Of a DNA stretch of 64,000 nucleotides, positions 1 through 64,000 are shown one piece after another. Position numbers and translations under genes: made by a program. How positions within the stretch are numbered: the first letter of the stretch is position 1; each line of letters begins with the position of its first letter. The DNA is from Candidatus Sulfotelmatobacter sp. (lineage in GTDB: Bacteria; Acidobacteriota; Terriglobia; Terriglobales; Acidobacteriaceae): positions 1-64,000 of the forward strand of contig DASYBM010000009.1 in assembly GCA_036500765.1 (NCBI GenBank), read 5' to 3'. The notes beneath the pieces are model-generated. The model saw only the letters and a program-made list of their open reading frames with translations. It made no database searches and was not told where the DNA came from.

Positions 1-14
1 AGCTCGCGTTTGAC

Positions 15-262
15 CCTTGCTCGACCTGCTCTCGTTGCTCGCCCTTGCGGGGCGCAACGCGCGATCTTCGCTTGGGCTCCGGGCTCACCGCCAACCGGAT
101 AAACCTACCCTACGCCTCGGAACTCTATCTTGCCTTCAACAGATTTTCTACGTTCTCCTCGACCAGCACTTTGCTATAGACCCTTGCTCGCCCTCCTTCC
201 CAATCTCGCGATCGGAAAAGTGACTTCGCTCGAGCCCCGGACGCCGCACCAACCGGAAAAAC
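15..262. repeat. Degenerate duplicated segment in a gene-free region
   Basis: Two stretches, about 15-98 and 180-262, share ordered words: CCTTGCTCG, CGCGATC, CTTCGCT, an interrupted CCGG block and AACCGGA-AAA. This suggests an old imperfect duplication. The wider block 1-641 holds no reading frame with protein-like composition; the short frames there have arginine- and serine-rich random content. I see no RNA gene in it. It may be decayed intergenic DNA. Confidence 0.35.
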
Positions 263-641
263 TTAAGAAGCTGTCAAAGAACGATTCCGTTGTACTCCTT
301 CTATATTTTCAGTCAACGAAAAATACGCGATTGTAAGTACATGCGTTTTCAATCGAGTGCAGCGCGTCCACAGGGGGATGACCGATTTTAGTGCAAGTGC
401 CAATTCTTCTTTCTGCAAAGTCCGCGCCCGACGCGGCTTTCCCCACATCTATCGACCTGGATCGATGTTAAGGGTAGGTCTGGGCTCGGTTACAGCCTTG
501 TGAATATCGCGCGCTTCCCGCGTCTGGCGGGGGTTTGCGTTGGCACTCCGGAGGCCGGGAAGCCCCCGCAGCCGCGGCCCACAAGTGCAATGCAAATGGA
601 TGCGAGTCACCAATCACCGAGACTACTCGCTGCACACTGGC

Positions 642-1133
642 TCATTGCAGTTGGTAGTTGACCTGGATTTGGGTCTCAACCATTACTGGCTCCCCTAGCA
701 GCAGGTACGGACGATACTTCCACTGGCGCACGGCATTAACGGCAGAGACAACTAACTCGAGCGGGCCATCGAGAGCCTCAATATCCATCACATCCCCCGT
801 CCTGTTGATTTCCGCTTGCATAGTCACTGTGCCTTGAATATGAGCGTACCGGGCTTCAATGGGATATATGGGCGGGACTTTTTTGATCAGCAGGCCAGTT
901 GTAACCCCTGAAGAGACCCTGACTCTTTGCGGGACGGTCGGTAGCGGATTCACTGGTTGGGCGTTCGGCTTGGTGACTGGCAGTACTGCCGGCGCTTGCG
1001 AGGACGGCGCGTTTGCGGTCGGCAGCTCAGCCGTCAGCGAACTCAGAGTTGCGAAAGCCTTCTCCACCGCGTTTCGGGTTGTTCCCCGGATACTCCACAG
1101 CAAAAAGTAATCCTTCGCCACACTGCAAATCAC
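642..1133 (-). CDS. C-terminal part of a frameshifted TonB-domain protein
   Basis: The last ~80 residues form a TonB C-terminal domain (PPIYPIEAR, then a GTVT strand, RQWKYRPY and a closing beta strand). This fold binds the TonB box of outer-membrane receptors. The only local start is a GTG at 1133 inside SVICSVAKDY, with no Shine-Dalgarno. The frame stays open upstream to about 1306 and reads as natural protein (AVDRLGTDCKAYLDAV...). That stretch continues the protein encoded at 1297-1938 after one base is removed. I therefore read this as the distal half of one gene and not as an independent protein. A proline-rich linker (residues ~40-70) precedes the TonB domain. Confidence 0.6.
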   Translation of the reverse strand: MICSVAKDYFLLWSIRGTTRNAVEKAFATLSSLTAELPTANAPSSQAPAVLPVTKPNAQPVNPLPTVPQRVRVSSGVTTGLLIKKVPPIYPIEARYAHIQGTVTMQAEINRTGDVMDIEALDGPLELVVSAVNAVRQWKYRPYLLLGEPVMVETQIQVNYQLQ

Positions 1134-1296
1134 GGAGCCCTCTCTAGCGCCGTCGTGATATTCAAAGTCCCCACGATAGAAGTCGCGTCCGGCGACCTCG
1201 AATCGATCGAACTCGCCCTTCAGTTTCGCCTGCTTGTGCCGCTGAAGGCTGGTAGCGACCGCGTCCAGGTACGCCTTGCAATCGGTGCCTAAGCGG

Positions 1297-1938
1297 TCAA
1301 CCGCCCAGCAAAGTGAAGGAGGAATTCACCTGCGACAGCTCGGCGTTTTGTGGAACATAGACGGCGGCAAGAAGCACATAGGTGCCTCGTTGGGAGGCCT
1401 CCGAGGCCATCTTTTTCTGTACGAGTTGTGTTTCCCGTATCCAGTCGCGCGAGAGCGGATACGCGAGGCCGAAATACTCGTTGGAGTACGTGTCATCCCT
1501 AAACATGCCCAGCGCCGGCGCCGATGCCCGCGCCGGTCCGGACTTTCCCCGGAGTCGAAACGTAAACGTGACCTCAGTCTCCATCTCAGCCGGTGAACCA
1601 TCTACCAGATACGGCTTGTACCTCCACTGTTTCATGGCTTCGGCGGCCGCCGGTGCCAATGCGGGTTCTCCCGAGATAACCCTGACGTCCTTGACTTCAC
1701 CAGAATCCCCGACTATCACTCCCAGTACGACCACTCCCTCGGTGCCAGCGTCGCGAGCAGCATCCGGATATTTGACAGGTACCTTCTGAACGACGAGGTC
1801 TGTTGCGTCCGCTGATGCAACCTTCACGCGCCGAACCGGCGCCGGGACAACCGCAACCTCCGCAGGCATTTGCGCCGACTGTGAAAGAAGAGAAGTGGAA
1901 AACAGTAGCACCGCGAACAACGGCCGCAACGTTCTCAC
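1297..1938 (-). CDS. TonB C-terminal-domain periplasmic protein (N-terminal part of a frameshifted gene)
   Basis: The GTG start at 1938 sits 6 nt after a GGAGG. An N-terminal signal peptide (LFAVLLFSTSLLSQSAQ) is followed by a TonB C-terminal domain at residues ~45-130, with VPVKYPDAAR, GTEGVVVLGV and MKQWRYKPYLVDG. After it comes an alpha/beta region beginning with YFGLAYPLSRDW, resembling PsbP-like or lipid-binding modules. The frame ends abruptly at FTLLGG-stop, where removing one base of a GGG run (plus-strand CCC 1304-1306) restores a long continuation. The intact protein would be TonB domain, PsbP-like domain, TonB domain, about 430 residues. A sequencing error and a true pseudogene are both possible. 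Confidence 0.75.
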   Translation of the reverse strand: MRTLRPLFAVLLFSTSLLSQSAQMPAEVAVVPAPVRRVKVASADATDLVVQKVPVKYPDAARDAGTEGVVVLGVIVGDSGEVKDVRVISGEPALAPAAAEAMKQWRYKPYLVDGSPAEMETEVTFTFRLRGKSGPARASAPALGMFRDDTYSNEYFGLAYPLSRDWIRETQLVQKKMASEASQRGTYVLLAAVYVPQNAELSQVNSSFTLLGG

Positions 1939-2049
1939 CGCTTACCTCCAAGTAAACAAGTAAAACCGTCGACTAAGTACCTAAAGGGCTTAACCTCAAC
2001 CGCGACATCGAAACTGAGGAGGAGCTCTCGAAATCAGGCCTGGACCTCA

Positions 2050-2535
2050 TCATCGAACCTCCGTCCGCCCGTCCTTGATTCTTTTCCCCACAGCTGGAGC
2101 TTTTGCACCCGCTCCCTTCTTACCCTTCGCGTGCTTCACCAGATCGGCCACACTCGTATTCTCGAGAATCTTGGCCGCCGCGTCCCGCACCGCCAGAAAC
2201 ACTTCATACAGCGCCCGATGATCCGCGTCTTTCGCGATCAGGCTCCGCAACTGCTCCGCATCTCCCATCGGAGCCAGGGGACCATCTACCAGCCGGATAA
2301 TATCGCTCAGCGGAATCTCCGCCGGATCGCGCCGCAACTGGTAGCCGCCGCGCGCCCCGCGTACGCTGTCCACAATGCGCGCATTCTTCAATTCCAGCAG
2401 AATCAATTCCAGGAACTTCTCCGGCAAATCGCTTTCTGCCGCAATCTCGCGAATCTTGATCGCGCCCTGCTCATGCCGCCGCGCCAGCGTCATCATCGCT
2501 TGCAGCGCATACAATCCTTTTTGCGAGATCTTCAA
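2050..2535 (-). CDS. Rrf2-family transcriptional regulator
   Basis: A 161-residue winged-helix protein of the Rrf2 family (IscR, NsrR, CymR relatives). Visible are the family opening KISQKGLYALQAMM, the recognition-helix region DLPEKFLELILLELKNA and the wing RGARGGYQLRRDP. IscR and NsrR carry three cysteines after the wing that hold an Fe-S cluster; this protein contains no cysteine at all, so it cannot bind a cluster that way and is more like CymR or an orphan regulator. The start is a TTG preceded by GGAGG about 10 nt upstream. The tail is lysine-rich (KHAKGKKGAGAK). Its target is not evident from the neighbours. Confidence 0.9.
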   Translation of the reverse strand: MKISQKGLYALQAMMTLARRHEQGAIKIREIAAESDLPEKFLELILLELKNARIVDSVRGARGGYQLRRDPAEIPLSDIIRLVDGPLAPMGDAEQLRSLIAKDADHRALYEVFLAVRDAAAKILENTSVADLVKHAKGKKGAGAKAPAVGKRIKDGRTEVR

Positions 2536-2793
2536 GTGAACTCACCCTCCGCCCCGCCCTGATTGTGCCCCATTTCCAGCCCCTTGCCTAGCACCATTGC
2601 AGCAGACGAAGACCCTGGGTCTTAGAAAAGTACAGCAACGGTTCGCAGAAATTTGGGGTTGGAAATCCCCCAAAATGCAGCCACGAACAGGCAACATGCG
2701 ATAACCTGCAACGAAAGTGCGGGGATTCGGGAAAACGAAGCGCGTCCTAGGACCCGCCAATGCGTAATCTGAATGGATCATGACGCAGCGCGT

Positions 2794-4035
2794 CTAGGTG
2801 GTCGCCACATCGAAAACACTGTGGCTCTCGGCAGGAACGCTGCACAGGCAGCGCTCGTAAGCCTCATACATCCCCTCGAAAATGCGGTCCCAGGAAGTTT
2901 CCAGAGCCTGTTGCCGCGCGGCCGCACGCATCGAAGCCAGCAGAGCGGGCTCGTCCATCAACCGCGTCGCGTACGAAACGAACTCGTCGAAATCATGCGC
3001 AATAAATCCCGTCTCCCCATGCCGTACCGTAAACTGCGGGCCGCCGCGATCCGTCACCACCGCGGGCACGCCCGACGCAAACGCCTCCAGCACGACCAAC
3101 CCAAACGTATCGGTCTCTGACGGAAATGCCAGCACGTCGAAATTCGCAAACGTCCGCCACAACTCGGCCCCGGTCAGCACGCCCGTGAACTCAGCCTGCC
3201 GCATATGGTTGCGCAGCCATTCCTGCTCCGCGCCTTCGCCCACCACCACGAATTCGAAATCGCGATGGCCTTTTGCCGGATTCCGTTGACCCAGTAGCGC
3301 CTGCTCCAGCCGCGCCAGCGAGCGCACGCTCTTCTCGGCAGTAAGCCGTCCCACATAGCCGATGCGGAACCGCCGTTCGCTGTCCGGTCCCCCGTCCCGG
3401 TCGCGCAGCTCCGGCCTGAACACCCCGGTGTCGACCGCGTGCGACATCAAATAGCATGGCTTGCCCGTCGCCGCCTCCAGCACCCGAATCATCTCCTGAT
3501 TCGGCGCAAACAGCAGACGCGGAATCTGATAGAAGCGCGCCGACGCCCGAAAACTCCAACGCTCCGCCAGATCGGCCAGCTTCCCGGCAATCCCCTGCGG
3601 CAGAAACGAAACTGCCGCCGCCACTCGCCGGCGCGCATACTGATGAACATTGGTCTGCCACGACGCCGCCAGCGGAATCTTCATCTTGTATGCGACGTAA
3701 GCCCCCAGCGTCCCCACATCCCCTGGCCCCGTGATCTGCACCACGTCCGGACGAAATTCCCGCAGCATCGGTTCTAATTTCCGGTAATGCCGCAGAAAAA
3801 GCAGATCGTAATCGTGTGCCCGATCAAGTGGAAATTGCACCGGACTGCGTGGCAGTTCGACACGGGTCACCGGCCCAAACCTGGTGACTTGATCTTGCGG
3901 CCCCGCATGCACCATCAGAAAAGGAATCTCTTGCCGCCGCGCAAAAGCCTCGAAGTGCCGGCTGGTCTGCGCCACACCGTCCACCTCATGGTAGACGCAG
4001 GGAAAGAACGCGACTCGCGGACAATCGTTTTTCAC
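2794..4035 (-). CDS. GT4-type glycosyltransferase
   Basis: Retaining GT-B glycosyltransferase of about 413 residues. The N-terminal acceptor domain starts FFPCVYHEVDGVAQTSR. The C-terminal donor domain has RIGYVGRLTAEKSV, FVVVGEGAEQEWL and the nucleotide-sugar motif ETDTFGLVVLEAFASGVPAVV with the EX7E arrangement. I choose GTG at 4035 over the longer ATG at 4089, because a GAGG lies 7 nt upstream and the longer start would overlap the preceding gene. It lies 16 nt downstream of a PHP hydrolase gene on the same strand and is probably co-transcribed with it. It likely makes a glycolipid or polysaccharide; donor and acceptor are unknown. Confidence 0.88.
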   Translation of the reverse strand: MKNDCPRVAFFPCVYHEVDGVAQTSRHFEAFARRQEIPFLMVHAGPQDQVTRFGPVTRVELPRSPVQFPLDRAHDYDLLFLRHYRKLEPMLREFRPDVVQITGPGDVGTLGAYVAYKMKIPLAASWQTNVHQYARRRVAAAVSFLPQGIAGKLADLAERWSFRASARFYQIPRLLFAPNQEMIRVLEAATGKPCYLMSHAVDTGVFRPELRDRDGGPDSERRFRIGYVGRLTAEKSVRSLARLEQALLGQRNPAKGHRDFEFVVVGEGAEQEWLRNHMRQAEFTGVLTGAELWRTFANFDVLAFPSETDTFGLVVLEAFASGVPAVVTDRGGPQFTVRHGETGFIAHDFDEFVSYATRLMDEPALLASMRAAARQQALETSWDRIFEGMYEAYERCLCSVPAESHSVFDVATT

Positions 4036-4051
4036 GGCCGAGCCTCGCACT

Positions 4052-5251
4052 TCACGATAGCGCCTCGGACGAAACCGCCTCCGCAGCAACCGCCTCCGCA
4101 GCGATTACCTCCGACACAATCTCACGCGGCATATCCTGGACTGCCCCGCGCCGGAACATCGCTTCCATCGCCCGTTGCACGGTGGCATTTTCCAGCATGC
4201 GGATACTGGACAGGATCCGTTCCACAAACTTTGGAGGCGCGTTCCATAACGATGATATCGGCCGGTCCGGTCCGCCATCCGCATCGGGATGGAAGATGCG
4301 ATCGTCCCAGCGCCGCGATCCAATCGGATATTCCGGATAATTGCGGATCACATCGAGCAAAGTGCGCGTGGTGCGGATCGAGACCGGCTCCGTATACTGT
4401 GGCATCAGCAGCACGTGACTGCGCTGCTCCTGCCGAATCTCGCTCACAAATTCCGCAAACGTTTCCGCGCGCGTTAGGTTGAGCGCTCCGCTCGCCGCGC
4501 ACCCGTGCCGGTCTCCCCCCGAAACCAGCGGGCGTCCCCAACACCCGGCCAGCTCCCGCACTCGATTGTTTTCCTTGGCGCTGCGCGTGGCGTTGATTTC
4601 AAACGCATGCAGAAACTCAACCGCACAATTCAGGAATCGATTTAGAACCTGCGCGTCGCGATGCACGCCCAAGCAAGTCTGCGTCCACAGCGGATGATTG
4701 AACACCACCAGCACATCCGGAAACGAGTCCAGCATCGCCAGTAATTCGCACAAGCGGCGATCGTCAGGCTTCCGGGTATAGTCGGCCAGATCGTCCATGG
4801 TGGCCAGCGCACGCCTCGCCGGCAGATTGTGCACGCCGAGATGAAAAATGGTTCCCGCGAAGGGTACGCTCCACTCCAGCGACACCGGCGTATGCCCCGT
4901 CTCCCGCTCCGTTCGCAGCAACAGAGGAGCTTCAATGCTGTCGTGATCGGTCAGAGAAACCAGACTCTTCAGCCCGAGTAGATTCTCGACCTGATTCTTC
5001 TCAGTCTCATACGCCAGCTTCGGGGTTAGCGGAGGTGTCCAGTAGGCCCGCGAGAAATCGATCGGAATCCTCGATCTGCGGCACTGTTTCTCCAAAGCCG
5101 CATGCAAACCGGGGCCCTTGTGCGCCAGCTCCGGGATGAATTGCAGACTTTCTTTGGAACGGTTGGTGTGCCCGTGAAGCGAAACCGCGGCCTGTGTTTC
5201 CCGGCCAAGGTTCGGTCCATGCCAGAAGCAAGAGAGTTTTGTTTCGGCCAT
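4052..5251 (-). CDS. PHP-like metal-dependent hydrolase
   Basis: About 399 residues. The PHP-type metal-binding motifs are in order: SLHGHTNRS near the N-terminus, SLTDHDS around residue 100, VVFNHPLW around 185 and SGGDRHGC around 245. These His and Asp residues are the ligands used by PHP phosphoesterases. It is longer than a minimal PHP domain and ends with a low-complexity tail of AEAV repeats (plus-strand 4060-4100). ATG 5251 is used; the upstream TTG adds only two residues. It is followed closely by a GT4 glycosyltransferase, so a role in processing a sugar phosphate or envelope polymer is plausible but inferred. Confidence 0.8.
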   Translation of the reverse strand: MAETKLSCFWHGPNLGRETQAAVSLHGHTNRSKESLQFIPELAHKGPGLHAALEKQCRRSRIPIDFSRAYWTPPLTPKLAYETEKNQVENLLGLKSLVSLTDHDSIEAPLLLRTERETGHTPVSLEWSVPFAGTIFHLGVHNLPARRALATMDDLADYTRKPDDRRLCELLAMLDSFPDVLVVFNHPLWTQTCLGVHRDAQVLNRFLNCAVEFLHAFEINATRSAKENNRVRELAGCWGRPLVSGGDRHGCAASGALNLTRAETFAEFVSEIRQEQRSHVLLMPQYTEPVSIRTTRTLLDVIRNYPEYPIGSRRWDDRIFHPDADGGPDRPISSLWNAPPKFVERILSSIRMLENATVQRAMEAMFRRGAVQDMPREIVSEVIAAEAVAAEAVSSEALS

Positions 5252-5347
5252 TCGCAATTGTTTTTTCGTACGGGTTCGTTAATTCTAGCCTAGGACGGCT
5301 TCCATAGCGATCAATTCTTTATGGTCGCTGTTCCAAAAACTAAATCT

Positions 5348-5420
5348 GTCATTTCGAGCGAAGCAAGACGGCGCGGCTTTGCGCCATTTTGCGAAGTCGA
5401 GAAACCCGCTTTTCCGGCGG
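5348..5420. repeat. Dispersed repeat, GTCATTTCGAGCGAAG family (copy 1)
   Basis: A ~70-bp element whose ends read GTCATTTCGAGCGAAG and GCGCCATTTTGCG(A)AGTCGAGAAACC. A second copy lies at 7915-7985. The middle can fold because GGCGC pairs with GCGCC. It is non-coding and sits in the 590-bp gap between the PHP hydrolase and the helicase. Confidence 0.7.
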
Positions 5421-5565
5421 AGATGCTTGTCTGATATTTCGCTCTGTTCACTATTTGTTTAGATGCGTCCACCCGCTTCCTTCAAGATAAATGGCAGACA
5501 AAATCTTCGCGCACCAAACTGGCCAACATGCACTTACTCACGTAACTTTCCCTACCTTTGCTCTG

Positions 5566-5574
5566 TGCTATACT
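5566..5574 (+). promoter_or_regulatory. Candidate extended -10 promoter element
   Basis: TGC followed by TATACT matches an extended -10 (TGnTATAAT). No good -35 lies 17 bp upstream, as is common for extended -10 promoters. The helicase start codon is 267 nt downstream, so the transcript would have a long leader that includes the 15-bp tandem repeat. Confidence 0.35.
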
Positions 5575-5622
5575 GTCGTTGACGCTTATTTCACGGTTTG
5601 CTCGTGACGCGGTGATCCACTG

Positions 5623-5680
5623 TTTGTAAGACCAGGGTTTGTAAAACCAGGTTTTGTAAGACCAGGTTTTGTAAACCAGA
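5623..5680. repeat. 15-bp tandem repeat, four units
   Basis: Four units of TTTGTAA(G/A)ACCAGG(T/G), at 5623-5637, 5638-5652, 5653-5667 and a shortened last unit to 5680. It lies between the candidate promoter and the helicase start, in the presumed leader. No coding sense was found for it. Confidence 0.85.
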
Positions 5681-5840
5681 TTGGATCAGATCCATCTCCG
5701 CCTTTCCTGCCCGCCGTTTAGTTCCAGCGTACATCCAAGACAGGTTCAGAAGAACCTTAAGCGAGCGGCATGAACGCTTCACGTGTATCCAAAAACCGAA
5801 CGTGTATTTCGACAGGCCCCTCCAGAAAGAACAATCTAGA

Positions 5841-7061
5841 ATGACCACATTTACCCAGCTGCCTTTGTCCGCCGCCTTGCAGCAGAAACTCGCGGCAGCA
5901 GAATTCATCACCTTAACCCCCATCCAGGAGCGCGCCATCCAGCCCGCTCTCGATGGTAAAGACGTAATCGGCACCGCCCAGACCGGCACCGGCAAGACCC
6001 TCGCATTTCTGATCCCGGTGATCGAAATGCTCCGCCGCGAAACTTCATTGGAAAAATCGACCACGAAGCAAGCTGCCGCCACGGCGCTCGTTCTATTGCC
6101 CACCCGCGAATTGGCGATGCAGGTTCATGAGCAGTATGAGCAACTGCGCACGAAATCCATGTCCAAAGCCGCGCTCGTCATCGGCGGCGTCTCTGAAAAA
6201 ACTCAGATTCAGGGCCTCCGCGCCGGCTCTTCGCTCATCATTGCCACTCCCGGCCGCCTGCAGGATCTCACCGATCGTCGCTTCGCCGACCTGGGTCACA
6301 TCAAAGTGCTGGTCCTCGATGAAGCCGATCGCATGCTCGACATGGGCTTCCTCCCCGCCATCCGCCGCATTCTCGCGCTGTTGCCAAAGAATCGCCAGAC
6401 TCTCTGCTTCTCGGCCACTCTTGAAGCCTCCGTCGCCGGCCTTGTTCACGACTACATGCGCGACCCGGTTCGCGTCGCTTTGGGTTCGGTCCTGAAGCCC
6501 GCCGAAAGCGTGGAACTGCGAGCCTACGAAGTCCGGCCCGGCGAAAAGCTCGATGTACTCCGCCAGCTTCTCTACGGCGAAAAAGGACAGACTCTCATCT
6601 TCACTCGCACCAAGCGCGGCGCCCAGCGTCTCGCCCAGGATCTCGCCCGCGATGGCTTCAGCGCCACCATGATTCACGGCGATCGCTCCCAGTCGCAGCG
6701 CAACGGCGCGCTCAGCGGATTTCAGGAAGGCCGCTTCCAGGTCTTGGTCGCGACCGATATCGCCTCCCGCGGACTGCATTGCGACGACGTCGCCCACGTC
6801 GTCAACTATGACGTTCCCAAAATCGCCGAAGACTTCATCCACCGCGTCGGCCGCACGGGTCGCGCCGGACTCTCCGGACGCGCTACTACTCTGGCCGCCG
6901 GCGTCGAAATCGTTGAGCTTCGCAACATCGAGCGCACCCTGAAACTCCGCATCGAACGCATGCAGATGGATCCTTCCGCCGCCTCTCAGCCCAAGCGCTT
7001 CGTGCAAAACACCCTGGCCTCACGCACTCTGACAAAATTGCCTGGCGAAGTATTCGTCTAG
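5841..7061 (+). CDS. rhlE: DEAD-box ATP-dependent RNA helicase (RhlE-like)
   Basis: A two-RecA-domain helicase of 406 residues. Motifs in order: Q motif region (LTPIQERAIQPAL), motif I AQTGTGKT, Ia PTRELA, Ib TPGR, II VLDEADRMLD, III SAT, IV LIFTRTKR, V ATDIASRGLH and VI HRVGRTGRAG. It unwinds short RNA duplexes in ribosome assembly or mRNA turnover; RhlE members act in the cold. It has only a short C-terminal tail. I use the ATG at 5841 (MTTFTQLPLS), the family's usual beginning, because the 13 residues upstream are not helicase-like. It faces a cluster of small RNA-related genes on the opposite strand. Confidence 0.95.
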   Translation: MTTFTQLPLSAALQQKLAAAEFITLTPIQERAIQPALDGKDVIGTAQTGTGKTLAFLIPVIEMLRRETSLEKSTTKQAAATALVLLPTRELAMQVHEQYEQLRTKSMSKAALVIGGVSEKTQIQGLRAGSSLIIATPGRLQDLTDRRFADLGHIKVLVLDEADRMLDMGFLPAIRRILALLPKNRQTLCFSATLEASVAGLVHDYMRDPVRVALGSVLKPAESVELRAYEVRPGEKLDVLRQLLYGEKGQTLIFTRTKRGAQRLAQDLARDGFSATMIHGDRSQSQRNGALSGFQEGRFQVLVATDIASRGLHCDDVAHVVNYDVPKIAEDFIHRVGRTGRAGLSGRATTLAAGVEIVELRNIERTLKLRIERMQMDPSAASQPKRFVQNTLASRTLTKLPGEVFV

Positions 7062-7170
7062 GAATTTAGTGATTGGAAACCAGGTGCCCCATTTTCCCCC
7101 GTCCTTGCGAGAAGTGGGGCTCTTCCATTCGATCTTCAGATTTGCTCCATTTCCGCGAGCCCCAATGGAA

Positions 7171-7192
7171 AAGGCAGCCCGTAGGCTGCCTT
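7171..7192. terminator. Intrinsic terminator hairpin, possibly bidirectional
   Basis: AAGGCAGCC and GGCTGCCTT form a perfect 9-bp stem around a CGTA loop, 110 nt after the helicase stop and 28 nt past the end of the convergent small gene. The T-run on either side is weak. Confidence 0.6.
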
Positions 7193-7219
7193 GACTCTTG
7201 CGCCAGCGTTTCTCAAAAC

Positions 7220-7462
7220 CTAGCGGTCGACTTTCCCCACGCCCGGAATGAACACTTCCACTCCTGGTTCGTCTTCGGCTCCGATCCTGAACAGCGCCGC
7301 CTGCGCCTCGGCATGTTCGCGCAACTCCTGCATCTCGTCGACGACGGCGCCTTCCGGCTTGTTCTCTTTCCGCTGCACTCTGCGCTCGGCTTTGTCGCGC
7401 TGTTTCTGTTGCCGCGTCTGTTCCTTCTGGCGTTTATTAAAGGTTGATCGTCCTCGTGGCAT
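7220..7462 (-). CDS. Small highly charged hypothetical protein
   Basis: 80 residues. The N-terminal half is very basic and glutamine-rich (KRQKEQTRQQKQRDKAERR), predicted helical and possibly RNA-binding. The C-terminal half is acidic and ends VEVFIPGVGKVDR. The start is supported by AGGAGG 9 nt upstream of ATG. It is downstream of the RRM protein gene on the same strand. Similar short proteins occur in Terriglobia from memory, but I cannot name a domain. Confidence 0.75.
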   Translation of the reverse strand: MPRGRSTFNKRQKEQTRQQKQRDKAERRVQRKENKPEGAVVDEMQELREHAEAQAALFRIGAEDEPGVEVFIPGVGKVDR

Positions 7463-7522
7463 TCACAATTCCTCCTGGGTCGTATTGCAGACTTCTGTTG
7501 CTGAATTCTCGGGCCTTACTTT

Positions 7523-7888
7523 TTACCAGCGAGGCTCGCGCGGCTGCCGTGCGTGTCCCTGATAATCATCCCGCCCGCGTCCACCGCCGCCACCTCCGCC
7601 GCCAAACTTTTTCCCCCCGCCCCCACCACTCCGGGGACGATCCGTCTTCGGCTGCGCCTCGTTGATCTTCAATGCTCGTCCGCCCAACTCCGTTCCATTC
7701 AACGCCGCAATCGCTTTGTCGGCTTCCCCTGCATTGGTCATTTCCACAAATCCGAATCCCCGTGCTCGTCCCGTCTCCCGATCGGTTACGATGCTCACTT
7801 TTTCCACCGCACCATGAGCCTCGAATACATTTCGCAACTCAGACTCGGTCGTGCTGTGGGGCAAATTTCCTACATACAGATTCTTCAT
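7523..7888 (-). CDS. RRM-domain RNA-binding protein with glycine-rich tail
   Basis: 121 residues. An RNA recognition motif fills residues 1-80: RNP2 is LYVGNL at residues 4-9 and RNP1 is RGFGFVEM near residue 44. The tail is Gly/Arg-rich (runs of GGGG, RGRDDYQG). This layout matches cyanobacterial cold-induced Rbp proteins and other bacterial RRM proteins that bind single-stranded RNA. Neighbours are a 49-residue basic protein upstream, a charged protein downstream, an RNA helicase opposite and a cold-shock protein 800 bp away, which supports a role in RNA structure under stress. Confidence 0.93.
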   Translation of the reverse strand: MKNLYVGNLPHSTTESELRNVFEAHGAVEKVSIVTDRETGRARGFGFVEMTNAGEADKAIAALNGTELGGRALKINEAQPKTDRPRSGGGGGKKFGGGGGGGGRGRDDYQGHARQPREPRW

Positions 7889-7914
7889 CGCATTTCCTCT
7901 TTCAGAACAATGTT

Positions 7915-7985
7915 GTCATTTCGAGCGAAGTAAAATGGCGCGTTCGCGCGCCATTTTGCGCAGTCGAGAAACCTGCTGTTTCCGC
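7915..7985. repeat. Dispersed repeat, GTCATTTCGAGCGAAG family (copy 2)
   Basis: Same family as 5348-5420. This copy has a perfect inverted repeat: AAAATGGCGCG (7931-7941), loop TTCG, CGCGCCATTTT. It lies between the 49-residue gene and the RRM gene, so it would form a strong hairpin in a shared transcript and could act as a processing or attenuation site. Confidence 0.75.
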
Positions 7986-7992
7986 AACCCGC

Positions 7993-8142
7993 TTAAGCCT
8001 CTACCGGCTTCTTTTCCGCCACTGCCCCCGGTTTCGCCGGCGTTGCTGCGTTCTTGAATAGTTTGCGATTGCGCACTCTCCGCGCCAGTTTCTGCCTTCG
8101 CATTCGATTAAATCTCGACTTGTCGCCATTCACTCCGGACAT
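7993..8142 (-). CDS. Very basic 49-residue protein
   Basis: The ATG at 8142 follows AAGGGGAG at a 7-nt spacing; longer in-frame starts read through sequence without protein character. The peptide begins MSGVNGDKSRFNRMRRQ and is rich in Arg and Lys, with an alanine/proline tail (ATPAKPGAVAEKK). Composition and size resemble ribosome-associated peptides such as bS21 or hibernation-type factors, but no family can be assigned. It is transcribed toward the RRM gene. Confidence 0.7.
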   Translation of the reverse strand: MSGVNGDKSRFNRMRRQKLARRVRNRKLFKNAATPAKPGAVAEKKPVEA

Positions 8143-8663
8143 AGTGGAACTCCCCTTTGCATTTTGCCTGAAGATCTTTTCTGCTGCCGCTTCGCGGGAC
8201 CACCGGCGTGACCGCCGCGGAACCCAGCGCTTCATCGTAAAGCGCAGGCCGGAACACGCGCTCCTCACCAAAACTCGAGAAAAGACGCCTCTCGATCTCT
8301 CAATCGCGAAGGCGCAATGTTCATGATGGCGTTGTCTTCGAGGTTAAGTATTTCAAGTATACCCTGTTTGCGCTCATCACGTAATTCCCAATCTCGCCCA
8401 CTTCGCTCATCAAAACCGAACGATTCTACTCTCAGGGCCGCAGATCGGAGAAGATGCCTTCCCCATTTCTCGTTTCTTTCGTGAACCTTCGCGCGCTTCG
8501 TGGTGAAACGCCATTGACTTGCGAATTTTATCTTCCGCGTGTACTATGGTTGTGTACGTTAGTCCGAATCGGACGTGAGCCGTTCCTGCTAAACAGTAAC
8601 CTCTCGCAGTACCTCCGAATCTCTCCAGCGTAAATTGAAAAACTAAAGGAACAACCTAACACC
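8143..8663. other. Gene-free region with the long leader of the cold-shock gene
   Basis: No reading frame here looks real. The last ~120 bp before the csp start contain a TTGACT (8514-8519) and a TACTAT (8542-8547), but their 22-bp spacing is too wide for a normal promoter. A small hairpin (GTCCGA-ATCGGAC, from about 8562) follows. CspA-type genes often have long folded leaders, and this stretch would suit that role. Confidence 0.4.
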
Positions 8664-8867
8664 ATGGCAGAACAAGGAACAGTAAAGTGGTTTAACGACG
8701 CGAAGGGCTACGGCTTCATCAGCCGCCAGTCCGGCGAAGATGTTTTCGTGCATTTCTCGGCGATTCAAGCGGGCGGCTTCCGCAGCCTGCAAGAGGGCCA
8801 AACCGTGCAGTTCGACGTGACCAAGGGCCCCAAGGGCTGGCAAGCTGAGAACGTCCAGCCGCTGTAA
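8664..8867 (+). CDS. cspA: Cold-shock domain protein
   Basis: 67 residues, a single five-stranded OB-fold cold-shock domain. RNP1 is KGYGFIS and RNP2 is DVFVHFSAI. It starts [12 protein letters not shown], as CspA/CspE homologues do. It binds single-stranded RNA or DNA and melts secondary structure, serving as an RNA chaperone in the cold or in routine growth. AAGGAAC lies 14 nt upstream of the ATG, a weak ribosome site typical of structured csp leaders. A strong terminator follows immediately. Confidence 0.97.
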
Positions 8868-8883
8868 ACCATTCCCTTATTGC

Positions 8884-8917
8884 AAAAAGGCGATCTCCAA
8901 CCAGAGATCGCCTTTTT
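8884..8917 (+). terminator. Intrinsic terminator after csp
   Basis: AAAAAGGCGATCTC, loop CAACCA, GAGATCGCCTTTTT: a 14-bp perfect stem including the A/T flanks and a T-tract, 16 nt after the csp stop. It can work in both directions. Confidence 0.93.
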
Positions 8918-9029
8918 CACTTTTCGCTCGGCTGCCGCCGCAGATCGTCGTAAAAGAGCGACGTTTCGTTCGCCGCTCGACGTGGAAGAGCGGCCCTGTC
9001 GTGCTGACAACACAATCTACAAAGTTTCT

Positions 9030-9116
9030 TGGTGCCATCGAAGGGACTCGAACCCCCACACCCTTGCGAGTACATGGACCTGAACCATGCGCGTCTGCCA
9101 ATTCCGCCACGATGGC
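9030..9116 (-). tRNA. tRNA-Leu (CAG anticodon)
   Basis: An 87-nt tRNA with a long variable arm. The acceptor GCCATCG pairs with CGATGGC, the discriminator is A and CCA is encoded. The anticodon stem CATGG/CCATG encloses TTCAGGT, giving anticodon CAG (reads CUG). The T arm has GGTTCGAGTCC. The extended variable region (ACTCGCAAGGGTGT) fits the class II leucine type. Confidence 0.96.
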
Positions 9117-9228
9117 ATTGTGGACTTACATTGCAGCGGCGGCCCCAAGGCCGCCGATCAGGAAGACTTACATTTCTATTCTACAGGCGCGAAGCTGTGT
9201 GTCAAACAACACCGTGGGACGGGCTGCC

Positions 9229-9492
9229 TCACCCTGAATTTTCCGCGGAATCCAGACAAGGCTCGTTCCAGATTCCAGGGATATCCTCGAGTGCGTACAG
9301 CTCATCCGCGCCGAAGTAATAGCCAAGCCACGATACAGTACCTATCCGTCCTGCGTAGTCCAGTTGGAAATCCTTCAGAGGATCGTGGAATTTCCAAGTG
9401 CGCTGAAACTTTTCCAAGAAGTCGCGCGATTTGATGCGGACTTTTGTGCCCAAGGGAAAGTCCGCGTTCATGGGACCATTTTGTTTCCCCAT
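9229..9492 (-). CDS. Small SH3/KOW-like hypothetical protein
   Basis: 87 residues. GAGG precedes the ATG by 4 nt. The pattern LGTKVRIKSRDF ... GRIGTVSWLGYYFGADELYALEDIPG resembles small beta-barrel domains in which a Gly-rich turn joins strands. The end PGIWNEPCL is distinctive. A second small barrel-like protein lies at 35903-36178, but the two are not clearly homologous. Function unknown. Confidence 0.65.
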   Translation of the reverse strand: MGKQNGPMNADFPLGTKVRIKSRDFLEKFQRTWKFHDPLKDFQLDYAGRIGTVSWLGYYFGADELYALEDIPGIWNEPCLDSAENSG

Positions 9493-9542
9493 AAGACCTC
9501 AGCTTGACAGAAGCGCTAAACACGGCCCCGTAGAAGCCGGCC

Positions 9543-9971
9543 CTACTCCAGCTTCGCCGTCATCGTAATCTTCGCATTCAGCACCTTCGACACCGGACAG
9601 CCCTTCTCCGCCGCCTCCGCATACTTCTGAAACGTCGCCGCATCCGCGCCCGGAACTTTCCCGACAACATCAATGTGGCTCGCTGTAATCGTCCATCCCG
9701 AATCCAGCTTGTCCATCGTCAGCGTGACATTGGTCGAAATGCTCTCCGGCGTCAGAGGAGGGTTCGCCCCGCCCAACTGCGCCGACAGCGCCATCGAAAA
9801 ACATCCCGCATGCGCCGCCGCAATCAATTCCTCCGGATTCGTCCCTGCCGCATTCTCAAACCGCGTGGCAAACGAATACTGCGTATTATTCAGCGCGCCG
9901 CCCGGCGCCGACAACGAACCCTTCCCATCCTTCAACCCACCCTTCCAAACCGCGCTAGCCTTCCGTTGCAT
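9543..9971 (-). CDS. osmC: OsmC-family peroxiredoxin
   Basis: 142 residues from the ATG at 9971, preceded by AGGAG at 7 nt; the longer frame upstream is not family-like. The two redox cysteines of OsmC/Ohr proteins are visible: Cys in AAHAGCFSMAL (about residue 57) and Cys in EKGCPVSK (about residue 123). The ELIAAAHAGC motif and the N-terminal KASAVWKGGLKDGKG are typical of OsmC. It reduces organic and fatty-acid hydroperoxides using thiol donors in the cytoplasm. Confidence 0.95.
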   Translation of the reverse strand: MQRKASAVWKGGLKDGKGSLSAPGGALNNTQYSFATRFENAAGTNPEELIAAAHAGCFSMALSAQLGGANPPLTPESISTNVTLTMDKLDSGWTITASHIDVVGKVPGADAATFQKYAEAAEKGCPVSKVLNAKITMTAKLE

Positions 9972-10062
9972 ATCTTTCTCCTGATTTATGATTTCACTGA
10001 ATTGTCCACCATTGTAGACGGGAACCGGCAGCCACGTCAGGATGACAAGTCTCGTTAGCCGA

Positions 10063-10332
10063 TTAGTTTGACCTTCTGCGCAAACCGCGATTCCAAGTCC
10101 ACCCGAGAATCGCTCCGGCCACCACGACAACCAGCGCATCGCCCAGGACACCTAGCCAGATGATGCCGCTTCCACCACCGAACCCGCCCTCGTTGAAGAA
10201 TGCGAAAGGCACGCCATAGCGGAAAAAGCAGTCAGAGCATCTAACAGGCTGCAAGAGGTGAAAATGATTCACGATCCAGAAAAGGCAGGCCGCTGCGAGG
10301 ATACCCGCGCCGTATTTAGAATTGGAACTCAT
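10063..10332 (-). CDS. Small two-helix membrane protein
   Basis: 89 residues with hydrophobic segments at about 8-25 and 60-80, and a short CSDC cysteine pair between them. It ends with a basic WNRGLRRRSN tail, which would sit in the cytoplasm. It lies upstream of osmC on the same strand with a 91-bp gap. No family recognised. Confidence 0.6.
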   Translation of the reverse strand: MSSNSKYGAGILAAACLFWIVNHFHLLQPVRCSDCFFRYGVPFAFFNEGGFGGGSGIIWLGVLGDALVVVVAGAILGWTWNRGLRRRSN

Positions 10333-10360
10333 GCAAGGAAGAGTGCAAACATTCCCGAGA

Positions 10361-10384
10361 CTTGTAGCTGATAGCTGACAGCTA
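10361..10384. repeat. Heptamer repeat AGCTGAT-AGCTGAC
   Basis: Units AGCTGAT, AGCTGAC, then AGCT. The stop codon of the zinc-ribbon gene (10382-10384) lies at its edge. The same heptamer occurs at 45481-45505. Confidence 0.6.
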
Positions 10385-10561
10385 GTAGAAATCCGAGCAG
10401 CTCAAATAAAACCCGCACTGCGGACACTTCAACTTACACCGGCTTTCCCGCAACTTCATCGAGCAGTTCGGACAGTACTGCCCCGGGTCCGCCTTCGCAC
10501 TCTCATTGGCTGCCGACAAAGTATCGCCGCCGCGCCGGCCGCTGTCTTCGCTAATCTCCAC
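10382..10561 (-). CDS. Small zinc-ribbon protein (GTG start, 59 residues)
   Basis: An open frame from GTG 10561 to TAG 10382, with AAGAGGGA about 6 nt upstream of the GTG as a strong ribosome site. The peptide begins [12 protein letters not shown] and has four cysteine knuckles: CPNC, then [15 protein letters not shown] and SDFY at the end. CxxC pairs of this kind hold one or two zinc ions. It lies 37 nt downstream of the NTF2-like gene and is probably in its operon. A search with a minimum length of 60 residues would miss it. Function unknown; nucleic-acid or protein binding is possible. Confidence 0.75.
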
Positions 10562-10598
10562 AGATCGTCCCTCTTATCAGGCGAGCCGTGATCGAATC

Positions 10599-11042
10599 TC
10601 ACGCCGCCCGATCGTTCACCGCTAAGGGCGTCCGGCTCCAGCAGTCGGCGATCAGCCGCCAGACGCCCAGCCGCCTCCATACTTTCACATATTTCCCACG
10701 CTCCGGCGCCATCGTTCCATCGGCCTTGCGCACGACCACCGAGAAGCGCCCAAGCTCCATCGCCATGTCGCCCGAATGTTCCACGCGCAGCGTTTCCAGC
10801 CGCAGATTGCTATAGCCCGCTTCGCCCAACTGCCGCAGCAGCCGTTCCACGGGCTTCTGTCCGTAGGCCGCTTCATAATGGGGTGCCATTAGCGTGCCAT
10901 CGTTGGCAAACAGTCCGGCAGCCTGATCGTAGTTTCCGGTGTTGAAAGAAGTTGCAAAATCCTGGGAAAGATCGCGAAGCAAGGACTCTACATCCCGAAA
11001 GGGACGAGAGTCCACCGAGGGACTCATGTAAGGCCGGTACAT
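10599..11042 (-). CDS. NTF2-like (SnoaL/DUF4440-type) protein
   Basis: 147 residues with AGGAGG 6 nt before the ATG. The cone-shaped alpha+beta fold is suggested by SLLRDLSQDFATSFNTGNYDQAAGLFANDGTL, MAPH, then strands RLETLRVEHSGDMAMELGRFSVVV, GKYVKVWRRLGVWRLIADCWS. Such proteins serve as small-molecule enzymes or binding modules; the substrate cannot be read. The last residues run to the zinc-ribbon gene. Confidence 0.85.
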   Translation of the reverse strand: MYRPYMSPSVDSRPFRDVESLLRDLSQDFATSFNTGNYDQAAGLFANDGTLMAPHYEAAYGQKPVERLLRQLGEAGYSNLRLETLRVEHSGDMAMELGRFSVVVRKADGTMAPERGKYVKVWRRLGVWRLIADCWSRTPLAVNDRAA

Positions 11043-11233
11043 CTACAACCTCCTGGGGGAAGGCACACGGTAAACTCGCCAGGCCAGGTGGACGAGTCAA
11101 CCGAAAAGCTCGCTCATTCTAGCGCAAAACCAACTTGTGGAAAGAAAAAAGTTTTCCTCTATCTCATTCGAAAATATGATTCCAAAAAAAAGTGCAGAAA
11201 AATCATTCTCGCTAGTGTCTTATCTGTCGCGGA

Positions 11234-11467
11234 TTATCTTTCGAACGGAGCGGTGCGGTTGGGCAGCCGCGACAGATCGGCGTCGGCCGCTGGCACTCCT
11301 ACCGGCCCTTTAGCTCGTTCTGCTGTCGAACCCGGATCCTCGCGTTCAGCAAGCTGCCGCTTCACTTTGGCCATCAGCAGTACCAGTTTCTTCGACTCGT
11401 GGTCTCGCTCTGCCTGCTTGCACATTTGCTGGAAATCGTGGGGAGCATATGAAATGCGATTGGTCAT
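11234..11467 (-). CDS. Small hypothetical protein, helical N-terminus
   Basis: 77 residues with GAGG 8 nt before the ATG. The N-terminal 45 residues are a likely amphipathic helix (FQQMCKQAERDHESKKLVLLMAKVKRQLAER). The rest is a disordered Pro/Ala-rich tail. Short proteins of this form recur in Terriglobia; function unknown. The stretch 11468-11739 downstream of its start is AT-richer than average and has no gene. Confidence 0.6.
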   Translation of the reverse strand: MTNRISYAPHDFQQMCKQAERDHESKKLVLLMAKVKRQLAEREDPGSTAERAKGPVGVPAADADLSRLPNRTAPFER

Positions 11468-11739
11468 GGGGGAGCCTCATTTAAAACTAACGTCTTTAGA
11501 TTACCAAAGAGAAGGCATAGCCTACCCGATCCCCCGACACTTGCCAAGCCCTGATTGGACCAAAACCGGCGCTCTTTGCTTCCCGGATGGGGTTTACCTG
11601 TTGATAAATAGTCCCGATCTTCAATCATTATATGACTTTAGTGATGTTGAGACATTACTAGATTTCGTTAAGATCGCAGGCAGGCCGATTCCTTCTCGCG
11701 GAGGAATGCCTTGCGGACTACGCCGTGCGAGGAAAACCT

Positions 11740-12210
11740 GTGTTTCAGCGTCACATTCTAAGCGCCTGTTTATTTCTCGCGGCCGGCGTCTCGCTGGCTT
11801 CCGCGCGCGATCTCGCGCTGATTTCCAATAAAACCAATACCGTGTCAGTCGTCACTCTGCCCGAGCTGGTAAAGATCAGCAGGGGGCAGACGAGCCGCTG
11901 GCCCGATGGCAAATCGGTGACCTTCATCATGCGCAACCCATCTGCACCCGAAATGCGCTTCTTCCTCGAAAAAATCTATGAAGTCCCCGAACCCGAGGTG
12001 AAGGAGATCATCGCCACCGCCAATCACGGACGCATGGGTCATCCCGCCGTCATGATCGTCGATTCCGATGAAGATCTGGTCAACAAGGTCGCATCCATCC
12101 CCGGCGCCGTTGGCGTCGTGGACGTGTACGCCATCAACAGCAGCGTCGCAGTCGTCAGGCTCGCCGGCAAACTGCCACTCGAGCCCGGCTATTTGCTGCA
12201 CGGCAACTAA
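11740..12210 (+). CDS. Secreted phosphate-binding-like periplasmic protein
   Basis: 156 residues from GTG 11740 (GAGG 7 nt upstream). A signal peptide (ILSACLFLAAGVSLASA) is followed by RDLALISNKTNTVSVVTLPELVKI, a conserved pattern of small periplasmic binding-like proteins related to PstS. It contains RWPDGKSVTFIMRNPSAPEMRFF, and ends with DVYAINSSVAVVRLAGKLPLEPGYLLHGN. It is too short for a full binding protein, so it represents a single lobe. The ligand is unknown. Confidence 0.75.
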   Translation: MFQRHILSACLFLAAGVSLASARDLALISNKTNTVSVVTLPELVKISRGQTSRWPDGKSVTFIMRNPSAPEMRFFLEKIYEVPEPEVKEIIATANHGRMGHPAVMIVDSDEDLVNKVASIPGAVGVVDVYAINSSVAVVRLAGKLPLEPGYLLHGN

Positions 12211-12376
12211 CCGCAATTTGATTGCCGACGTCTTATCTGAACGGGTTGATTTGAAAGGGCTCGAGTTTCATACGCCGATGCCACACCAAAAGCGAGTTTA
12301 ATTTGAAGGGCCTGGCTTTTAGCCCCTCAGCGAATTCATAAACTGGGTCGAAGAGTCAACGACATCAAGAAACAAG

Positions 12377-12793
12377 ATGAGCAAGAAAGAAAAAGCTAAA
12401 GCCGCCGCCGCTTCCTTCGCCTCCGGCACTCGCACTGGCTTGTCTGGCGACGCACCTCCAGCCAAGGTCACCTTCACCCGCCGTTTTCCCCGTTTCACGA
12501 TTGACGTCCGCCTGCAAGTCAAAATGTTTCAAGCGGGAGAATTCCGCTCCTGCTGGGGCCGCTCCACCGAAATGGGACAGGACGGCATCGGCGCCACTCT
12601 GACCGGCAGTCTCGAAGCCGGCGAAATCGTCACGCTCGAAATTCCTCTGCCCCTCACTCCTTACCCCATCAAAGTCCGCGCCATCGTCCGCTACAGCCAA
12701 GGCCTCCGTTACGGTTTCGAATTCTTAACGCTCAACGATGGCCAGCGCGACACCATCAAACGCGTCTGTGACTACCTGGCCAGCAAATCTTAA
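12377..12793 (+). CDS. PilZ-domain protein (c-di-GMP receptor candidate)
   Basis: 138 residues. After a lysine/alanine-rich leader (KKEKAKAAAASFASG), a PilZ barrel begins at about residue 34 with RRFPRF, which meets the RxxxR rule for c-di-GMP binding, followed by VRLQVKMF. The second canonical motif (D/NxSxxG) is represented by GQDGIGATLTG, where Ile replaces Ser, so ligand affinity is uncertain. It then shows LEIPLPLTPYPIKVRAIVRYSQGLRYGFEFL, a typical PilZ end. It stands alone. Confidence 0.9.
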   Translation: MSKKEKAKAAAASFASGTRTGLSGDAPPAKVTFTRRFPRFTIDVRLQVKMFQAGEFRSCWGRSTEMGQDGIGATLTGSLEAGEIVTLEIPLPLTPYPIKVRAIVRYSQGLRYGFEFLTLNDGQRDTIKRVCDYLASKS

Positions 12794-12900
12794 AATGTTT
12801 GATGGAGGCGCGGAGTCGGCTTGCCCTCAGCGAAGTCGAAGGGTCCGCCACGCGCGAAGCCAGTGTCTCCCTTTGTACTCCGACCTCTGCCGTAGCGTAG

Positions 12901-13362
12901 TTAAACCCTGCTCCCATTTCTCCGAATCCTGTTAATCAAATAAAAAACAATCCCCACATTAATCACCAGCACCGCCACCTTAACCGCTGATGGATGGCGA
13001 TAAATCTCATAAATCTCCACCGGCACCAGCGAGCCTGTAATAATCACCGTCAGCCATTCTCCCCACCTTTTCTGAAGCCACAAGCCAGTTCCCTCGGTCA
13101 AAAACAAAGCCGCATACAATAAGCCGCCCAATCCAAGTTTTCTAATCTGCTCCGGACGCAAGCTCGCCGCCCTCGCCAGCGCCATATCGATCCACCGATT
13201 CCCCGGATCCAGCCCGATCGTTTTAACCCAGTGCTCCGCCACTTGACCTACATCTCTATGCAGCAACCGGAACGCGCCCAAACTCAGCGCCACCAGTGTC
13301 GCTGCCTTGAAGAACTTGAACACCGCAATCATCTGCAAAACCCGGTCGTGGTTCGCTTTCAT
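12901..13362 (-). CDS. DUF2127-family inner-membrane protein
   Basis: 153 residues with four hydrophobic helices, at about 12-30, 75-92, 100-118 and 128-145. The N-terminal RVLQMIAVFKFFKAATLVALSLGAFRLLHRDV, the loop LGLGGLLYAALFLTEGTGLWLQKRWGEW and EIYEIYRHPSAVKVAVLVINVGIVFYL fit DUF2127. Function unknown; many relatives are stand-alone membrane proteins. Confidence 0.85.
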   Translation of the reverse strand: MKANHDRVLQMIAVFKFFKAATLVALSLGAFRLLHRDVGQVAEHWVKTIGLDPGNRWIDMALARAASLRPEQIRKLGLGGLLYAALFLTEGTGLWLQKRWGEWLTVIITGSLVPVEIYEIYRHPSAVKVAVLVINVGIVFYLINRIRRNGSRV

Positions 13363-13394
13363 ATGCCGATCACTATATCTCGTGGAGGGATGGC

Positions 13395-13447
13395 TTTGTG
13401 GAGGGGCGGACGCAGCTAGCCGTGAGCGCAGTCGAAGCGTCCGCCCC
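13395..13447. repeat. Inverted repeat, GGGGCGGACGC arms
   Basis: GGGGCGGACGC and GCGTCCGCCCC face each other around a ~23-bp centre that contains GCAGTCGAAGC. The arms belong to the same GGACG/CGTCC family as the hairpins at 14234 and elsewhere, but with a longer loop. Confidence 0.6.
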
Positions 13448-13504
13448 CGAGCAAAGTAAGGCCGCCTCTGCTGGCAGCCCGGCGGCCAACCTATCGCCCC
13501 GCGA

Positions 13505-13510
13505 TATAAT
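13505..13510 (+). promoter_or_regulatory. Candidate -10 box for superoxide dismutase
   Basis: A perfect TATAAT, 62 nt upstream of the sod ATG. The -35 position (around 13482-13487) is GC-rich and poor, so the promoter may need an activator or rely on the -10 alone. Confidence 0.4.
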
Positions 13511-13572
13511 CACCCTGTAAACCCTTGCATCGAAACGCCACCAAGCGTCATCTCACCACTGGAGGACCAATC

Positions 13573-14223
13573 ATGGCTCACGAATTACCCGCACTTCCCT
13601 ACGCTTACGACGCCCTCGAACCCGTCATTGATAAGCAGACGATGACCCTTCACCACGACATGCATCACGGCGCGTACGTGAAAAATCTGAACGCCGCCAT
13701 CGAGAAGCATTCCGACCTCGCCGGCAAGTCCGCCGAAGATCTTATCCGAGACCTCAATGCCATTCCCGAAGACATTCGCGCCGCCGTCCGCAACAATGGC
13801 GGAGGCCACGTCAACCACAGCATGTTCTGGAAGATCATGAAACCCAAAGGCGGCGGCGACCCCTCCGGCCCCATCGCCGAAACCATCGCCAAAACTTTTG
13901 GCAACTTCAAAGATTTCCAAACCAAATTTAACGACGCCGGCACAAAACAATTCGGCAGCGGATGGGTCTGGCTCGCCGGCAAACCCGATGGCTCCGTTCA
14001 CATCATGTCCACCCCCAATCAGGACAACCCGATCAGTCAAGGCCACTATCCCATCTTCGGCAACGATGTCTGGGAGCACGCCTACTACTTGAAATACAAC
14101 AACCGGCGCCCCGAGTACTTGGCGGCCTGGTGGAACGTCCTCAACTGGGACGAGATCAACAAGCGCTACGCCACCTTCAAGGCCGGCAAAGCCGCGCACG
14201 AGCCCGCCCTCGCGCACCGCTAA
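13573..14223 (+). CDS. sodA: Superoxide dismutase, Mn/Fe type
   Basis: 216 residues from ATG 13573 with GGAGG 8 nt upstream. It opens [15 protein letters not shown], the family signature. Metal ligands: His in [13 protein letters not shown], His in [11 protein letters not shown], Asp in NDVWEHAYY and the following His. The [11 protein letters not shown] form and the [10 protein letters not shown] end favour manganese, but metal choice cannot be settled from sequence. It converts superoxide to peroxide and oxygen in the cytoplasm. A candidate TATAAT lies 62 nt upstream and a terminator follows. Confidence 0.97.
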
Positions 14224-14233
14224 AACACGTAGC

Positions 14234-14253
14234 GGCGGACGCATTCGTCCGCC
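14234..14253. repeat. Hairpin repeat, GGACG-CATT-CGTCC family (arms GGCGGACG)
   Basis: GGCGGACG, loop CATT, CGTCCGCC: an 8-bp perfect stem, 10 nt after the sod stop. Other copies are at 16572, 21215, 43343 and 56539; the outer arm bases differ but stay paired. Confidence 0.85.
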
Positions 14254-14307
14254 CGCAGGTTCTTTCAAGGGTCGTCGTTCCGAAAAGATTGTTCCAAAAA
14301 GAAAAAA

Positions 14308-14334
14308 GCCCTCGCGCCAAGCGAGGGCCTTTTT
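14308..14334 (+). terminator. Intrinsic terminator after sod
   Basis: GCCCTCGC, loop GCCAA, GCGAGGGC followed by a T-run, with A-rich sequence before it. Bidirectional use with the convergent YHS gene is likely. Confidence 0.9.
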
Positions 14335-14355
14335 GTCCAACCATGAATCCTGCCG

Positions 14356-14508
14356 TTAAGCCGCCGACTTCACATATTCATCCGGCCGCTTGTCAAACTC
14401 CTTCTTGCAGTTCTCCGAACAGAAAACATATTTCTTTCCCGCAAATTGTGTTTGATATTCGGCATTCTTTTCGTCGACTTTCATCCCACAAACCGGATCG
14501 ATGGTCAT
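14356..14508 (-). CDS. YHS-domain protein
   Basis: 50 residues from ATG 14508, preceded by GGAGGAGCG. The YHS domain is complete: DPVCGMKVDEKNA, then GKKYVFCSENCKKEFDKRPDEYV. The Cys residues of CGM and FCSENC are metal-binding in relatives such as heavy-metal-transport ATPase N-termini and copper-handling proteins. A stand-alone YHS protein probably binds or traffics a metal ion. The longer frame upstream is not family-like. Confidence 0.93.
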   Translation of the reverse strand: MTIDPVCGMKVDEKNAEYQTQFAGKKYVFCSENCKKEFDKRPDEYVKSAA

Positions 14509-15109
14509 CGCTCCTCCTGGATCGTTATTTGCTTTCGCCCCCTTCAAGTAGCAAGGACCATTCCTTTCCCGCCTTCTCCAAGTGGCTGCTATCCCTCGCA
14601 TTGCTCAGCCTCTCCCACCCCCGACCGCATCCCTCCCGGAAAATTGTTCCACCCCCGTGCAGGTTGTACTCAGCTCACGACGCAACTGGCATTCCATACC
14701 ACAGAAAAACATGTGACTCTCCCGGATGATTCCTCTGTGCCCTGCGTGCCCTCTGCGGTGGAGGTTTTGGGTTTCGCCTTTTCTGCATTTCCTGTGCACT
14801 CCCTGTGGACAACCCACCACCCTCAGAACCCGAACTCCCCCAGCATCATTCCCACTCCCACGAAAACCGAGCCATCCAGAGCCACAATCACACGCCTTTC
14901 ATCCCTTCCTTCATCAGTGCCAATCCGGGAAAGCCGAGCCCAGTTTTTTCCTCATTTGCACCAAAAATACTGAATTGACCGCCGCGCCTTTCGCTCGTAC
15001 AGTCACTGTCGCTCTCACAAAAATAATCAACTCAAGCAGAGCACCTTCTGATCGGATAAACCCGTTTGCGATTTGAACGTAATTAGTACGAGATCGAGGC
15101 AGCAACCAC
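14509..15109. other. Gene-free region
   Basis: Pyrimidine-rich and C-rich (many CCC and CTC runs). Frames crossing it have no natural composition or ribosome sites. No RNA gene or repeat recognised. Confidence 0.5.
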
Positions 15110-15691
15110 ATGAAACATGAGGAATGGAAGACCTACCGCACGCGCTTTCTAGTACAAGCCAAACAAATCAGCTCCACTCTGACTTTCGTCGACCATCTCG
15201 GCCGCCAGCATTGCGGACGCAAAGGCGATTACCTCGTCGAATCCTCCGACGGCGTCCTCAGCATCGCCCCCCGTCGCATCTTCGAAGATATTTACGTACC
15301 AATGTCTCCATCGAACCAACCACTTGCGGCGTTCCCGGCAATTTCCGGAGAAACCGCGCTGGTTGAGCGAAAGCCGATTGACCGAAGGCTTGACCGCCCC
15401 AAATTCGAAGAACTGGAAATCGAACGGCTAACCCTGCCCAGAACGCCGCCCGCTCGCCAACGAATCTCCGCATCGTTCAAAAAGCAGCCGTCCAGGGACG
15501 TGACAATGGCGACGGCCGCCAAGCCTGCCCTGAGCCTGTCGAATGGGGCCGTCCCACCGAAGCGAAGCGAGGCGGAACCCGCTTCAATTCTCGACGAAGC
15601 CTGCGCCCCACCCCGCGGCCGTAAACTCCCGCAACCCTATCGTGACCGTCGCCCTTCTTCGTCGCGCCTGAGTCTCATGGGAGTCCTTTAG
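15110..15691 (+). CDS. Hypothetical protein with a repeat-derived insertion
   Basis: 193 residues. The N-terminal ~65 residues look like a compact domain (YRTRFLVQAKQI, LTFVDHLGRQHCGRKGDYLVES, IAPRRIFEDIYVPM); I cannot name it. The C-terminal two-thirds is disordered. Around residues 138-155 (15523-15575) it contains KPALSLSNGA followed by PPKRSEAE, the translation of an intergenic-type repeat (CCCTGAGCCTGTCGAA) also seen near 45270 and 45410. This suggests an in-frame insertion of a mobile short repeat. Confidence 0.6.
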   Translation: MKHEEWKTYRTRFLVQAKQISSTLTFVDHLGRQHCGRKGDYLVESSDGVLSIAPRRIFEDIYVPMSPSNQPLAAFPAISGETALVERKPIDRRLDRPKFEELEIERLTLPRTPPARQRISASFKKQPSRDVTMATAAKPALSLSNGAVPPKRSEAEPASILDEACAPPRGRKLPQPYRDRRPSSSRLSLMGVL

Positions 15692-16354
15692 TAGCGAGGG
15701 AGCGCCGAAAATAACCCGGCGCTTGCGGCAGTAGAACCCAAAAACGGACGAGAAAATTAAAACCCGTCCTGGAGGCACGACTGAACCATCCATCGATCGC
15801 CGAAACCGCGCAGCAACTCCAGCCCTGCCGTCCAAACCGGGCCCCAAGAATGGCATTCTTACCAAATCGCCGCCATCCCCGATTTTCCACATGTGGAAAA
15901 CCGGGTCTCCACCCCGGCATCAAGCCCATCATTGCTATAGATACAACCTATAGTGTTTCCCTCTTGACAGGCACAACCAGCGGGAGTAACTTTGCAATCC
16001 CAAGCAACAAATTCCGCCCCACGGGAATGGGACGGAATTCCCAGCACTAAAGGTGAATAGAAGTGAAGTAGTGAAGTAGAAGTAAGGAGCGGTAAAGCAA
16101 AACGATCCGGCAAGATGCCCAGCCAGAGGTGACTCGGCATCCTGCTCGGTACAACCAGGGCCAGGGCTCCCGGCTTCCAGATCCGTAGGCCGGGACCCGA
16201 ACCTGAACATGTTTCCGGAGATTCCGGAAGCCGGACATAAATGCGGTGATCGTCCCCGACTCCCCCCGGGGTACGACGACAGAGTGATCTTCGAAGTAGA
16301 AGTACAGCCATCCTCCGGAGCCGAACGCCGGAAGCCGAGTTTCAGGAGCCCGTA
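15692..16354. other. Gene-free region
   Basis: About 660 bp without a convincing reading frame. It contains two CTATAG boxes and a promoter-like pair (separate entry), and a purine-rich run of GAAGTGAAGTAG-type units at 16060-16090. The frames antisense to it lack ribosome sites. Confidence 0.5.
15935..15992 (+). promoter_or_regulatory. Candidate promoter with twin CTATAG boxes
   Basis: TTGACA (15964-15969) is separated by 17 bp from TAACTT (15987-15992). Just upstream, CTATAG occurs at 15935-15940 and 15948-15953, 7 bp apart, which could be a repressor site. The next plus-strand gene starts 360 nt downstream. Confidence 0.4.
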
Positions 16355-17176
16355 ATGGAAGGTCTAACTCGTTTAGTCACAGAGTCTTTAGCGCGCCACG
16401 GTTTCGATCGTCCGCTCGACTACCGCCGCCTGCAATGGTCCCGCTGGTTCCGCTGCGAGTCCCCTCACAGCCTCCTGTTTGTCCCCAGCAAACCCGGCGT
16501 CTTCGCCCTGGCGGAAGAAGTCATGGACCTTGGCAATGCCCATGTGGGGACCAACGCCTCGACTCATGTGGGGACGGACGCATTCGTCCGTCCAGCAAGC
16601 GAAGCGAGCAGCACCGTTCCGAGGGCCGCCACCGGGGAGCCCGAAGCCCGTCCCCGCCGCATGCTAGCTGTAACCCAATTCTTCGAAGACGACGACATGG
16701 CCTTCGTGCTCGACCGCATGCTCTCAATCCACAACCCCATGGCTGCGCGCCTGACCTCCGGCCGCTACTTCGCCCGCTTCGTAGTTATCGCCGACCCCAC
16801 GCAGCGCCGTAGCATCTGCAACGCCCTGAATCAATGGATCGTGTCCTCTGCCGAGAAAGTCACCGGCATCGGCTCCCACTTCGCCAGTTCCCTGGAACTC
16901 ACCGACGCAACTGAACACATCGCCCAGCCCGATGCCGCGCAACGCACCCTCTTCGGGGTCAATAACAATTTAGAAAGCGCCGATCCCAATGTGGCGCGGG
17001 CACTCCTGCCCGCGACTCCCGACACCATCGGTACTGACGCGGCGAGCACGATACAGTCCCCCATAGCCACGAACACCACATACGCCAAGCATCCGACCCA
17101 CGCCGCGGCCCCGCATCTGGACTCCGGAGCCGCCTCCAACATTCACTGTCCAACTCCATTCCCCTCCGGCTTCTAG
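16355..17176 (+). CDS. Hypothetical protein interrupted by palindromic repeats
   Basis: 273 residues; AGGAG lies 6 nt before the ATG. The core begins YRRLQWSRWFRCESPHSLLFVPSKPGVFALAEEV and resumes at RRMLAVTQFFEDDDMAFVLDRML ... RFVVIADPTQRRSICNALNQWIVSSAEK. Between them, residues ~71-86 are encoded by a 43-bp hairpin repeat (HVGTDAFVRPASEAS) identical to one in nrdJ. A second palindrome (GCGGGCACTCC-type, 16991-17014) is translated in the disordered tail. The core looks like a lineage-specific family of unknown function. The tail is Ala/Thr/Pro-rich. Confidence 0.65.
   Translation: MEGLTRLVTESLARHGFDRPLDYRRLQWSRWFRCESPHSLLFVPSKPGVFALAEEVMDLGNAHVGTNASTHVGTDAFVRPASEASSTVPRAATGEPEARPRRMLAVTQFFEDDDMAFVLDRMLSIHNPMAARLTSGRYFARFVVIADPTQRRSICNALNQWIVSSAEKVTGIGSHFASSLELTDATEHIAQPDAAQRTLFGVNNNLESADPNVARALLPATPDTIGTDAASTIQSPIATNTTYAKHPTHAAAPHLDSGAASNIHCPTPFPSGF
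16568..16610. repeat. 43-bp hairpin repeat inside a gene (copy 1)
   Basis: Begins GTGGGGACGG, folds as GGACGGACG (16572-16580), loop CATT, CGTCCGTCC (16585-16593), and ends with AGCAAGCGAAGCGAGCA. All 43 bases are identical to 21211-21253 in nrdJ. It is read in the same frame in both genes. Confidence 0.95.
16991..17014. repeat. GCGGGCACTCC-type palindrome inside a gene
   Basis: GTGGCGCGGGCACTCC followed by TGCCCGCG. The first 16 bases are identical to those at 45255-45270 in the lolC upstream repeat. CGCGGGCA pairs with TGCCCGCG. Translated here as VARALLPA. Confidence 0.75.
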
Positions 17177-17312
17177 GCTCGGGACTGGTTATAGGCAATT
17201 CTGCCGTGGTTGTTCACGTTTTCTTGAGCCAGACCGGCGTGACAGTCGAACCTGTCGGGCTTGCCGTGCGCGGCTCGTTTGCGAGTTGATTGATTGCTGG
17301 AGATGGAACGAT

Positions 17313-19469
17313 ATGCCACATACTAAGGCCTTATTTTGGGGAACTCGGGCTTGCATCCCGGTCATTCTTCTGCTGGCCTCATGTGGACCAGTTCAAACCC
17401 AATCCGGTTCATCCGGCAGCCTCACGAGCTTCGGCGCAAAAGGAGATGCGATAACTCACGATGACGGTGTCGCCGTGGCCGGTTCCACAAACTTCAGCTC
17501 ACAATCGTCGTCGTTTAGCTCCGCCGATGTAGGAAAGTTCACCGAGATTACGGGCGCAGGTTCGAACGCGGGAATGCTGCATGGGGCTGGAACCGCAAAC
17601 GGCATCTTAGCCACGACGATTCAATCCGTGCTGAACAGTCATACCGTCATTCTTGGGAATGCCGCCTCTTATGCGGGATCGAATCTGCATTTTGTTTATG
17701 GCACCGACAACACGGCTGCGTTCCGTTCCGCCTACGAGTCTGGCCAGCCTATGTTCGTGCCTGCAGGAAACTATCTGATCGTTGCAGGCACCCAAACCGT
17801 GCCCGCAACCATCACCGGCACCCAGCCGCTTATCCTTGCTGGTACCGGTGCAGACTCCAAATTGCTCTCGGATAATCCGATCTTCTCTCTAACGACCAGT
17901 ACCTCGGGCTCTTCCGTCAAGAACCTTGATCTGGAGCCGATCGCCAAGTTCGCCGTCGTTGCGGTGAACGCTGTGCCCCCACCCTCCGGCACTCCCGTTC
18001 TAGTCGACATCTTTGGAACGGGAACTGGGATGCAGCCCAGTTTCAATTTTGCTCCGAAGTACCCGACTTTTTGGAATGGCCTCTCAGCCTTCCAGCAAAC
18101 TCAGATCCTGGGGCCGACAATTACGATTCAGGGCGGCGATCACGTCAACGTCAGCACTATCACCGGAAACCAGGTAACCATTCTGCTCGAAGATGTGACC
18201 TCTTCATCTCTACAAAATAACGACTTTACCGGTGGTTACGGCCCCAATGCGAACGAAGGGACAGGAGGCGTCCAGGGCTGCCTTGGCATCGCAACCCTAA
18301 CCGGCTCCGGGCAATATTCGAATGTGGGCAACACCATTAGCGGCAACAACATTCGCTATTGCAGCTTCAGCAACATTTTCTGGTCGAATGCAGACGGCTT
18401 GGTCGTTTCCGACAACATTTCGCAGTATTCGGGTGAATCCGGGTACAAGAACTTTCAAGGCAGTGCCACACGACCTACCCATAACCTTTCTGTGACTAAC
18501 AACATCGCACGCTATTCCGTTTTCGACGGATTTGATCTTTCGGCGGACTACCCTCATAAAGCCACCTTCCCCGAGTACGCCACCGTTATGGGAAATCTCT
18601 CCCAGAACAACCAGAGCACCGGATATTTCAGCGACGGCACCAATTGGAACTTCACCGCGAATACTGCCAGTTCCAACGGTATCGAGGGCTTCTATCTGGA
18701 TTACTCCAACAGCGTGATCTCCGGAAATGTCAGCCTGAACAACAATCTCAATAGCCTCAATTCTCCCAACTCGGACAATCAGTTCGTTATTGGAGGATGC
18801 TGTATTACCTCCAACAACGTTATCGAGAATAATCTGATCGCACTCACCATCGCCGGCATCAGCGGCGACGCAATGTGGGTCGGATCCAGCACTGTAACGG
18901 CCAACAACAATGTCGTGCAGGAACTCCCCGGCGAGGGAGGTCTCTGGTTTAATGTTCCCCCAACCAGTTCGAGCGGAAATACCGGCTGGCCTACCACGTT
19001 TAACGGCAATGTCACCATCAATGGAAATCTGGGCGTCATTGGAACGCTCTCGAAGGCCGCCGGGAGCTTTCGAATCGATCATCCCCTGGATCCGCTGAAC
19101 AAGTATCTGCTGCATTCATTCGTTGAGTCCCCCGACATGTTGAATATCTACAACGGGATCGTTGAACTTGACTCTAAAGGACGGGCCGAAGTCACCCTGC
19201 CTTCCTATTTCGAAGCCCTCAACGGCGACTTCCGCTACCAATTAACTTGTATTGGCAAATCCAGCCCCGTCTATGTCGCACGTGAAGTAAAAGACAACAA
19301 GTTTCTGATTGCCGGAGGCACTCGGGGTACGCGCGTGTCGTGGCAGGTCACCGGCATTCGTCGCGACCCCTACTCCCAGGCACATCGAATCCTGCCTGAG
19401 ATGGAAAAACCAGAATCCGAACGCGGCCATTATCTTTACCCGGAGATTTATCCGGAAGGCGAGAAGTGA
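17313..19469 (+). CDS. Right-handed beta-helix lipoprotein
   Basis: 718 residues from ATG 17313. The signal peptide ends with a lipobox (LLASCG, Cys at residue ~24), so the protein is probably anchored in the outer membrane. An early TSFGAKGD motif is typical of pectate-lyase/polygalacturonase-like beta helices and phage tailspikes. The long middle contains many asparagine-rich rungs (ISGNNIRYCSF, VTNNIARYSVFDGF, VMGNLSQNNQSTGYF, ISGNVSLNNN), the ladder pattern of a parallel beta helix. A C-terminal module from about residue 590 (PLDPLNKYLLHSFVESPDMLNIYNG...) looks like a separate beta domain. Probably a surface glycan-binding or glycan-cleaving protein; catalytic residues not identified. Confidence 0.82.
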   Translation: MPHTKALFWGTRACIPVILLLASCGPVQTQSGSSGSLTSFGAKGDAITHDDGVAVAGSTNFSSQSSSFSSADVGKFTEITGAGSNAGMLHGAGTANGILATTIQSVLNSHTVILGNAASYAGSNLHFVYGTDNTAAFRSAYESGQPMFVPAGNYLIVAGTQTVPATITGTQPLILAGTGADSKLLSDNPIFSLTTSTSGSSVKNLDLEPIAKFAVVAVNAVPPPSGTPVLVDIFGTGTGMQPSFNFAPKYPTFWNGLSAFQQTQILGPTITIQGGDHVNVSTITGNQVTILLEDVTSSSLQNNDFTGGYGPNANEGTGGVQGCLGIATLTGSGQYSNVGNTISGNNIRYCSFSNIFWSNADGLVVSDNISQYSGESGYKNFQGSATRPTHNLSVTNNIARYSVFDGFDLSADYPHKATFPEYATVMGNLSQNNQSTGYFSDGTNWNFTANTASSNGIEGFYLDYSNSVISGNVSLNNNLNSLNSPNSDNQFVIGGCCITSNNVIENNLIALTIAGISGDAMWVGSSTVTANNNVVQELPGEGGLWFNVPPTSSSGNTGWPTTFNGNVTINGNLGVIGTLSKAAGSFRIDHPLDPLNKYLLHSFVESPDMLNIYNGIVELDSKGRAEVTLPSYFEALNGDFRYQLTCIGKSSPVYVAREVKDNKFLIAGGTRGTRVSWQVTGIRRDPYSQAHRILPEMEKPESERGHYLYPEIYPEGEK

Positions 19470-19587
19470 TTACACGAAAGATCTTTAAATGAGTGCGTGC
19501 TCGATGGCGCCATCGGCGCGCCAGAGTCAGCGTATCCGGATCCTGCATCGAGTTGAGTCACATAGAATCTAATTAATGGAGAGCCCC

Positions 19588-22500
19588 ATGGCAGAATTGA
19601 AAACCGTCACCGAATCCGCCCCCGTCGCCGCCGCCCCGGCCGCCGTTAATAACAACAAGAAGAAGGCTCCCGGTCTCGCCTTCCGCCGCTTCTTCACCAA
19701 GCCCGGCGTCTCTCCCTACAACGAAGTCGAATGGGAACTCCGCACCGCCGCCATCACCGACGCCCAGGGCAACGTGATCTTCGAGCAGAAAGACGTCGAA
19801 GTCCCCAAAGACTGGTCCATGACCGCCACCAACATCGTGGCCTCGAAATATTTGCACGGCAAGATCGGCACTCCCGAGCGCGAAACCGGAGTTCGCCAAC
19901 TCGTCGCCCGCGTCGCCGAAACCATCCGCGACTGGGGACATGCGCAAGGCTATTTCCGCACCGCCGACGACGCCTCCACGTTCCACGATGAACTCGTGCA
20001 CATCCTCGTCCGCCAGTACGCCGCCTTCAACAGCCCGGTCTGGTTCAACGTAGGTTGCGATCGCATCGAGCCCAATTCCGACGGCCGCAACTGGCACTGG
20101 AACCCGCAAACCCAGCAAGTCGAATTCGGCGTCACCGGATACTCCAAGCCCCAGTGCTCTGCCTGCTTCATCAACTCGGTGAAAGACTCCCTCGACTCGA
20201 TCCTGACTCTCGCGAAGACCGAAGGCATGCTCTTCAAGTGGGGTAGCGGCACCGGCACCAATCTCTCGCCTCTACGCGGATCCACTGAAACTCTTTCCGG
20301 CGGCGGCACCGCCAGCGGCCCGCTCAGCTTCATGAAAGGCTTCGACGCCTTCGCCGGCGTCATCAAGTCCGGCGGCAAGACTCGCCGCGCAGCCAAGATG
20401 GTCATCCTCAACGTCGACCATCCCGACATCATCGAATTCATCGAGTGCAAACAAAAAGAAGAAGCCAAGGCTCACGCCCTGGTCGCCCAGGGATACGACG
20501 GCTCCCACCCCGACTCCGACGCCTACTCCAGCATCTTCTTCCAGAATGCGAATAACTCTGTCCGCGTCACCGACGACTTCATGTACGCCGTAGTCCGCGA
20601 TACAGACTTTTCCACGCGCACCGTCACCGATGGCTCGCCCGCAAAAACCTTCAAAGCAAAATATCTGCTCAACAAGATTTCCGAAGCCACCTGGCACTGC
20701 GGCGATCCCGGCATGCAATACGACACCACGGTGAACCGCTGGCACACCTCGAAAAACACAGCAAGAATCAACGCCAGCAATCCGTGCAGCGAATACATGT
20801 TCCTGGACGACTCCGCCTGCAATCTCGCGAGTCTGAATCTGCTGAAGTTCGCCCCCAACGGCACCTTCGACGTTGAAGCCTATCGTCACGCAGTAGACAT
20901 CCTGATCACCGCCCAGGAAATTCTGGTAGACAACGCCGGATATCCGACGGAACAGATCATGCGCAACAGCCACGACTACCGCCCGCTAGGCTTAGGCTAC
21001 GCAAACCTGGGTGCCCTGCTGATGGCCGCAGGCCTCCCCTACGACAGCGACGCCGGCCGCGACTACGCGTCTTGCGTAACCGCCATCATGTGCGGCGAAG
21101 CCTACCTCCAATCCAGCCGCATCGCCGAACAATGCGAGCCGTTAGTCCCAGCCACGGAACCAACAAAAAAGAACTTGTCCGAAACCAATCTAGGCGCAGG
21201 CATCACCCACGTGGGGACGGACGCATTCGTCCGTCCAGCAAGCGAAGCGAGCAACTCGACCACAACTCAAACCATGCCCGGCGGCGCCTGCCCCGGCTGG
21301 TACATCAACCGCGAACCCTTCCTGGACGTAATCCGCATGCACCGCGCTAGCGTCAACGCAATAAACAAAAATAACGTTCCAAGCTCAATCTACGAATCCA
21401 GCAAACAGTGCTGGGACGAAGCCCTCGCCCACGGCGAAAAGCACGGCTACAGAAACAGCCAGGTAACAGTGTTAGCGCCAACCGGCACAATAGGCTTCAT
21501 GATGGACTGCGACACTACGGGAATCGAGCCGGATCTGGCGCTGATTAAGTATAAAAAGCTGGTTGGGGGCGGCATGATCAAGATCGTCAACAACACTGTG
21601 CCCACGGCTTTGTTCAAGCTGGGGTACAACCACGATCAGGCTGACGCGATTGTCAGTTACATCGACGCGACTGGAACGATTGAGGGGGCGCCGCACATTA
21701 AAGATGAGCATCTGGCGGTGTTTGATTGCTCGTTCAAGCCGGCGAAGGGGACGCGGTCGATCGCCTACATGGGACATCTCCGCATGATGGCGGCTGCGCA
21801 GCCCTTTATCTCCGGAGCTATATCGAAGACCGTCAATCTACCCAACAACGCTACCGTCGACGACATCATGGAGACTTACCTTCAGGCCTGGAAGCTGGGC
21901 ATCAAAGCCGTAGCCGTTTATCGCGACGGATGCAAACAGTCCCAGCCGCTGTCGTCGGCTGGCAGCAAGACCGCGAACTCCACCAAGGACGACGCCCGCC
22001 TCGCTGCGGCTGCGCCGCAAGTCGAGGAGGCCGATCTCAACGCTCCTCCGCGCGCCGTGCGCCACAAGTTGCAGGAAGAACGCGCCTCGATCACCCACAA
22101 ATTCAAAGTCGGAGACCACGAGGGCTACATCACCGTCGGCCTCTACCCCGACGGCGAGCCCGGCGAACTCTTCATCACCATGGCCAAAGAAGGATCGACG
22201 GTCAGCGGCCTTATGGACAGCTTCGCGCTCGCCGTGTCGATCGCGCTGCAACACGGCGTCCCGCTGAAACTGTTCTGCGAAAAGTTTGCCCACACTAGAT
22301 TCGAACCGAGTGGATGGTCCGGCAATCCCGACATCGGCTACGCCAAGAGCATCATGGACTACATCTTCCGCTGGCTGCAAATGCGCTTCCTGACCGGCCA
22401 GCAGCAATTGCTGTTCGAGAGTTTCCGACCTCGGACCGCAGACCGCGGACCTCAGCCCGAAGGCGCCGGAGATGTGAATGGCGCAACGGGAGTGTCGGGG

Positions 22501-22674
22501 TCGACGTCTGAAGCCCGAGGTCCGAGGTCCGGTTCACCCCATGCCGCCGACGCCCTCTCCAGCATGATCGACATGGGCGACGCCCCCAGTTGCAGCTTCT
22601 GCGGCAGCATCATGACCCGGAATGGAAGCTGCTATCGATGCATGAGCTGCGGCAGCACCAGCGGCTGTTCGTAA
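19588..22674 (+). CDS. nrdJ: Vitamin B12-dependent (class II) ribonucleoside-diphosphate reductase
   Basis: 1028 residues from ATG 19588 (GGAG 6 nt upstream; an ATG 12 nt earlier is in frame). It makes deoxyribonucleotides using adenosylcobalamin as radical source, independent of oxygen. Visible: KWGSGTGTNLSPLRGS, the active-site NPCSEYMFLDDSACNLASLN (N398), GTIGFMMDCDTTGIEPDLAL and the C-terminal cysteine cluster CSFCGSIM...CYRCMSCGS (from C1002) that relays electrons from thioredoxin. Two segments look inserted: residues ~542-556 come from a 43-bp hairpin repeat, and residues ~945-985 hold a second repeat-like stretch. Both are in frame, so the enzyme is probably functional. Thioredoxin reductase lies 4 kb away. 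Confidence 0.97.
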   Translation: MAELKTVTESAPVAAAPAAVNNNKKKAPGLAFRRFFTKPGVSPYNEVEWELRTAAITDAQGNVIFEQKDVEVPKDWSMTATNIVASKYLHGKIGTPERETGVRQLVARVAETIRDWGHAQGYFRTADDASTFHDELVHILVRQYAAFNSPVWFNVGCDRIEPNSDGRNWHWNPQTQQVEFGVTGYSKPQCSACFINSVKDSLDSILTLAKTEGMLFKWGSGTGTNLSPLRGSTETLSGGGTASGPLSFMKGFDAFAGVIKSGGKTRRAAKMVILNVDHPDIIEFIECKQKEEAKAHALVAQGYDGSHPDSDAYSSIFFQNANNSVRVTDDFMYAVVRDTDFSTRTVTDGSPAKTFKAKYLLNKISEATWHCGDPGMQYDTTVNRWHTSKNTARINASNPCSEYMFLDDSACNLASLNLLKFAPNGTFDVEAYRHAVDILITAQEILVDNAGYPTEQIMRNSHDYRPLGLGYANLGALLMAAGLPYDSDAGRDYASCVTAIMCGEAYLQSSRIAEQCEPLVPATEPTKKNLSETNLGAGITHVGTDAFVRPASEASNSTTTQTMPGGACPGWYINREPFLDVIRMHRASVNAINKNNVPSSIYESSKQCWDEALAHGEKHGYRNSQVTVLAPTGTIGFMMDCDTTGIEPDLALIKYKKLVGGGMIKIVNNTVPTALFKLGYNHDQADAIVSYIDATGTIEGAPHIKDEHLAVFDCSFKPAKGTRSIAYMGHLRMMAAAQPFISGAISKTVNLPNNATVDDIMETYLQAWKLGIKAVAVYRDGCKQSQPLSSAGSKTANSTKDDARLAAAAPQVEEADLNAPPRAVRHKLQEERASITHKFKVGDHEGYITVGLYPDGEPGELFITMAKEGSTVSGLMDSFALAVSIALQHGVPLKLFCEKFAHTRFEPSGWSGNPDIGYAKSIMDYIFRWLQMRFLTGQQQLLFESFRPRTADRGPQPEGAGDVNGATGVSGSTSEARGPRSGSPHAADALSSMIDMGDAPSCSFCGSIMTRNGSCYRCMSCGSTSGCS
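21211..21253. repeat. 43-bp hairpin repeat inside nrdJ (copy 2)
   Basis: Identical over 43 bases to 16568-16610. GGACGGACG (21215-21223), loop CATT, CGTCCGTCC (21228-21236). Encodes HVGTDAFVRPASEAS in frame, between AEQCEPLVPATE and GGACPGWYINREPFLD of the reductase. Confidence 0.95.
22427..22529. repeat. Inverted-repeat segment inside nrdJ
   Basis: GACCTCGGACC (22427-22437) and its exact complement GGTCCGAGGTC (22519-22529) flank an 81-bp centre. The arms contain a further GGACC-type repetition (GCAGACCGCGGACC). The encoded RPRTADRGP and EARGPRSG peptides are Arg/Pro/Gly-rich and unlike the rest of the enzyme. Confidence 0.7.
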
Positions 22675-23030
22675 GCTTGAATTTGAAAGGACAAGGTTCT
22701 GTGGAAGAGCACGGCTTCAGCCGTGCCACCGGGGCACCATCCTCTCCGGCTTTTGGCCGCTGAGGTGAACAAGAGTTGCGGACGAGAACTCGCTCGCTCG
22801 TTTGTGGGGATGACTGGCACAAAGATGCCTAACATCTCCAAATAGAAGTGTAAAGAGACAACGACTGTGAGGGGTCACGGCGACGCCGTGGCCCCTTTTT
22901 CCGCTGCTGGGCATACGCTGAATGCAGATGACACGAAAGTCCCTTCCCCGGCTGAAACCGGAGACAAATAAGTCAGAATGAGCCAGGAGGGATATATGGC
23001 CCCGCTGGGGTGGTGCCGCGGAGCATAAAT
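22675..23030. other. Gene-free region downstream of nrdJ
   Basis: Contains a GTGGAAGAGC-led hairpin: GCACGGCT (22709-22716), TC, AGCCGTGC (22719-22726). At about 22870-22900 a second hairpin, CACGGCG-A-CGCCGTG flanked by GGGG/CCCC and followed by TTTTT, looks like an intrinsic terminator. No gene seen. Confidence 0.55.
22870..22901 (+). terminator. Candidate terminator downstream of nrdJ
   Basis: GGGG-T-CACGGCG, A, CGCCGTG-G-CCCC followed by five T. It is ~200 nt past the nrdJ stop, further than usual. Confidence 0.6.
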
Positions 23031-23423
23031 TCAGGCTGCGACCGACTCCGCCCTGCGACCGGCCAGGCGCAAGCCGATCCAACAACTCACCGGCCAAGTG
23101 AGCAGCCACGACAGCCAATACCAGTGCGGCCAGCCTTTGCTCCAGTTGGGAATAGTCGCTGCGATTCCCATGACTTCTCCGATGACAAAGAACCAGAGCA
23201 CATGCCGAGCGGCGCGGCGGGGGGCAAAGCGGGCGCAGAGCCAGGCGCAGAGGATCGAAATGACGACGAAGAAACCGGTGCTGGCCATCAGAGCGGAATC
23301 GGAGGGAATGCGTCCTCGGACGAAGTCACCGGGAAACAGGCGCGAGAGCAACGGGTCAGTTCCGAGAACAAGAATAATTGAGAGCACGTAACTGCCAGCG
23401 ACGACGGCTATAGACTTGAGCAT
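23031..23423 (-). CDS. Four-helix membrane protein
   Basis: 130 residues with hydrophobic helices at about 3-22, 45-65, 72-92 and 100-122. Motifs such as GFFVVISILCAWLCARFAPRRAARHVLWFFVIGEVMG suggest a small integral membrane protein. No family recognised. It lies downstream of the SpoIIE phosphatase on the same strand. Confidence 0.7.
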   Translation of the reverse strand: MLKSIAVVAGSYVLSIILVLGTDPLLSRLFPGDFVRGRIPSDSALMASTGFFVVISILCAWLCARFAPRRAARHVLWFFVIGEVMGIAATIPNWSKGWPHWYWLSWLLTWPVSCWIGLRLAGRRAESVAA

Positions 23424-23486
23424 CGGCTACACCTCCACGGCGCGAATTCTGCGGCCCAAGTATATGCAAAAACCCGCCAAGTTTGC

Positions 23487-25712
23487 TCACCGTGCTCTGG
23501 CTAATACCAGCGTTACATCATCCGGCTGTTCGTTGTCGCCGATCCAGGTATCGACTGCGGCGGTTACGATCTGGCTGATCTGCGGCAGGGGCAAGTCGCG
23601 ATTGTCGCGGACCAGGTCGATGAGGCGCTGCTCGCCGAATTCGCCGAAGTCGTTTTCTGGTTCCGTGACGCCATCGCTGTAGGCCAGAAAAATCTCTCGG
23701 GGATGCATTTCGACCGATCCCTCTTCGTACGTCATGTTGTCGAACAGGCCCACCACAGTTCCTCCGGCTTCGAGCCGGCGGATCGCGCCATCTTTGGCGA
23801 TCAGGATAGGAGGAAGGTGCCCGCCGTTGCTGTAGGTCAGCTCGTGCGAGCGCCCATCATAGATTCCCAGGAAAAGCGTGGCGTACTTTTCCGGCGGAGT
23901 ACTCTCGTAGAGCTGGTGGTTGAGCAAGCTGAGCAAGGCTCCTGGAGAAATCTCGACGCCCTCGGGCCATGCCGCCATCGCACGGCCAGAGCCTGCGACT
24001 GCGCCCACGGCTACCGGTTCGCGCAACTGCGGCATGGCTTCCATGCTGTAAGCGCGAACCGCGGAGTGAATGGTCGCCATCAGCAGGGCGGCTGAAATTC
24101 CTTTGCCGCTGATGTCGCCAACGGCGAGGATCAGCTTGTGGGAGCTGGCGGTTAGAAAGTCGTAGTAATCTCCGCTGACCGTGCGCGCGGGGCGGCAGAA
24201 GCCGTGCACTTCGAGCGACTCGAGTTGTGAAATTTGCCGCGGGAAGAGCTGAGCCTGAACTTCCTGCGCGATCACGAGTTCGTTTTCCAGCCTCTGCTTT
24301 TCCTTCTGCTCCAGAATTAGCTTCTCGATAGAAGCTGTCATCGAGTTAAACGACAGCGCCAGATGCGCCAGTTGATCGTCGGACTTGACCGGGATGCGAT
24401 GGCTGAAGTCGCCGCGGTCGATGTGGGTCGTCGCTTCGTGCAACTGCGCCACGGCCCGCGTGACCGTACGTGTCATGCGGGTGCCAATGATCAGCGCGAT
24501 CAGCTCGATGATGGCGAAAAATATTCCTACGCCGAGCAGGATGTACATCACGCCGCGAGCAAAGACGCCCAGAGCGGCAAACAGATGGCTATACAGCACC
24601 GACAGCCGGGTGCGGACCCGCACGACTGCGCCCGTAGTGCTGGTTCCGGTTTTCCAATCGATCACCGACAGCGATGTTCCGGCGAGGGGGATTTCGCGAT
24701 CAAACGTGCCCGTCGGGTTGGGCAGCGTGCCGACGCTGAAGATGGGATGAAATAAGTTCTGGTTGTTTGCGACCGATTCATCCTGCGGATTTGAACTGAT
24801 GACGATAGTTTGACGCTTCGGCGGATTGACTGACAAAGAAGTTTGAGCGCCGGAACTCTTCTGCCCGGAACTATCCTGTCCAGATTTTTCCTGGTTAAGC
24901 GTATTACTTTTTTCTGTATCTCTCAGCCAGGACGGAGCCAGGAGCGTGATCTCGCCGAGATCGGACGCGATGTTTCCCACTAGCTCGCGGTCAAACGGTT
25001 CGCTGGTAACGACCGTCAGTTGGCTCGATCCGACGGGAAGTGAGGAGATGACGCGCAGGTACAATCGGTTCTGGTCCAGAACCATGTCACGGAACTTGCC
25101 TTTGGCGAAGCTGGGGAACGTCAGCTTCTCGCCATTGAATTCATCACAGACTGGCAAGGGTTTGGTCCCATACCAGGCGCAGACAGCGCGACGTCCCCAG
25201 GCGGGATCGCGCTTTCTTAGTCCGGACAGAGATTCCGCGGCGGGGTTGGCTCCATGCTCCAATCGTGCCGCCAATTCATTGCTGACCGCGGCATTAGCGG
25301 CCTCAAGGCTTCGCAACTGGGAATTGATTTCAGAGGTCACCACGAACACGGCAAACTGTCCCGCCAGCCCGTACAGGCTGACGATTGCCATGGTGACCAG
25401 CAGCACCGCAGGAATTACGCCGATGAACACATACGTGACGATCAGGCGGTTGCGCAGCCGCCATAGGATTCTGCGCTTCAACCAGCGAAATGCGAGAACC
25501 GAAAACAATACCGTCGCGACGAAGACGAGGAAGCCGACCCATCCACTCAAATGCTCGCCCCATGATCGTGCAAACAATCCCAGGAACTTCTGTAGCGCGT
25601 ATAGCACAGCGGCCATGCCCGCGAAATAGCAGGCGATTCGCGCCATGCGGCCCTGGGGCCACAGTTCGGCCTGGATCAACCGGCTGCGCAATTCTGGATA
25701 AGACCATTGCAT
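23487..25712 (-). CDS. Membrane-bound SpoIIE/RsbU-type PP2C phosphatase with HAMP
   Basis: 741 residues. Hydrophobic helices at about 28-48, 57-80 and 88-112, then a periplasmic region to about 375, a further helix (YILLGVGIFFAIIELIALIIG), a HAMP linker (RMTRTVTRAVAQLHEATTHIDRGDFSHRI) and a coiled segment. The PP2C domain follows: EVQAQLFPRQISQLE, RTVSGDYYDF, LAVGDISGKGISAALLMA, FLGIYDGRSHELTYSNGGHLPP, FLAYSDGVTEPEND. The Asp residues of SGDYYD, GDISGKG and YSDGV bind two metal ions. Such proteins dephosphorylate anti-sigma antagonists in partner-switching pathways. No antagonist or anti-sigma kinase gene is adjacent. Confidence 0.92.
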   Translation of the reverse strand: MQWSYPELRSRLIQAELWPQGRMARIACYFAGMAAVLYALQKFLGLFARSWGEHLSGWVGFLVFVATVLFSVLAFRWLKRRILWRLRNRLIVTYVFIGVIPAVLLVTMAIVSLYGLAGQFAVFVVTSEINSQLRSLEAANAAVSNELAARLEHGANPAAESLSGLRKRDPAWGRRAVCAWYGTKPLPVCDEFNGEKLTFPSFAKGKFRDMVLDQNRLYLRVISSLPVGSSQLTVVTSEPFDRELVGNIASDLGEITLLAPSWLRDTEKSNTLNQEKSGQDSSGQKSSGAQTSLSVNPPKRQTIVISSNPQDESVANNQNLFHPIFSVGTLPNPTGTFDREIPLAGTSLSVIDWKTGTSTTGAVVRVRTRLSVLYSHLFAALGVFARGVMYILLGVGIFFAIIELIALIIGTRMTRTVTRAVAQLHEATTHIDRGDFSHRIPVKSDDQLAHLALSFNSMTASIEKLILEQKEKQRLENELVIAQEVQAQLFPRQISQLESLEVHGFCRPARTVSGDYYDFLTASSHKLILAVGDISGKGISAALLMATIHSAVRAYSMEAMPQLREPVAVGAVAGSGRAMAAWPEGVEISPGALLSLLNHQLYESTPPEKYATLFLGIYDGRSHELTYSNGGHLPPILIAKDGAIRRLEAGGTVVGLFDNMTYEEGSVEMHPREIFLAYSDGVTEPENDFGEFGEQRLIDLVRDNRDLPLPQISQIVTAAVDTWIGDNEQPDDVTLVLARAR

Positions 25713-25839
25713 GCTGAAAAGTTGGACAGTCCGCAGAGGACTTGGATTATACGGCGATGCCAGTTCGATCCGATCGGTGAATCGGCTTCAAAGGCGCATT
25801 GATCCGCGCCATCCCTTCACCGTTCAGACTTTTTGCCGA

Positions 25840-26040
25840 TCATATTTCCGGATAGAGATCGAAAAAAGCTTCCAGGCTGGTGCGCAACTGCTTTTCGATC
25901 TCTTCTTTGCTGCCTTCGAGCACGTGCATCGTGACGCGGGCCTCCCGGCCGTTGGTCAGCTTCACGGGAGCCTGCCCCACCTCGGCCACATCCTCAGAGG
26001 GCAACAGCCTCATGCCATAAATCAGTGTCAAATTCGCCAT
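25840..26040 (-). CDS. Small hypothetical protein
   Basis: 66 residues, MANLTLIYGMRLLPSED, then GREARVTMHVLEGSKEEIEKQLRTSLEAFFDL. The regular alternation of strand and helix suggests a folded small domain. There is no strong ribosome site. It is divergent from the periplasmic gene at 26174. Function unknown. Confidence 0.6.
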   Translation of the reverse strand: MANLTLIYGMRLLPSEDVAEVGQAPVKLTNGREARVTMHVLEGSKEEIEKQLRTSLEAFFDLYPEI

Positions 26041-26173
26041 AGCTAATTCTAAGTCTTCCTTGCCTGCGAAGAAAAATAGTTCGCAGAGTTTGCGAAGCAG
26101 CCGTTCCGCTCAAGATGACAATCGCGACAGAGACATCCAAGCTTTTTCGATGTTTCTCGTTTAGAATTCCGCA

Positions 26174-26974
26174 GTGCGTAGAACTCTGCTTTCCGTTGCC
26201 GGCATCGGGCTTCTTTCCCTGGCTGCGCCGCAGGCTGGCGCGCAGGAGCCCGCTGCCAATCCGCCGGCCGCTCAGAATTCGACTCAGCCGCAGGTGAAAA
26301 TGAACATGCTGAACGTGTGTACGCCTTCGACCGAGGAGCAAAAAGAAATTGCGGCGGCGCTGGCTCGCGTTCCGAAGCAGCCGTTGTTTGGAATGGACTT
26401 CGAGGTTTCTCGGGGACGCTCGACGCTGACCGATATGCCCAGCTTTCTGCCCGCAGGATCGAACGCCCATGTCTCCGGCGATCCATCGGTGGCGAGTTAC
26501 GTGCGAATCCGGCGCGAGTTTTCGGTGCAGGCGCTTTTTTCCAGCGTGCAATATTCGTTCAGCAACGACGGTCAAACCATGGTGGAGACGCTGGTGCTGC
26601 ACGTGCGCGATCCCAAGGATCTGATTCAGGTTTCGCTCGAAGACAGCGCCTCGGCGGTGACCAGTTCGGAGGCGATGCTGGCGTCGAATACGCCGGCCAC
26701 TCGGGTTCGGCTGGAGCGTTTCGGCAAGTCGTCGGTGGCGCTGGCCCGATGCCAGGCCGCCGAGGGAGCTGCGGCGCCCGACCAGAGCGCTTATGAACCC
26801 TTGTTCCGCACCGCGTCGGAAGTGCTGGCGAATTATCGCGCGCTGTTGAGGGTGAAAAAAATCGTGCCCGAAGAATTGGCGAACATCAGCGGGGAATCGA
26901 AGCCGAAGACAGCTGCTCCGGCAGGCAAAGCGGCGAAACCTGCGCATGACAAGGCCTCGCAACCCAACAAATAA
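26174..26974 (+). CDS. Secreted hypothetical protein
   Basis: 266 residues from a GTG start. A signal peptide (LLSVAGIGLLSLAAPQAGA) is followed by a Pro/Gln-rich linker and a domain with NMLNVCTPSTEEQKEI, FGMDFEVSRGRSTL, VRIRREFSVQALFSSVQYSFSNDG. The C-terminal tail is Lys/Ala/Pro-rich (KTAAPAGKAAKPAHDK). It has two cysteines. No family recognised. Confidence 0.7.
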   Translation: MRRTLLSVAGIGLLSLAAPQAGAQEPAANPPAAQNSTQPQVKMNMLNVCTPSTEEQKEIAAALARVPKQPLFGMDFEVSRGRSTLTDMPSFLPAGSNAHVSGDPSVASYVRIRREFSVQALFSSVQYSFSNDGQTMVETLVLHVRDPKDLIQVSLEDSASAVTSSEAMLASNTPATRVRLERFGKSSVALARCQAAEGAAAPDQSAYEPLFRTASEVLANYRALLRVKKIVPEELANISGESKPKTAAPAGKAAKPAHDKASQPNK

Positions 26975-27058
26975 TTCGAAGGTTACGGCGCAGCTGTTAA
27001 CTGGAGCGTCTTGCATCGAAAGCTGGAGTCAACCATCTAATCGGCAACTGCAAAATTC

Positions 27059-27991
27059 ATGAGCGAAACTCGAGACGTAGTCATCATTGGGTCCGGATGC
27101 GCCGGACACACTGCCGCACTCTACACCGCGCGCGCCAATCTGAAGCCGCTGGTGGTGGAAGGCCACGAGCCGGGCGGACAACTTGCGTTGACCACGCTGG
27201 TGGAGAATTTTCCGGGATTCCCCGACGGCATCCTGGGCCCGCAACTGGTCGAGAACATGCGCAAGCAGGCGGAGCGCTTCGGCGCGGAGTACCGCATGAT
27301 GCATCTCAGCAGCGTCGACCTTAGCAAGCGGCCATTTCTTCTGCATTTGGGAGTTCATCAAGTGCACGCGCAGACTCTGATTATTGCCAGCGGCGCCTCG
27401 GCCCGTTGGTTGGGCTTGCCGCATGAGCAGCAACTGATCGGCCACGGGGTTTCGTCGTGCGCCACCTGCGATGGCTTCTTTTTCATGGGAAAAGAAATCG
27501 TGGTCGTCGGCGGCGGAGACTCCGCCATGGAAGAGGCGCTGTTTCTGACTCGCTTCGCCACCAAGGTGACAGTCATCCACCGCCGCGATGCCTTCCGCGC
27601 GTCGAAGATCATGCTTGAGCGCGCGCAGCGCCATGACAAAATTAAATTCCTGCTCGATACGGTTGTGGAAGATGTGTACGACGTTCACCACAAGGAAGTC
27701 ACGGGGTTGAAATTGCGCGACGTGAAGACGGATCGAATCTGGGACTTCCCCACCAGCGCGCTTTTTCTCGGCATCGGCCACGAGCCCAACACGAAGATGT
27801 TCGACGGCCAACTCGACACTGACGCCGATGGCTACCTGAAAACTCACAACTACGTCTTCACCCGCGTGCATGGCGTGTACGCATGCGGCGACGTGCAGGA
27901 TCGACGCTATCGCCAGGCCATCACCGCCGCGGGCAGCGGCTGCATGGCCGCCTTGGAAGTAGAGAAGTTCCTGGAAGAACATGGCAAATAG
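27059..27991 (+). CDS. trxB: Thioredoxin reductase
   Basis: 310 residues, the normal size. The FAD motif GSGCAGHTAALYTARA is near the N-terminus, the redox-active pair is CATCD (~residue 140), the NADPH motif is GGGDSAMEEALFLTRF and the closing FAD motif is YACGDVQDRRYRQAITAAGSGC. It passes electrons from NADPH to thioredoxin, which in turn serves class II ribonucleotide reductase and peroxiredoxins. The ribosome site is weak. It is a single-gene unit. Confidence 0.97.
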   Translation: MSETRDVVIIGSGCAGHTAALYTARANLKPLVVEGHEPGGQLALTTLVENFPGFPDGILGPQLVENMRKQAERFGAEYRMMHLSSVDLSKRPFLLHLGVHQVHAQTLIIASGASARWLGLPHEQQLIGHGVSSCATCDGFFFMGKEIVVVGGGDSAMEEALFLTRFATKVTVIHRRDAFRASKIMLERAQRHDKIKFLLDTVVEDVYDVHHKEVTGLKLRDVKTDRIWDFPTSALFLGIGHEPNTKMFDGQLDTDADGYLKTHNYVFTRVHGVYACGDVQDRRYRQAITAAGSGCMAALEVEKFLEEHGK

Positions 27992-28044
27992 AGATCCGGA
28001 ATGATCGCCACCGGAGGACCATTATCCTTATCCTTGACGATCGC

Positions 28045-28200
28045 CTATGCCGGTCCGTCCTCGCAAACCACCATCGTGTTTTTTTTAGTGGAATGATCGT
28101 GGCTTTCAGTTCGTCGTTCACGGCGAATCCGCATCCTGTCAGCCAATCGCGTGAGGGTCTCTAAATCCTCATTTGTGATACAAAATTCTGTGACCTTCAT
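28045..28200 (-). CDS. Possible 51-residue small protein
   Basis: An open frame beginning MKVTEFCITNEDLETLTRL, moderately protein-like, with a basic middle (RMRIRRERR) and ending VVCEDGPA. The nearest AGG lies 12 nt upstream of the ATG, a poor spacing. It sits between trxB and the proline dehydrogenase gene on the opposite strand. It could equally be chance. Confidence 0.35.
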   Translation of the reverse strand: MKVTEFCITNEDLETLTRLADRMRIRRERRTESHDHSTKKNTMVVCEDGPA

Positions 28201-28251
28201 GTACGTAACCAGCCTTTCTTCTCCAATATTTCCGGCCCTGGCAGGTCTCGC

Positions 28252-29178
28252 ATGCTAAGGGCGCTCTTCGTCGGGCTCTCTGAGAATCGTTCTCTGCGCA
28301 GTTTTGCCGAGCGTTCTGCGATTGGACGCCGCGTCTCCGGCCGCTTCGTGGCCGGCACCGCAATTGACGACGCCGTGCGCGTCACCCAGGCCGTAAACCG
28401 CGGCGGCATGAGCGTCAGCATCGACAACCTGGGCGAGAACACGACAAATCCCGAGGAAGCCCGCGAGAGCGCGCAGCTCTATCACCAGATTCTCGACGCC
28501 ATCGCGGCCAACCATCTCAATGCCAACATCAGCCTAAAGCTTACCCACATGGGATTGGACGTGGACGAGCAACTGGCGCGCGATCTGGTTGCCGGCCTGG
28601 TGGCCAAGGCGGCATCCCTGAACCCACCCGGCTTCGTCCGTGTCGATATGGAGGGTTCGCCCTACACGCAACGCACGCTGGATTTTGTTCACGAACTGCA
28701 CCGCATGCCGGGAAATCAGAATAGCGTCGGCACCGTGATCCAGTCTTATCTGAAGCGCTCCGAAAGCGATATCGAAAAGCTGCTGGCGGAGGGAATTCGC
28801 ATCCGCCTGTGCAAGGGAGCTTACAAAGAATCCGCAGACATTGCCTTCGCCAGCAAGGCCGACGTGGACGCGAACTACATCCGTCTGATGAAGATTTTAA
28901 TGAAGAGCGGCATCTATCACGGGATGGCGACGCACGACGAGAACATGATTCGCGCCGGGCAGGCCTTCGCCACGCAGGAAGAGATTTCGCGCGATGCCTT
29001 CGAGTTCCAGATGCTCTATGGCATCCGGCGCGATTTGCAACAGAAGTTAGTACGCGACGGTTGGCGTATGCGGGTGTACGTTCCCTTCGGCACCGAATGG
29101 TATCCGTATTTTATGCGCCGGTTGGGCGAGCGTCCGGCCAACGTATTTTTCATCGCGCGCAATCTGCTGCGCTCATAG
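28252..29178 (+). CDS. Proline dehydrogenase
   Basis: 308 residues, a monofunctional FAD TIM-barrel PRODH as in Deinococcus and Bacillus. Motifs: SIDNLGENTTNPEEA, NANISLKLTHMGLDVDE, VRVDMEGSPYT, VIQSYLKRSESD, RIRLCKGAYKES, MATHDE, EFQMLYGIRRDLQQ and RVYVPFGTEWYPYFMRRLGERPAN. It oxidises proline to pyrroline-5-carboxylate and passes electrons to quinone. No P5C dehydrogenase is adjacent in the window. Confidence 0.96.
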   Translation: MLRALFVGLSENRSLRSFAERSAIGRRVSGRFVAGTAIDDAVRVTQAVNRGGMSVSIDNLGENTTNPEEARESAQLYHQILDAIAANHLNANISLKLTHMGLDVDEQLARDLVAGLVAKAASLNPPGFVRVDMEGSPYTQRTLDFVHELHRMPGNQNSVGTVIQSYLKRSESDIEKLLAEGIRIRLCKGAYKESADIAFASKADVDANYIRLMKILMKSGIYHGMATHDENMIRAGQAFATQEEISRDAFEFQMLYGIRRDLQQKLVRDGWRMRVYVPFGTEWYPYFMRRLGERPANVFFIARNLLRS

Positions 29179-29259
29179 CCGGGCAGGGCGGTCAGAAGTG
29201 CCAGGCGATGGCACGTCCGGGCCAATGGCTTGCCTCACCGGCCTTAGTAGAATCAGGCT

Positions 29260-30111
29260 ATGCATTACACCGCCCCGGCAGAGCTGCTGGACATCTTTTC
29301 GGTCTTCGTTGCTCCGGATTTGGAAGATGAAAAGATTGACTTGATTCGGGCTGCGCTGTTGATCGCGCGCGGGGAATATCCCGGTCTCGACATCGAAGTC
29401 TACGCCACTCGCATTGAAAAACTGGCTCGTCGCGTCGCGGCTTTGGCTCCCGATCTACGCCCGCCACGCATCCTCGCCGCCCTCCAGCATGTGTTATTCG
29501 AAGAGCTGCGGCTGCGTGGCAATCGCGAGGACTATTACGATCCGCGCAACTCTTTCCTGAACGATGTCCTCGACCGCGGCCTGGGAATTCCGATCACGCT
29601 GTCGATCGTGTATATGGAAGTGGCGCGTCGCGTCGGGTTGCATCTTTTCGGAGTTGGCCTGCCGGGACATTTCCTGCTCAAGCGCTACAACGAAGATGGC
29701 CAGGAGATGCTGATCGATTGTTTCAACCGCGGCGACATTCTCAGCCGCCAGGATTGCCAGGGTCGTCTGGATGAAATCTACTCCGGCGGAATGACGATGC
29801 GGCCGGAGTTTCTGCGCCCCATCAGCCGGCGCCAGATTCTGACGCGGATGCTGAATAATCTAAAAACTGTGTATCTCTCCACGCGCAATTTCCGCAAAGC
29901 TCTGCCGGTTGCGGACCTTATCCTCCTTATTCACCCTCGATCGCCGGCAGAGGTGAAGCAGCGGGCGTTGTTGCGCTACAGCATGGGACTGCAGGGATTG
30001 GCGGTGGACGACCTGGAGGAATATCTGAAGCTTTCACCGCACGCGTCCGATGCCGAGGATGTTCGGCAGATGACGCTGTCGATCCGCCGCGCGCAGGCAC
30101 TAACGAACTAG
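29260..30111 (+). CDS. SirB1/transglutaminase-like protein with TPR-like tail
   Basis: 283 residues. The SirB1 (YchA) core is visible: EDYYDPRNSFLNDVLDRGLGIPITLSIVYMEVARRVGL, GVGLPGHFLLKRY, LIDCFNRGDILS. In transglutaminase folds the nucleophile is Cys; here the NSFLNDVL region occupies that position without cysteine, so catalysis is doubtful. The C-terminal ~90 residues are helical with paired motifs typical of TPRs. Role unknown; relatives are often near peptidoglycan or release-factor genes. Confidence 0.88.
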   Translation: MHYTAPAELLDIFSVFVAPDLEDEKIDLIRAALLIARGEYPGLDIEVYATRIEKLARRVAALAPDLRPPRILAALQHVLFEELRLRGNREDYYDPRNSFLNDVLDRGLGIPITLSIVYMEVARRVGLHLFGVGLPGHFLLKRYNEDGQEMLIDCFNRGDILSRQDCQGRLDEIYSGGMTMRPEFLRPISRRQILTRMLNNLKTVYLSTRNFRKALPVADLILLIHPRSPAEVKQRALLRYSMGLQGLAVDDLEEYLKLSPHASDAEDVRQMTLSIRRAQALTN

Positions 30112-30123
30112 AAAGAAAATTTT

Positions 30124-30140
30124 AGAAGTGAGAAGTGAGA
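30124..30140. repeat. Short heptamer repeat AGAAGTG
   Basis: AGAAGTG twice plus AGA, 13 nt after the SirB1-like gene stop. Same 7-bp period as arrays at 10361, 45481 and 54491. Confidence 0.5.
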
Positions 30141-30149
30141 ACCGTTTCC

Positions 30150-30743
30150 TCACCGCGGCGCCGTTTCCGGGCCGTCCGCGGGAGCGAAAGGCAGACGGCT
30201 GGCCCCGCGCAACATTTCCCGCTCCCGATCGGAAAACAGTCGCTGGAAACGCTGGGAGTTGATGACCTGCTCGCGCTGCTGCGCAGGCATCGCTGCCAGG
30301 TCACGTGCCGCGGCGGTCACCATGCGGCGGCGATCGGGAGGAAGTTGCTGAATTTGCCGCACCTGCTGTCTTTGTTCCGGGCTCAGGTGTTCCCAGGTTT
30401 CTTGACGATTGAGCATGCGCAACTGCTGTTGCGGCGGCAGGCTCGAAAAATGTTGCAGGCGCTGGCGCAGCAATTGCTGCCTTTCGGGAGACAACCGGTG
30501 GAATGCAGGATCGTTTTGCAAGGCTCGCTCCTGTTCCGCCGGCGGCATGTCTTTATAGCGTCGCAGCCAGTCGCCCCCGTGGCCCTGCACCCGTCCCGGC
30601 TGCCGCTGTGCTGCTGCCGGCGGTAACACATGTCTCTGCTGATGGAACGCGCCCTTCAGCGCCAGGCAGGGACGAGGAATGGCGAGAGCCACCGCCAGAC
30701 CGGCCGCTGCCAGCCAACCCATTCTGTATTTTCCGCGCTTCAT
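30150..30743 (-). CDS. DUF3106-domain periplasmic protein
   Basis: 197 residues from ATG 30743; a GTG 33 nt upstream is an alternative. An N-terminal signal or membrane segment (MGWLAAAGLAVALAIPRPCLAL) is followed by a helical region with repeats of the form (L/M)(P/S)xxxQxxxL: YKDMPPAEQERALQND, FHRLSPERQQLLRQRL, FSSLPPQQQLRML, HLSPEQRQQVRQI and LAAMPAQQREQVI. This fits DUF3106, reminiscent of Spy/CpxP-like periplasmic helical sensors. It is the third gene after the sigma and anti-sigma genes, with 62 nt between, so a role as a periplasmic partner of the anti-sigma factor is inferred. Confidence 0.85.
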   Translation of the reverse strand: MKRGKYRMGWLAAAGLAVALAIPRPCLALKGAFHQQRHVLPPAAAQRQPGRVQGHGGDWLRRYKDMPPAEQERALQNDPAFHRLSPERQQLLRQRLQHFSSLPPQQQLRMLNRQETWEHLSPEQRQQVRQIQQLPPDRRRMVTAAARDLAAMPAQQREQVINSQRFQRLFSDREREMLRGASRLPFAPADGPETAPR

Positions 30744-30805
30744 TTGCTCCGTCAGCGTTCCTCTCTGCTGCGCCACTCATTCGTTCATTCCAGCCCCCGA
30801 GTCGG

Positions 30806-31285
30806 TTACGGGTTCGCTACCGCATCGGGCTGCACATCCAGGTCATCCAGTACTTCGAAGTTGGAATACAAATCGTGATTCTGTTCCATGTCTTGCAAAT
30901 CACTCACGGCGGTGCCGCGCTCTGCGGGCAAGGAACTCTCCGTAGGCCCAAGCCCGTAGATTCCGCTGCGCGCGAAGTACAGCCCAATGCCTACTCCCAT
31001 AACTACGGTCAGCGCGGCCGCCAGCACCGGACGCCGGAACCACTGTAACCATCCGGCATGGGGCTCGGCCATTTCTTCCCGCAGACGGGCTTGCAGACGG
31101 GTGTCGAAATAAGCCGACGGCTCCGGCGTCTGCCAGTCATCGAGCAGCGCCATGGTGGCCCGCATGGCTTTCAATTCCTCCGCGCACGCAGCGCAACTGT
31201 CCAGATGCCGGCCCTCGTCCACGGTGGGTTCGCCGAACCCAGCCGCCACGTCGGGCATTCGTTCACGAATCTCATCGCATTTCAT
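30806..31285 (-). CDS. Zinc-binding anti-sigma factor
   Basis: 159 residues. A zinc anti-sigma motif HLDSCAAC (HxxxCxxC) lies at residues ~27-34, after an N-terminal MKCDEIRERM helix. A single membrane helix (PVLAAALTVVMGVGIGLYFA, ~90-108) places the C-terminal tail in the periplasm. It should bind the sigma factor encoded 68 nt upstream and release it on an envelope signal. The tail is acidic. Confidence 0.92.
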   Translation of the reverse strand: MKCDEIRERMPDVAAGFGEPTVDEGRHLDSCAACAEELKAMRATMALLDDWQTPEPSAYFDTRLQARLREEMAEPHAGWLQWFRRPVLAAALTVVMGVGIGLYFARSGIYGLGPTESSLPAERGTAVSDLQDMEQNHDLYSNFEVLDDLDVQPDAVANP

Positions 31286-31353
31286 AACTGCTTCCCCTTA
31301 ACTCGCTTCGCTCTTCGCCTTCTGCCTGTCGCTCACAAAAACAATGTACTTGC

Positions 31354-32130
31354 TTAAACGAATTCTTTTAACTGTTCCCGCAAAGTCTCGTATGCTCGAA
31401 AGAGCAGCGACTTCGTCGCCGACTCGCTCTTCTTCAACACATCGGCAATCTGCTTGTAATCCATCTGCTGATACTTGTGCATGATCACCGCTAGTCTCTG
31501 TTGCTCGGGCAGGGCCTCTACTTTACTTCGGATCGCCAGCATCCGCTCGCGGCGTACCATGGCTTGCTCGGCCGTCAAATGCCCGTCTGGCAGTTCGAGC
31601 GTGGCGCCGGTATCGTCGTCCGGTTCGTCCAGGCTAACCTGAACCTCGGGCCGCTCGTGCCGCGTATCGCGCGCGTGGTTGACCGCCAGATTGGTCGCAA
31701 TGCGATAAAGCCAGGTCGTAAATTTCGCGTTGGCCTCATAGCTGGCGCGCGAGCGATACACGCGCAAGAAAACCTCCTGCGCCAGATCTTCGGCCGCCGC
31801 CGAGTTACGCGCCATCCGGTACATAAAACTCACCATCGGCCGACGATACTTCTGCACCAGATAATCGAAGGCCGACTGATCGCCCGCCTTGGCCCGCAGC
31901 ATGATTTCGGCGTCGGAGGGCGATTCCGCGCCAGCCACGGCCGAGAATGCAGCCGACGACGCCGTCGCAGCAGAGATCAGCATGCCCCGGTCAAGTGCGG
32001 CGGTGCTCACACCAGTGTCAACCCCGTTGCGGCCCGAAAGTTGCGTCTCAGGTGGGATTGGAGAATGGGCAGAAGTCCCTGTAGAGGAAGGAGATACGAG
32101 TGCCCGCGGAGGTTTTGACTCAAGCGCCAT
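31354..32130 (-). CDS. ECF-type RNA polymerase sigma factor
   Basis: 258 residues. Region 2 is RAKAGDQSAFDYLVQKYRRPMVSFMYRMARN ... AEDLAQEVFLRVYRSRASYEANAKFTTWLYRIATNLAVNHAR. Region 4 is LPEQQRLAVIMHKYQQMDYKQIADVLKKSESATKSLLFRAYETLREQ, with the helix-turn-helix ending in SESATKSLL. An unusual ~70-residue Ser/Ala/Pro-rich N-terminus precedes region 2. It belongs to the RpoE-like group and is the first gene of a probable three-gene operon. Confidence 0.94.
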   Translation of the reverse strand: MALESKPPRALVSPSSTGTSAHSPIPPETQLSGRNGVDTGVSTAALDRGMLISAATASSAAFSAVAGAESPSDAEIMLRAKAGDQSAFDYLVQKYRRPMVSFMYRMARNSAAAEDLAQEVFLRVYRSRASYEANAKFTTWLYRIATNLAVNHARDTRHERPEVQVSLDEPDDDTGATLELPDGHLTAEQAMVRRERMLAIRSKVEALPEQQRLAVIMHKYQQMDYKQIADVLKKSESATKSLLFRAYETLREQLKEFV

Positions 32131-32278
32131 GCAAAAGCGAAGGTTGCGAAGGCGTTCCTCGCCACCGCAACCCTAGGCTACCACGCAAGGCCATAGCGCC
32201 GAAACTCGGAACGCGACCTCCGCCCCTCCGCAATTTGCATAATCCGCGCGCAAATGTTTGAATGAAATGACTCTCGCA

Positions 32279-32353
32279 GGGCGCTTAACTCAGCGGTAGA
32301 GTGCCATCTTCACACGGTGGAAGTCATAGGTTCGAATCCTATAGCGCCCACCA
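32279..32353 (+). tRNA. tRNA-Val (CAC anticodon)
   Basis: A 75-nt tRNA with encoded CCA. Acceptor GGGCGCT pairs with AGCGCCC. The anticodon stem CCATC/GGTGG holds loop TTCACAC, so anticodon CAC reads GUG. T loop GGTTCGAATCC is standard. One T-G pair lies in the anticodon stem. Confidence 0.95.
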
Positions 32354-32603
32354 TCTTTTTCCGCAGTCGTCGAGTCCGGCGGTCGAGGCCATCCAACTTT
32401 CGGCTCTTCTGATCATCCCCGGATTAAAACTTCAATCAACCCCAAAGCGACGCCCCATCGCAATCTGGACTCAACTCTTAATAGTGCCTTGAGCAGGAGG
32501 ATTCGTGACGGCCGCGAGTCGAATCTAAAATTGGGAAGCGTAGCTCCGCTGACTGGCCCTTCGATGCGTGGGACTTTCAATATGTGCTATGTTTCAGAAA
32601 AGA

Positions 32604-32680
<77 letters not shown>

Positions 32681-32749
32681 TATTTTTCATACCTGACGAA
32701 TCCGCCGGGCGATCGCCAGGCTTAGTCGACTCTTTGATCGCCGCGTGTT

Positions 32750-33109
32750 CTAAACCTTCGGCCCGCGGTGTTCGCACGTGGCAGTATTCAGGCACGAATC
32801 GGCCAGGCGCAGCCGCTCGACCGGCTTGCCGCCGAGAATGTGCGAATCGATAATTTCTTCGACGTCGGCTTCGGTGACGTGTCCATACCAGACAGCGTCT
32901 GGGTAAACGACGATGTTGGGGCCGTGCTCGCACTGATCGAGGCAGCCGGACTGGTTCGCACGCACTTTGCCCTTCAGACCGCGTTCAGCCAGCTTTTGTT
33001 TGAAGACCTTCTGAAGCCTGGCCTCGGCGGTGGGATCGCAGCAACCGCGGGGATGGCCCGCGGGACGCTGGTTTCCGCAAACGAAGATGTGTTTTTCGAA
33101 CTTTGCCAT
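32750..33109 (-). CDS. Thioredoxin-like [2Fe-2S] ferredoxin
   Basis: 119 residues. MAKFEKHIFVCGNQRP opens the thioredoxin-like ferredoxin fold. Candidate cluster ligands are Cys at ~11, the CC pair of HPRGCCDP at ~23-24, and the pair in SGCLDQCEHGP. This pattern matches the Aquifex-type ferredoxin found beside hydrogenase or NADH-dehydrogenase subunits. Here it is a stand-alone gene, probably an electron carrier. Confidence 0.92.
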   Translation of the reverse strand: MAKFEKHIFVCGNQRPAGHPRGCCDPTAEARLQKVFKQKLAERGLKGKVRANQSGCLDQCEHGPNIVVYPDAVWYGHVTEADVEEIIDSHILGGKPVERLRLADSCLNTATCEHRGPKV

Positions 33110-33446
33110 GGGTTATCGAGAAGGCACAGGCGGTTGCGATGGCGGGATAGCCGTGTCGCAATGGAATTTTTCGCGCAGGGCGTCAAAGTGAAATACTTTT
33201 TCCATGAAACATCTCCCCGACGAAGCAGACTCTGACTGTCATCTTACCTGAGAAGCGAAGTTCTTCCCCAAGCGTACGCCGCCGCGTTGCTATTCTCCAT
33301 CTCAACACGATAAGATAATCCGTACACATCTTCTCCGCTCTTATCCCTAGAATTTTTGGTGCAGCATTCCCCGCGGGCAAGGAGTGTGCGACCCCGGGCG
33401 CAGCGCAGGTATCCCTGCGCTTGAAATCTCGCTGACGGAGCTGGAA

Positions 33447-34772
33447 TTGAAAAAAGGCAAGACTGCCGTGATCGTAGGCGCCCAATGGGGCGATGAGGGC
33501 AAAGGGAAGATTGTCGACGTATTGTCGGAGAACTTCTCCGTCGTCGCCCGCTATGCCGGGGGACACAATGCCGGCCACACCGTCATCATCAATGGCAAGA
33601 AGTTCATTCTTCAGCTCGTGCCGTGCGGCGTGCTCCGGCCCGGCTGTCGCAGCGTAATCGGCAATGGCGTCGTGCTCGATCCCTTGGCGTTCCTGAAAGA
33701 GGCGGGCGCGCTGCGGGAGGCCGGTGTGGCAATCGATGGCCATCTTTTCGTTTCCAACCGCGCTCACGTGATTTTGCCCTACCACCGCATGATCGAACTG
33801 GCGGCGGAGAATGCGCCAGGACGCGTCAAAATTGGCACCACTTCGCGCGGCATCGGCCCCGCCTACGAAGACAAAATGGGTCGCCGCGGACTGCGCGTCG
33901 CCGATCTGCTCGACTTCCAATTGCTGAAAAAACACATCGAAGCTGCGGTGCGCGAGAAAAATATGATCGCGCACGCGCTCTTCAACACCGAACCGCTCGA
34001 TGCCGACAAGATGTACACCGAATACGCGCAGGCAGCCGAGAAGATCGCACCTTTTGTTTGCGACACCGCAGTCCTGTTGAACCAGGCGCTGAATAGCGGC
34101 GAATCGATTCTTTTTGAAGGCGCGCAGGGCACCATGCTCGACATCGATCACGGAACTTATCCTTTTGTCACATCTTCGAGCGCGACTTCCGGCGGCGCGG
34201 TGATTGGCACGGGCGTTGCGCCCAACGCCATCAATTCCGTGATCGGCATCACAAAAGCCTATTGCACTCGCGTGGGCGAGGGACCGTTCCCCACTGAGGA
34301 CAGCAGCGACGCCGGGAATGAACTGCGCAAGCGCGGTAACGAATATGGCGCGGTGACTGGACGCCCGCGACGTACGGGATGGCTCGACCTGCCACTTCTG
34401 CGCTATTCGGGCATGATCAACGGCACCTCATGGCTGGTCGTGACCAAGCTTGACGTCCTCGATCACCTCGCGGAGATTCCGGTGTGCATCGGTTACAAAA
34501 TCGATGGCAAACCCACTGCCGAAATTCCCGCGCAGGCCAGCGGCTACGAGAAAATCGAATGCGTTTACCGGAAGCTGCCGGGTTGGCAGACTGCAACCGA
34601 AGGCATCACCGACTATGAAACGTTGCCCAAGGCAGCGCGGGAATATCTGGCATTCGTCGAGAAGGAAGCGGGAGCGAAGGTCGGCATGATCTCCACCGGT
34701 CCCGATCGCGGCCATACGATTTTGCTGGATGAGTTCGTTACGGAGTTGAAGACCGCCGCAAAGAAAGCCTAG
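33447..34772 (+). CDS. purA: Adenylosuccinate synthetase
   Basis: 441 residues from TTG 33447, with GGAG 6 nt upstream. A GTG 63 nt earlier would add residues not seen in the family. Motifs: VGAQWGDEGKGKIVD with the GTP-binding P-loop, GGHNAGHT, NGVVLDP, SRGIGPAYEDKMGR, FEGAQGTMLDIDHGTYP, GVGEGPFPTE-like RVGEGPFPTE, RRTGWLDLPLLRY, TGPDRGHTI. It joins IMP and aspartate with GTP in AMP synthesis. Size matches. Confidence 0.97.
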   Translation: MKKGKTAVIVGAQWGDEGKGKIVDVLSENFSVVARYAGGHNAGHTVIINGKKFILQLVPCGVLRPGCRSVIGNGVVLDPLAFLKEAGALREAGVAIDGHLFVSNRAHVILPYHRMIELAAENAPGRVKIGTTSRGIGPAYEDKMGRRGLRVADLLDFQLLKKHIEAAVREKNMIAHALFNTEPLDADKMYTEYAQAAEKIAPFVCDTAVLLNQALNSGESILFEGAQGTMLDIDHGTYPFVTSSSATSGGAVIGTGVAPNAINSVIGITKAYCTRVGEGPFPTEDSSDAGNELRKRGNEYGAVTGRPRRTGWLDLPLLRYSGMINGTSWLVVTKLDVLDHLAEIPVCIGYKIDGKPTAEIPAQASGYEKIECVYRKLPGWQTATEGITDYETLPKAAREYLAFVEKEAGAKVGMISTGPDRGHTILLDEFVTELKTAAKKA

Positions 34773-34816
34773 AATGTGCTCCCCAGCTGACCCGCGAGCG
34801 GGGAAGGAGCGAAACG

Positions 34817-35104
34817 ATGGTGGTGTTGGCTGTTACGTGGATGGCGAAGGTTGGGCACGAGGCCGAAGTTGCCGCGATCTTTGAGAAGCTGACCGAACAA
34901 TCCCGCAAGGAACCGGGAGTCCTCATGTTCCAGGCGCACCGGCACAAGACCGAACCGCGCCGCTACTTCGTGTACGAGCAATATAAAGATGACGCCGCGC
35001 TCGAAGCCCATCGCACCACGCCGCATTTCCTACAGTATGCGAAGAAAGACCTGCCCAAGGTTGGCGATCGCGTGGAAGGGCATTTGTATGAGCCGTTGGG
35101 ATGA
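34817..35104 (+). CDS. Antibiotic biosynthesis monooxygenase (ABM)-type protein
   Basis: 95 residues, AGGAG upstream of ATG. The ferredoxin-like alpha+beta fold is evident: VLAVTWMAKVGHEAEVAAIFEKLTEQSRKEPGVLMFQAHR, YFVYEQYKDDAALEAHRTTPHF. It is 45 nt after purA. ABM proteins include quinone-oxidising and autoinducer-processing enzymes; the substrate is unknown. Confidence 0.9.
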   Translation: MVVLAVTWMAKVGHEAEVAAIFEKLTEQSRKEPGVLMFQAHRHKTEPRRYFVYEQYKDDAALEAHRTTPHFLQYAKKDLPKVGDRVEGHLYEPLG

Positions 35105-35164
35105 TTGTGGGCGCGGGCGCTCCCGCCTGCGTTGGCTGCCCGCGAGGCAAGCCGACTCGAACGC

Positions 35165-35356
35165 CTATTTCGCTTTATCAATCATCAGTTCCCCGCCGCT
35201 TGCGTAACTCTCTTTTGAAACTTCGTTGAACGCCACGATAATCCCCTCGCGGCGCGCGCCCGCTTCTTCCACCAGAGCGTCGGTGATGCGCTTCGCGATC
35301 TTACGCTTCTGATCGGCGGTTCGGCCTTGCAGCATTGTTACTTGAACCATCGGCAT
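35165..35356 (-). CDS. 4-Oxalocrotonate tautomerase-family protein
   Basis: 63 residues from ATG 35356, so that the mature chain starts with Pro, the catalytic residue of this superfamily (PMVQVTMLQGRTADQKRKIAKRITDALVEEAG). The following Arg residues in GRTADQ and GARREGIIV correspond to substrate-binding positions. It probably forms hexamers. A start four residues earlier exists but would hide the proline. Substrate unknown. Confidence 0.93.
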   Translation of the reverse strand: MPMVQVTMLQGRTADQKRKIAKRITDALVEEAGARREGIIVAFNEVSKESYASGGELMIDKAK

Positions 35357-35432
35357 AAGAAACTCCACAAATTCACTCTGGGCTCGGCAGCGAGGGCAAG
35401 ATGCCCTCGCGACAGCCGCCGAGACGGCGGCG

Positions 35433-35858
35433 CTACTGGGTCAATTCGTATCCCGCAAAGAAAAAGCTCAGTTCAAACCGCGCTGTATCTTCGCCGTCCG
35501 ATCCGTGAATCGCGTTGTGCTCAATGTTGGTCGCCCACTTCTTGCGGATGGTGCCTTCCTCGGCCTGGGCCGGGTTGGTCGCGCCCATCAGTTTGCGCAG
35601 ATCGGCAATAGCATTTTCTTTTTCCAGAGCAAGCACAACGATCGGTCCGCTCGACATGAAATCGGTCAGCGTGCCGAAGAAGGGCCGGCTGGCATGCACG
35701 GCATAAAACTGCTCGGCCTGATGCTTGGAAATTTCCAGCATCTTCATGGCGAGGATGCGGAAGCCATTTTTCTCAAACTGCTCAATAATGTCGCCGACCG
35801 CATGCTTGCGTACGGCGTCGGGTTTAACGATAGTGAAAGTGCGTTGCAGAGTTTTCAT
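35433..35858 (-). CDS. ndk: Nucleoside diphosphate kinase
   Basis: 141 residues from ATG 35858; the upstream frame is not family-like. [20 protein letters not shown] starts the fold. The phospho-accepting His is in [29 protein letters not shown] is the nucleotide-binding stretch. It balances NTP and dNTP pools. It lies downstream of sucD, with a small hypothetical between, and may share their transcript, which is sensible because succinyl-CoA synthetase makes NTP. Confidence 0.97.
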
Positions 35859-35902
35859 AAGTCGGTCGTTGGTCCTTGAATGATATTGTCTGTAATCGAG
35901 GA

Positions 35903-36178
35903 TCAGGCGCGCGAAACAAATTCCAGGTCTTCGTACTCTCCGATCTGGTCGCTCGGAATGAAAGTCCTGCCAGATACTAGAGGGTCGAGAATGCCAATCC
36001 CACCCCCATCTTCCCTGATGTACCAAACAATTTCCGGGTCGACGTCATTCGGATCCCAGGCCACAAGCTCAATCTCCGCCGCATTTCCATGGAAACGCAC
36101 ATGGTCGCCTTTCTTAATCTCTTCGCCCGATCGGTATCTCGGAGGCTGAGCAGACATAAAGGGGATCTGCGAACGCAC
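35903..36178 (-). CDS. Small KOW/SH3-like hypothetical protein
   Basis: 91 residues from GTG 36178, or 84 from ATG 36157. [27 protein letters not shown] and the later [25 protein letters not shown] suggest a small barrel domain. It lies between sucD and ndk with gaps under 30 and 50 nt. Function unknown. Confidence 0.65.
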
Positions 36179-36185
36179 CCTCGGA

Positions 36186-37064
36186 CTAGACAGGGGCTCC
36201 GATCGCGGCTGCTAGCGCCTCACCAATCGCCGCCGGCGACTTCGCCACGCGGATGCCACAGTCTTCCAGCGCTTTCATCTTCTCCGCGGCTGTGCCTTTG
36301 CCGCCGGAGATGATCGCTCCGGCATGTCCCATGCGCCGTCCCGGAGGCGCCGTCTGTCCGGCGATAAATCCGACCACCGGCTTCTTCATTTTCGCCTTCA
36401 CAAATTCGGCGGCGCTTTCCTCGGCGTTGCCGCCAATTTCGCCGATCATGATCACGGCTTCGGTCTCAGGATCGCGGTTGAACAAGTCGAGGGCATCGAT
36501 AAAATTCGTTCCGATAATCGGATCGCCGCCGATCCCAATCGCGGTGGACTGTCCGATGCCGCGCTGGGTAAGCTGATGCACGGCCTCATACGTCAGCGTG
36601 CCCGAGCGCGAGACGATTCCGATTGAGCCTTCTTTATGAATCGAAGCCGGCATGATCCCGATTTTGCATTTCCCCGGCGAAATAATTCCCGGACAGTTAG
36701 GCCCGATCAGCCGCGACTTCCGATCCTGCAAGAATTCCCACGCCTTCACCATGTCCAGCGTCGGGATGCCTTCGGTGATGCAGACGATCAAATCGATTTC
36801 GGCATCGGCCGCCTCCATGATGGCGTCGGCGGCGAACGGCGGCGGCACAAAAATCACCGTGGCGTTGGCGCCTGTCTTGTCGGCGGCCTCTTGAACCGTA
36901 TTGAAAATCGGCCAGCCCTCGTGCGTGGTCCCGCCCTTGCCGGGGGTCACTCCGCCTACGATTTGGGTGCCGTAGGCGGCACTCGTCTTGGCATGAAACG
37001 TTCCTTCGCGCCCGGTGAGTCCCTGCACGATGACCCGCGTATTCTTATCGACCAGAATTGCCAT
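36186..37064 (-). CDS. sucD: Succinyl-CoA synthetase alpha subunit
   Basis: 292 residues. CoA-binding Rossmann fold: [29 protein letters not shown]. The phosphorylated His lies in [19 protein letters not shown] and [13 protein letters not shown] are family signatures. It joins the beta subunit encoded 20 nt upstream to interconvert succinyl-CoA and succinate with NTP formation in the TCA cycle. Confidence 0.98.
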
Positions 37065-37084
37065 AAATAATCCTCGCTACGCTT

Positions 37085-38281
<1,197 letters not shown>

Positions 38282-38494
38282 AATGAAGCTCAGTATGAAG
38301 CTCGTTAGTTAGAAATCGGAAAGGACCCCTGCTTGCGGCGACGCGCTACGGCAGCAAACCTGCAATTCTATAGAACGCCGGGGAATTAGGGCAAACGCAG
38401 TGCTCCACTTTCGGGGTGCGACTTTCTCCGTAACAACACATCCAAGTAACCGCCTTAACCGGCCGCACCCGGTTGAGGGTCAAGAGGTTTTCGC

Positions 38495-39148
38495 GTGAAG
38501 CTTGTGTCCTTGAACGTGGCGCGTCCGCAGCTAATGGTTTTCAAAGAACAAACCATTAACACGGCTATTGCGAAGAAGCCGGTGTCGGGTCCGCTGGAGT
38601 TGCGCACGTTGAATCTCGACGGCGACCGCCAGGCCGACCTCAGTGTTCATGGAGGGCCGAATAAGGCGGTCTACGGTTATCCTGCTGAGCACTACCCATA
38701 TTGGCAACAGGAATTTCCGGGCCTGGATATGCCGGCGGGAATGTTTGGAGAGAATTTCACGACTACAGGTTTGAAAGAAGACGACCTTCACGTAGGCGAT
38801 CGCCTGCGGCTCGGTTCCGCAACCCTAATGGTCCGACAGCCGCGAATGCCTTGCTACAAGCTCGCCGCCAAGTTTCAGCGCGACGACATGATCGGGCGGT
38901 TTCTGCGCAGCGGCCGCAGCGGTTTCTACTTCTCTGTCGAGCAGGAAGGCACAGTCGCAGCCGGGGACACCTTCGAGTTGATCGAGCGCAATCCGGATGG
39001 AATCACGATCGCAGAAATGAACCGGCTGTTCGTGCACGAAAAATACAATCACGATCTGCTTCGCAAAGCGATTCAAACTCCGGCCCTGCCGCAAGACTGG
39101 CGCGAATATTTCGCGGCACGAGTCGATCGCCCGGCGATCTCGAAATAG
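38495..39148 (+). CDS. MOSC-domain protein (YiiM-like)
   Basis: 217 residues from a GTG with AGAGG 8 nt upstream. The MOSC core is complete: SVHGGPNKAVYGYPAEHYPYW, GMFGENFTTTGL, GDRLRLGSATLMVRQPRMPCYKLA with the molybdenum-ligand Cys, and GFYFSVEQEGTVAAGD. A C-terminal 3-alpha extension follows (TIAEMNRLFVHEKYNHDLLRKAI), as in E. coli YiiM. It likely reduces N-hydroxylated compounds with molybdenum cofactor. Confidence 0.95.
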   Translation: MKLVSLNVARPQLMVFKEQTINTAIAKKPVSGPLELRTLNLDGDRQADLSVHGGPNKAVYGYPAEHYPYWQQEFPGLDMPAGMFGENFTTTGLKEDDLHVGDRLRLGSATLMVRQPRMPCYKLAAKFQRDDMIGRFLRSGRSGFYFSVEQEGTVAAGDTFELIERNPDGITIAEMNRLFVHEKYNHDLLRKAIQTPALPQDWREYFAARVDRPAISK

Positions 39149-39253
39149 CGATCACGAATCGGAAATCGTGAGTAGCGCAGGTCGGTAGCCCTCATCGTCT
39201 GTTCGAAGACATCGCGGGAACCGCAGTCATGCCGTACAATTCGGCGTTACCGC

Positions 39254-40345
39254 ATGATCCTCGACGCTCTTCATCGCATCGCGCACAACGCCGAATCGCT
39301 CGGCCGGGCCGGGGCTCGCGAGGTAATGGCGGAAGTGCTGGCCGGCCAATGCACTGACGCTCAAATCGCCGCCCTGCTCACCGCTCTGCGCATGAAAGGC
39401 GAGTCGGTCGAAGAGATCGTAGGCTTTGCCGAAGCCATCCGCGCAGCAGCCTCACCTTTGCCGATTGAGCGCAACAGCGGACCGAGTGAGCTCGCCGTAA
39501 CCGGCACCGGTCGCGATGCTCTCGCCGAATCTCTCGAAGACGAATCTCTCGTCGACACCAGCGGCACCGGCGGCGATGCCAGCGGCACCTTCAACATTTC
39601 CACCGCCACGGCGCTCGTCACCGCCGGAGCCGGCGTACGCGTCGCCAAGCACGGCAATCGCAGCATCAGCTCGAAATGCGGCTCCGCCGACGTGGTCGAA
39701 GCCCTGGGCGTGAACATTCAGCTTTCGCCTGAACGCGCCGCAGAATGCCTGCGCGAAATCGGCATCTGCTTTCTGTACGCGCCGAATCTGCATCCTGCGA
39801 TGAAGCAAGTGCAGGGCGTTCGCCGCGAGCTGCGCATGCGAACGATGTTCAACCTGCTTGGCCCGTTGACCAATCCAGCGCGAGCCTCGGGGCAGGTAGT
39901 GGGAGTTTATTCGCTGGCTCTAGTCGAGAAGTTGGCCGAAGCGTTGAGCTTGCTGGGCCTGCGCCGCGCGCTCGTGGTGCACGGACTCGACGGACTCGAC
40001 GAAATCACGATCACCGGCATGACGCGCATCGCTGAGGCTCGCGACGGAGCAGTCCGAACCTATGAAGTGGAGCCCGAAGAGTTCGGCCTGCCGCGCGCCA
40101 GCCTGAGTGATATTGCCGGAGGCGATGCCACCGAGAATGCCGCGATCATTCGCGCGATCCTGGCTGGGGAAGAGTCGGCGCGGCGGGATGTTGTCCTCCT
40201 GAACGCAGCCGCGGCCCTGGTCGCCGCGGGAAAGGGCAATCATATTGCCGAGACCATTCCGCTCGCAGCGAAATCCATCGATTCCGGCGCCGCCGCAGAA
40301 AAGCTGGAAAAACTGATAAATTTTACCCACTCGGCGAGGAGTTGA
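39254..40345 (+). CDS. trpD: Anthranilate phosphoribosyltransferase
   Basis: 363 residues. N-terminal helices: [48 protein letters not shown]. The PRPP-binding site is [22 protein letters not shown]. Also [21 protein letters not shown] and [15 protein letters not shown]. It transfers phosphoribose to anthranilate in tryptophan synthesis. An extra ~24-residue segment (encoded at 39472-39543, [23 protein letters not shown]) separates the early helices from VDTSGTGGD, where most homologues have only a few residues. No other trp genes are here. Confidence 0.96.
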
Positions 40346-40346
40346 C

Positions 40347-40751
40347 ATGTCGTGCGTTCTTCGGGCGAGCGGAGCGAATTTCGATGTGGATTCTTTCCTG
40401 AAAGACTCCACTCTTAGGCCTTTGATCGTCTATCACCGCGGGTCCGTTCGTTTCCCATCCTCAAATCGGACCCAGCGGTTGGAAGAGGAGTCTGGGATGA
40501 ATGTCGAGGTGAGCGCAAAAGAGTTTTCGGATCTGCCAGGGCAAATTCGGAATGCGATCCAGTTCCTGTTGGATAACACCTATGAACTTGACCGGCTCGT
40601 CGGCTTTCCGGAACTGCAACGGATTGTGCTCGATTTTCCGGTGGAGAACCGAGACGTTCCTGTCCAGAGTGACACATTTCCTGCTGAACTGGCACTTTTA
40701 TTGGGTAACTTGCGTATCGGATTGGTGGTCTCCCATTATCGCGCGCACTAA
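40347..40751 (+). CDS. Hypothetical protein coupled to trpD
   Basis: 134 residues. ATG 40347 is one base after the trpD stop, with AGGAG 6-7 nt upstream, so translation is probably coupled. SCVLRASGANFDVDSFLKDSTLRPLIVYHRG, then EESGMNVEVSAKEFSDLPGQIRNAIQFLLDN and LDFPVENRDVPVQSDTFPAELALLLG. It looks like a compact alpha+beta domain. No family named; no evident link to tryptophan. Confidence 0.75.
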   Translation: MSCVLRASGANFDVDSFLKDSTLRPLIVYHRGSVRFPSSNRTQRLEEESGMNVEVSAKEFSDLPGQIRNAIQFLLDNTYELDRLVGFPELQRIVLDFPVENRDVPVQSDTFPAELALLLGNLRIGLVVSHYRAH

Positions 40752-40772
40752 CCGTGCCTCTGCGGTCAAGAA

Positions 40773-42488
40773 TTACTTTTCAACCGATTCAACTTTGAAC
40801 ACGTTATTGGTCACGTCGCTCTCCGGCACGCTGCCGTCGTTGACCACGACTTCCTGGGGAGCGGCCGCAACCTCCACCCGAATCACCGCCTTGTTCTTGG
40901 CTTGCACCACGAGTCGCCGCATGATCTCCCCACCGGCAAATTTGACGATAACGGGAACTTCCGCCCCGGCGGTTCCCGAATTGTCGATGGTGACGGTCAC
41001 TATGAACAAGCCGGTCATCGTCTTGTGCGGGAAGACTGAGTCCACTTTAAAGTCCGGCAGGCCGCGGTCGCGATAGACCCAGTCATCGAAGAACCACTCC
41101 AGATCGCGCGGAGTATGCGCGGCAATCAGCCGTTGCATATAGGAAGGCTCTTTATCCTGCTCGGGACGGTAAGCGGCCAGCGCCTTTTTCAGCGCCGCGT
41201 CGCCGACTATGTCGCGCAGCATCCACCAGACAAACATCGCCTTGCTGCGATAAAGTTCCTCGCTGATAGTATTCACCAGCGAGCGCTTCACTTCATCTTC
41301 CGATCGCGGAGCGGCCGTCGACTGCTCGAGTTGCCCCAGCGCAAAGCGATGCAATCCCATGTATTCAATTGCCGCGGCGCGTCCCTTCTCGCGTTCCAGA
41401 TAGAGCGCCTGCGCGAAGTGGGCCAGGCCTTCTTCGATCCAGGGACGGAATGAAAAGAATGCGGCGTGCGTAAGTTGATGGGCCGCGGCCAGGCCTGCCA
41501 GTTTTGAATCGCTGTTTCCAAATGGCGTCAGCAAAAAGGAGCCGCTCTCAAAGGGTGCGGCGTTAGGATCGGGAAGGTCTGCGGTTTGAGCTTTTTCGCG
41601 AATCGTTCCAAACCATTCCGCGATCAAGGGAGAGATCTTTTCGGCTTCGTCGGCATAATTGACGGCCGACGAGTCGTGGCCTCGCAGGTAGTGAACGTCG
41701 ATATTTGGCCGACGGGTAATTTCGTAATCCGCTATCACGAAGCTCGGAACAACTGCGCCGAGCCGGTCGAACGTGCAGACTGTCTCCTGTGCATGAGTGA
41801 CTCCTGCGTCCATGTCATGCGATCCGCAAGCTGGAACAAAAATCCCTGACCGCTCAAAATGCAAATGCATCTTCGATCCGGCTTCTCGCGTTTTCCATCG
41901 ATTCACAACTTCAAACAAGCTGTTGCCTTCGGAAAGATTCGCGACTTCGGTCGCAATCGGATACCACGCCACGTACCCCACTCCGCGCACGGCTGAGAAT
42001 TTTTCATCAATCTGGTCCCAGTCGGTGCTGTTTGCCGCCTCCTCGGGCGTGCCGATGCGCGTCAGTCGAGTCGCATCGAGCAGGATGACGCCTTCGTACG
42101 CGATCTCCAGTTCGACGGTTCCCTGGGGAGCAACCGGTTGCGGCAGCGTCACGATGGCTTCGGAGAGCGAGCCGGTATGATCGATGTCGGAAGTGTAAGT
42201 CTGCGTGACGAACTGCACCGCCTGGTCGCTCACTTTTACCGAGCGCCAATCGAGCGACGACGAAATCTGCAGCACGGCAATCTTCTGCGCACTCTGCGAG
42301 TCGTTGCGCAGAATGACTTTGCCGCGCACTCCGAGGCGATGCTGTTCCGGCTCGATCCGGACGTTCAGATCGTAATTGGAGATGCTGAAGGCCTCGCGGT
42401 CGAGGGCAAGTGCGCCTGGCGCCAAAGAACAAAGCAGGCACAATAATCCGAATCGTACAACGCGCGACCTTATTTCGCAGAACTTCAT
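40773..42488 (-). CDS. Secreted gluzincin-like (M1-type) peptidase homologue with altered active site
   Basis: 571 residues. A signal peptide (FGLLCLLCSLAPGALA) is followed by an N-terminal beta domain (NYDLNVRIEPEQHRLGVRGKVILRN) resembling M1 aminopeptidase domain I. The zinc motif appears as HQLTH (41466-41480), not HExxH: Gln replaces the catalytic Glu. The next acidic ligand may be in RPWIEEGLAHF, closer than the usual 18 residues. The C-terminal domain has Ig-like strands. It could be a catalytically dead homologue or a variant. Its last 4 nt overlap nothing upstream; the rlmB gene stop overlaps its start. Confidence 0.82.
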   Translation of the reverse strand: MKFCEIRSRVVRFGLLCLLCSLAPGALALDREAFSISNYDLNVRIEPEQHRLGVRGKVILRNDSQSAQKIAVLQISSSLDWRSVKVSDQAVQFVTQTYTSDIDHTGSLSEAIVTLPQPVAPQGTVELEIAYEGVILLDATRLTRIGTPEEAANSTDWDQIDEKFSAVRGVGYVAWYPIATEVANLSEGNSLFEVVNRWKTREAGSKMHLHFERSGIFVPACGSHDMDAGVTHAQETVCTFDRLGAVVPSFVIADYEITRRPNIDVHYLRGHDSSAVNYADEAEKISPLIAEWFGTIREKAQTADLPDPNAAPFESGSFLLTPFGNSDSKLAGLAAAHQLTHAAFFSFRPWIEEGLAHFAQALYLEREKGRAAAIEYMGLHRFALGQLEQSTAAPRSEDEVKRSLVNTISEELYRSKAMFVWWMLRDIVGDAALKKALAAYRPEQDKEPSYMQRLIAAHTPRDLEWFFDDWVYRDRGLPDFKVDSVFPHKTMTGLFIVTVTIDNSGTAGAEVPVIVKFAGGEIMRRLVVQAKNKAVIRVEVAAAPQEVVVNDGSVPESDVTNNVFKVESVEK

Positions 42489-43240
42489 TCGGGATTAGAT
42501 GCTTGCTTCGCCCGCCGCTGCCGCACGATCTCATACAGCACAACGCCGGCAGCGACCGAAACATTCAGGGACGGCACTTTACCCAGCATGGGAATCGAAA
42601 CCAGGAAATCGCACTTGCGCTTCACCAGATCGTGCAGCCCCTTGCCCTCGCCGCCCAGCACCAGCGCGCAGTCCATGTTGTAGTCGAGCGCGTCGTAGGT
42701 TTGTTTGGAACGTTCGTCCAGCCCGACCGTCCACACATTGTGCTCTTTCAGTTCTTCGATCGAGCGCGCGATGTTCGTGACTTTCGCGATCGGCATGTGC
42801 TCGCTCGCTCCCGCCGAAACCTTAGTGACTGTCCCGGTCACGCTCGCGGCCCGACGTTCGGGAATCACAATGCCGTTGGCGCCGGCGGCGTCCGCCGTGC
42901 GCAGGATCGCACCGAGATTGTGCGGATCCTCCACGCCATCGAGCACCACCACCAGCGAATATTCCGCGCGCTTGGCGGCAATGACGTCTTCAAGATCGTT
43001 ATATTGTTTGGCGGATGTGACGGCGACCACGCCCTGATGCGCCGCGTTGCCGGCCATCTGGTCAAGTTCCGTACGCTGAAGAAAACGCACCGGCACGCTC
43101 AACCGCCGGCAATCTTCAATCAGACGTTGCAAGCGGATGTCGTGCCGCTCCTTGGCCATCCCAACCCACTCAAACGCCCGTCCGCGCGCCTTCAGGGCCT
43201 CGGTCACAGAGTTGATGCCATAAATGTAGTGCATGAGCAT
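42485..43240 (-). CDS. rlmB: 23S rRNA (guanosine-2'-O)-methyltransferase RlmB
   Basis: 251 residues (249 if the second ATG is used). The N-terminal L30e-like substrate domain (HYIYGINSVTEALKARGRAFEWV) precedes a SPOUT knot: VVLDGVEDPHNLGAILRTADAAGANGIVIPERRA, LVLGGEGKGL and IPMLGKVPSLNVSVAAGVVLYE. It methylates G2251 in E. coli 23S rRNA. Its stop overlaps the start of the gluzincin-like gene by 4 nt, indicating coupling. Confidence 0.95.
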   Translation of the reverse strand: MLMHYIYGINSVTEALKARGRAFEWVGMAKERHDIRLQRLIEDCRRLSVPVRFLQRTELDQMAGNAAHQGVVAVTSAKQYNDLEDVIAAKRAEYSLVVVLDGVEDPHNLGAILRTADAAGANGIVIPERRAASVTGTVTKVSAGASEHMPIAKVTNIARSIEELKEHNVWTVGLDERSKQTYDALDYNMDCALVLGGEGKGLHDLVKRKCDFLVSIPMLGKVPSLNVSVAAGVVLYEIVRQRRAKQASNPE

Positions 43241-43342
43241 TCAGTGTATCGAAACTGGCACGCCAATGCGGTTGCGATGTAGTTTCAGTGAGCCAGTCAC
43301 GCAACGGTTTTCACCGGACTCCAGCTCTTCGCTGAAAGGCAG

Positions 43343-43364
43343 CCCCGGACGCATTCGTCCGGGG
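43343..43364. repeat. Hairpin repeat, GGACG-CATT-CGTCC family (arms CCCCGGACG)
   Basis: CCCCGGACG, loop CATT, CGTCCGGGG, 9-bp perfect stem between rlmB and the methyltransferase-like gene. Confidence 0.88.
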
Positions 43365-43428
43365 CCGTTTACAGCTCCACGCTCCCGCACAAGTTCGGTT
43401 CGGCTATGTGATTTTGTAAAATTCTCTC

Positions 43429-44019
43429 ATGTACTTGCTCCGCACCCTGGGATGGCTCTGCTGCGTCGTCTACTCGACCATCCCTGCGTTCTGGCTGATG
43501 ATCCATCCCCGAGTCGAGCGCTGGCGGCAAAGCCATCGTTCGCCGTTCCGCCTACTGTTGCCCGCCTGGATGGTGATGTGGATCGCGGTAGGTGCGGTTA
43601 CCGCCCCGTGGCGCGCTGTGACGATATATTCGACTTGGTGGAGTTGGTTTCCTGCTGTACTCTTTTTCGCCGCCGGAATCTCCATTTACAAGCGCGCCGG
43701 CGCCCACTTCAGTTGGGCCCAACTCGGAGGCCTCCCCGAGATTCGCCCTGGAGAAGTTCGCGCCGAAAACCATGCTCAGCGCCTCATCACCACCGGCATC
43801 CGCTCCCGAGTTCGCCACCCCATCTATCTCGGCCATCTCTGCGAGATGCTGGCCTGGAGCATCGGAACGGGCCTCGCCGTCTGCTGGCTCCTCACCGCCT
43901 TAGCCATCGTCACCGGCGCAGTCATGATTCGCATGGAAGATGCCGAACTGGAGAAGCGCTTTGGGGAAGCGTGGAAACGATATCGAGCGTCAGTGCCCGC
44001 GATTCTGCCGCGTCCGTGA
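43429..44019 (+). CDS. Isoprenylcysteine methyltransferase-like membrane protein
   Basis: 196 residues with membrane helices at about 5-25, 42-60, 65-85 and 135-160. The C-terminal signature TTGIRSRVRHPIYLGHL and MEDAELEKRFGEAWKRYRASVPAILPRP is that of ICMT/phospholipid methyltransferase proteins, in which these parts hold S-adenosylmethionine. The substrate is unknown. Confidence 0.88.
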   Translation: MYLLRTLGWLCCVVYSTIPAFWLMIHPRVERWRQSHRSPFRLLLPAWMVMWIAVGAVTAPWRAVTIYSTWWSWFPAVLFFAAGISIYKRAGAHFSWAQLGGLPEIRPGEVRAENHAQRLITTGIRSRVRHPIYLGHLCEMLAWSIGTGLAVCWLLTALAIVTGAVMIRMEDAELEKRFGEAWKRYRASVPAILPRP

Positions 44020-44064
44020 GAGCGCGGGCTTTTTCGCCCACGCTCCACGTCCGACTCCTTGCGG

Positions 44065-45141
44065 CTATTTCAGTCCTCCCATGGCCGCATTCGTAAGCAT
44101 GAACCAACCGCCTTCGCCTGGATAAAACGGCCAGGGAAAATCGGGGTTTACATTCACGTACTTGTTCTGAATGGTGACAATGTAGTTGTTCACATTCGTC
44201 TTGTCGTTGGCCAGATAAGCCGCGTATGAAATGGCGCACCACGGGAACGGATTATTTTGCGTCGTGAACGACAACGAGGGCCAGCCTGGCCACGCGGCAT
44301 CGAATTTCGAATAGCTCGTATTCGCCTGACTTCCCGTAACCACTTTCTCGAGCCCCGGCCACAACTGCGCTACCGCATCTGGATAAAAGGTGCTCATATT
44401 CGGAGCTGGCGAGCCCGCGTACGGAAGGTACAACTTAGTGGAAGAGTTATAGAGCACTGACTGAATACCCGACAAAATGCTGGAAGCATGGGCCTGATAC
44501 CACGAAGTGGTGGAAGTATCATTCCAGGCCTGCGTCGCCAGCGTAGCAAAATCAGATATTCCTCGATAATCCTCCGAGTTATCCATTAAGTATTCAATTT
44601 GATAATCCGGCTTGGCATAAACCAGGCCGTTACTTTGCTGAAGATTGGTGACGATGTTGCCCGTGACATTCAGAATGTATTCGCCAACCGTGTTCTTAAT
44701 AAAGGACTGAGCGCCTGAGTCCCCGGTGTTCCACAAAGCTTCGGCCAGACTCAGGAACGTCGCGGCGTAGGAGTCCGCCGAGTCGTAGCTGTTGGTCGAG
44801 GTCTCCACGCCATTGGACACGCTGTAGTTGTAGACAGTTCCATAAACACCGTTATAGTCGGGCCAATTCACGTGGGCGAGGTACCAGTTCATCCAGGCTT
44901 CGACCGCTGAAATGCGGTTGGTCGAACTGTCCTTGAGCCAACCAATGGCCGCGAAGTTAGCGAAGTACGGGTCGATCTCCGTGGCGCTATAAAGAATTGC
45001 TCCATCGGAAAGCTGCTGCGTTGCAATGTACTGTCCTGTCTTGGTGAGGTTGTTCTGATAGTTCTGGCATTGGGCGGGGACTGCTGCGAGCGCCATCATT
45101 GCACTAAGCAGCAGAGGAAAGGGAAGGAATCGTGCACACAT
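44065..45141 (-). CDS. Secreted alpha/alpha-toroid candidate (glycosidase-like)
   Basis: 358 residues, AGGAG 9 nt before ATG. A signal peptide (LLLSAMMALAAVPAQC) precedes a helical repeat sequence rich in Asn, Trp and Tyr: GQYIATQQLSDGAILYSATEIDPYFANFAAIGWLKD, WMNWYLAHVNWPDYNGVYGTVYNY, DSADSYAATFLSLAEALW, EDYRGISDFATLA. The order of paired helices with aromatic-acidic loops resembles six-hairpin glycosidases. A catalytic acid is not certain. It may degrade a plant or soil polysaccharide. Confidence 0.65.
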   Translation of the reverse strand: MCARFLPFPLLLSAMMALAAVPAQCQNYQNNLTKTGQYIATQQLSDGAILYSATEIDPYFANFAAIGWLKDSSTNRISAVEAWMNWYLAHVNWPDYNGVYGTVYNYSVSNGVETSTNSYDSADSYAATFLSLAEALWNTGDSGAQSFIKNTVGEYILNVTGNIVTNLQQSNGLVYAKPDYQIEYLMDNSEDYRGISDFATLATQAWNDTSTTSWYQAHASSILSGIQSVLYNSSTKLYLPYAGSPAPNMSTFYPDAVAQLWPGLEKVVTGSQANTSYSKFDAAWPGWPSLSFTTQNNPFPWCAISYAAYLANDKTNVNNYIVTIQNKYVNVNPDFPWPFYPGEGGWFMLTNAAMGGLK

Positions 45142-45258
45142 CGAGGGTAACTCCTGAGATTAGGTTTAGCAGAGGTGGCGGCATTAAGTTGCTGACTTAC
45201 CAGCCGAGGTTGCACGCTTACTAAGAGGTTACAAAAGATGTGTTGCAGCAAGCGTGGC

Positions 45259-45439
45259 GCGGGCACTCCCTTCGACAAGCTCAGGGCAGGCTCTGCCCGC
45301 CACCGTTGTTTTGGCTTTAGTTTTGGTGTTGACTTTGATTTTGACTATAGTTTGGTTTTCGATCGTGAGCGAAATCCTGCGCAAAGCCATAAAAGCAGCG
45401 GGCACAGCCTGCCCTGAGCTTGTCGAAGGGAGTGCCCGC
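45259..45439. repeat. 42-bp inverted repeat pair upstream of lolC
   Basis: Left arm 45259-45300, right arm 45398-45439. The right arm's complement matches the left at 41 of 42 positions. Each arm begins GCGGGCA and ends TGCCCGC, so it is also hairpin-capable. It contains CCCTGAGCTTGTCGAAGGG, which recurs in altered form at 15528. The 97-bp centre is T-rich (TTTTGGCTTTAG). Confidence 0.95.
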
Positions 45440-45459
45440 CCCACACCAGCCCCTCCCGC

Positions 45460-45465
45460 TATAAT
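45460..45465 (+). promoter_or_regulatory. Candidate -10 box for lolC
   Basis: A perfect TATAAT, 48 nt before the lolC ATG and 20 bp after the right arm of the inverted repeat. No consensus -35; the expected position is the end of the repeat arm. Confidence 0.45.
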
Positions 45466-45473
45466 CCCAGTTT

Positions 45474-45505
45474 GGCTGAAAGCTGATAGCTGACAGCTGA
45501 TAGCT
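45474..45505. repeat. Heptamer repeat abutting lolC
   Basis: GGCTGAA, AGCTGAT, AGCTGAC, AGCTGAT, AGCT, then a T-run just before the lolC ATG. It occupies the place of a ribosome site, and no Shine-Dalgarno is visible. Confidence 0.75.
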
Positions 45506-45512
45506 TTTTTTC

Positions 45513-46838
45513 ATGCGCTTCGAACTCTTCATCGCGACCCGCTATCTGCGCGCAAAACGACGCCAGGCGTTCATCGGCATCATCACCGGCATCTCCATCG
45601 CAGGCGTCGCAGCCGGCGTTGCTTCTCTCGTGGTCGCGATGGCCATCACCAACGGATTTCGCCAGGATCTCCAGCAGCGCCTGCTCGGCTCCACCTCGCA
45701 CATCAGTCTTCAGCGCATTGCCGATGACGGCATCCAGAACTGGCCGGCGCTCATGGATCGCCTCTCCAAACAACCGCACGTCCTCGCCGCGGCCCCTGCC
45801 ATTTTCGAACAAGTTCTGATCTCGCGCGGTCCGCGCTCCCGCGGAGCCGTACTCAAAGGGATGATCCCGCGCTACGAGCGCCGCGTCAGCGATCTGTTGA
45901 ACTCGGTTAAAGAAGGTTCCGCAGTGCCGCTAGAGGAACAGATCGAATCGCCTTCGGCGAGGGCGGACGGGGCGTCCGCCCTTCCACAATCCGCAACTTC
46001 GCAATCGCCCGACTCTCTTGCAGGCGTGCAGCAACGCGTCGCAGCAATGCCTCCTATCGTTCTCGGCAAGGACATCGCCGATCACCTTGGCGCGACGGTC
46101 GGTTCGGTTGTGCTGGTCACCAGCCCTCAGGGCGAACTCACTCCCTTCGGCATGGTTCCCAAGTACAATCGCTTTCACGTGGTCGGGATCTTTGACTCCG
46201 GCTTCTTCGACTACGATTCCAGTTGGGCCTTCGTCCGCCTCGCCGATTCGCAGAAACTGTTCGGCCTGGGCGACGAGATTTCCGTCATCGAATTCAAAGT
46301 CGACGACATCTACCAGGCCGCTGCCATCTCTCGCGAAATCGAAGACGCCGCCGGCAAAGGCTTCATGGCCACCAACTGGCAGGAACAGAACAAGCCGCTC
46401 TTTCAGGCCCTGAAGCAGGAGCAGCTTCTCACCTTCATCACCATCGGATTGATCGTCTTCGTGGCCGGCCTCAACATCCTCATCTCTCTCGTGATGATGG
46501 TTATGGAGAAGACCAAAGATATCGCGGTGCTAATCTCCATGGGAGCGCGCCGAACGCAGGTACGCAATCTCTTCATCGCACAAGGCATGTTGATCGGCAT
46601 CATCGGCACCGCCATCGGCTTGGTCGTCGGCTACATCCTCGCCTACATCGGCGGCCATTACCATGTCATCCGTTTATCGCCCGAGGTCTACTCCATCGAC
46701 TACCTGCCCTTCGCACCGCAAGCGCTCCAGGGAGTGAAGGTAGCGGCGTTCGCTCTGCTGATCTCGTTTGTTGCGACGCTCTACCCCTCGTGGTCCGCCT
46801 CGCGCATCCTTCCGGCCGAGGCTTTGCGCTATGAATAG
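45513..46838 (+). CDS. lolC: Lipoprotein-releasing ABC transporter permease
   Basis: 441 residues. One N-terminal helix (FIGIITGISIAGVAAGVASLVVAMAI), a large periplasmic MacB_PCD-type domain (GTTxx...VLKGMIPRY, FGMVPKYNRFHVVGIFDSGFFDYDSSWAFVRL), then three C-terminal helices of the FtsX domain (FITIGLIVFVAGLNILISLVMMVMEKTKDIAVLISMGARR, AQGMLIGIIGTAIGLVVGY and FALLISFVATLYPSWSASRILPAEALRYE). Around residues 148-165 a hairpin repeat (45961-45981) is translated in frame (RADGASALPQ). With LolD it extracts lipoproteins from the inner membrane. A single LolC/LolE-like gene suggests a homodimer (LolF-type). Confidence 0.94.
   Translation: MRFELFIATRYLRAKRRQAFIGIITGISIAGVAAGVASLVVAMAITNGFRQDLQQRLLGSTSHISLQRIADDGIQNWPALMDRLSKQPHVLAAAPAIFEQVLISRGPRSRGAVLKGMIPRYERRVSDLLNSVKEGSAVPLEEQIESPSARADGASALPQSATSQSPDSLAGVQQRVAAMPPIVLGKDIADHLGATVGSVVLVTSPQGELTPFGMVPKYNRFHVVGIFDSGFFDYDSSWAFVRLADSQKLFGLGDEISVIEFKVDDIYQAAAISREIEDAAGKGFMATNWQEQNKPLFQALKQEQLLTFITIGLIVFVAGLNILISLVMMVMEKTKDIAVLISMGARRTQVRNLFIAQGMLIGIIGTAIGLVVGYILAYIGGHYHVIRLSPEVYSIDYLPFAPQALQGVKVAAFALLISFVATLYPSWSASRILPAEALRYE
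45961..45981. repeat. Hairpin repeat in lolC (arms GGGCGGACG)
   Basis: GGGCGGACG, loop GGG, CGTCCGCCC, followed by TTCCAC. On the reverse strand it reads GTGGAA-GGGCGGACG, the same leader as other GTGGAAG-led hairpins at 22701 and 46863. Confidence 0.8.
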
Positions 46839-46862
46839 ACTATGCTGCGCCGGTGGCGGATT

Positions 46863-46891
46863 GTGGAAGGGCACGGCTTCAGCCGTACCGT
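46863..46891. repeat. GTGGAAG-led hairpin repeat
   Basis: GTGGAAGGGCACGGCTTCAG, then CCGTACCG; GTACGGCT/GCACGGCT-type arms around TC. Close relative of 22701-22729. It lies in the ~300-bp gap between lolC and lolD, which otherwise has no gene. Confidence 0.7.
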
Positions 46892-47135
46892 TAAACGCAA
46901 TAAAAAATGCGGACTTTGGCCCCTGGGGTCTTGCTTCGCGTGAAATCTCCCGTGTTCCTCATCACCTGACCGTACCCCTGCCTCGTTGTAAAGGTCCATC
47001 CGTATGGATTTTGGAATTCGTCCCCCTCGAAACGATTTGCATCCACCCAGCACTAATCTCTACGGCCGCGAATACTGCCGCGACCGTAGGATCAAATCCG
47101 CCACGCTCTAGCCCTTGGAACGGAACAGGCACATC

Positions 47136-47849
47136 ATGCATCTAACGGACCAAGACTCGATGCTTAGGGTGGAAGGCCTGAAAAAGGTTTTCCGGTCCGG
47201 TGAGGCGGACCTGGTGCTCTTTGAAAATTTGTCGTTTGAGGTGAAACGCGGCGAAATGCTAGCTATTGTGGGCGAATCCGGAGCCGGCAAGAGTACCTTG
47301 TTGCACATCTTGAGCGCTCTTGATCGCGCTTCCGAAGGTGACGTATACTGCGCCCACTTGCGATTGAATACTTTATCGCACGACGAAGCCGCCGACTTCC
47401 GTAATCGGGAAACCGGCTTCGTATGGCAGTTCCACTATCTGCTGCCGGAATTCACGGCGGCAGAAAACGTTGCCATGCCGCTGCTGCTTCGCGGGCGGAG
47501 TTGGCAGCAGGTCGAGCCAGAAGCTTTACGCTGGCTGCGCGAGGTCGGACTGGAGCAGCGCGCGCATCATCGCTCAGGCGAGCTTTCCGGTGGAGAGCAG
47601 CAGCGCGTCGCTTTGGCCCGCGCGCTCATCACCGGTCCCAAGCTCTTGCTGGCCGATGAGCCAACGGGCGACTTGGACGGGCAGACAGCCGAAGCGGTTT
47701 TCAGTTTGATTGCGCGCCTACATCGCGACCACCAACTCACCTCCCTCATCGCTACACATAATCTGTCGTTCGCGCGCCGCTGCCAGCGCGTGTTGCGCTT
47801 GCAGCGCGGCCAGATGGAAGAGATTTCGCCGGAGTCGTTACCGGCTTGA
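47136..47849 (+). CDS. lolD: ABC transporter ATP-binding protein (LolD/MacB-type)
   Basis: 237 residues from ATG 47136; TTG at 47115 and ATG at 47160 are alternatives. Walker A GESGAGKST, Q loop WQFHYLLPEFTAAENV, signature LSGGEQQRVALARAL, Walker B LLLADEPTGDLDG and H loop IATHN. The LLPEFTAAENVAMPL stretch is LolD-like. It powers the LolC permease encoded upstream. A 297-bp spacer with a hairpin separates them. Confidence 0.92.
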   Translation: MHLTDQDSMLRVEGLKKVFRSGEADLVLFENLSFEVKRGEMLAIVGESGAGKSTLLHILSALDRASEGDVYCAHLRLNTLSHDEAADFRNRETGFVWQFHYLLPEFTAAENVAMPLLLRGRSWQQVEPEALRWLREVGLEQRAHHRSGELSGGEQQRVALARALITGPKLLLADEPTGDLDGQTAEAVFSLIARLHRDHQLTSLIATHNLSFARRCQRVLRLQRGQMEEISPESLPA

Positions 47850-48200
47850 GGATTTGGAGTGTAATCGCAAGATTCGAGCCGCGAAGCGGCGGCATGTGAA
47901 AGCCCGGCACGGAAGTGCCGTGGAGAGAGCGCCGAAATTGATTTCGAAACGCAAGATTAGTCAGAGAAAGTGCATAAAAATGGTCAAAACGAACTTCAGC
48001 GCAAAGATCTAAACATGAGTTCCTTCGGTAACGTGATCAAAGGGTTGCGGCGCGGTTTCCGTTCTTGGTTTTGAGGCCCTTTGATTGCATACTAGGAATA
48101 GAATATAAGGTGAGCGGGATTTAGGTTTTGCAGGATTTAGGTTCGGCAGGTCGGGCAAGCACGGTTTTTCTCGGCCAGGAAGGTCAGGGGAAGGGGCATT
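47850..48200. other. Gene-free leader of clpC
   Basis: Contains a small hairpin (CACGGAAGTGCCGTG, about 47908) and a direct repeat GGATTTAGGTT-type (48118-48140). No CtsR or CIRCE-like operator was recognised. Confidence 0.45.
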
Positions 48201-50645
48201 ATGTTTGAACGCTATACGGAGAAAGCCAGGCGCGTCATCTTTTTCGCACGCTACGAAGCCAGTCAGTTCGGGTCTCCTTATATTGAGACTGAGCATCTGC
48301 TTCTCGGACTCCTGCGCGAAGACAAGGCCCTGACCAATCGTTTTCTGCGCTCCCATGCCTCGGTCGAGTCCATCCGCAAGCAGATCGAGGGACACACCAC
48401 GATCCGCGAGAAGGTTTCGACCTCGGTCGATCTGCCGCTGAGCAATGAATGCAAGCGCGTTCTCGCCTACGCTGCCGAAGAAGCCGAGCGCCTTTCGCAT
48501 CGCCATATTGGTACCGAGCATCTGCTATTGGGTTTATTGCGGGAAGAAAAGTGCTTCGCCGCCGAGATTCTGCACGAGCGTGGCCTGCGCCTCTCCACCA
48601 TCCGCGAAGAACTGGCCCGCAGCACGCAGGAAAAAGCCCAGCCGCAGCGTCAGCGCGAAAGTTCGCTACTTGCGGAATTTTCCCGCGACCTCACTCAGGC
48701 CGCTATGGACAGCCAGCTCGATCCGCTCGTCGGCCGTGACGGCGAAGTCGACCGCGTAATCCAGATTCTCTGCCGCCGCACCAAGAACAATCCCGTGCTG
48801 ATTGGCGAGCCCGGCGTCGGCAAAACCGCAATCGTCGAAGGGCTGGCCCAGCGCATCGCTGACGGTGAAGTTCCATCGTTCCTCGCCGACAAGCGCATTC
48901 TTGCTCTTGATCTTTCACTCATCGTCGCCGGCACCAAATACCGCGGCCAGTTCGAAGAGCGCCTCAAGACCATCATGAAGGAGTTGATGGAGAATCAGAA
49001 CTCCATCATCTTCATCGATGAATTGCACACTCTGGTCGGCGCCGGATCGGCCGAAGGTTCGCTCGACGCCGCCAACATTCTGAAGCCCGCGCTCTCTCGC
49101 GGAGAAATCCAGTGCATCGGCGCGACCACGCCCGGAGAATATCGCAAGTCGATCGAAAAAGACCGTTCCCTCGAACGCCGCTTCCAGGCCGTAAAAGTCC
49201 CACCCCCGAACGAGACCGATGCAATAAAGATTCTGTTCGGAATAAAAGATCGCTACGAGAAATTCCATGCCGTCACCTACACCGACGAAGCCATCAACTT
49301 CGCCGTCTCGCACTCGAACCGCTACATTCCGGATCGCTTTCTGCCCGACAAGGCCATCGATCTGGTCGACGAAGCAGGAGCCCGCGTCAAGCTGCGCCAG
49401 ACTTCACTGCCCGAAGAGCTGACCGAAGTGCAGAAGCGCATCAAATTCATCGTTCATCGCATGGAGAACGCCATCGCGAACCACGAATTTGAGAAGGCCC
49501 GTTTCTACTCTGATGAAGAACGCAAAGAGCGCGAGAACTTGCGCGCCCTCCGCGAAAAGTATCATCTCGACGAGTCGTCCACGGGCGTCGTTAACCGCGA
49601 AGACATCGAAGATGTAGTCTCGCGCTGGACCGGCGTTCCCATCACTTCGATCAAGGAAGAAGAAACCCAGAAACTTCTCCGCATCGAAGAAGAGCTGCAC
49701 AAGCGCATCATCTCTCAGGACAAGTCGATCAGCGCCCTGGCTCGCGCCATTCGCCGTTCGCGCGCCGGACTCAAGAACCCGAACCGCCCCATCGGCTCGT
49801 TCCTGTTCCTTGGGCCCACCGGCGTCGGCAAAACCGAAGTCGCCCGCACGCTGGCGCAATTCATGTTCGGCACCGAAAAGGCTCTGGTCCGCTTTGACAT
49901 GTCTGAATTCATGGAGAAGCATTCGGTCTCGAAGCTCATCGGCTCGCCTCCCGGCTACGTCGGCTACGAAGAAGGCGGGCAGCTCACCGAACGCGTGAAG
50001 CGCGCGCCGTACTCCGTCGTCCTGCTCGACGAAATCGAAAAAGCGCACCCGGACGTATTCAACATCCTGTTGCAAGTTTTTGAAGACGGCCAGTTGACCG
50101 ACGGCCTGGGCAACACCGTCGACTTCAAGAACACGATTCTGATCATGACCTCGAACATCGGCGCGCGGCACTTGCAGAAGCGCGAGGGGCTCGGCTTCCA
50201 GTCTTCGAAAGAAGACATGATCTCCGACAAAGTTGAAGAACTGGTGAAGGGCGAAGTCAAGCGCACCTTTAACCCCGAGTTCCTGAACCGTTTGGACGAA
50301 ATCATTCTGTTCCTGGCCCTGGGCGAGAACGATCTCATCCAGATTCTCGAACTCATGGTCACCCAACTGAACACGAACTTGGCGCAGAAATCCATCACGG
50401 TCACGGTTGCGGACGATGCCAAGAAGTGGATCCTCAACCAGACCTTGACAGACCGCAGCTACGGCGCGCGTCCGTTGCGCCGCGCGTTGCAAAAGTACAT
50501 CGAAGACCCGCTGTCGGAGGCGCTGATTCAAGGCACCATCACGACGCGCCCCGCGTTCATCGAGGTCTTCCTGGAAGACAACAAACTCTTCTACCGCCCC
50601 GTCGACTCGGAGAAAACCGAAGGCGTGCTGCTGTACGAAAAGTAG
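48201..50645 (+). CDS. clpC: ATP-dependent Clp protease ATPase subunit ClpC
   Basis: 814 residues. Two Clp-N repeats ([38 protein letters not shown] and [30 protein letters not shown]), AAA1 with GEPGVGKTA and [22 protein letters not shown], a UVR-like middle ([27 protein letters not shown]), AAA2 with [37 protein letters not shown] and [17 protein letters not shown] in KREGLGFQS can be the ClpP-binding loop. It unfolds proteins for ClpP. GGGGAAGG precedes the ATG. Confidence 0.97.
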
Positions 50646-50663
50646 AATCGCATTAAGAAACAT

Positions 50664-50693
50664 AAGCCGTCAGCTCAACTGCTGACGGCTTTT
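50664..50693 (+). terminator. Intrinsic terminator after clpC
   Basis: AAGCCGTCAGC, loop TCAACT, GCTGACGGCTTTT: an 11-bp perfect stem plus T-tract, 18 nt after the clpC stop. Confidence 0.95.
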
Positions 50694-50744
50694 GTTTTGT
50701 GGCTCCACTCGCGGCGAACATTTCCCACGGTATAGCATGGACCC

Positions 50745-51827
50745 ATGAATCTCCCCGTCAACCCGCCGATCCTGCCCATGCTCTCCAAGCGCATCGACGA
50801 CTTGCCCGAGTCCGGCGATTGGATATTCGAACCGAAGTGGGACGGCTTCCGCACCCTGATCTTCCGTGACGGCGACGAGATTCTGATCCAGAGCCGCGAT
50901 GAAAAATCTCTCAACCGATATTTCCCGGAGTTGATTCCGCCGCTACAGGCGCAACTACCGACGCGCTGCGTGCTCGATGGCGAAATTGTAATTGCCACCA
51001 ACGACGGCCTCGACTTCGAGGCGTTACAGCTTCGCATTCATCCGGCAGCATCGCGCGTAAAACTTTTGTCGCAAGAGATTCCCGCGTCTGTCGTGTTCTT
51101 CGACCTGCTCTGCATTGGCGATCGCGATTTGCGCAGTGTTCCCTTTCAAAGCCGCCGGCAGGAATTGGAAGCGTTGCTCTCATCCGCCAAGCCGCCGCTT
51201 CATCTCACGCCGGCAACCCGCGAATCGCGCGTAGCCAGAGACTGGTTCCAGCGTTTCGAAGGCGCCGGGCTCGATGGCGTGATGGCCAAGTCGGTCGCCG
51301 GCGCCTACGAACCCGACAAGCGCCTGATGCTGAAGATCAAACACGAGCGTGATTGCGACTGCGTTGTCGCCGGTTTTCGCTGGCACAAGAAGGGCGAGGG
51401 CACCCTGGTCGGCTCGCTGCTGTTGGGCCTCTTCGACGATTCCGGAGCGCTGCAACATGTCGGCGTTTGTGCCAGCTTCACGCTCGAGAAGCGGAGGCAA
51501 CTGGTGGAATTCCTCGCTCCCTATCGCAAGCACGCTCTCGACAATCATCCCTGGAAGCTCTGGGCTGAGGCAGGAGAGGCCGAAGCCGGACATCGCATGC
51601 CCGGAGGCCAAAGCCGCTGGAGCCAGGGCAAGGATTTATCCTGGGAACCGCTGCGACCCGAACTCGTCGTTGAAGTCGCCTACGAGCACATGCAGGGAAC
51701 GCGCTTCCGTCACACCGCCCAGTTTCGCAGATGGCGCCCGGACAAGCCGCCCAGCGCCTGCACCTATGCGCAACTCGAAGTTGTTCCGCCCCAGGAATTG
51801 ATGGAGATTTTCGCCAGCGGCCGCTGA
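50745..51827 (+). CDS. ATP-dependent DNA ligase (LigC/LigD-ligase type)
   Basis: 360 residues. The nucleotidyl-lysine motif I is EPKWDGFR (K31). Motif III is VFFDLLCIG, IV GLDGVMAKS, V LMLKIKHERDCDCVVAGFRWHKK, followed by an OB fold (ELVVEVAYEHMQGTRFRHTAQFRRWR). Comparable to mycobacterial LigC and the ligase domain of LigD. It converges with a LigD-type polymerase gene, forming a divided NHEJ unit. Confidence 0.94.
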   Translation: MNLPVNPPILPMLSKRIDDLPESGDWIFEPKWDGFRTLIFRDGDEILIQSRDEKSLNRYFPELIPPLQAQLPTRCVLDGEIVIATNDGLDFEALQLRIHPAASRVKLLSQEIPASVVFFDLLCIGDRDLRSVPFQSRRQELEALLSSAKPPLHLTPATRESRVARDWFQRFEGAGLDGVMAKSVAGAYEPDKRLMLKIKHERDCDCVVAGFRWHKKGEGTLVGSLLLGLFDDSGALQHVGVCASFTLEKRRQLVEFLAPYRKHALDNHPWKLWAEAGEAEAGHRMPGGQSRWSQGKDLSWEPLRPELVVEVAYEHMQGTRFRHTAQFRRWRPDKPPSACTYAQLEVVPPQELMEIFASGR

Positions 51828-51970
51828 GTTTCCGTTCGCAGTTGTGAGCTTCTAAGGTAGCGATGTCATCCTGAGCGTAGCCGTTCTTCAGGCGAAGCGA
51901 AGGATCTCCCGCTTAACCGGCCTGTCGCGTCAGCCAACGCATCAGCATCAGCCCCGCGACCGAATCCCGC

Positions 51971-53326
51971 TCACGCCCCTTTTCGCGAACCACGCCTCGC
52001 CCGCCATTCCCGCGTCGGATCATCATCTGGATCGGGCGTCTCCTGCGCGGGCCGCAGCGCTTCGGGCACATGGCGCAGGTTCACGCGGATGCGAGTCCAC
52101 GTTGATGATCGGCCCCGCATGGAGTCAATGAGCACGTCGTCCACCGCGAGAAGTTTGGCCACATCTGAGTGCCTGCTTCTCCACCGCTCCAAACCTGCCA
52201 CCGCGGCCTCTTTATCAGGAGAATTCGCAACGACAATCAGTGGCATCTTCGTTCGCGGCTTTTTCGCGTTAGCCTTTGGCTGCGAAGACGACGACCGGGA
52301 AGATGACGATCGCGAGGATTTGGCCCGCGACGGCGCAACCCGCGGCGCTTCGCCATCCATCTTGCGAAAGTGCGGAGGCCACGGCGCATCCCCCAGCCCC
52401 GCAGCCTCATCTTGCGCCGCGAGTTCCAGTAACCTTGCCAGCGAACCAGCCGAGCCATCCATGCCCGCGTGCGGATCGCCCAACTCCGCAAATCGTTTCG
52501 GAACGGTGAGCACCGTAAAATCTGCCGGATCGCACTTCGGAACTTCGCTCCAATCCAGCGGCGTAGAAACTCGCGCGTCCGGCAAAGGACGCACAGAATA
52601 AGCGGAGCAGGTGGTGCGATCTTTCGCATTCTGGTTGTAGTCAAGGAATACGCCGTGGCGCTCTTCCTTCCACCACTTCGAACTGGCCAGCGCCGGCACC
52701 CGTCTCTCAATGGCCCGCGAGACCGCCAGCGCCGCACGGCGAATCTCGCTGAAAGTCCACCGCGGCTGAATCCGCACATTCACGTGCATCCCGCGCGAAC
52801 CGCTGGTCTTGGGCCAGCCCTGCAGGCCCATCTCCTCGAGCAGAGCGTTCACCTCCATCGCCACGCTGCGAACGTCGGCCCAGCTCACGCCGGGTCCGGG
52901 ATCGAGATCGATGCGCAATTCGTCGGGATGGTCGAGATCGCCTGAACGCACCGGGTGCGGATGCAACTCGATGCAGCCCAGGTTGACGATCCAAGCCAGA
53001 CCGGCCGTGTCGTCGATTACCAGTTCTTCCGCCGTTCGGCCCGAAGGAAATGACAAAGTTACGGTTCGCAGCCACTCGGGCCGCTCGGCGGGCGCTCGCT
53101 TCTGATAAAACGCCTCACCCTCGGCGCCGTTGACGAAGCGTTTGAGAACGATTGGACGATCTTGAATTCCGCCGAGCGCACCGGGCGCAACCGCCAGATA
53201 ATAATGAATGAGATCGAGTTTCGAGAGCTTCGTCTGCCGCGAAAAATACAGCTTCTCCGGATGCGTCACCCGGACCTCGCGTCCCTCGATGGTCAGCGTT
53301 TCGGCAGCTTCTTCTTTCGCCACCAA
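51971..53326 (-). CDS. LigD-type DNA polymerase (PrimPol) domain protein
   Basis: 451 residues, TTG or GTG start. EVRVTHPEKLYFSRQTKLSKLDLIHYYLAVAPGALGGIQDRPIVLKRFVNGAEGEAFYQKRAP, then ELRIDLDPGPGVSW with the catalytic DxD (~150), and KTSGSRGMHVNVRI. This is the NHEJ polymerase domain family of LigD. A Ser/Arg-rich linker (~residue 340) and a C-terminal ~100-residue extension follow; the latter has WTRIRVNLRHVPEALRP, unidentified. It fills gaps at broken ends. Confidence 0.93.
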   Translation of the reverse strand: MVAKEEAAETLTIEGREVRVTHPEKLYFSRQTKLSKLDLIHYYLAVAPGALGGIQDRPIVLKRFVNGAEGEAFYQKRAPAERPEWLRTVTLSFPSGRTAEELVIDDTAGLAWIVNLGCIELHPHPVRSGDLDHPDELRIDLDPGPGVSWADVRSVAMEVNALLEEMGLQGWPKTSGSRGMHVNVRIQPRWTFSEIRRAALAVSRAIERRVPALASSKWWKEERHGVFLDYNQNAKDRTTCSAYSVRPLPDARVSTPLDWSEVPKCDPADFTVLTVPKRFAELGDPHAGMDGSAGSLARLLELAAQDEAAGLGDAPWPPHFRKMDGEAPRVAPSRAKSSRSSSSRSSSSQPKANAKKPRTKMPLIVVANSPDKEAAVAGLERWRSRHSDVAKLLAVDDVLIDSMRGRSSTWTRIRVNLRHVPEALRPAQETPDPDDDPTREWRARRGSRKGA

Positions 53327-53511
53327 TCAAGGCTACACTAATGACAGGTGTAACACTCGATCGGCCCGGTCCGGATCCAACCCCTCCGTAGCCCGCCCGA
53401 CCAAAACTCCGATTGACCCCCGGCCCTCAACTGTGACAAGATGCGCGAATCAAAGTGCGGGTTCCGCGCCAGGACCCGCCACAATTGGGGCGTGCGACCG
53501 AGGTGATTCTT

Positions 53512-54498
53512 ATGTGTTCTCGTCTGGTCCACTCGGCCCTAGCTGTAAGCCTGCTAGGCCTGATCGTTCTCTCTCTCAGCCTGGGTGCCAGCGCACGGGA
53601 AGTCGTCCTGCCCGCCGGTACTCTTTTGCAATGTACCTTGAACGAACCCAACTTCTCCTCGGCCACAGTCGACGTCGGGGACCCCGTTCTTTGCCATCTC
53701 CGAGCCCAGACCGAATTCGGTCAGCAGGCTTTCCCGCGCGGAAGTTATCTTGTCGGCCATCTCGAAGCCGCCAAAGATCCCGGCCACTTCTGGGGCAAGG
53801 GATATTTGAAACTCCAGTTCGACCGCATCGGCCTGCCCACCGGCGACCTGCCGCTTGAGGCCAAGGTCATCGCCACTCGCGGCTACAAAGTCGATAAACA
53901 AGGCAAGATCGACGGTAAAGGCCATCCCGTGCGCGACGTGGTCGAATGGATGATTCCGCCGCTATGGCCATGGAAAGTGATTATGCTGCCCGCCCGTGGC
54001 CCGCGACCGAAGCTGAAAGGCGAGACCCAACTCAGCCTGCGCCTCATGGACGATGTTGAAATTCCACAGGTGGCGCAGACCTATGGCCCCAGCTGGCATT
54101 TCTTCGGACGACCGCAGAACCAGTCCTATGACAATGCCCAGTCGAATAATTTCCGGCCGCAGCTTACGGTCCGTGCGTCCGCCTCCGTCCAACTCAGCTC
54201 CGCAGCCGCCGCTCCGCAGGCTTCTTACGCGAGTTACGTGACGCGCACCGCTCTGCCCACCGATCTGACCAGCGCCCCCGGCATGCCCGTCTTCGTCCTG
54301 AATACCGGCGCCATGCTGGCGGTCAGCGGATACGGCTACCAGGACAGCCGCATCAGCTATTCCCTGCTCGGCGGAGGCACCGGCGTCATCAGTACCGACG
54401 ACGTCGACTGGCAAACCACCACCCGTCTCAACGCCCAGCGCGGAGTGCGGGTAACTCTCCACGGAGGAAAGATCGCGCAGGAGTCGCAGGGCTTCTAG
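53512..54498 (+). CDS. Secreted hypothetical protein
   Basis: 328 residues from ATG 53512 with GAGG 10 nt upstream. A signal peptide (VSLLGLIVLSLSLGASA) precedes REVVLPAGTLLQCTLNEPNFSS, VGDPVLCHL, FPRGSYLVGHLEAAKDPGHFWGKGYLKLQFDRI. The pattern of a small-molecule or TrbI-like beta domain is suggestive. The stop codon is the first TAG of a heptamer array. Confidence 0.7.
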   Translation: MCSRLVHSALAVSLLGLIVLSLSLGASAREVVLPAGTLLQCTLNEPNFSSATVDVGDPVLCHLRAQTEFGQQAFPRGSYLVGHLEAAKDPGHFWGKGYLKLQFDRIGLPTGDLPLEAKVIATRGYKVDKQGKIDGKGHPVRDVVEWMIPPLWPWKVIMLPARGPRPKLKGETQLSLRLMDDVEIPQVAQTYGPSWHFFGRPQNQSYDNAQSNNFRPQLTVRASASVQLSSAAAAPQASYASYVTRTALPTDLTSAPGMPVFVLNTGAMLAVSGYGYQDSRISYSLLGGGTGVISTDDVDWQTTTRLNAQRGVRVTLHGGKIAQESQGF

Positions 54499-54546
54499 CT
54501 TCTAGCTTCTAGCTTCTAGCTTCTAGCTTCTAGCTTCTAGCTTCTA
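54491..54546. repeat. Perfect heptamer array (GCTTCTA) x8
   Basis: Eight uninterrupted 7-bp units. The stop codon of the preceding gene (54496-54498) is inside the first unit. No gene follows until 54763 on the opposite strand. Confidence 0.98.
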
Positions 54547-54707
54547 GCTCTTGGCTCTTACTCCTTGGCTCTAACCTAAGCGGCCGCTGGCGCAAGCTGG
54601 CGGCTTTCTTTTGTCGATCTGTTCACCGGAATTGAGTCTCATTCAAGGTCATTCGTCGCACGTTTGGGATTTATTTTGGGATCAGACTGTGGAAAGCAGC
54701 GGCGGAG

Positions 54708-54737
54708 AAAAGGGCGCGACCTTTTCAGATCGCGCCC
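54708..54737 (-). terminator. Intrinsic terminator for the beta-propeller gene
   Basis: On the minus strand GGGCGCGA, 10-nt loop, TCGCGCCC followed by TTTTC. It lies 26 nt past the stop. Confidence 0.88.
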
Positions 54738-54762
54738 TGCTGAGAACGCTCAACCAAGCTAT

Positions 54763-55914
54763 TCAGAACGCTCGCGGCGGAAACACTCCGATTGAATCCA
54801 CCGTAATCGTATTATTGTCGTGCACCGGCGACTTCGGAGACTCCGTCAGCGTGCAACTGCCGCCATTTTCGGTTACGTTCACGATGCCGATGTCGCTGTC
54901 AGGCTCTGCCACGTACAGCGCTCCGCCGGTTCCGGAGTTGCTCGCCGTAGCCAGGCCGGCTTCGAACTCGAATCCTCTCAAAGTACCGGAAATGCAGCCA
55001 CTCGACACTACTCCCGTGGTCTTGTCGAAGTGCGCCGCCGTAACCTGATTGGAGCTAAAGCTGCTCGTATAGAGCAATGTCTCGTCGGGACTTATCCAGA
55101 TGGCCTCCGACCCACTTCCGGCCCCGATGTCCGAATAGACGACGGTCGGCGTCAGTTTTCCGGAAGAGATGTCGGAAACTTCCACCAGTTCCGGAATCAC
55201 GGTGCCGCCGAAGATCGCATAGTGCCCATCTGCGGTGATATCGACGCCCTCGGGAGAGCTGCCGTCCTGAATGTTTCCGGTCGAGAGTTGCAGGTCGCCG
55301 TTCGCAACCGGCGTCCCGCTGGTGATGTTAAAGGACCCAATGGATCCGTCCTGAAAACTTGCGACTAAAATATTTCCGTGGGCCCACATATCGACGATGG
55401 GGCCGCCCTTCAATCCAGCTGCGGGCGTGTCGCCGATGAACGTGAGTTTGCAGCCGGATAAGATCTTGTACGTCGCCAGAGTCTCGGAACTGGTGAAATT
55501 GGCATAAAGGTAGCTGCCGTTATTTACGATTCCTACGCCGGCCGAGGCGCCGCTATCGGTGCTGGAAGCCGGGAAGGTTCCGCTGAGAATGAGAGTGGCG
55601 ATTGCGATCGCAGCTACATCATTGCTGCCCGCATCGGAGATGAAGGCGCAATTCTCAGCCCCCTTACTTAGGATGCTGACGCGTTTCGTGGCCACGGCGC
55701 CCAGTCCGTTGTTGCCGTTTCCGCCAGTGCCAACCACCGCGATTTGTTTTAATATGCCCTGGGCCAGGATGGAATAGGAAGTGGAGGAATTGCCGGAAGA
55801 ATAATCATTGTTGGTGATCAGGTAATGAGGTTCGGCGGCACACAGGGTGGCGCTGAACATTCCGATCGCGGCTACGGCCATTGCCGTCCGCAGCATATTG
55901 GTACCGCGTTTCAT
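54763..55914 (-). CDS. Secreted beta-propeller protein
   Basis: 383 residues from ATG 55914, AGGAG 7 nt upstream. A signal peptide (AMAVAAIGMFSATLCAA) precedes repeats of blades such as YLITNNDYSSGNSSTSYSIL, ILVASFQDGSIGSFNI, GVDITADGHYAIFGG, EAIWISPDETLLYTSSF and ALYVAEPDSDIGIVNV. This resembles YVTN/lactonase-like propellers. Function unknown. It is Ser/Gly/Asn-rich. Confidence 0.8.
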   Translation of the reverse strand: MKRGTNMLRTAMAVAAIGMFSATLCAAEPHYLITNNDYSSGNSSTSYSILAQGILKQIAVVGTGGNGNNGLGAVATKRVSILSKGAENCAFISDAGSNDVAAIAIATLILSGTFPASSTDSGASAGVGIVNNGSYLYANFTSSETLATYKILSGCKLTFIGDTPAAGLKGGPIVDMWAHGNILVASFQDGSIGSFNITSGTPVANGDLQLSTGNIQDGSSPEGVDITADGHYAIFGGTVIPELVEVSDISSGKLTPTVVYSDIGAGSGSEAIWISPDETLLYTSSFSSNQVTAAHFDKTTGVVSSGCISGTLRGFEFEAGLATASNSGTGGALYVAEPDSDIGIVNVTENGGSCTLTESPKSPVHDNNTITVDSIGVFPPRAF

Positions 55915-56152
55915 TCCGATTCTCCTACGGGTTTACCGATGCGGGGTTCACCGATTGCGAGTGACAATATCCGAGAACTGCATCAGGAGCCAATCCACTG
56001 ATTTACCTAAGACACGCCTGACAAAGCCGTATTGGAGCCCCGGACGCCCCCGAAGCCGCACGAACCGTCTCGATGATGATTTTCCCCCGTCCGTGAATTA
56101 TCCTTTAATCCGAGACAATTCTTGCTGTCCTTCTACCCCGGGAGCCGAATCC

Positions 56153-56527
56153 ATGCACAAAGTTAACCTCGCGGAAAAATTCGACAAGATTTCCGAATAC
56201 TGGAAGCCCTACATCGCCGCTGAACTCAACGGCCAGCACGTGAAACTCGACAAGCTGAAAGGCGAATTCGTCTTTCACCACCACGAGCATGAAGACGAAA
56301 TGTTTCTGGTGATCAAAGGCCGTTTCCGAATGGACTACCGGGACAAAGAACTTGGCGACCGCCATGAATGGATCGAAGAAGGGGAGTTCATCGTCGTGCC
56401 GCGCGGCACCGAGCACCGTCCCGTAGCCGATGAGGAATGCTGGCTGATCCTGTTCGAGCCCGCAGGTACGCTCAACACCGGCAACGTCGTCAACGAGCGC
56501 ACCCACGCCGAACTGGAGCGAGTCTAG
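56153..56527 (+). CDS. Cupin-domain protein
   Basis: 124 residues from ATG 56153, GGAG 8 nt upstream. The cupin metal motif FVFHHHEHEDEMFLVIKGRF (HxHx4E) and the second motif EEGEFIVVPRGTEHRPV (PxGxxH) are complete. It is a single-domain cupin of unknown substrate. A hairpin repeat follows at 56539. Confidence 0.93.
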   Translation: MHKVNLAEKFDKISEYWKPYIAAELNGQHVKLDKLKGEFVFHHHEHEDEMFLVIKGRFRMDYRDKELGDRHEWIEEGEFIVVPRGTEHRPVADEECWLILFEPAGTLNTGNVVNERTHAELERV

Positions 56528-56538
56528 AACTACGTAGC

Positions 56539-56558
56539 CCCGGACGCATTCGTCCGGG
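56539..56558. repeat. Hairpin repeat, GGACG-CATT-CGTCC family (arms CCCGGACG)
   Basis: CCCGGACG, loop CATT, CGTCCGGG, 11 nt after the cupin stop. Confidence 0.85.
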
Positions 56559-56657
56559 CTTGCGGGCAAAGCGCGCGATCGGGAAACTAAGTGTTCTCGC
56601 CGCATCCCACGTGTCGAGTTCGCGCGGAGTCGAAGGGTGCCCCCCTTTTGAAGTCTC

Positions 56658-56666
56658 TGCTAATAT
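56658..56666 (+). promoter_or_regulatory. Candidate extended -10 for glutaredoxin
   Basis: TGC-TAATAT, an extended -10, 22 nt before the ATG. No clear -35. Confidence 0.35.
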
Positions 56667-56687
56667 CGGGCATCGAATAAAACCATC

Positions 56688-56945
56688 ATGGACCTCATCG
56701 TCTATTCTTCTGCCTGGTGCCCGGACTGCCGCGAGGCCAAACGCTTCCTCGCCAAGCACAATATCCCGTACAAAGAAGTCGACGTCCCGACCACGCCCGG
56801 AGCGATCGAAGAAATCCTCAAGCGCACCGGCAAGCGCGCCATCCCTCAATTTGTCATCGACGGCGAATGGGTCCAGCCCTACGATCCCCGCCACGGCTTC
56901 CTTTACGAAAAAATGGCGAAGCGCCTTGGAATCGTGCTCCCGTAA
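56688..56945 (+). CDS. Glutaredoxin-family protein
   Basis: 85 residues. VYSSAWCPDCREAKRFL has the redox pair CPDC (11-14), and the cis-Pro is in KRAIPQFVI. GEWVQPYDP follows. It resembles NrdH/Grx-like thiol-redox proteins. It may support reductases using glutathione or thioredoxin reductase. Confidence 0.95.
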   Translation: MDLIVYSSAWCPDCREAKRFLAKHNIPYKEVDVPTTPGAIEEILKRTGKRAIPQFVIDGEWVQPYDPRHGFLYEKMAKRLGIVLP

Positions 56946-57154
56946 ACCGATTCCACAGTGACTCTGGCTGTGGTTAAGCCGGCGTCAAGCCTCGACAAAC
57001 TCACCCGTACATTGTCTTCAGTACCGTGGTAAATGCCCCCCAAACCGGCGAAGATGCCCTTATTCCAAGCCGGCCGCCTGGCCAGCCATCAAGGCTCGGC
57101 GCTTAAGTAGCTTACAAACAATGGCTTGGAACGAAGGACGCTTCTAGACACTCC

Positions 57155-58138
57155 ATGCCCGAATCCCCAATGCAAGACCCGGACTCATCTCCCGTAGCGG
57201 GAGCCAATCCGGTCAGCGACTGTTGGCAGCAGATGGTCCAGGGCATTCTTGGATTTGTGCTGCTGGTCGGCGCCCTGGCGATGGTCCACTATTACGCTCC
57301 CGCAACCGCCCTGGAAGAGCCCCCGAGCGACCTGCAAAAGCAGGTTCACGATCTGACCGCGCAGGTCGAGCAACTCAAGCAAGATCAGGCCATGCCGGCC
57401 GTGGTGCTGAACCGCTATCGCAATTCCATCGGATATATTTACGGCGTCTATCAGGTCGGCTTCGCGAACCAGCGCCCGATGGTTCGGGCCCGCGTTTCCG
57501 GCACAGGATTTCTGGTCGGCCGTGGGCTGGTGGCCACCAACCGCCACGTAGCCGAACCCTGGTACGGCGACGAAGAAGCGCAAAAGTTGATCGAACAGGG
57601 TGCCACTGGGACGATCGAAAGCCTCGTGGTTTTCTTTCCCGGTTCGCCGACGCCGGTGGCGTTGACTCCCGGCTCGGTTTCGAAGAGTTCCGATCTGGCG
57701 GTTTTGCGGGCTGAAGATTCCGACGCAATTCGTGGCCTGCCGGTTCTGCCGCTGGCGAAGTCGCCCGGCTCTCCCGGACAACTGGTCACGGTGATCGGCT
57801 ATCCCATGGGCATTGCGGGAATGGTCGCCAAGTCGCCCAGCGGAATCTATGAGCGCCTCGCCTATCGCCACAACGACATCAGCGCGGCCAGTGAACTCGC
57901 GGCCCTGTCGCTGATTCGTCCCTCGACCACTTGCGGACATCTCGGCGACGTAGTCGGAGACAAGCTCATCTATGACGCTCCCACTGCACACGGCGGCAGC
58001 GGCGGGCCGGTCTTCAACTTGCGCGGCGAAGTCATCGGCGTCAACTCCGCCTACATGGACGGCTTTAGCGGCGGGACGCTTGGCGTCTCGGTCGACTCCC
58101 TCCGCCCGCTCGTGCAAGAAACCCAGTCGGGAAAATAA
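57155..58138 (+). CDS. Membrane-anchored trypsin-like serine protease
   Basis: 327 residues. A membrane helix (ILGFVLLVGALAMVHYYAP, ~30-48) and a coiled segment (LQKQVHDLTAQVEQLKQDQ) precede a trypsin fold. Catalytic His is in VATNRHVAEPW, Asp in SSDLAVLR, Ser in HGGSGGPVFN. No PDZ domain is present, unlike DegP or HtrA. It could be a periplasmic regulated protease. Confidence 0.9.
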   Translation: MPESPMQDPDSSPVAGANPVSDCWQQMVQGILGFVLLVGALAMVHYYAPATALEEPPSDLQKQVHDLTAQVEQLKQDQAMPAVVLNRYRNSIGYIYGVYQVGFANQRPMVRARVSGTGFLVGRGLVATNRHVAEPWYGDEEAQKLIEQGATGTIESLVVFFPGSPTPVALTPGSVSKSSDLAVLRAEDSDAIRGLPVLPLAKSPGSPGQLVTVIGYPMGIAGMVAKSPSGIYERLAYRHNDISAASELAALSLIRPSTTCGHLGDVVGDKLIYDAPTAHGGSGGPVFNLRGEVIGVNSAYMDGFSGGTLGVSVDSLRPLVQETQSGK

Positions 58139-58176
58139 AGCCCAATCGGGAATAAGCCCAATCGGGAAAATAAAAC
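58127..58176. repeat. Tandem repeat CCCA(A/G)TCGGGAA(AA)TAA
   Basis: Three units, overlapping the 3' end and stop codon of the protease gene. Confidence 0.75.
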
Positions 58177-58185
58177 AGAATCTTC

Positions 58186-58244
58186 GTGGAAGAGCGGCCC
58201 TTTAGGGCCGCGTTGGCGCGAGAAATTTTGAGCCCTTTAGGGCC
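58186..58244. repeat. GTGGAAGAGC-led hairpin with duplicated CCCTTTAGGG
   Basis: GTGGAAGAGC, GCGGCCC-TTTA-GGGCCGC (58194-58211), then a second GCCCTTTAGGGCC about 20 bp on. A similar leader and half-arm occur at 8982. Confidence 0.75.
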
Positions 58245-58322
58245 GGTGCTCGTCTTCGATTGCCACAAAGACTTGGGTCGATTCAAAAGGACGGGAGGCC
58301 GTCGCCCCCCGTTAAACGGCTT

Positions 58323-61300
58323 CTAGAATGCCCAGCGCAGCGAGAACTGAATCAGGCGTGGGGTGCCGGTGGAGTTTACGATTTTTCCGAACGACGATCC
58401 GGCCTCAACGTCGAGCACGGCCGGGTTCGCGAAGGTCGGATGGTTCCACACGTTGAAGAAGTCAGCGGTGAAGCGCACTTCCTGGCGCTCGCCGAACTTA
58501 AAATACTTGATCAGCGAGGCGTCCCAGTTCTGCTCAAACGGACCGCGGTAAATATTGCGGCCCAGGTCGCCAAAGCCGGTGGTGCAGTAGTTCGGGTTGT
58601 TAATCGGATCGCACTGAGTCGGATAGAGCAATGGCGCCGGCGTGAACGCCGGGGCATTCAAATATCCGTTGGCCACGCGACTTTGAATGCTTCCGCTGGT
58701 CAAGCCGCTGGCAATGGTCGCGCCCGGAGCCAGGCTTGCACCCAGCAGGGGCGTGCTGCCTTGCCCCAGGAACCCCGTTCCCGCGCCGGAGTCGAGAATC
58801 GAAAACGGATTGCCCGACTGGAAGATGGTCACGCCGCTCAGCGCCCAGCCGCCGAGCGCCGTGTGCGCAAGGCCTGTCGAGTGCTGAAAGATCGGCAGCT
58901 CGTAAACATAGGTGACGGAGAGCCGATGAGTGCGGTCGAAATCCGACAGCCCGCGCGACGCATTGATGTTGCTCTGGTCGTTGTAGGCTGTGTTGAAGGC
59001 CGTGTTGCCGCTCGAAGTCGCGTCGATGTTTTTCGAGAATGTGTAGGCGCCTTGCAGATAGCTCTGTCCCCAGCGCCGCGAGACCGTCGCCTGGAGCGAG
59101 TGGTAGATCGAGTACGCATCGTTGGCGAAAAGCTGGTAGCCGCTGTAGCCGTTTAGACCGGGTGCAGGCGTGCGCGCAATCGCGTTGGAGAATGTGTTGT
59201 CGGTGATCTGATAGCTGTTGTTGTTGATGTCAGTGACGGTAAACGGATTGGTCGGGCTGGCGTTTACAGACTGAATCGCGTCGCGGGTTTCGCGCAAATG
59301 AAGTCCGCGTGTGCCGACATAGCCGAGTTCCAGCACCCAGCGTTTACCGAGTTCCTGCTGGAGAGTCAGGTTCCACTGCTGCGTGTTAGGCACCACAAAG
59401 TGGCGCGGCACTTCCAGCACAAACAGATTCTGCGTCGAATTGACTCCCGGTCCGCCCGTGCAGGCGTAAGAGCCGTCCTGTCCGGTCGGGCTGTTCGGCG
59501 TAAAGCTGGTGAGCTGCGCCAGGCAGGGAATCCATGCGCCTGACAGTTGTCCTGCCATCGGCACCGCGTTGGGATTGGTGGCTGGCGTTCCGGTGAAAAA
59601 GTTCGAGAGCGTGATTCCCGGCGTGGTCCCAAAGAACACGATCGGAATAAACGGCGACTGGAAGCTGAGTTGGTCGACGGCGCCAATGTCTTCGCGAACA
59701 TAGTAAATGCCGTATCCGCCGCGAAGCGTGGACTTATGCTTGCCGAAAACATCCCAGGCAAATCCGACGCGCGGTCCCCATCCTGTCGAGACGCTGTTTT
59801 TGAAGGTCGAGCCGGCGGCGTTGCCGGTCAGCCCGGCAACTCCCAGCTTGTTCACGCAACTGGGATAGATGAAGGGATAGGTGTTCGACTTGGTCAGGTC
59901 CGATTCGATGTTGCCGATGTGGCAGTCGCCATCGGTCCAGGCTCCTAAGAATTCCGTCCGCAAGCCGAGATTCACCGTCAGGTCGCGCGTAGCCTTCCAG
60001 TCATCCTGCGCGAAGAAGGCCGAATCATTCTGCCGATACTTGTGGTTGTACACACCGCCGCCGCCAAAGCTGAACTGCACGTTGCCATTCAGGAAATTCT
60101 CGAAATCCGTCAGTCCGTTCGACGTATTCGTGAAGAAGAGCTGCCCGTTGAAGACCTGCGGAAACTGTTTATCGAGATTCACGCGAACGTACTGCCCGCC
60201 AACGGTTAAGGTGTGCGCACCCTTGACCCAACTCAGGTTTTCGACAAAGTTGTAGTTGTTCTGCGTCTGGTATTGATTGGCGGGAGGAGTTGGGCCAAAC
60301 TGGAAGCCCGAAGTGCCAAAGGTGAATTTATAGATGCTGCTCGTCAAGTTGCTGGTTGGCCGGTCGATTCCGACATCCGTCGCCGTGACCGGATTCACGT
60401 TGATGCCGCTGTTGTCGATGTGAACCAGCCCGAAGCGGAAGTCGTTGACCAGCCTCGCACTGAAGACGTGCGTCTCGGCGATGCTGAAGAAGCGGTCATG
60501 CACCGGCAGGTCGTAGGGAAAGTTCAGATCGGTTCCGCTGGCGGGCGCGCCCAAGGAAGCCTGCAATCCTCCCGCTCCGAAGGGGATGTCCTGCTCGGAG
60601 TTGGAAAAGAAGAAGCGCGCCGAAACTGTGTCCCGGGACTGGTGAAACTCATGATCCCAGTTGCCGGTGAATTGATCGTCGGTAAATCTGCCGGGTTTGC
60701 TGACCGTGAACTGCACCGGAGTTCCGGCAGCCGTGCCCGCCGGAACACTGGGCAAGGGGAAAAGATAGCCGTTGGCGGGAGCGCCGAATTGATTGCTTTG
60801 AAACGCCATCAGCGAAGCGGCCACGGGATCAATCGCGACGCCCCCGAAATCGTTGGAAAGATTCGCCATCGACACGCTGTCGGTGCCGCGGTCGGCAGCG
60901 GGCACGTAGGGAACGAACGTGCTGATCAGCGTCCCCGGCGACTCGCCGCTGCGCTGCCGCGTGCCCTGATAATTCACAAAAAAGAAACCCAGCTTTCCCC
61001 CTGGGCTCACCGGGCCGCCCAGGCTTCCGCCAAAAATGTTCTGTTGAATTACCGGACGCGGCGACCCGCTGCCCTTCAGGAAATATTCGTTGGAATCGAG
61101 CGCCGTGTTGCGAAAAAACTCGTACACATCGCCGTGGAAGGTATTGGTACCGCTCTTGAGAATAGCATTGATATTCCCGCCGCCGTTGCGTCCCTGGCTG
61201 GCGTCGTAGAGCGAGGTCGCCACCTTGAATTCCTGCACAACGTCAGGATTCGGCAACGGGGTAGTGGTCAACTCGGCGACGTTGTAGTCGGTGGCGCTGA

Positions 61301-61898
61301 TGCCTTCGATCAAATAATTGTTGTTATCTTCGCGCTGCCCATTGACGAAGATATGTACCTGGCCGCGTCCCAACTGCGAGGCAGAATTCAGTTCGCCTTG
61401 GGCCCCCGTCGACAGAGTCAGCAACTGCTGGAAGTTTTGCGTCGCCAGAGGAAGCGCCCGGATAGTATTGCTGTCGACCGCCTGTCCCGTGGTCGCATCG
61501 CTGGTATCGACCGCCTGCACTTCCGCCGCGACTTCTATGTGCTGTTGCACGGCCTGGGTCGACAACTTCGCGGTCAAGCGCGTCGTTTCCGTTACCCGCA
61601 CAACGATGTTGGAAAACTTTCCCTCCGCGAAACCCGCGCTCTTGATCGCGATCGTATAAGTGCCGACCGGCAGCAACGTCGCCGCAAAAGTTCCGTCCGG
61701 TCCGGTTTGCAACGTGCGCTCCAGCACGCTCGTGTCCTGGTTAGTTACGCGCACCTCGGCGTTGGCGACCACTGCGCCGCTCGGGTCCTGTACCGTCCCC
61801 TCGATAGCCCCCGTGGCTCCGCCTTGCGCAAGACCCTGCCCCGTAAGAAGCGCAGCCAGCAAACTTACCACTACTAGCCTGATTAGATAACTTGCCAT
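58323..61898 (-). CDS. TonB-dependent outer-membrane receptor (Oar-like)
   Basis: 1191 residues, AGGAG 7 nt before ATG. Signal peptide (LVVVSLLAALLTGQGLAQ), a carboxypeptidase-regulatory-like beta domain (~27-110, GAIEGTVQDPSGAVVANAEVRVTNQDT), a plug domain (~120-240, with VDSNTIRALPLATQNFQQLLTLSTGAQ) and a long barrel ending in FSLRWAF, with a terminal Phe for BAM insertion. This Oar form is abundant in Acidobacteriota and is thought to import oligosaccharides or other large substrates. Upstream is a 17-bp palindrome. Confidence 0.95.
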   Translation of the reverse strand: MASYLIRLVVVSLLAALLTGQGLAQGGATGAIEGTVQDPSGAVVANAEVRVTNQDTSVLERTLQTGPDGTFAATLLPVGTYTIAIKSAGFAEGKFSNIVVRVTETTRLTAKLSTQAVQQHIEVAAEVQAVDTSDATTGQAVDSNTIRALPLATQNFQQLLTLSTGAQGELNSASQLGRGQVHIFVNGQREDNNNYLIEGISATDYNVAELTTTPLPNPDVVQEFKVATSLYDASQGRNGGGNINAILKSGTNTFHGDVYEFFRNTALDSNEYFLKGSGSPRPVIQQNIFGGSLGGPVSPGGKLGFFFVNYQGTRQRSGESPGTLISTFVPYVPAADRGTDSVSMANLSNDFGGVAIDPVAASLMAFQSNQFGAPANGYLFPLPSVPAGTAAGTPVQFTVSKPGRFTDDQFTGNWDHEFHQSRDTVSARFFFSNSEQDIPFGAGGLQASLGAPASGTDLNFPYDLPVHDRFFSIAETHVFSARLVNDFRFGLVHIDNSGINVNPVTATDVGIDRPTSNLTSSIYKFTFGTSGFQFGPTPPANQYQTQNNYNFVENLSWVKGAHTLTVGGQYVRVNLDKQFPQVFNGQLFFTNTSNGLTDFENFLNGNVQFSFGGGGVYNHKYRQNDSAFFAQDDWKATRDLTVNLGLRTEFLGAWTDGDCHIGNIESDLTKSNTYPFIYPSCVNKLGVAGLTGNAAGSTFKNSVSTGWGPRVGFAWDVFGKHKSTLRGGYGIYYVREDIGAVDQLSFQSPFIPIVFFGTTPGITLSNFFTGTPATNPNAVPMAGQLSGAWIPCLAQLTSFTPNSPTGQDGSYACTGGPGVNSTQNLFVLEVPRHFVVPNTQQWNLTLQQELGKRWVLELGYVGTRGLHLRETRDAIQSVNASPTNPFTVTDINNNSYQITDNTFSNAIARTPAPGLNGYSGYQLFANDAYSIYHSLQATVSRRWGQSYLQGAYTFSKNIDATSSGNTAFNTAYNDQSNINASRGLSDFDRTHRLSVTYVYELPIFQHSTGLAHTALGGWALSGVTIFQSGNPFSILDSGAGTGFLGQGSTPLLGASLAPGATIASGLTSGSIQSRVANGYLNAPAFTPAPLLYPTQCDPINNPNYCTTGFGDLGRNIYRGPFEQNWDASLIKYFKFGERQEVRFTADFFNVWNHPTFANPAVLDVEAGSSFGKIVNSTGTPRLIQFSLRWAF

Positions 61899-62010
61899 TC
61901 TCTTTCTCCTGGATAGACCTGGAAACCGAAAGATTGAAAACAGGGACCGCCTGTCTTCATCGAAAGCTCCGCTGGATACACCGCTAGTCTGCTTGCGTGG
62001 ATTGGGGAAA

Positions 62011-62027
62011 GCTTACCGAATGTAAGC
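62011..62027. promoter_or_regulatory. Palindrome GCTTAC-N5-GTAAGC upstream of the receptor
   Basis: 6-bp arms, 113 bp before the receptor ATG. It could be an operator or a short hairpin. Also close to the clcA-like gene stop. Confidence 0.4.
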
Positions 62028-62115
62028 GGAGGTTTTCAAGCGCGGATCGCAAACCGAGGTAACAATTCACGTACCTGCAATACACAAAACTGATAGCAGC
62101 AACCCGGCGTGGCGC

Positions 62116-63984
62116 TCAGCCTTCGCCAAATTCCCGGTAGCGCTCCAGCACATCGCGCTCCGTGATGACACCTTCCAGTTGGCTCAAATCGGCGCGGCTG
62201 ACTACCGGCATCAGCGGCCAACGATCCACGTAGCGGAGCGCCGTCTCCAGAGGATGATCGGGATGCAACTCTGGAATCTTCCGAATCGGTAATACCGAAC
62301 CGAGTGCGGATTCTCCTTTGCCCTCACCGGCGAGGACGCGTAGTTGCTGCCGGGTCACGCTGTTCCATCCGGTCGGGCTCAGGCGAACCAGGAAGTCATT
62401 CGCAGCCGATTGCTCCGCTTTCAGCAGCGCCTGGGCGACCGTCTCCTGCCCATCGAGTACGGGCCCTTCCGCCGGCCGCATGGCATCTTCCACGCGCAGG
62501 ATGCCTTCTTCGCGCTGCTCCTCCATCGACGGCAACTCCAGGCCATCCTGCCGCGTGAGCAGATCGAAAATCGCAATCGGCTGAAGTCCGCGGGAAATCA
62601 CATACGCGATCGTGTTGGCGAGAATCACCGGCACGATGATCGAATAATTTCCGCTCACCTCCAGCACCATGAATACCGAAGTCATCGGTGCGCGCAGAAA
62701 TCCTGCGAACAGCACCCCCATCCCCACCAGCGCATAAGTCCCCGGCGAACCCGTCAGATGTGGCAAGACCGCATGTTCGGCTCCGCCCACCGCCGCGCCC
62801 AGCATTGCCCCGATAAACAATGTTGGCGCGAACATCCCCCCCGGAGTTCCGCTGACGAACGAGAGCAGCGTGGCTACGATTTTCAGTCCGGCCAGCATCG
62901 CCAGGAATTGCCAGGTAAAACGCCCATGCATGGCCTCATCCATCGCCTCGTAGCCTGCACCCATCACTTGGGGCGCGCCCAGCACCGCAATAATGCCAAT
63001 GAGCAATCCCGCCATCGCCGGCTGAAAATATTGCGTCCATAACGGCAGCGCTTTGAGACGCGGGCGGAACGTCGCGATGCCCGTCGAAAATAGAACCGAC
63101 GCCAGGCCTCCCACTACTCCCAGAATCGAGTATGCGATCAGCTCCGACGGACGTTCCAGTTGCACCGGGGGAATGCGAAACAAAGATTCCGATCCCAGAA
63201 ACCAACGCATCACGACGACGCTCGATACTGCCGACAGCACCACCGAGCCCAGGATTCCCGCGGTCCAGCGGCCAATCACCTCTTCAATCACAAACAGCAC
63301 CGCCGAGATCGGCGCATTGAACGCCGCCGCCAGCCCTGCCGCCGCGCCGACCGGAGCGATCAGCCGCATGCGGTCGCGTGACAACCGCATCTGCCGGCCC
63401 AGCACCGAAGCCAGGCACGCGCCGATCTGCAACGATGGATCTTCCGGACCCAACGAGTGCCCGGAGCCGATTGCCAGCGCCGCCGTGATGAACTTGCCCA
63501 CCGCCGTGCGCACCGGAATGTGTCCGTTATAGATGTAGAGCGCAGCTTTGGTTTGGTTGACTCCGCTGCCGCGCGTGCGCGGGAAGAAATGAATCACCAG
63601 CGCCGCGATCACCAGGCCTGCCAGCGTTGGCGCCAGCAGAAGACGCGAGGGCGAGAGCACCGCTCCCGATCCCAGCAGGTAAAGCCGGCACCAGCCAATC
63701 GCAAAACGGAAGCACACCACCGCCAGCCCGGAAAAAACTCCGATGAATACCGAGAGCACAAGGAAGAAGCGGTCTTCGCGAAAAACGCTCTGCAACAGAG
63801 CTTTCGGGGAATGCCCGTTCACCGTGAGGCCGTTCGCGGTCAAGTCATCCGTCGCCAGCCCGTTCGTCGTCAGGCCGTTCGCCTGGGCTTCCAGCGGGTG
63901 CGGACTTTCGATTGCGGCGCCGGATTGTGCGTTCGTGCGCAAGTCATTCGTCAGCAAGTCTTGGGCGTTCTTTTTCAAATCCAA
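62116..63984 (-). CDS. ClC-type chloride channel/antiporter with CBS domains
   Basis: 622 residues. A hydrophilic N-terminus has a degenerate repeat (NGLTTNGLATDDLTANGLTVNG). The channel domain has the three selectivity regions in altered form: GSGVNQ (usual GSGIPE), GPEDPSLQIGA (usual GREGPTVQIGA, with the gating Glu retained) and GTPGGMFAP. The C-terminus has a CBS pair (RVEDAMRPAEGPVLDGQETVAQALLKAE and YVDRWPLMPVVSRADLSQLEGVITERDVLERY). It probably moves chloride, perhaps in exchange for protons. The start lies 16 nt from the window edge. Confidence 0.93.
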   Translation of the reverse strand: MDLKKNAQDLLTNDLRTNAQSGAAIESPHPLEAQANGLTTNGLATDDLTANGLTVNGHSPKALLQSVFREDRFFLVLSVFIGVFSGLAVVCFRFAIGWCRLYLLGSGAVLSPSRLLLAPTLAGLVIAALVIHFFPRTRGSGVNQTKAALYIYNGHIPVRTAVGKFITAALAIGSGHSLGPEDPSLQIGACLASVLGRQMRLSRDRMRLIAPVGAAAGLAAAFNAPISAVLFVIEEVIGRWTAGILGSVVLSAVSSVVVMRWFLGSESLFRIPPVQLERPSELIAYSILGVVGGLASVLFSTGIATFRPRLKALPLWTQYFQPAMAGLLIGIIAVLGAPQVMGAGYEAMDEAMHGRFTWQFLAMLAGLKIVATLLSFVSGTPGGMFAPTLFIGAMLGAAVGGAEHAVLPHLTGSPGTYALVGMGVLFAGFLRAPMTSVFMVLEVSGNYSIIVPVILANTIAYVISRGLQPIAIFDLLTRQDGLELPSMEEQREEGILRVEDAMRPAEGPVLDGQETVAQALLKAEQSAANDFLVRLSPTGWNSVTRQQLRVLAGEGKGESALGSVLPIRKIPELHPDHPLETALRYVDRWPLMPVVSRADLSQLEGVITERDVLERYREFGEG

Positions 63985-64000
63985 CTTAACTACCCTCGTG

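Follow-up and report, generated by a model that had tools for sequence, protein, structure and literature searches.

In the Candidatus Sulfotelmatobacter genome studied here, the coding sequence of nrdJ very probably contains an inserted REP-like palindrome, a small element that is non-autonomous. The most interesting part of the case is the apparent turnover of REP cores at this one coding site across the genus. Work on palindromes entering essential coding sequence, and on their possible usefulness there, has dealt chiefly with host-bound bacteria, in which weak selection could account for them. Here, coding palindromes are found in UvrC, PurL, SucB, FtsK and NrdJ, in a genus with genomes of 3.5-8.2 Mb. 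The window, that is the whole stretch of 64,000 nucleotides that was analysed, corresponds to contig C9, one of the 17 contigs that make up a genome of 5.04 Mb, called below the source genome. It contains the following features.

16355-17176, forward strand: open frame of 273 aa, conserved near nrdJ, whose hypervariable linker is occupied by REPs as well as other repeats
16568-16610, forward strand: second A-type REP copy, identical to the one in nrdJ and read in the same frame as VGTDAFVRPASEAS
19576-22674, forward strand: nrdJ, class II (B12-dependent) ribonucleotide reductase, 1032 aa, NCBIfam equivalog
21196-21273, forward strand: hypervariable loop of NrdJ, residues 541-566, made of the REP and nrdJ-specific flanks
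21211-21253, forward strand: A-type REP element with a GTGG head, the hairpin GGACGGACG-CATT-CGTCCGTCC and a decayed second hairpin, read as VGTDAFVRPASEAS
22427-22529, forward strand: another variable part of NrdJ, in its C-terminal linker; it is repeat-like, and its inverted arms are imperfect (72% complementary)

The element and its host protein

The original prediction had named the host gene as a class II ribonucleotide reductase, and NCBIfam agreed, assigning the product to vitamin B12-dependent ribonucleotide reductase with 1467 bits against a cut-off of 859. We infer that the gene is essential from its single nrdJ match in the source genome, in a search of the nrdJ family alone. Its frame runs uninterrupted across the element and reads HVGTDAFVRPASEAS. 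The identity of 43 bases between nrdJ and a second gene was confirmed, since GTGGGGAC...GAGCA at 21211-21253 is repeated at 16568-16610 with no difference while the bordering bases are unlike. A 29-mer searched with up to 3 mismatches was found at these two window copies only and in 0 of 100 shuffles. Directly before the copy at 16568-16610, a degenerate repeat of the head occupies 16544-16567.

The repeat had been described as a 43-bp hairpin. The repeat is real, but it is better seen as a two-hairpin REP-like element, in which the strong hairpin is limited to the first 26 nt (a 4-nt GTGG head, a 9-bp stem and a CATT loop). This hairpin has a folding energy of -12.4 kcal/mol (z -3.96), a value equalled in 0 of 200 shuffles, and the remainder corresponds to a second hairpin, decayed here but preserved in some copies elsewhere. 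Source-genome copies align on GT[GA]GGGAC followed by the hairpin GGACGGACG-CATT-CGTCCGTCC, often with a second hairpin GCCGAGC-GAA-GCTCGGC. Because an N-purine-pyrimidine triplet precedes the head in 118 of 131 copies, the element probably begins at this triplet. As had been proposed, the nrdJ frame is open through the element, but this is no peculiarity of the frame used, since all six frames are nearly always open (each has a stop in at most 1 of 20 A copies). Rfam covariance models gave no match at either copy (positions 14000-24000 scanned, E up to 1). Further hairpins with the same GGACG-CATT-CGTCC centre and different outer stems were observed in the window at 14234, 43344 and 56539.

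An AlphaFold model of NrdJ, computed with 41 sequences, was of moderate quality (mean pLDDT 67.8, pTM 0.67). In this model, the pLDDT stays below 50 for residues 540-565, which form no regular structure and are bordered by helices 528-536 and 573-577; the insert loop is thus predicted to be disordered. The best fold match was the ribonucleotide reductase of Rhodobacter sphaeroides (7b9p); in a sequence comparison, the aligned blocks are separated here by 76 residues in NrdJ and by 41 in 7b9p. The C-terminal linker encoded at 22427-22529 also varies and looks repeat-derived, with RPTTNDQRPTT or RTENRELRTGS in relatives. In one relative (L055, G006:C439:2338-5490), the nrdJ match reads through one TGA, which may be a sequencing error or real.

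Dispersal of the family and copies inside genes

A genome-wide search showed the element to be dispersed and often in frame within other conserved genes. BLAST of the source genome returned at least 41 matches with E<1e-4 and at least 48 at E up to 10, with 40 of 97 candidates scored. The exact GTGGGGAC head was present in 60 copies. Four core types were distinguished in the genus, namely A (GGACGGACG), B (GGACAGCCG), C (GGACGGGCG) and D (GGACGGCCG), with 22, 29, 14 and 1 exact cores, respectively, in the source genome; reversed-pattern controls of heads and cores gave 0. At least one exact core was found in 24 (A), 45 (B), 29 (C) and 34 (D) of the 45 genus genomes, the reversed control being 0 throughout. 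Inverted pairs occur in the source genome at C4:1077262/1077369, C16:38438/38522 and C1:21447/21555.

A copy was counted as intragenic under a strict rule, which required an open frame running through the whole element and, both before and after it, a codon-usage score of 10 or more; the gene calls came from an ad hoc codon score, for which 27 frames of the window served as training set. Among headed copies of the source genome, the intragenic share was 11/20 for type A, 3/29 for B, 1/10 for C and 0/1 for D. Random positions gave 498/1140 under the same rule (260/600 in the window and 238/540 in other source-genome loci). Against this baseline, A copies were not depleted from genes (p 0.37) whereas B copies were (p 0.0002; A versus B, p 0.001). 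The count of 11/20 is conservative in one respect, because the frame at 16355-17176 failed the strict rule though it is matched in many loci.

The A family lies in frame in about a dozen source-genome genes other than nrdJ, most of them conserved and mostly in one frame. Apart from NrdJ, A copies were found in genes for an aconitase/LeuC-like protein, Thioredox_DsbH, a class I/II aminotransferase, UvrC (two copies), DUF1385, SucB, a DUF4015 hydrolase, an MsbA-like ABC transporter and a phage portal protein. In parallel, a C copy was located in UvrD and B copies in a DinB-family polymerase, an M28 peptidase and the DsbH protein. Beyond the 60 exact copies, A-like elements were observed in FtsK (with a GTAG head) and in PurL (on the reverse strand, with one core mismatch). 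The PurL insert is absent from solved homologues at residues 157-194 (3viu, with 1vk3 similar) and the MsbA-like insert is absent from the solved homologue 6raf at 414-447. In UvrC (L214/L215, G000:C4:1077262-1077394), two inverted A copies stand about 80 bases apart, both in the open frame.

In relatives, 7 of 40 A, 3 of 27 B, 0 of 1 C and 1 of 4 D copies were intragenic, versus 316 of 684 random positions. These A copies are 40 of 138 exact cores, examined with G022, G051, others, the G004 nrdJ copy and G003 left out; the 27 B copies come from the same loci as the A fetch, mostly from G001 and G041, and copies within 350 bases of the end of a stretch were excluded. The intragenic share of A thus differs between the source genome and relatives (11/20 versus 7/40, p 0.006). 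Since the relatives' A copies fall below the gene baseline, the density of A in coding sequence is special to the source genome, and a general attraction of A copies to genes was dropped on account of the 7/40.

Intragenic A copies showed a preference for frame +0 (VGTDAFVRP), which was used in 8 of 11 copies in the source genome and 5 of 7 in relatives. For the total of 13/18, the binomial p is 2.8e-7 against 1/6, with an effective n below 18 because some copies are orthologous: SucB (G000, G002), DUF4015 (G000, G001) and FAD oxidase (G004, G012). The remaining five A copies use frames -1, -2 and -0 in the source genome and +1 and -1 in relatives. B copies lie outside A's frame (-0, +1 and +2 in the source genome; +1 in 3/3 in relatives). 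Stop codons were rejected as the cause of the bias, the other frames being open too, and frame +0 did not stand out in mean hydropathy.

The nrdJ site across the genus

The nrdJ loop was readable in 33 of the 45 genus genomes, with 15 fetched loci without a readable loop left out. The loop alignment comprises 45 rows, seven duplicates and rows lacking the PAT/PIT anchor having been dropped; loops are identical in L083 and L050, in L084 and L169, and in L086 and L056. An insert was present in 15 of the 33 loops (54-65 residues between anchors) and absent from the 18 others (34-37 residues). The empty loops include those of two of the closest homologues, G012 (92% identical) and G021 (93%), while nrdJ of G003 and G004 carries the same A-type insert as the source genome. 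At the loop position, empty alleles of the ETNLGSN.M type have about 3 residues. The homologue comparison suggested with the original prediction thus found the segment missing from many relatives, and because it is missing, G012 and G021 included, the segment is not an ancestral loop. Judged by this alignment, the nrdJ copy is an insertion and not an old loop with ordinary divergence. That it is nevertheless such a loop, resembling 16568 by chance, is refuted and has practically no probability left, given the shuffles of the 29-mer, the 60 headed copies and the 18/33 empty loops. No clean target-site duplication was seen by eye in the genus nrdJ loop alignment.

The inserts do not carry one palindrome. 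Among the 15 genus rows, the core is A in 4, B in 4, C in 1, D in 2, an A-like 'E' in 2 and decayed in 2. Five palindromic cores (GGACGGACG, GGACAGCCG, GGACGGGCG, GGACGGCCG and GGGCGGACG-like) are therefore found at one site; the GGGCGGACG core of L051 was treated as 'other' in the count of changes on the tree and as E in the flank comparison. Outside the genus, nrdJ inserts were observed in L085 (C core) and L118, the latter with a GTAG-headed hairpin, a duplicated TCCAATGTAGGCGC stretch and flanks unlike those of the genus inserts. Six of the inserts, four with B and two with C cores (L085 included), all have 3-nt loops, which are rare among source-genome B copies (3/29).

Hairpin pairing was measured in 16 inserts (14 genus rows, L085 and L118), with G-T allowed: 12 pair at 9/9 positions, 3 at 8/9 and one, L172, at 4/9. 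L048 has lost its hairpin and stands outside the 16. The high number of fully paired stems despite different cores would suit a hairpin kept for function, either as mRNA structure or as a DNA site bound by gyrase or a transposase, with the paired stems reflecting compensatory evolution of one inherited insert. A common nrdJ-specific 5' flank would suit it too: inserts with different cores share this flank with a mean identity of 0.53, versus 0.33 to REP copies elsewhere, and a GGSATH motif occurs in 8/16 nrdJ inserts versus 1/131 REP copies elsewhere (in the downstream flank comparison, the row of L167, anchored on the wrong ATG, was unused). Yet more than half of the genus loops do without any insert, pairing has decayed in L172 and the hairpin is gone from L048. 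Moreover, cores A-D are dispersed families of the genus, and replacement by family members explains the pairing without selection. A retained functional hairpin is hence improbable.

Because inserts with different cores share their 5' flank, we read the genus inserts as one old insertion whose core was later replaced or exchanged. The history of the site is not simple. When the insert's presence and absence are mapped on a quick tree of nrdJ from which the loop was left out, at least 13 changes are required, and a single clade of all insert-bearers is rejected (AU p 6e-74), with 21 of 44 inner branches reaching 95% support and a topology that recombination may disturb. Such an interspersed distribution would be expected if insertions had occurred independently at a hotspot, the loop being permissive and perhaps a preferred target. 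The L118 hairpin with its other head and flanks points the same way, as do the neighbouring gene and UvrD, which also hold different REPs in different species. On the contrary, nrdJ-specific flanks shared by genus inserts with different cores are not expected from independent events. We regard independent insertion as possible, though not probable, and as compatible with the coding insertion of a REP-like element that we favour overall.

Horizontal exchange is also compatible with it: one or a few insertions may have passed between species when nrdJ segments recombined homologously. Three loop alleles (VATRLG.., ETNLGSN.. and the insert) are indeed scattered over the tree, near neighbours included, but exchange alone does not explain five core types, and we consider it rather unlikely. 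The core type in nrdJ may follow the abundance of cores in the same genome (permutation p 0.019, for 11 genomes, with phylogeny ignored and B dominant in most), an association that is suggestive only. As a tentative proposal, on which we would put somewhat less than even confidence, the NrdJ loop may be a fixed docking site, in which one ancestral in-frame insertion with nrdJ-specific flanks had its palindrome repeatedly replaced, with the frame kept, by the active REP family of each lineage.

A second hotspot lies in the gene near nrdJ. The frame at 16355-17176 had no match in Pfam or NCBIfam and was matched in 42 nrdJ-bearing loci, of which some are two records of one genome and a few are outside the genus. 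Its linker measures 24-82 residues across 31 readable rows, which include the identical-loop pair L084 and L169. Exact A or B cores were found in eight linker rows, A in the window and L047 and B in six rows. In G012, the nrdJ loop is empty and yet VGTDAFVRPASEAS is present in the linker of the neighbouring gene. Other repeat-like peptides of this linker, for example VEERRFSAASGA, PERSEGSP and ALQRCDSLP, vary by species. In the same way, UvrD carries a C-type REP in the source genome (L203) and B and D types in G001 (L323), that is, different REPs in two species, and the gene is perhaps a further recurrent REP site.

Proposed spread and relation to known systems

We infer spread of the copies by an enzyme acting on single-stranded hairpins with a GTGG head, which may be a RAYT-like transposase working in trans or another enzyme. 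Copies that enter genes would survive only if their length is divisible by three, if the peptide read from the frame can be tolerated and if they sit in a surface loop or an interdomain linker. The host protein would merely tolerate the added peptide, for which no function would be needed. Turnover of the nrdJ core between REP families across species could then proceed by replacement, re-insertion or allele exchange.

Y1_Tnp (RAYT) genes were found in 43 of the 45 genus genomes, with 237 matches. Of these, 36 loci were examined (7 in the source genome and 29 in relatives) and none had an exact A-D core, so that a RAYT flanked by the A-D family was set aside as the mobiliser. The nearest sequences to A-D cores at these loci were GTGGGGCGGACACTCCTGTCCGCC in L081 and GTAGGACGGACACTCATGTCCGTC in L082, and a C-like hairpin (GTGGAGCGGGCGCCCTCGCCCGCT) lies about 1 kb from the RAYT gene of L255. 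Other GT[AG]G hairpins flank two source-genome RAYTs on both sides (L196, GTGGCCCACTCAAG.., and L197, GTAGCGCCGGCGTCC..). In L199, also from the source genome, an inverted GT[AG]G pair (GTAGGACGGACACTC..) is located on one side of a RAYT that holds a stop.

Empty, filled and swapped states of one site coexist within a genus, so that insertion, choice of frame, replacement and loss become countable. If the docking-site reading were true, coding DNA would go on evolving in concert with a mobile palindrome, and these bacteria would have in REPs a lasting supply of linker peptides for their core enzymes. As a warning, loops of acidobacterial proteins such as VGTDAFVRPAERSE stem from repeats and should not be mistaken for conserved motifs.

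Several known systems resemble the element. REP sequences mobilised with RAYTs (TnpA-REP) are described in PMC6006769, as far as its account of them goes, as having GT[AG]G at the foot of a hairpin, many copies and some inverted pairs. The present element is like REPs of the GT[AG]G type in having GTGG at the foot of a 9-bp stem, a loop of 3-4 nt, dispersed copies and inverted pairs; it differs from the system of that account in that no family-flanked RAYT was seen in the 36 loci examined of 237 matches. REPs of this type lie mostly outside genes, and in this respect the picture is mixed: few source-genome B copies (3/29) and few A copies of relatives (7/40) are intragenic, but 11/20 source-genome A copies are, with 498/1140 and 316/684 for random positions. 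The table of REP counts of RepRanger (PMC12306157) lists Granulicella aggregans and two other Acidobacteriota genomes, and REPs as such were therefore already reported from the phylum.

Intragenic REPs of the GTAG and CGTC super-families were presented by Di Nocera et al. (2013, PMC3733652) as short tagged palindromes in known genes. According to the main text of that paper, many of them lie in replication and repair genes (UvrABCD, RecBCD, DnaE2) and two Xanthomonas recB genes carry different REPs at about the same site. GTAG repeats are placed there in Proteobacteria, Cyanobacteria, Chloroflexi and the PVC group, and Acidobacteria appear only with tyrosine transposases flanked by other repeats; the word 'ribonucleotide' is absent from this main text. 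The present family is similar to those described there in occupying UvrC, UvrD, a DinB-type polymerase, NrdJ and FtsK. It differs from them, as they are portrayed in that text, by a mostly GTGG head, a second hairpin, a strongly one-framed type A and five cores at one site across a genus.

Rickettsia palindromic elements (RPE; Ogata et al. 2000, 2002) are palindromes of about 150 bp that occupy unrelated genes in frame and encode a conserved peptide there, as summarised in PMC10969869. The main text of PMC3733652 gives CGTC as the ends of R. conorii RPE and identifies RPE-4 and RPE-6 with two of the CGTC families. The likeness to these elements that had been put forward holds for the in-frame position in unrelated conserved genes and the conserved predicted peptide, but not for length (43-50 nt), head (GTGG) or host (an acidobacterium), when set against the size and tag given in these accounts. 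Among the open-access papers listed, titles and opening lines of abstracts mentioned no in-frame palindromes in Acidobacteriota or in nrdJ, which argues only weakly that none have been described. Apparently new are the family itself, the presence of coding palindromes in Acidobacteriota, the preference for one frame and the turnover of cores between REP families at a single coding position. Altogether, the element works like a coding palindrome of the RPE and intragenic-REP kind; it is a REP by structure and, by tag and length, not an RPE.
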